Of a stretch of 12,164 nt of DNA, positions 1-12,164 are shown in pieces. Source of the stretch: Pleurocapsa sp. MO_226.B13 (lineage in GTDB: Bacteria > Cyanobacteriota > Cyanobacteriia > Cyanobacteriales > Xenococcaceae); assembly GCA_030064795.1 (NCBI GenBank), contig JASJEI010000122.1, positions 1 to 12,164 on the forward strand. Direction: 5' to 3'. The notes under the pieces were generated by a model, which saw nothing but the letters and a program-made list of their open reading frames with translations, had not been told where the DNA came from and searched no databases. The number at the start of each line of letters is the position of its first letter. Position 1 is the stretch's first letter. The position numbers and the translations under genes were made by a program.

Positions 1-130
1 CCAAAACTATTAAGAAATCCTTAAATTACATGGCTACGCTTTTCAATAATCAATCCTTCAATCTACTTTTATATATAGCTTTGAGTGTGTTTTAGTTCAT
101 TTGTATGCTGAAAGTTCCGTTTCAAGACGA

Positions 131-205
131 TGATCCCCTGCTTGCTCCGTCCTTACGCGCTCGGAGACCTCAGCCCTAAAGGATTAGCTTCGCGTCACGC
201 GGGCG
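131..205. repeat. GC-rich block with small inverted repeats at the truncated end of the IS remnant
   Basis: A GC-rich stretch stands out from AT-rich DNA on its left. It contains CTCCG (145-149) facing CGGAG (162-166) and CGCG (191-194) facing CGCG (198-201) across TCA, so it could form small hairpins. It begins where homology to the transposase remnant (read from the right, minus strand) stops. It stays open in one plus frame but has no start or ribosome site, so I do not call it a gene. I infer a dispersed intergenic repeat that ended up next to or inside the insertion sequence. No second copy lies in this window, so its repetitive nature is unproven. Confidence 0.3.
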
Positions 206-979
206 GTGCGCTTTTTCGAGGCACTGGTTATAACTGACTTGAATGCCTTCAAAGTGGTTGTTTTGAGCCATTTCAAACCAGTTCTTGACTTGAGCATAAA
301 GGGTAGGATGATTTCCTTTGAGCGCCAGCACGATCGGCAGCTTGTTTGTGACGAATCTGCTCTACAGTATCAGTCTGAGTTCCCATCGCGTCAATGGTAA
401 TGATTGCTCCCGAAATGTCTAGTAATTCCAGAAGTGCTGGAATAGCAGTAATTTCATGTTTTATGGTCTTCAACTTTTACCTGTCCTAGGACCAAGCGTT
501 GTTCACTCGCCCAAGCTGTAACTAGATGTAAGGCGAAGAATTCCTTGATTACGGTCGTAAGAACCTCTGAGGCTTTTGCCATCTATTGGTATGATTTCTG
601 ATTCCGTTGAACCGAGCAGTTGTTGAAACCATTTGACGACACTTTGCTCGCTTCGCTTCAGGATTAATACGCTCAAATACAAGGGCGTAACGTATCGTCA
701 CTGGGAATCCCATTGGGTAACTCTAAAAATTCTTCGCGCCCATTGCTGCTTACTGATGCCATAATTTTCGATGTCCTCCCAACCTCGTGCGCCCGCGATC
801 GCAGCTAAGACCGCTATGACTAAAATGTCTTTGAGGAGGTGTTTTTGGGTTCTTGAAACTCTAGGGTCAGGAAGATCGGCAAAGTAACCTGATAACTTGG
901 CTTGTACTTCATTGATTGTGGGGAGTTGTGCCTTGGTTGCTGCCAATCGCCTTCTTTTCTGCTTGAGATGAAGTTCCAA
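205..979 (-). pseudogene. ISAs1-family transposase, multiply frameshifted and 3'-truncated
   Basis: Read on the minus strand across frames, this is an ISAs1-type DDE transposase. The N-terminal domain includes LPDPRVSRTQKHLLKDILVI and AAIAGARGWEDIENYGISKQQW. Then come [103 protein letters not shown] and [20 protein letters not shown]. The frame must change near 744, 688, 650, 537, 470 and 337, giving at least six lesions. At about 337 the coding sequence reads GATCGTG where GATTACGTG (D-Y-V) would restore the frame. The C-terminal part of the DDE domain is absent: similarity ends near residue run CLEKAH at about 205. No ATG precedes the N-terminus; the first usable codon is TTG after an in-frame stop. 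The transposase cannot be functional as it stands. Confidence 0.85.
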
Positions 980-1100
980 ATCCTTTTGCCATAAACCTTT
1001 CCTTTACAAGTAAGCATTAGTTTTTGGGACATTATAGATTTCACAAGAGACTTCAGGGGTTGATTAGATTTTGCCACTTTTGTCAAGTACAATTTATACC
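205..1100 (-). mobile_element. Remnant of an ISAs1-family insertion sequence
   Basis: The element comprises the transposase remnant plus about 120 bp of 5' flank up to the broken end of the EACC1 gene at 1104. One end is truncated at about 205, where the GC-rich block begins. I could not pair terminal inverted repeats or find a target duplication, so both boundaries are approximate. It may be what removed the C-terminus and downstream partner of the EACC1 gene, but that order of events is inferred. Confidence 0.5.
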
Positions 1101-1103
1101 AAA

Positions 1104-1403
1104 TTAGATGAGCTTACCCTGCAATTTTAGAGTTTTGCCATTAAAACGTTCGCCCAAAGTATTCAACAATGCTTTGCTATTCTCTACACGAAAAACCGCC
1201 GATAACATTCCAGGGATCAAGTTAGCTAGTCCTGGTTTACCTCCTGCGGGAATCTTGGACTCTCTCACCAGGTCAACATCCTCTACCAATTCTGCTATTT
1301 CCTGTTTCAGATTGCGAGTCAACTCTTCCAGGGCTTCTGCTTCTAGATCGGGGTCAGCATCGCTAAGATCGATCTTGACTTGAACATTAGCTAAATCTGT
1401 CAT
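1104..1403 (-). CDS. Truncated effector-associated EACC1-like protein (99 aa remain)
   Basis: The protein begins MTDLANVQVKIDLSDADPD and continues with a conserved acidic helix, LEAEALEELTRNLKQEIAEL. A VRESKIPAGGKPG turn follows, then a hydrophobic stretch LANLIPGMLSAVF and a strand NGKTLKLQGK. This order (strand, DADP, L-DELTR-L-EL, V--V---IPAG-KG, hydrophobic region, G-T--L) is that of the effector-associated constant component EACC1. Such proteins usually neighbour CHAT, caspase or trypsin-like effectors in bacterial conflict and signalling loci. The start is good: AGAGGAAA lies about 7 nt before the ATG. The usual last strand and helix after GKTLKLQG are missing; the frame ends LI-stop where the IS remnant begins. 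No effector gene is nearby. It is divergent from the ATPase gene. Probably a non-functional remnant; the family call is from pattern memory. Confidence 0.6.
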   Translation of the reverse strand: MTDLANVQVKIDLSDADPDLEAEALEELTRNLKQEIAELVEDVDLVRESKIPAGGKPGLANLIPGMLSAVFRVENSKALLNTLGERFNGKTLKLQGKLI

Positions 1404-1512
1404 GCTGTTATTTCCTCTGGAGCTTTTTCGGAAATTTTAGGCTAAATGAAGCTGAGTAATAAATTTGTCCCAAAATTTTTAAACTTGTTAATTCTGGATA
1501 TCTGGATATTAT

Positions 1513-4407
1513 ATGCATCATGGGGAGCAATTCGCAGGAGCTATTTTGGAGCATCAATGGCATTCACTTTCAATACAGGAAGTAACTCAAATCCTAGCCA
1601 GTGATTTAGAGAACGGACTGACCACCGATGAAGCAGCTAGACGACGGGAGAAGTTTGGAGTCAATCAACTAACCCCACAAAAAAGTAAAAGTCCCTACCA
1701 GCTTTTTTTACAGCAATTTAATCAACCATTACTGTATATTTTGTTGTTGGCAGGAGTCATCACCCTATTTCTCCAAGATTGGATCGATGCGATCGTAATT
1801 TTTGCAGTAGTTTTAATTAATGCAATTGTGGGCTATATTCAAGAATTTAAGGCAGAAAATGCCCTCGCTGCTTTGGCGGCATCAATTACGACGGAAGTAA
1901 CTGTCATTCGCCAAGGAACAGAGCAAACCTTACCCTCAGAAGAATTAGTTCCTGGCGATTTGGTGGAATTGAATACAGGAGATAAGGTTGGGGCTGACCT
2001 ACGACTAATTTTAGTTAATAATCTGCAAACTGATGAATCTTCTCTTACAGGAGAGTCTGTCCCTGTTGATAAAGTAACCGAAGCAATAGATGAAGCAACT
2101 ACCCTTGCCGAGCGCCATAATATGGCATACGCAGGCACAGTCGTCATATCGGGACAGGGAATCGGTCTAGTGGTAGCGATCGCTGAAGCAACGGAGACTG
2201 GTCGAATTTCTCAATTGGTCGAACAGGGTAGTAGTCTGAAAACTCCTCTGACTCGCAAACTAGAGAAATTTAGTTGGAGACTGCTTTATATTATTCTCGG
2301 ACTAGCTGCTTGTACCTTTGCCGTTGGTTTGGGACAGGGACGATCTTGGCTACCCATGTTTCAGGCGGCTGTTGCCTTGGCAGTTAGCGGCATTCCCGAA
2401 GAATTACCGTCTTTGGTAACGATTACTCTGGCGATCGGTGTTTCTCGTATGGCAGCCCGTCATGCCATTATTCGTAATTTGCCCACCGTCGAAACACTTG
2501 GTAGTGCCACAGTTATTTGTGCCGATAAAACTGGCACTCTTACTGAAAATCAAATGACGGTTAAAGAAATTTATGCGGTCGACCAACTTTATCACGTTGA
2601 GGGAACGGGCTATGAATCCATAGGTAGGATTCTCGATCAAAATCAGCCGATTAATTTAGGAGCAGAACCGATCCTAGATGCCTGTTTGCGTAATGGACTG
2701 TTATGTAATGATTCTTATCTAGAAGAAGAAGCTGGACAGTATACGGTTGCTGGCGATCCAACTGAAGGTGCATTAATTGTTGCCGCTAGTAAAGCTGGAT
2801 TACAGCAACAAACTCTGACTGAAGCAATGCCGAGACTGGATGCTATTCCTTTTGACTCCCAATTTCAATACATGGCAACGCTACACCAAGCTAGAACCCA
2901 GAAGAATAGTACTAACCCTCGGAACATAATCTACATTAAAGGTGCGGTAGAAACCATTGTGGCTCGTTGCGATCGCGCTCTGCGCGGTGGCAGAGCCAAT
3001 CGCGAAGTGTCGGCGGAGTCCAATCAGCAACTGACTAACGCCGAAATAGAAGTCTCCCTCGACCAAGATCTAATTCATCAGATTGCTGAAAATATGGGCA
3101 AGAGAGGATTGCGGGTCATTGCCTTTGCACAGAAGTACGTTGCAGCAGAAAAAAAGACAATCGAGCGGGAAGATCTCGAAGAGGGATTAGTTTTTGTTGG
3201 CTTACAAGGAATGATTGACCCCCCACGCTCGGAAGCAGTTGAGGCAGTAGCAAACTGTTTGGCAGCAGGAATTCAGGTCAAAATGATTACGGGAGATCAT
3301 GCTACTACAGCCTGTGCGATCGCCAGGATGATGAAGTTAGACCCCAGCGGTACAATCAAAGCCTTTACAGGTAAAGAACTGGAACTAATGAGCGATTGCG
3401 CTCCGCGACGGGGCTTACAAGCACCTGAAGTAAATTCAGGTGACAGCCCCTCCACTGGCAAAGCCAATCGCGACCTGGCTCAAGCAGTCAAAGATGGGGT
3501 AGTTTTTGCTCGCGTTGCTCCCGAACAGAAATTACGCCTAGTAGATGCCTTACAGTCTCAAGGAGAAATTGTTGCCATGACTGGGGATGGTGTTAATGAT
3601 GCCCCTGCCCTCAAGCAAGCGGATATTGGGATTGCTATGGGTAAAGCAGGTACGGAAGTAGCCAAAGAATCTGCCGATCTGATTTTGACCGACGATAACT
3701 TTGCTTCCATTGAAGCAGCCGTAGAGGAAGGTCGCACCGTTTATCACAATTTACAGAAAGCGATCGCCTTTGTGTTGCCCGTCAATGGCGGGGAAGCATT
3801 GACCATCTTGGCAAGTGTTTTGTTAGGGACTTCTCTGCCGATCTTACCCCTACAAATTCTCTGGCTCAATATGGTCAGTTCCTCTGCGCTCTCAATTCCT
3901 CTGGCATTTGACCACCAGACTACCGATGTCATGCAGCAATCTCCGCGAAATCCCCAACACCCATTACTATCAGGCAGTATTTTGAGACGGATTCTGCTCA
4001 TTTCCCTATTTAATTGGGCGATTACCTTCGGCATCTTTGAATGGATTGTGAACTCTACAGCTAATGAAGTATTGGCGCGAACTATGGCAGTTCAGGCCTT
4101 AGTTGCGGCGGAGATTTTTTATCTCTTAAGTATTAGCCAGTTTTTCCCCTCTATCTGGAGCGGGCTGCGTCAACGAAAACAATCTGGACAGCAGGCGATT
4201 GCGTCGCTAGCCGCAGGCATCGCTTATCCCACTGCAATAGGGATTGTTTGTGTTGTGATTCTCCAATTTCTTTTCAGTCAGTGGTCAATCTTAAATTCTC
4301 TACTCAACACTACGCCTTTGAATTTTACTCAAAGTTTAATTTGCATCATTGTCGGACTACCAGCCGTAGTTTTAGGCAGCTTGTTCGGACGCTTCGATCC
4401 CCTATGA
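1513..4407 (+). CDS. P2-type cation-transporting ATPase (PacL/Ca-ATPase-like)
   Basis: An inner-membrane ATP-driven cation pump, 964 aa. Visible in order are the N-terminal cation-ATPase domain (about 15-75), a first pair of membrane helices (about 70-110), the actuator loop TGES (179-182), the M4 motif PEEL (295-298), the phosphorylation site DKTGTLT (Asp338), the nucleotide-binding KGA (476-478), the hinge TGDGVNDAP (690-698), and C-terminal helices M5-M10. M5 keeps N758 and E761, matching SERCA Asn768 and Glu771. M6 reads NMVSSS (786-791), where SERCA has N-L-V-T-D-G, so the key Asp800 equivalent is Ser. Calcium specificity is therefore doubtful. Two extra peptides, at about 488-497 and 628-653, are encoded by HIP1-linked repeats in the N and P domains. 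The ATG at 1513 has no Shine-Dalgarno; TTG at 1546, five bases after AGGAG, would give a 953-aa protein starting at EHQWHSL and may be the true start. A tandem TCTGGATA (1493-1508) lies just upstream. Confidence 0.92.
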   Translation: MHHGEQFAGAILEHQWHSLSIQEVTQILASDLENGLTTDEAARRREKFGVNQLTPQKSKSPYQLFLQQFNQPLLYILLLAGVITLFLQDWIDAIVIFAVVLINAIVGYIQEFKAENALAALAASITTEVTVIRQGTEQTLPSEELVPGDLVELNTGDKVGADLRLILVNNLQTDESSLTGESVPVDKVTEAIDEATTLAERHNMAYAGTVVISGQGIGLVVAIAEATETGRISQLVEQGSSLKTPLTRKLEKFSWRLLYIILGLAACTFAVGLGQGRSWLPMFQAAVALAVSGIPEELPSLVTITLAIGVSRMAARHAIIRNLPTVETLGSATVICADKTGTLTENQMTVKEIYAVDQLYHVEGTGYESIGRILDQNQPINLGAEPILDACLRNGLLCNDSYLEEEAGQYTVAGDPTEGALIVAASKAGLQQQTLTEAMPRLDAIPFDSQFQYMATLHQARTQKNSTNPRNIIYIKGAVETIVARCDRALRGGRANREVSAESNQQLTNAEIEVSLDQDLIHQIAENMGKRGLRVIAFAQKYVAAEKKTIEREDLEEGLVFVGLQGMIDPPRSEAVEAVANCLAAGIQVKMITGDHATTACAIARMMKLDPSGTIKAFTGKELELMSDCAPRRGLQAPEVNSGDSPSTGKANRDLAQAVKDGVVFARVAPEQKLRLVDALQSQGEIVAMTGDGVNDAPALKQADIGIAMGKAGTEVAKESADLILTDDNFASIEAAVEEGRTVYHNLQKAIAFVLPVNGGEALTILASVLLGTSLPILPLQILWLNMVSSSALSIPLAFDHQTTDVMQQSPRNPQHPLLSGSILRRILLISLFNWAITFGIFEWIVNSTANEVLARTMAVQALVAAEIFYLLSISQFFPSIWSGLRQRKQSGQQAIASLAAGIAYPTAIGIVCVVILQFLFSQWSILNSLLNTTPLNFTQSLICIIVGLPAVVLGSLFGRFDPL
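2969..3003 (+). repeat. HIP1-associated palindromic element, copy A (in-frame in ATPase)
   Basis: Left arm GCGATCGCGCTCTGC, loop GCGGTG, right arm GCAGAGCCAATCGC: the arms pair almost perfectly. Removing 27 bp leaves GCGATCGC. The copy translates as D-R-A-L-R-G-G-R-A-N-R, right after the conserved KGA...RCD region of the nucleotide-binding domain, where related pumps go straight into a short linker. It nearly matches the copy at 9078-9112 and both ends of the copy at 3392-3471. Confidence 0.8.
3392..3471 (+). repeat. HIP1-associated palindromic element, copy B, with nested 45-bp hairpin insert
   Basis: The ends match copy A: GCGATTGCGCTCCGCG on the left and GGCAAAGCCAATCGC on the right. Between them lie about 45 extra bases forming a two-part hairpin: GGGGCT (3410-3415) pairs with AGCCCC (3445-3450), and CACCTGAA (3422-3429) pairs with TTCAGGTG (3435-3442) around loop GTAAA. 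Total insertion relative to an intact GCGATNGC is 72 bp, or 24 codons, so the ATPase frame survives. The peptide begins D-C-A-P-R and ends G-K-A-N-R. It interrupts the P domain between FTGKELELMSD and DLAQAVKDGVVFARV. Confidence 0.75.
4195..4223 (+). repeat. Possible shorter HIP1-bounded repeat in ATPase C-terminal region
   Basis: The stretch has the same outer form as the other copies, GCGAT...ATCGC, with 21 bp (7 codons) between the two halves of a would-be GCGATCGC. The inner sequence (TGCGTCGCTAGCCGCAGGC) differs from the other elements. It encodes ASLAAGI at the edge of a C-terminal helix. It may be a different repeat type or ordinary coding sequence. Confidence 0.25.
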
Positions 4408-4709
4408 TCCTAAATCCTGTTGGTGTAGGTTACTTAAATCAACGAAAAACGAAGTAATAAGTATTGATTACTCCCCCAGTCTCCCAGTCTCCCTACATAA
4501 ATAACCTCTGTCAATCAGATTTAGTATGATAGGCGCTCTCCAGAGAATTATTTTCATTTTAACTCTTCAATGTTGCCGTTTTTGAGAGAAAATAGAGATA
4601 GATCGAGTACAGTAGTATTTATTTTGAGGTTGCCTCACTAGCCAAAAAAAGTTTTTGGCTAATAGCTAATAGCTGAGAACGGAGAACTACTAGCGTAGCG
4701 AGTTAAATT
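4408..4709. other. Intergenic region with tandem repeat and hairpin
   Basis: No convincing gene. It holds a tandem CCCAGTCT (4475-4482 and 4483-4490, then CCC), a strong AT-rich hairpin at 4639-4661, and a tandem TAATAGC around 4660-4673. The promoter of the downstream cluster presumably lies here, but I cannot pick clear -35/-10 boxes. Confidence 0.5.
4639..4661 (+). terminator. Terminator-like hairpin without a following T-run
   Basis: TAGCCAAAAA (4639-4648) pairs exactly with TTTTTGGCTA (4652-4661) across a 3-nt loop. There is no T-tract after the stem other than the one in its right arm, and it lies about 230 bp after the ATPase stop. It could be a bidirectional terminator or an intergenic repeat. 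Confidence 0.3.
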
Positions 4710-4724
4710 GGGGAGGTGACAATC

Positions 4725-5123
4725 GTGATAGATTCCAAATTTTTGACTAGTACACTTAAAACTACCGTCAGTTTATTACTGATGGCGGGAATTTGGCTCT
4801 TGCCTTTGAATATGGTAGCCAAGACAGCTCCCACTCCCAAAGATACAGCTCAGCAGCTAGAAGGAATTGTAGCTAGAAATTGGTCTCAATGGTCGTGGGG
4901 CGTTGGCGGAGCGGTAGCTTACTTAGGCTCAGATTCGGCAATTAGCCAACCGTCAGCACGGGCTACAGAAACAAGTTCCGCGATTTACTCTGACTCGGTT
5001 TATGAACTAACAAATCATTCCAGCTCAGACTGGGAGGTTCAAGCTGCAAGCCAAGACTGGCTTAATCTTAATCGAGGGGATGGTTCTCAAGATTTAGTCC
5101 GAATTGTTATCTTTCGATTTTGA
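4725..5123 (+). CDS. Small exported protein of unknown function
   Basis: About 132 aa. The N-terminus has a lysine, then a hydrophobic helix (TTVSLLLMAGIWLLPLNMVA) ending near a plausible signal-peptidase site before KTAPTPKD, so export to the periplasm or retention in the membrane is likely. The rest is hydrophilic and rich in Ser, Gln and Trp (RNWSQWSWGVGG, NHSSSDWEVQAASQDWLNLN), ending RIVIFRF. I recognise no domain. GTG 4725 is preferred because the near-consensus ribosome site GGAGGTGA (4712-4719) lies at proper spacing before it; the GTG at 4716 overlaps that site. The gene sits 24 bp before pcm, which has an equally strong site, suggesting one transcription unit. A link to pcm is inferred from position only. 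Confidence 0.6.
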   Translation: MIDSKFLTSTLKTTVSLLLMAGIWLLPLNMVAKTAPTPKDTAQQLEGIVARNWSQWSWGVGGAVAYLGSDSAISQPSARATETSSAIYSDSVYELTNHSSSDWEVQAASQDWLNLNRGDGSQDLVRIVIFRF

Positions 5124-5147
5124 AACATGGTCAGGAGGTGAAGTGTT

Positions 5148-5910
5148 ATGAATTTTGGCTTGGCATCGCTCGCTTTACTATTGTGCTGCGTGTTACTAAT
5201 GAGCGTACCTAATAATGCAGCAGAACTAACCCCTAATTCCTCTGGACTTCAGAGACCAAATTCTAATCCGACGATGGAGCAATTTGAGTTGCAGCGGAAG
5301 CAAATGGTGAAATACCAGCTTCACGATCGCGGTATACAAGATGAACGAGTCTTAACTGCGATGTCCAAAGTGCCTCGCCATCAATTTGTTGACTTATCTT
5401 TGAGGGATTTAGCTAAGGCGCGATCGCGCCTTAGCTATCGGTTATCAACAGACCATCTCTCAACCTTATATCGTGGCTTACATGACTGAATCGGCTGAGA
5501 TTTCGACCGATACCAAAGTGTTAGAAATCGTCACTGGTTGTGGGGATCAAGCAGCGGTACTCGGGGAGATAGCCCAAAAGGTCTATTCCATCGAGATTAT
5601 TCCCCAACTGGCGGCTAGAGCTCGTCGAACTCTCAGTCAACTGGGCTACGAGAATATCGAAGTAAAAACTGGTGATGGATACCAAGGCTGGGCAGAACAT
5701 ACTCCCTACGATGCAATTATAGTTACTGCCGCTCCCAAGCGTATACCTCAAGCCTTAATCGACCAACTAGCAATTAACGGTAAGATGGTGATTCCTGTAG
5801 GTACGTGGTATCAGGACATAATTGTGCTGACGAAAACCGAGAATGGTATGGTTGAGGAGAGAACCATTCCCGTTCGTTTTGTACCGATGATCGGAAAACC
5901 CCGACCATGA
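5148..5910 (+). pseudogene. pcm: Protein-L-isoaspartate O-methyltransferase with signal peptide, frameshifted
   Basis: This enzyme class uses SAM to methylate isoaspartyl residues in damaged proteins. The first part (5148 to about 5420) has a signal peptide-like start, MNFGLASLALLLCCVLLMSV, then the PCMT N-terminus MVKYQLHDRGIQDERVLTAM and KVPRHQFVDLS. The frame is then lost; the following frame continues ALAIGYQQTISQPYIVAYMT, motif I VLEIVTGCGDQAAVLGEIA, VYSIEIIPQLAARAR, PYDAIIVTAAPKRIPQALI and MVIPVG...VRFVPMIGKPRP. The break coincides with a perfect 28-bp palindrome at 5410-5437, consistent with a net +1 base. Motif I is also eroded: the usual E-I-G-T-G-S-G-Y-Q is E-I-V-T-G-C-G-D-Q. The first frame ends at 5489 and the second could restart only at GTG 5473, without the N-terminal domain. 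AGGAGGTGAA (5133-5142) precedes ATG 5148. A periplasmic enzyme is implied. A sequencing error could mimic the frameshift. Confidence 0.85.
5410..5437. repeat. Perfect 28-bp palindrome centred on HIP1 at the pcm frameshift
   Basis: The left half-site TAGCTAAGGCGCGA is followed by its exact reverse complement, with the centre between 5423 and 5424 and GCGATCGC in the middle. No loop base is unpaired. The palindrome spans the codons where pcm changes frame. Confidence 0.9.
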
Positions 5911-5955
5911 TGAACTAACAAAAGACTCAGCAGTCAAGCAGAGAGAACAGTTCTG

Positions 5956-7371
5956 ATGAGAGAGAAGATTTTGCATGGCCGCTACGACATTCAGCGACAA
6001 CTGAGAAAATATGCTGGACGACAAACACTACTGGCACTAGATTTACCAACTCAAGAACTAGTAATTATCAAACTGCTGACTTTTGGTAGTGACTTTGAAT
6101 GGCAGGATTTGAAACTGTTTGCTAGGGAGGCTGAAATTCTTCAAGAACTCTCTCATCCAGCAATCCCTCGCTATCTAGACTACTTTGAACTCAACTTGCC
6201 AGAGTTAAAAGGTTTTGCTCTAGTACAAACCTATATCCCCGCTCGGTCTTTATCAGAACACCTGCAAGCAGGACGTACCTTTAGCGAAGTAGAGGTTCAG
6301 CAAATCGCTAAAGCTCTCTTAGAGGTACTGATTTACCTGCACGAAAGGCTTCCTCCCGTGATTCACCGCGATCTCAAAGCCAGTAATGTTTTGCTGGGCG
6401 ATCGCTCTGGCGAACATGTGGGTCAAGTCTATCTCGTGGATTTTGGCTCAGTCAAAACTCCTGTGGTGCAACAAGACGGAAGTATAACAATAGTTGGAAC
6501 TTATGGTTATATGCCACCAGAGCAATTTGGCGGGCGAGCCGTTCCTGCTTCAGACCTTTATGGACTGGGTGCAACCTTAATTCACCTGGTAACAGGGAGT
6601 CATCCTGCGGATTTACTTCAGGATGACCTGAAAATTCAGTTTGAACAGTTGGTAAATCTTAGTCCTGCTTTCCTTGACTGGTTAAAATGGCTGACAGAAC
6701 CCACCTTAGAGCGTCGTCCGACTTCAGCGCGAGAAGCACTAGAGGCTTTAGATATTTTGTCCCAGCGTCACTTTCCCTTAGTTGTTTTCCAGCCAGACGA
6801 CAGCAAAATTCAGTACATCAAACAACAAGAGCGGTTAGAAATTACGATTCCTCCTGCTGGCTTTAGTCTTCGGGTTGGGTTTCTCTGCGTGTTCGATCTG
6901 ATTTGGCTTTCTTTGTTAACTCATTGGACTATTGTTGCTTGGGGAGAACCTTGGTTAATCTTGCTGCCGCTTTTTCACTGGGCGTTTGGCATCTGGATTT
7001 TCTTAGCAATTCTCTTTACTTTGTTCGGTAAGATTCATTTTAGCCTCACTCCAGCCAAGATTTCTCTAATCTACGAGATGTTGGGGTTGAAGTTTACTTA
7101 CCCTCGTCCAGAAGCAAGACAGGATATATGCAAACTGGAGATTATCGAGCAACAAACTGTTAGACCTGGTGGCTCTAAAAGGGAAAGAATTCAAGTTAAT
7201 ATCCCTTCTCAGTTGGTCATTTGGGCAGACAAACGCAAGTATGTACTAGGGCAAAATGCTTTGACTCGATGGTTACGAATCAGCCGAAGAAGAGTTCTTC
7301 ATGCATCGGAGTTGGATTGGCTAGCTCAAGAAATAAGCGACTGGTTGGAGTTACCAATTTCTCGGTCATAG
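5956..7371 (+). CDS. Serine/threonine protein kinase with C-terminal membrane and PH-like region
   Basis: A 471-aa Hanks-type kinase. The kinase domain spans about 8-270: catalytic Lys39 in VIIKL, probable helix-C Glu58/60 (REAEIL), catalytic loop HRDLKASN (137-144), DFG (162-164), activation segment GTYGYMPPEQ (181-190), SDLYGLG (199-205), and ERRPTSA near the end. The glycine-rich loop is not canonical: the position normally occupied by G-x-G-x-x-G reads RKYAGRQT. Downstream are two hydrophobic segments (about 303-323 and 330-357), then a strand-rich tail (about 360-465) that looks like a PH-like domain and may sense or anchor. This implies a membrane-anchored kinase with both ends in the cytoplasm. 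The start ATG has only a weak ribosome site (GAGAGA). It lies 45 bp after pcm and may be cotranscribed with it. It ends 49 bp before the convergent slipin gene. Confidence 0.88.
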   Translation: MREKILHGRYDIQRQLRKYAGRQTLLALDLPTQELVIIKLLTFGSDFEWQDLKLFAREAEILQELSHPAIPRYLDYFELNLPELKGFALVQTYIPARSLSEHLQAGRTFSEVEVQQIAKALLEVLIYLHERLPPVIHRDLKASNVLLGDRSGEHVGQVYLVDFGSVKTPVVQQDGSITIVGTYGYMPPEQFGGRAVPASDLYGLGATLIHLVTGSHPADLLQDDLKIQFEQLVNLSPAFLDWLKWLTEPTLERRPTSAREALEALDILSQRHFPLVVFQPDDSKIQYIKQQERLEITIPPAGFSLRVGFLCVFDLIWLSLLTHWTIVAWGEPWLILLPLFHWAFGIWIFLAILFTLFGKIHFSLTPAKISLIYEMLGLKFTYPRPEARQDICKLEIIEQQTVRPGGSKRERIQVNIPSQLVIWADKRKYVLGQNALTRWLRISRRRVLHASELDWLAQEISDWLELPISRS

Positions 7372-7420
7372 CACTAACAGATTTAATCAGAAGCTAAAGC
7401 CAATTAATTTTAGGTTACGC

Positions 7421-8254
7421 TCAGGAAGATGATTTATCTACTCTGTCATTTTTCTGTAGAGCATCAGTCCATTGCTTGGCTAAGGTAATTAAATCTGATG
7501 GCATCATCACCAAAGTCGTAGTATTGTTCTCCGCACCAATTTCAGTTAACATTTGTAACCGTCTCAATTCTAAAGCAGCTGGATTTTCCATAATTCTTTG
7601 GGAGGCTTCAGCCAACTTAATGGAGGCTTCCTGTTCCGCAGCGGCTTTGATTAACCGAGCGCGTTTTTCCCTGACAGCTTCTGCTTCTTTGGCCATGGCC
7701 CTTTGCATAGCTAGGGGAATTTCGACATCTTTAATTTCCACCCTTTCAATTTCAACTCCCCAAGGCTCCGTCATTTCATCGACAATTTCTTGGACTTTAA
7801 AGTTAATCTTGTCCCTTTTTTGCAAAATATCATCGAGGATGTTTTGACCGACCACATTACGTAGAGTGGTCATAGCAGCTTGATAGACCGCCATCTGATA
7901 ATTCTCAACCCTGTTAATTGCCTTGTTGGGGTTGAGGATGCGATAAAATAAAACAGCATTCACTCTAATTGTTACGCTGTCAGCAGTAACTGCTTCTTGA
8001 GGAGCGATGTCAACGGTTTTGGTGCGGATATCAACTTGGGCTTTGCGCTCGGCGAAAGGAATAATCCAGTAAATTCCTGGTCCCTTGATTCCTTTGAAGC
8101 GACCTAGTCGAAAGATTACGCCTCGTTGGTATTCTCGATCGATCTTTATTCCTGCTATGCCAGACAGAATAACTAGAGAGGCAAAGGTTCCTAGTACAAT
8201 TTCCATAATTTGCTCTTGAAGAATCTCGGATAACTCTATTGTAGAAGGATTCAT
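7421..8254 (-). CDS. Slipin/stomatin-family SPFH (band 7) membrane protein
   Basis: An N-terminal membrane helix (MEIVLGTFASLVILSGIAG) is followed by the slipin signature IKIDREYQRGVIFRLGRFKG and PGIYWIIPF. Then comes the SPFH core (VDIRTKTVDIAPQEAVTADS, VTIRVNAVLFYRI, MTTLRNVVGQNILDDIL, WGVEIERVEIKDVEIP). A charged helix with probable coiled-coil character (MAKEAEAVREKRARLIKAAA, EQEASIKLAEASQ) is next, with the usual short hydrophobic tail region TTLVMMPSDLI. The family forms oligomeric scaffolds in membrane microdomains; its clients here are unknown. Often an NfeD-type gene is adjacent, but none is here. The start is uncertain: TTG 8272 (283 aa), ATG 8254 (277 aa) and ATG 8206 (261 aa) are in frame. 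None has a strong ribosome site; 8206 best fits the usual family length. It is divergent from the DUF29 gene. Confidence 0.9.
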   Translation of the reverse strand: MNPSTIELSEILQEQIMEIVLGTFASLVILSGIAGIKIDREYQRGVIFRLGRFKGIKGPGIYWIIPFAERKAQVDIRTKTVDIAPQEAVTADSVTIRVNAVLFYRILNPNKAINRVENYQMAVYQAAMTTLRNVVGQNILDDILQKRDKINFKVQEIVDEMTEPWGVEIERVEIKDVEIPLAMQRAMAKEAEAVREKRARLIKAAAEQEASIKLAEASQRIMENPAALELRRLQMLTEIGAENNTTTLVMMPSDLITLAKQWTDALQKNDRVDKSSS

Positions 8255-8372
8255 AGAGGAGGCTTCTGGCAATTTTCTAGAACTTTAGGTCAGGGCGATC
8301 GCCAAACTTCTTAACCTTTTTAAATTAAAATAATAGTCTGATATTCCTGAGGGAGAAGAGGGAAGGTAACTC

Positions 8373-8813
8373 GTGAGTACAACCTACACAACAGACTTCA
8401 ACTTGTGGGCTCAACAGACAGCCCAACTCTTGCGAGAACGCCGTTGGCAGGAGATTGACTTAGAGTATTTGATTGAGGAGGTTGAAGACTTGGGCAAGAG
8501 TGAACGGCGGGGTATTTCTAGCCAACTGACTCGCCTTCTGCTGCATCTGCTCAAATGGCAGTATCAACCCCAGCGTCGCTCGGATAGCTGGTTGGACTCT
8601 ATTACCGACGCTCGGACGCAGATTGAGCTAGCTATCCAAGATAGTCCTAGTCTCAAAAGCTACCCTGAAAAGCAACTCGAACCAAGTTATCAGAAGGCTA
8701 GTCGCAAGGCAAGCAAGCAGACAAGAATGCCACTTTCAGTCTTTCCAACAAAGTGCCCATATTCCCTAGAACTGATATTAGACGAGGATTGGTTGCCCGA
8801 AAAAGACGATTGA
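8373..8813 (+). CDS. DUF29 domain-containing protein
   Basis: 146 aa spanning the whole DUF29 family pattern. It opens with YTTDFNLWAQQTAQLLRERR, W-QEIDLEYLIEEVEDLGKS, and then RLLLHLLKWQYQPQRRSDSW. Later come SYPEKQLEPSYQKASRKASK, LPLSVFP-like MPLSVFPTKCPYSLELIL, and a C-terminal DEDWLPE. DUF29 proteins are common in cyanobacteria, soluble, mostly helical, and without an assigned function. The start GTG at 8373 is preceded by AGGGAAGG. The gene has no obvious operon partner; higB follows after 89 bp with its own promoter-like sequence. The length matches the family, so it appears intact. Confidence 0.9.
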   Translation: MSTTYTTDFNLWAQQTAQLLRERRWQEIDLEYLIEEVEDLGKSERRGISSQLTRLLLHLLKWQYQPQRRSDSWLDSITDARTQIELAIQDSPSLKSYPEKQLEPSYQKASRKASKQTRMPLSVFPTKCPYSLELILDEDWLPEKDD

Positions 8814-8867
8814 GATTCTGAAGTTGTTGATGAATTTAGATGAGAGCCTATATTGAAATAAGTCCAC

Positions 8868-8896
8868 TTTACGTTTAACGTTTATCGTTATACAAT
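8868..8896 (+). promoter_or_regulatory. higBA promoter with probable HigA operator
   Basis: TTTACG (8868-8873) and TACAAT (8891-8896) are spaced by 17 bp as -35 and -10 boxes. Between them sits the inverted repeat TAACG (8876-8880), TTTAT, CGTTA (8886-8890), within a run of three similar 7-mers (ACGTTTA, ACGTTTA, TCGTTAT). HigA antitoxins normally repress their own operon by binding such a site; binding here is inferred. Transcription would begin at about 8903, at the higB start codon, implying a leaderless or nearly leaderless message. Confidence 0.5.
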
Positions 8897-8902
8897 GAGC
8901 TG

Positions 8903-9211
8903 GTGATTAAAAGCTTTCGAGATAAAGAAACTGAAAAAATCTTCAATCGCCAACGCTCGCGCAAACTACCGTCCGATATTCAGCAAATTGCGTTGCGTAA
9001 ACTACGTATGCTCAACCGCTCGCAATCTCTACAAGATTTGCGCGTGCCTCCGTCTAATCGTCTCGAAAAACTATTGGGCGATCTCGCTCCGCGAGGTGGC
9101 AGAGCCAATCGCCAAAATCAATACAGTATCCGTATTAACAACCAGTGGCGTATTTGCTTTATTTGGCAAGATAACGATGCCTACAATGTTGAGATTGTCG
9201 ATTATCACTGA
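8903..9211 (+). CDS. higB: HigB-type toxin (RelE/ParE fold) with an extra loop peptide
   Basis: 102 aa. It begins MIKSFRDKETEKIFNRQRSR and has LRKLRMLNRSQSLQDLRVPP, then SNRLEKL, and the conserved C-terminal half QYSIRINNQWRICFIWQDND, AYNVEIVDYH. This is the HigB subfamily of ribosome-associated mRNA-cutting toxins. Relatives read about L-x-G-D-R-x-x-Q-Y-S-I-R; here nine residues (LAPRGGRAN, 61-69) are added between D60 and R70 by a HIP1-linked repeat. The added loop precedes the central strands; whether the toxin stays active is unknown. The start is GTG with no upstream ribosome site and a -10 box only 6 bases away. higA follows after 12 bp, so the two are cotranscribed. Confidence 0.88.
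   Translation: MIKSFRDKETEKIFNRQRSRKLPSDIQQIALRKLRMLNRSQSLQDLRVPPSNRLEKLLGDLAPRGGRANRQNQYSIRINNQWRICFIWQDNDAYNVEIVDYH
9078..9112 (+). repeat. HIP1-associated palindromic element, copy C (in-frame in higB)
   Basis: It starts GCGATCTCGCTCCGCGAGG and ends GGCAGAGCCAATCGC, the same 35-bp length as copy A and differing at a few positions. Collapsing 27 bp restores GGCGATCGC followed by CAAAATCAATAC, which would encode the family-like G-D-R-Q-N-Q-Y. The reading phase is identical to copies A and B. Confidence 0.85.
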
Positions 9212-9223
9212 GAATAGATAAAC

Positions 9224-9526
9224 ATGATAAAGGATAAACTTGCACCAATTCACCCAGGAGAAGTTCTGCTAGAAGAATTTCTCAAGCCAATGGGACTCAG
9301 CCAGAATCGGCTAGCCCTCGATATTCGCGTACCAGCAAGACGTATTAATGAAATTGTCCTCGGCAAGCGTCGCATTACAGTTGATACAGCCTTGAGACTG
9401 GCACGATTTTTCAATATGTCACCAAAGTTCTGGCTTGGAATCCAGATGGATTATGACTTAGATCTTGCTGAGAATGAACTAGCAGAAAAAATTGCCAGAG
9501 AAGTGAAAATATTCACCCCAAGTTAA
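9224..9526 (+). CDS. higA: HigA-type antitoxin, XRE-family HTH protein
   Basis: 100 aa. The start reads PIHPGEVLLEEFLKPMGLSQ, then the helix-turn-helix NRLALDIRVPARRINEIVLG, KRRITVDTALRLARFFNMSP and KFWLGIQMDYDLDLAENEL. These are the standard marks of the HigA family (VapI/XRE HTH). It neutralises HigB and should repress the shared promoter, where TAACG-N5-CGTTA is the candidate site. The gene is downstream of the toxin, the order usual for hig modules. The length is normal and there is no repeat insertion, unlike the toxin. Confidence 0.93.
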   Translation: MIKDKLAPIHPGEVLLEEFLKPMGLSQNRLALDIRVPARRINEIVLGKRRITVDTALRLARFFNMSPKFWLGIQMDYDLDLAENELAEKIAREVKIFTPS

Positions 9527-9890
9527 GAGATCAAGTTACCAGAAAAAGTAGATTGGGACTTTGAGATTGTTGATAAGCCGATCGCAACTTTCTAGAAACC
9601 TATATCAACGCGATCGCTCCTGAGAGAAATAGGCTAAAAGTCTCTGTCTAAGAGAGCATTTTGCCCAAGATAAACTTGTGTAACATTTAAGTCCGCACAC
9701 AAATTTCTCATAATCTTTTTTTAGCCTAGAAGAAGCAGTTAAATCGGGATAAAAAACCCAAATCGTGTCGTGATTCTAGATGTCCTTGTGCAGAACGCGA
9801 CACTTGGAAAACATTCCTGGATGTCTTTGCCCTAAATTATTTAAATTTAGTATCTCTTAATATGTATGGTGCTTCAATGGTGAGGGGCTA
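9527..9890. other. Intergenic region upstream of the LuxR-type regulator
   Basis: No supported gene. It carries a HIP1 site near 9611, an inverted pair TTGTGT (9676-9681)/ACACAA (9697-9702), an inverted pair GTGTCG (9765-9770)/CGACAC (9798-9803), and a direct pair GATGTCCTTG/GATGTCTTTG around 9779 and 9819. CATAAT (9709-9714) is a possible -10 box without a good -35. An open run just after higA (LPEKVDWDFEIVDKPIATF) may be a protein fragment; I cannot place it. Confidence 0.4.
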
Positions 9891-10004
9891 ATGAATGCTT
9901 CATCTAGCGAGAAAAGCTATGGTATTAAAACAAAGGATGTTGTTGAGTTGCGATCGCCATTTTGGCGCAAAGTGCGATCGCTGTATTTTAAATCTAGTAC
10001 GTAA
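9891..10004 (+). CDS. Possible 37-aa leader ORF before the LuxR-type gene
   Basis: ATG 9891 follows GAGGGG by a few bases, a better ribosome site than any near the regulator's own start. The 37-aa product begins MNASSSEKSYGIKTKDVVEL and is basic. Two HIP1 sites (GCGATCGC near 9950 and 9976) fall within it. Its stop is 7 bp before ATG 10012, which would allow translational coupling. No homologue is recognised; it may be chance. Confidence 0.3.
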   Translation: MNASSSEKSYGIKTKDVVELRSPFWRKVRSLYFKSST

Positions 10005-10011
10005 GTATTTA

Positions 10012-10623
10012 ATGCAAACAGAAGAAAACACTTCTTCCTTAGATAAAGAGCAACAAATATTGACACGACTCAAGCAAGTATTCGATCGTCTCGGTGCAAT
10101 AATCGTAACACCCGAGGGAGAAGTTCAGTTTATGACCCAAAGAGGAGAGCAACTATTAAGTCAGTATTTTTCCTCCTACTCCACACACTCGTTGCCAGAA
10201 CCATTACAACATTGGTTTAAGCATCAGATTTCGCGATTCATTCCCAAGGACAATGTTCAATGCTCCTGTTTTCCCTTGCACATGGAGCAAGCAGGAAAGC
10301 GGTTAAGCATTTACTTTATTTGCGATTTAATCGGAGACCAATATCTCATTTTGTTGGAAGAACGAGAACTAGAATCCTTCTCAATTTCATCTTTGGAATT
10401 ATTAGGACTCACCAAACGCGAGGCGGAGGTACTCTTCTGGGTTGCTAAAGATAAAAACAATGCCGCGATCGCAAAAGTACTTGGTTGCTGTAAAGGAACG
10501 GTGCGGAAACATCTAGAACATATTTACGAAAAACTGGGTGTACAAACCCGAACCGCTGCTGTGATTGTTGCCCTGGAAAGGTTGGGGCTACTCAATAGGC
10601 AGTTTGTTGCAATATCTTCATAA
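10012..10623 (+). CDS. LuxR-family (GerE-type HTH) transcriptional regulator
   Basis: 203 aa from ATG 10012. The N-terminal part (about 15-115) looks PAS-like, with LKQVFDRLGAIIVTPEGEVQ and a later strand pair YFICDLIGDQYLILLEERE. The C-terminal HTH (about 130-190) is typical of LuxR/GerE: LGLTKREAEVLFWVAKDKNN, AAIAKVLGCCKGTVRKHLEH, IYEKLGVQTRTAA. No phosphoacceptor receiver domain is present, so an input by ligand or partner binding is more likely. The frame is open back to ATG 9895, but the extra 39 residues are Cys/Arg/Lys-rich, run through two HIP1 sites and look non-coding, so I prefer 10012 despite its weak ribosome site. Its target is not evident; the M4 gene 470 bp downstream is only a neighbour. 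Confidence 0.82.
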   Translation: MQTEENTSSLDKEQQILTRLKQVFDRLGAIIVTPEGEVQFMTQRGEQLLSQYFSSYSTHSLPEPLQHWFKHQISRFIPKDNVQCSCFPLHMEQAGKRLSIYFICDLIGDQYLILLEERELESFSISSLELLGLTKREAEVLFWVAKDKNNAAIAKVLGCCKGTVRKHLEHIYEKLGVQTRTAAVIVALERLGLLNRQFVAISS

Positions 10624-10737
10624 TCCTATACGCGGATCTTCGTATTGTTCGCAAAGTTTATTTTGAGGAGAATTAGATAAAGAGGGAATCATAGGAAAAA
10701 CGTTTACTAATAACAATCCAATGCCTACTATTACCAA
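10618..10737 (-). CDS. Possible small membrane protein or gene fragment (39 aa)
   Basis: A minus-strand frame, convergent with the LuxR gene and overlapping its end. It reads (TTG start) VIVGIGLLLVNVFPMIPSL, then SNSPQNKLCEQYEDPRIGL. A single hydrophobic helix plus a polar tail looks protein-like, more so than random AT-rich DNA. An in-frame stop lies four codons upstream, there is no ATG before residue 16, and I see no ribosome site. It could be a tiny membrane protein or the end of a lost gene. Confidence 0.25.
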   Translation of the reverse strand: MVIVGIGLLLVNVFPMIPSLSNSPQNKLCEQYEDPRIGL

Positions 10738-11093
10738 ATCTGCTTGTCAAAACCCCTTTATAAAAGTTGTGACTTTGTTGGCAAAAGTAATTTTTACGAA
10801 ACTAATTATACTACAGAAACGAGAAATCTTTACTCTGGTAATTAAAAATGAGAATTAAATAAAATGCAGAACTTTTTTAAATAACTCGCATGATAGCGAG
10901 ATTAGGCAATTTAAGTTTTGTAGATAATAAAATCCTCATTCCTTAGCAATACTCTATGTAAGATTACTTGTAGCACATTCGCCAACAAAGTCATGTTGTT
11001 TAAAAAATCAAATTTTTGCTTTCTGACAAACTCATTCATTCTCATTCATGCAATTTCACTTTAATAAACTTAATTTTCAAGGAGGATTTAGTA
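10738..11093. other. AT-rich intergenic region upstream of the M4 gene
   Basis: No supported gene. One short hairpin, CTCGC (10885-10889) with GCGAG (10896-10900), is visible. The end carries a strong ribosome site (AAGGAGGA, about 11081-11088) for the downstream ATG. The long untranslated stretch may hold the promoter and leader, but I cannot assign boxes. Confidence 0.4.
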
Positions 11094-12122
11094 ATGGATA
11101 ATGGATTACGCACATTTGTCTTTCAAAGTTCACTTGAGCCGACACCTATGTGGCTGAGTTCAGAAGTCTCTGCCGCTGCTGCAAGGTATGGAGAACGGCG
11201 GGGTTCGGATTTATCTTCATTGGATGCCGAAAAAATTGCTCGACGATATCTTCAGGGTGCATTGGCAAGTTCGGAACTCCCAAGCTTTACCGTTGCTGAA
11301 GTTAGTGGACAGGCGAGTGAGTTTAAGTGTTTAGGTGTTGAAAACATTCCCTTAACCAATACAAAGACTGTAAAATTCCGTCAATACTACTCTAAAATCC
11401 CTGTATATGGATCGCTGATCACAGTAGAATTAGAACAAGGTAACGAACTAATCTCAATCAACTCGGCATTGGGTGACCCTGTTAATGTCGATCCGATCGC
11501 TTCTATTTCTCCCGCGCAAGCTCTCCAGACAGCACGTGCAGAAGCAGGTTATGGCAACAAACATTTGAATGCCATTCCACGTCTTAACTATTACTACGAT
11601 CAAGATACACGTCGCTGGAGATTAGTATACATCATTGAAGATGTACTCAAGCAAGATACTGAAGATGTAGAAAAAGCCCATCCATTACCTGAAGTCATGG
11701 ACTATGTCATTGATGCCCATTCAGGTGAATTGGTTTGTGAGTTGCCACGAACCCAAACTATTGGGGAAGTACCGTTTACGGAAACTGCAAATGATGGTCT
11801 GGGAGAACAGCGCCAGATTTCCGGTATGCAACGAAACAGTACGAAATTCTTACTTAATCGGGCTAATAACGTACACACTCATGACTTTGAATTCCGCGAT
11901 GTCCGTCGGCAATGGTTCCTATTACCAGGGAAATATGTAGAAAATCCCCCAACACCTTGGAATCCAGGTGGAGTCAGTGCTCATGCCAACGCTGAACAAG
12001 TTGTACAGTTTCTTAGGAACGTACTAATGCGCGATGGCTTGGATAATCGGGGTGGAAAAATTGTGTCCTCAATTAATTGTCTGTATTCTGGTCAGTTGGA
12101 CTTTGGACAAACAGCAAAATGA
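11094..12122 (+). CDS. M4 (thermolysin-like) metallopeptidase, propeptide plus partial catalytic domain
   Basis: 342 aa. The start at 11094 is chosen because AAGGAGGA precedes ATG at good spacing; the frame is open farther back but without that site. There is no signal peptide. Residues about 85-135 form an FTP propeptide domain (VKFRQYYSKIPVYGSLITVE), and about 137-215 form a PepSY-like part (WRLVYIIEDV, VMDYVIDAHSGELVCELPR). From about 240 comes the N-lobe of the mature M4 domain (FEFRDVRRQWFLLPGKYVEN, SAHANAEQVVQFLRNVLMRD, GLDNRGGKIVSSINCLYSG). In the family this continues to HExxH and a distal Glu, the zinc ligands; here the frame stops at SGQLDFGQTAK, so none of them is present and it cannot be a peptidase. 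After SGQ the reading no longer resembles M4, and all three frames meet stops before the window ends. Probably a truncated gene; a retained stand-alone propeptide is the alternative. Confidence 0.75.
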   Translation: MDNGLRTFVFQSSLEPTPMWLSSEVSAAAARYGERRGSDLSSLDAEKIARRYLQGALASSELPSFTVAEVSGQASEFKCLGVENIPLTNTKTVKFRQYYSKIPVYGSLITVELEQGNELISINSALGDPVNVDPIASISPAQALQTARAEAGYGNKHLNAIPRLNYYYDQDTRRWRLVYIIEDVLKQDTEDVEKAHPLPEVMDYVIDAHSGELVCELPRTQTIGEVPFTETANDGLGEQRQISGMQRNSTKFLLNRANNVHTHDFEFRDVRRQWFLLPGKYVENPPTPWNPGGVSAHANAEQVVQFLRNVLMRDGLDNRGGKIVSSINCLYSGQLDFGQTAK

Positions 12123-12147
12123 TTCGCGAATACTAATCGCGAATTTT
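12122..12147 (+). terminator. Terminator-like hairpin at the stop of the truncated M4 gene
   Basis: ATTCGCGA (12122-12129) pairs with TCGCGAAT (12137-12144) across a 7-nt loop, followed by TTT. AAAAT lies just before and ATTTT just after, the symmetry seen at bidirectional terminators. The stem begins on the last base of the stop codon. It could also be a repeat at the truncation point. Confidence 0.45.
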
Positions 12148-12164
12148 GACTCAAGAATCAGCTG

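Follow-up and report, generated by a model that had tools for sequence, protein, structure and literature searches.

A short two-hairpin repeat at HIP1 sites of Pleurocapsa-like cyanobacteria

How does the same short sequence come to stand, in frame, in both an ATPase and a toxin encoded on one cyanobacterial contig? The question is raised by a stretch of 12,164 nt from Pleurocapsa sp. MO_226.B13 (contig JASJEI010000122.1), hereafter the window, to whose whole length all coordinates refer. Its forward strand carries a cation P-type ATPase gene (1513..4407; PF00122, PF13246 and PF00702) and a type II toxin-antitoxin pair, consisting of a higB-like toxin gene (8903..9211; PF05015) and its partner, a higA-like HTH antitoxin gene (9224..9526; PF01381).

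Inserts within HIP1 in the window

The original prediction placed three repeats at 2969-3003, 3392-3471 and 9078-9112. All three are found there, the first two in the ATPase gene and the third, as a nine-codon insert, in the higB-like gene, both hosts being recognized by their Pfam domains. As had been proposed, deletion of 27 bp, or of 72 bp in the composite copy at 3392-3471, restores the octamer HIP1, GCGATCGC. HIP1 and the 27-bp insert together form a 35-bp unit with the plan GCGAT-[5-bp stem, 3-nt loop]-N-[4-bp stem, 3-nt loop]-ATCGC. The insert thus consists of two triloop mini-hairpins with one base between them, flanked by the HIP1 half-sites GCGAT and ATCGC, which in the consensus are the paired ends of the unit. 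Insertion lies between GCG and ATCGC. The exact phosphate is ambiguous because AT is common to both HIP1 halves; a border after GCGAT is equivalent, and an element of 25 bp that duplicates the 2-bp AT gives the identical sequence. Within a gene the 27-bp insert adds nine amino acids and keeps the reading frame.

All inserts in the window are read on the forward strand. The copy at 2969-3003 (GCG at 2969-2971, insert at 2972-2998, ATCGC at 2999-3003) has the stems CGCGC/GCGCG and TGGC/GCCA with the loops TCT and AGA, and the copy at 9078-9112 (insert at 9081-9107) has the stems CTCGC/GCGAG and TGGC/GCCA with the loops TCC and AGA. The left-end motif GCGAT-y-GCGC, predicted for all copies, does not extend to the latter, which reads GCGAT-CTCGC and compensates the difference in the stem partner. 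Both copies are among the rows used to build our family model, against which they score 57.0 and 56.7 bits, respectively (E ~1e-11). The composite copy, in the ATPase P domain, is a 27-bp element enlarged to 72 bp over HIP1 by a nested REP-like palindrome of 45 bp at 3408-3452 (GGGGCT...CACCTGAA...TTCAGGTG...AGCCCC; borders uncertain by 1-2 bases). The 72-bp deletion had been described correctly, but the extra 45 bp had escaped recognition as a separate palindromic repeat. Sequences related to it occur at a best E <0.001 in 18 of the 27 genomes of the element family, or in 22 if E up to 1 is allowed, and the same nesting recurs at a second locus, L292 of genome G014.

A fourth insert, overlooked in the original prediction, lies in the same ATPase gene at 4195-4223 (GCG at 4195-4197, insert at 4198-4218, ATCGC at 4219-4223). 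It exceeds HIP1 by 21 bp and represents a short-stem class with four members in the DNA searched (reversed control, 0). This insert scores 17.1 bits with the family model, one of its stem pairs is broken, and as DNA it folds no better than shuffles do (z -0.54). Elsewhere in the window, a perfect 28-bp palindrome surrounds one HIP1 at 5410-5437.

Distribution of the family and its empty sites

The family census was carried out in the genomes of relatives. A pattern scan recovered 28 genome stretches (29 matches), each match 35 bp long although gaps of 0-30 were allowed. Copies with at most three mismatches numbered 114, 25, 7 and 1 in four genomes, the largest count being that of a Pleurocapsa MAG (G001); in each of the four, the count of the reversed control was 0. 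The 35-bp sequence, whose presence beyond the window the original prediction had called for, is therefore abundant in the relatives. Seventeen of the family's 27 genomes gave matches to the family model. G001 has at least 149, among 150 candidates scored, and G019 has 122, most of those listed lying on a 6.39-Mb contig, while G029, closest to the window by its ATPase, gave 0. Head-to-tail 27-bp units were seen at three loci (L153, L158 and L214). Plasmid records gave no match to positions 1500-9550 of the window by megablast, nor did viral contigs to exact patterns.

The count of GCGAT-N25-ATCGC greatly exceeds that of the N28 spacing in G001 (171 vs 39) and in G171 (142 vs 70), a genome without a model match, and does so to a smaller degree in G045 (75 vs 42) and G118 (46 vs 23). 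Over 145 genomes this count mostly reflects the background of HIP1-rich DNA, N28 being similar and sometimes higher (G294, 122 vs 161). A wide spread of the family as read from the N25 spacing was set aside, the N28 background being comparable in most of these genomes.

Orthologues that lack the insert show what the site looked like when empty. For a bulk set we queried 16 segments and left out L001, with no orthologue among the matches listed, and L218, with weak matches only; the host genes include some that we take, from reading the protein letters, to be PolA-, GlpD-, ParA-, RecD- and P-type-ATPase-like. In this set, GCGATCGC stands exactly at the insertion point in 37 of 68 empty orthologues, set against an overall background of 67 HIP1 in 33,093 bases. 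The prediction of HIP1 at empty orthologous sites holds at 12 of the 17 testable sites, where at least one orthologue has an intact HIP1 at the exact point, and fails at site 2969 and at 4 of the 13 bulk sites. Within the window, empty GCGATCGC was found for site 3392 in 4 of 19 relatives (L059, L062, L063 and L075), for site 9078 in 4 of 29 (L093, L098, L110 and L112) and for site 4195 in one of eight aligned (L059). Site 2969 lies in a length-variable region and has HIP1 at the exact point in none of 19 aligned relatives; in L063 a HIP1 stands a few bases past the downstream end of the gap.

Independent insertion at the same HIP1 is seen in L327, where the two-hairpin unit is another one of 27 bp, and in L274, where it measures 24 bp. 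Occupied and empty paralogues coexist within one genome (L150 vs L311 and L312; L132 vs L277), and in two cases an insert at one site is common to two genomes (L150 of G001 with L314 of G019; L016 of G001 with L318 of G022). At the level of sequence comparison, the HIP1 target, exact 27-bp insertion, recurrent independent insertion, stem covariation and both loop orientations (the last two treated below) are established. The copies in multiple genomes and the HIP1 at empty sites bear out the proposal of a small, non-autonomous, HIP1-targeting element that is tolerated in coding sequence, and to judge from these sequences it is very likely that a mobile element of this kind exists.

Stem pairing and possible routes of movement

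With no pairing filter applied, at least eight of the nine stem pairs are formed in 62 of 66 copies, the loci themselves having been picked by pattern. The 49 distinct sequences, likewise unfiltered, yield 53 double-changed, 7 G-T and 28 other unpaired cells. The 97.5% pairing in the family model is inflated, since its rows were chosen partly for pairing, and one of five covariation measures, that of further pair types, was not above shuffles (297 of 500 as high). Among 92 loops on the stem TGCGC, 57 are TCC and 17 its reverse complement GGA. The predicted minimum-energy fold of single-strand DNA is a three-way junction in all six single-copy strands folded, and that of RNA in 0 of 3 single-copy folds. 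The covarying three-way junction thus matches the predicted single-strand DNA fold and not the predicted RNA fold. A structure at the RNA level was set back, the three RNA folds being unlike the covarying junction and G-T cells few.

Copying by replication template switching at HIP1 would be the most likely route of movement, a tentative choice to which we give somewhat less than an even chance. The HIP1 halves would provide microhomology for a jump onto, and then off, a donor copy, one DNA strand of which could fold into the three-way junction. The same switching would make the two arms of each hairpin alike and invert the loops; both arm homogenisation and spacer inversion are reported to result when the template is switched between inverted repeats (PMC8604942). 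Stem covariation could instead come from selection on the structure. The more far-reaching picture of a mobile repeat free of any transposase, with HIP1 as a genome-wide docking site from which a stalled fork jumps to a two-hairpin donor and back, is possible but rather unlikely. If true, nine codons would be copied exactly into new sites while the same errors of the fork would account for perfect hairpins and inverted loops, and HIP1, replication and a generator of protein loops would be one system.

We prefer template switching narrowly over movement by an enzyme, either a single-strand transposase of the HUH/Y1 type or a HIP1-cutting endonuclease, that would recognise the hairpins as RAYTs do those of REPs. 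Such an enzyme is a real possibility, if a doubtful one: the exact site choice and the single-strand hairpin anatomy would suit it, and Y1_Tnp genes occur in all six genomes searched. However, genomes with 0 or 1 element match also carry Y1 (15 in G029, 17 in G015 and 3 in G016), and no copy of the element was seen to carry a gene of its own. Among 30 Y1 loci of ~3 kb, a part of the Y1 matches in which distant RAYTs may be missed, an element-like match was found in L238 (E 0.00044), with L235 reaching only E ~0.4. In these six genomes and 30 loci we found no clear Y1 transposase partner.

Retention of the inserts for a benefit to the host, whether from a protein loop or from an mRNA structure, appears improbable. 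Of 80 distinct variants, 56 are open in all six frames, compared with 35% for random hairpins matched in composition, and the inserts common to two genomes would fit a function. The latter may equally reflect plain descent or transfer, however, and the few G-T cells and the three RNA folds speak against an mRNA structure. Moreover, 47 of 96 copies lie outside ORFs of 150 aa, and the 49 that lie within are a smaller share than that of HIP1 sites (286 of 401), which runs counter to the suggested positive selection as a coding insert. GAT is indeed read as a codon in all three copies predicted in the window, but the inferred common reading phase does not hold for the family, in which five of the six combinations of phase and orientation occur; from its own phase and orientation distribution, three copies would agree by chance in ~7% of cases. 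We infer that copies survive in genes as near-neutral nine-residue loops because they span nine codons and leave most frames open.

The absence of any mobile element, with repeats arising in place at HIP1 through local slippage or palindrome correction, or by chance or assembly artefact, is highly improbable: HIP1 is itself palindromic and the perfect palindrome at 5410-5437 surrounds one, but a 27-bp sequence that recurs unchanged at unrelated loci must have had a donor, copies lie on the 6.39-Mb contig and in several assemblies, and the reversed controls (0) and empty-site comparisons already contradict an in-place origin.

Taken jointly, a non-autonomous, mobile, HIP1-targeted 27-bp repeat of the SDR5 type, with the template-switching route included, is the probable reading. 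The family offers many empty sites with intact HIP1, head-to-tail doubles, reused HIP1 sites and covarying structure at the DNA level, and because of these four features together the moving mechanism should be testable by sequencing and simple insertion assays.

Relation to known repeats

The description of HIP1 dates from 1995, and little is known to this day about its significance (PMC4390886). As cited by PMC4390886 and PMC3116915, Elhai et al. 2008 reported small dispersed repeats of cyanobacteria, SDR5 among them; PMC4390886 places the insertion of SDR5 between nucleotides 3 and 4 of HIP1. Insertion at this point was thus already known, which answers in part the earlier question of whether the family is catalogued; the titles, abstract openings and passages that we found, a scope outside which Elhai et al. 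2008 falls, do not name the 27-bp family. The 27-bp element likewise inserts precisely between nucleotides 3 and 4, subject to the AT ambiguity, and is very short, dispersed and multi-copy (in G001, 114 copies at up to three mismatches and at least 149 model matches). The likeness is one of description rather than of compared consensus sequences, and the hosts here are Pleurocapsa-like genomes and relatives.

REPs and REPINs are also short, dispersed stem-loop repeats with many copies. In REPs one end of the stem-loop is marked by GTAG or CGTC, as stated in a passage of PMC3733652, whereas the 27-bp element has neither tag and is commonly intragenic; of the 30 Y1 loci, one had a match to it below E 0.01. 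Closer to REPs is the 45-bp palindrome nested in the composite copy. MITEs such as Nezha of cyanobacteria, given in the same source as 70-300 bp long with end repeats of 15-30 bp, and characterised by terminal inverted repeats like those of a parent insertion sequence, resemble the element in being non-autonomous with inverted repeats at the ends. They differ in that the whole insert here is 27 bp and its end repeats are the target's own halves, the search for a parent having covered Y1 only. Rickettsia palindromic elements, described in a passage of PMC2229807 as 105-146 bp long, in frame in protein-coding genes and tolerated in conserved enzymes, share with our element its in-frame position in conserved protein genes. 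The cyanobacterial element is set apart by its 27 bp, its fixed 8-bp target, its two hairpins and an unrelated host, and it supplies natural nine-residue insertions in conserved enzymes.

Copies of the element and neighbouring features

The three repeats of the original prediction are real and lie where it placed them, two in the cation P-type ATPase gene at 1513..4407 (2969-3003 and 3392-3471) and one in the HigB-like toxin gene at 8903..9211 (9078-9112). Read as strands, the 35-bp copies follow the plan GCGAT-[5-bp stem, 3-nt loop]-one base-[4-bp stem, 3-nt loop]-ATCGC, and deletion of 27 bp from them does restore the cyanobacterial octamer HIP1, GCGATCGC. The 80-bp copy at 3392-3471, assigned by the prediction to the same family, contains the same two-hairpin element, but its extra 45 bp are a palindrome from another, REP-like family, seated between the two hairpins. 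Relatives of this palindrome, searched with a 62-base query that includes 17 bases of the two-hairpin element, were found at a best E <0.001 in 18 of 27 family genomes and at E up to 1 in 22 of 27. At a second locus, L292 (G014:C28), the REP-like palindrome is nested in a two-hairpin element at the matching point, reflecting either a compound element or a preferred nesting site.

A fourth HIP1 insert in the ATPase gene, at 4195-4223, had been overlooked. It adds 21 bp over HIP1, and intact GCGATCGC occupies the empty site in one of eight aligned relatives (L059). It belongs to a rarer short-stem class with four members in the 1.14 Mb searched (the others at L003:7560, L120:5686 and L174:840) and none in the reversed control. 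As DNA it folds no better than shuffled sequence (59/200 equally good), so its hairpin plan derives from comparison alone. An apparently independent 27-bp two-hairpin unit lies near the matching point, in the C-terminal part of the G019 ATPase (L063).

Other features of the window were also observed. Within a LuxR-type ORF, in its upstream part, the stretch bounded by two successive HIP1 sites (9950-9981) weakly matches the family model (16 bits), possibly as a decayed copy or by chance. A frameshift interrupts the protein-L-isoaspartate methyltransferase gene at 5148-5910, whose second half matches PF01135; it falls at a perfect palindrome of 28 bp, 5410-5437, with HIP1 at its centre. At this point a single frame reads through in 12/12 relatives and HIP1 is present in 9/12; the feature looks like a palindrome correction at HIP1. 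On the minus strand, 698-1092 looks, by its protein letters, like a remnant of an ISAs1-type transposase N-terminus.

HIP1 at empty sites

The prediction that orthologues without the insert carry HIP1 was borne out at two of the three insertion points it had named. Exactly at the HigB point, GCGATCGC occurs in 4/29 aligned orthologues (30 taken; L102 unaligned). For the ATPase, 19 of 30 loci were used, and HIP1 is present at the 3392 site in 4/19, L059 among them. At the 2969 site the expectation failed (0/19): lengths differ and GCGAT is retained at most, with HIP1 a few bases past the gap in L063.

A bulk test began from 16 more insertion sites, all within ORFs, in G001 (the Pleurocapsa MAG with most copies), G003 and G019; 14 of them were followed. 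From the match tables 73 orthologous stretches were selected, a subset of the matches, and 72 aligned; four have their own insert and 68 are empty. GCGATCGC lies exactly at the point in 37/68 empty orthologues: L002 4/7, L049 6/8, L043 2/5, L132 6/6, L019 7/7, L150 4/6, L156 4/5, L054 1/1, L208 3/8, L046 0/1 (where HIP1 lies further upstream), L126 0/5 (ACGATCGC in three), L134 0/7 and L203 0/2, while L016 has no empty orthologue. The 73 stretches together, tested sites counted in, have 67 HIP1 in 33,093 bases, so this agreement is far above chance. The alignment gap is 27 bp, or nine codons, with one more codon different beside it in L312. Insertion between GCG and ATCGC fits the ends, to within the two-base ambiguity left by the repeated AT.

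Two HIP1 sites are occupied independently by different units: the G011 orthologue of the L208 gene (L327) has a different 27-bp two-hairpin unit at the same HIP1, and the RecD-like gene of G010 (L274) has a 24-bp unit. Occupied and empty paralogues coexist within one genome (L150 versus L311 and L312; L132 versus L277). Head-to-tail pairs of 27-bp units occur at three places: the pair at L153 is flanked by intact GCG and ATCGC, and in those at L158 and L214 one of the outer arms is altered. Taken together, these sequence comparisons show a dispersed element with an exact HIP1 target and recurrent insertion. Identical inserts were also seen at the same gene site in two genomes, through either shared descent or transfer: L314 (G019:C2, a 103-kb contig) with L150 (G001), and L318 (G022) with L016 (G001).

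Family spread, hairpins and reading phase

A pattern search of the genome collection, allowing a gap of 0-30 between the halves, returned 28 stretches (29 matches), every match 35 bp long. Of the stretches, 17 are in the Pleurocapsa sp. MO_192.B19 MAG and nine in a MAG labelled Chloroflexaceae SM1_2_4; Pleurocapsa sp. CCALA 161 and an uncultured Coleofasciculus have a single stretch apiece. The Chloroflexaceae label is doubtful because the collection groups that MAG (G002) with the order of MO_192.B19. When up to three mismatches are allowed, the copy counts in these genomes are 114, 25, seven and one, respectively, and zero in the backward-read control. A covariance model matched 17/27 family genomes. 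G001 has at least 149 matches (150 candidates scored), G019 has 122 and G014 has 52, but the model gave no match in G029, the closest relative by ATPase. Class-wide, under stricter filters and with 23 candidates scored per genome, 17/291 genomes had matches, in which stem and loop letters vary and the plan is kept. The 5/4-stem class was found at 130 places in the DNA searched (reversed control 0), and the model itself favours the 5/4 plan. Exact GCGAT-N25-ATCGC counts in 145 genomes are mostly HIP1 background; N25 is well above N28 in G001 (171 vs 39) and G171 (142 vs 70), the excess is smaller in G045 and G118, and the remaining genomes differ in both directions. That the 21-bp and 27-bp elements share one plan suggests a wider superfamily, to which Nostoc repeats of the same plan may belong.

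Among G001 loci taken by exact GCGAT-N25-ATCGC with no pairing filter, 62/66 copies have at least 8/9 stem pairs. In 49 distinct unfiltered sequences, from loci picked by a pattern leaving three of nine pairs free, 53 cells changed on both sides, against 7 G-T and 28 otherwise unpaired. The filtered alignment is 97.5% paired, with 73 double-changed cells vs 16.2 in shuffles and no excess of further pair types (14 vs 13.7). The DNA minimum-energy fold is a three-way junction with exactly these stems for 6/6 strands (both strands of the two 35-bp window copies and of one G001 copy; z -2.1 to -2.6), the centroid deviating on one strand; RNA folds of one strand each of three copies gave it in 0/3.

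Copies were found, as read from protein letters, in these proteins among others: DNA polymerase I, RecN, GlpD, ParA, a RecD-like helicase, P-type ATPases and an NRPS. For 96 copies from four genomes and the window (at least 8/9 stem pairs required), mechanically called ORFs of >=150 aa contain 49/96 copies vs 286/401 HIP1 sites of the same loci, with phases of 23, 23 and 3 vs 145, 111 and 30. Five of the six phase and orientation classes are in use. HIP1 position plus chance therefore accounts for the phase shared by the three window copies. All six frames are open in 56/80 distinct variants vs 35% of composition-matched random hairpins, only a hint because the variants are non-independent.

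Movement and known systems

We infer the mover of the element from these patterns. Template switching, with the HIP1 halves as microhomology, would account for the target, the absence of clear duplication, the mixed hairpin combinations (17) and the behaviour of arms and loops, exemplified by stem TGCGC (n=92), whose loop is TCC in 57 copies and its reverse complement, GGA, in 17. PMC8604942 and PMC8794818 report arm equalisation and loop inversion by replication template switching between inverted repeats; selection on the DNA hairpin is an alternative cause of this arm and loop pattern. Template switching alone, however, leaves unaccounted for the high copy number in only some genomes. A Y1_Tnp transposase partner is not indicated, because genomes rich in the element and genomes poor in it both have such transposases and 1/30 Y1 loci examined has an element-like match at E <0.01, although this sample may miss distant RAYTs.

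The insertion mode is known: insertion of the cyanobacterial small dispersed repeat SDR5 into HIP1, after its third base, is already reported in the passage of PMC4390886 that cites Elhai et al. 2008. The passages of PMC6513891, PMC3733652 and PMC2884548 that cite the 2008 work hold no sequence detail; our element resembles SDR5 in its mode of insertion and may or may not share its consensus sequence. For palindromes inserted in frame, the Rickettsia palindromic elements, as described in the passages of PMC2229807, provide a parallel.
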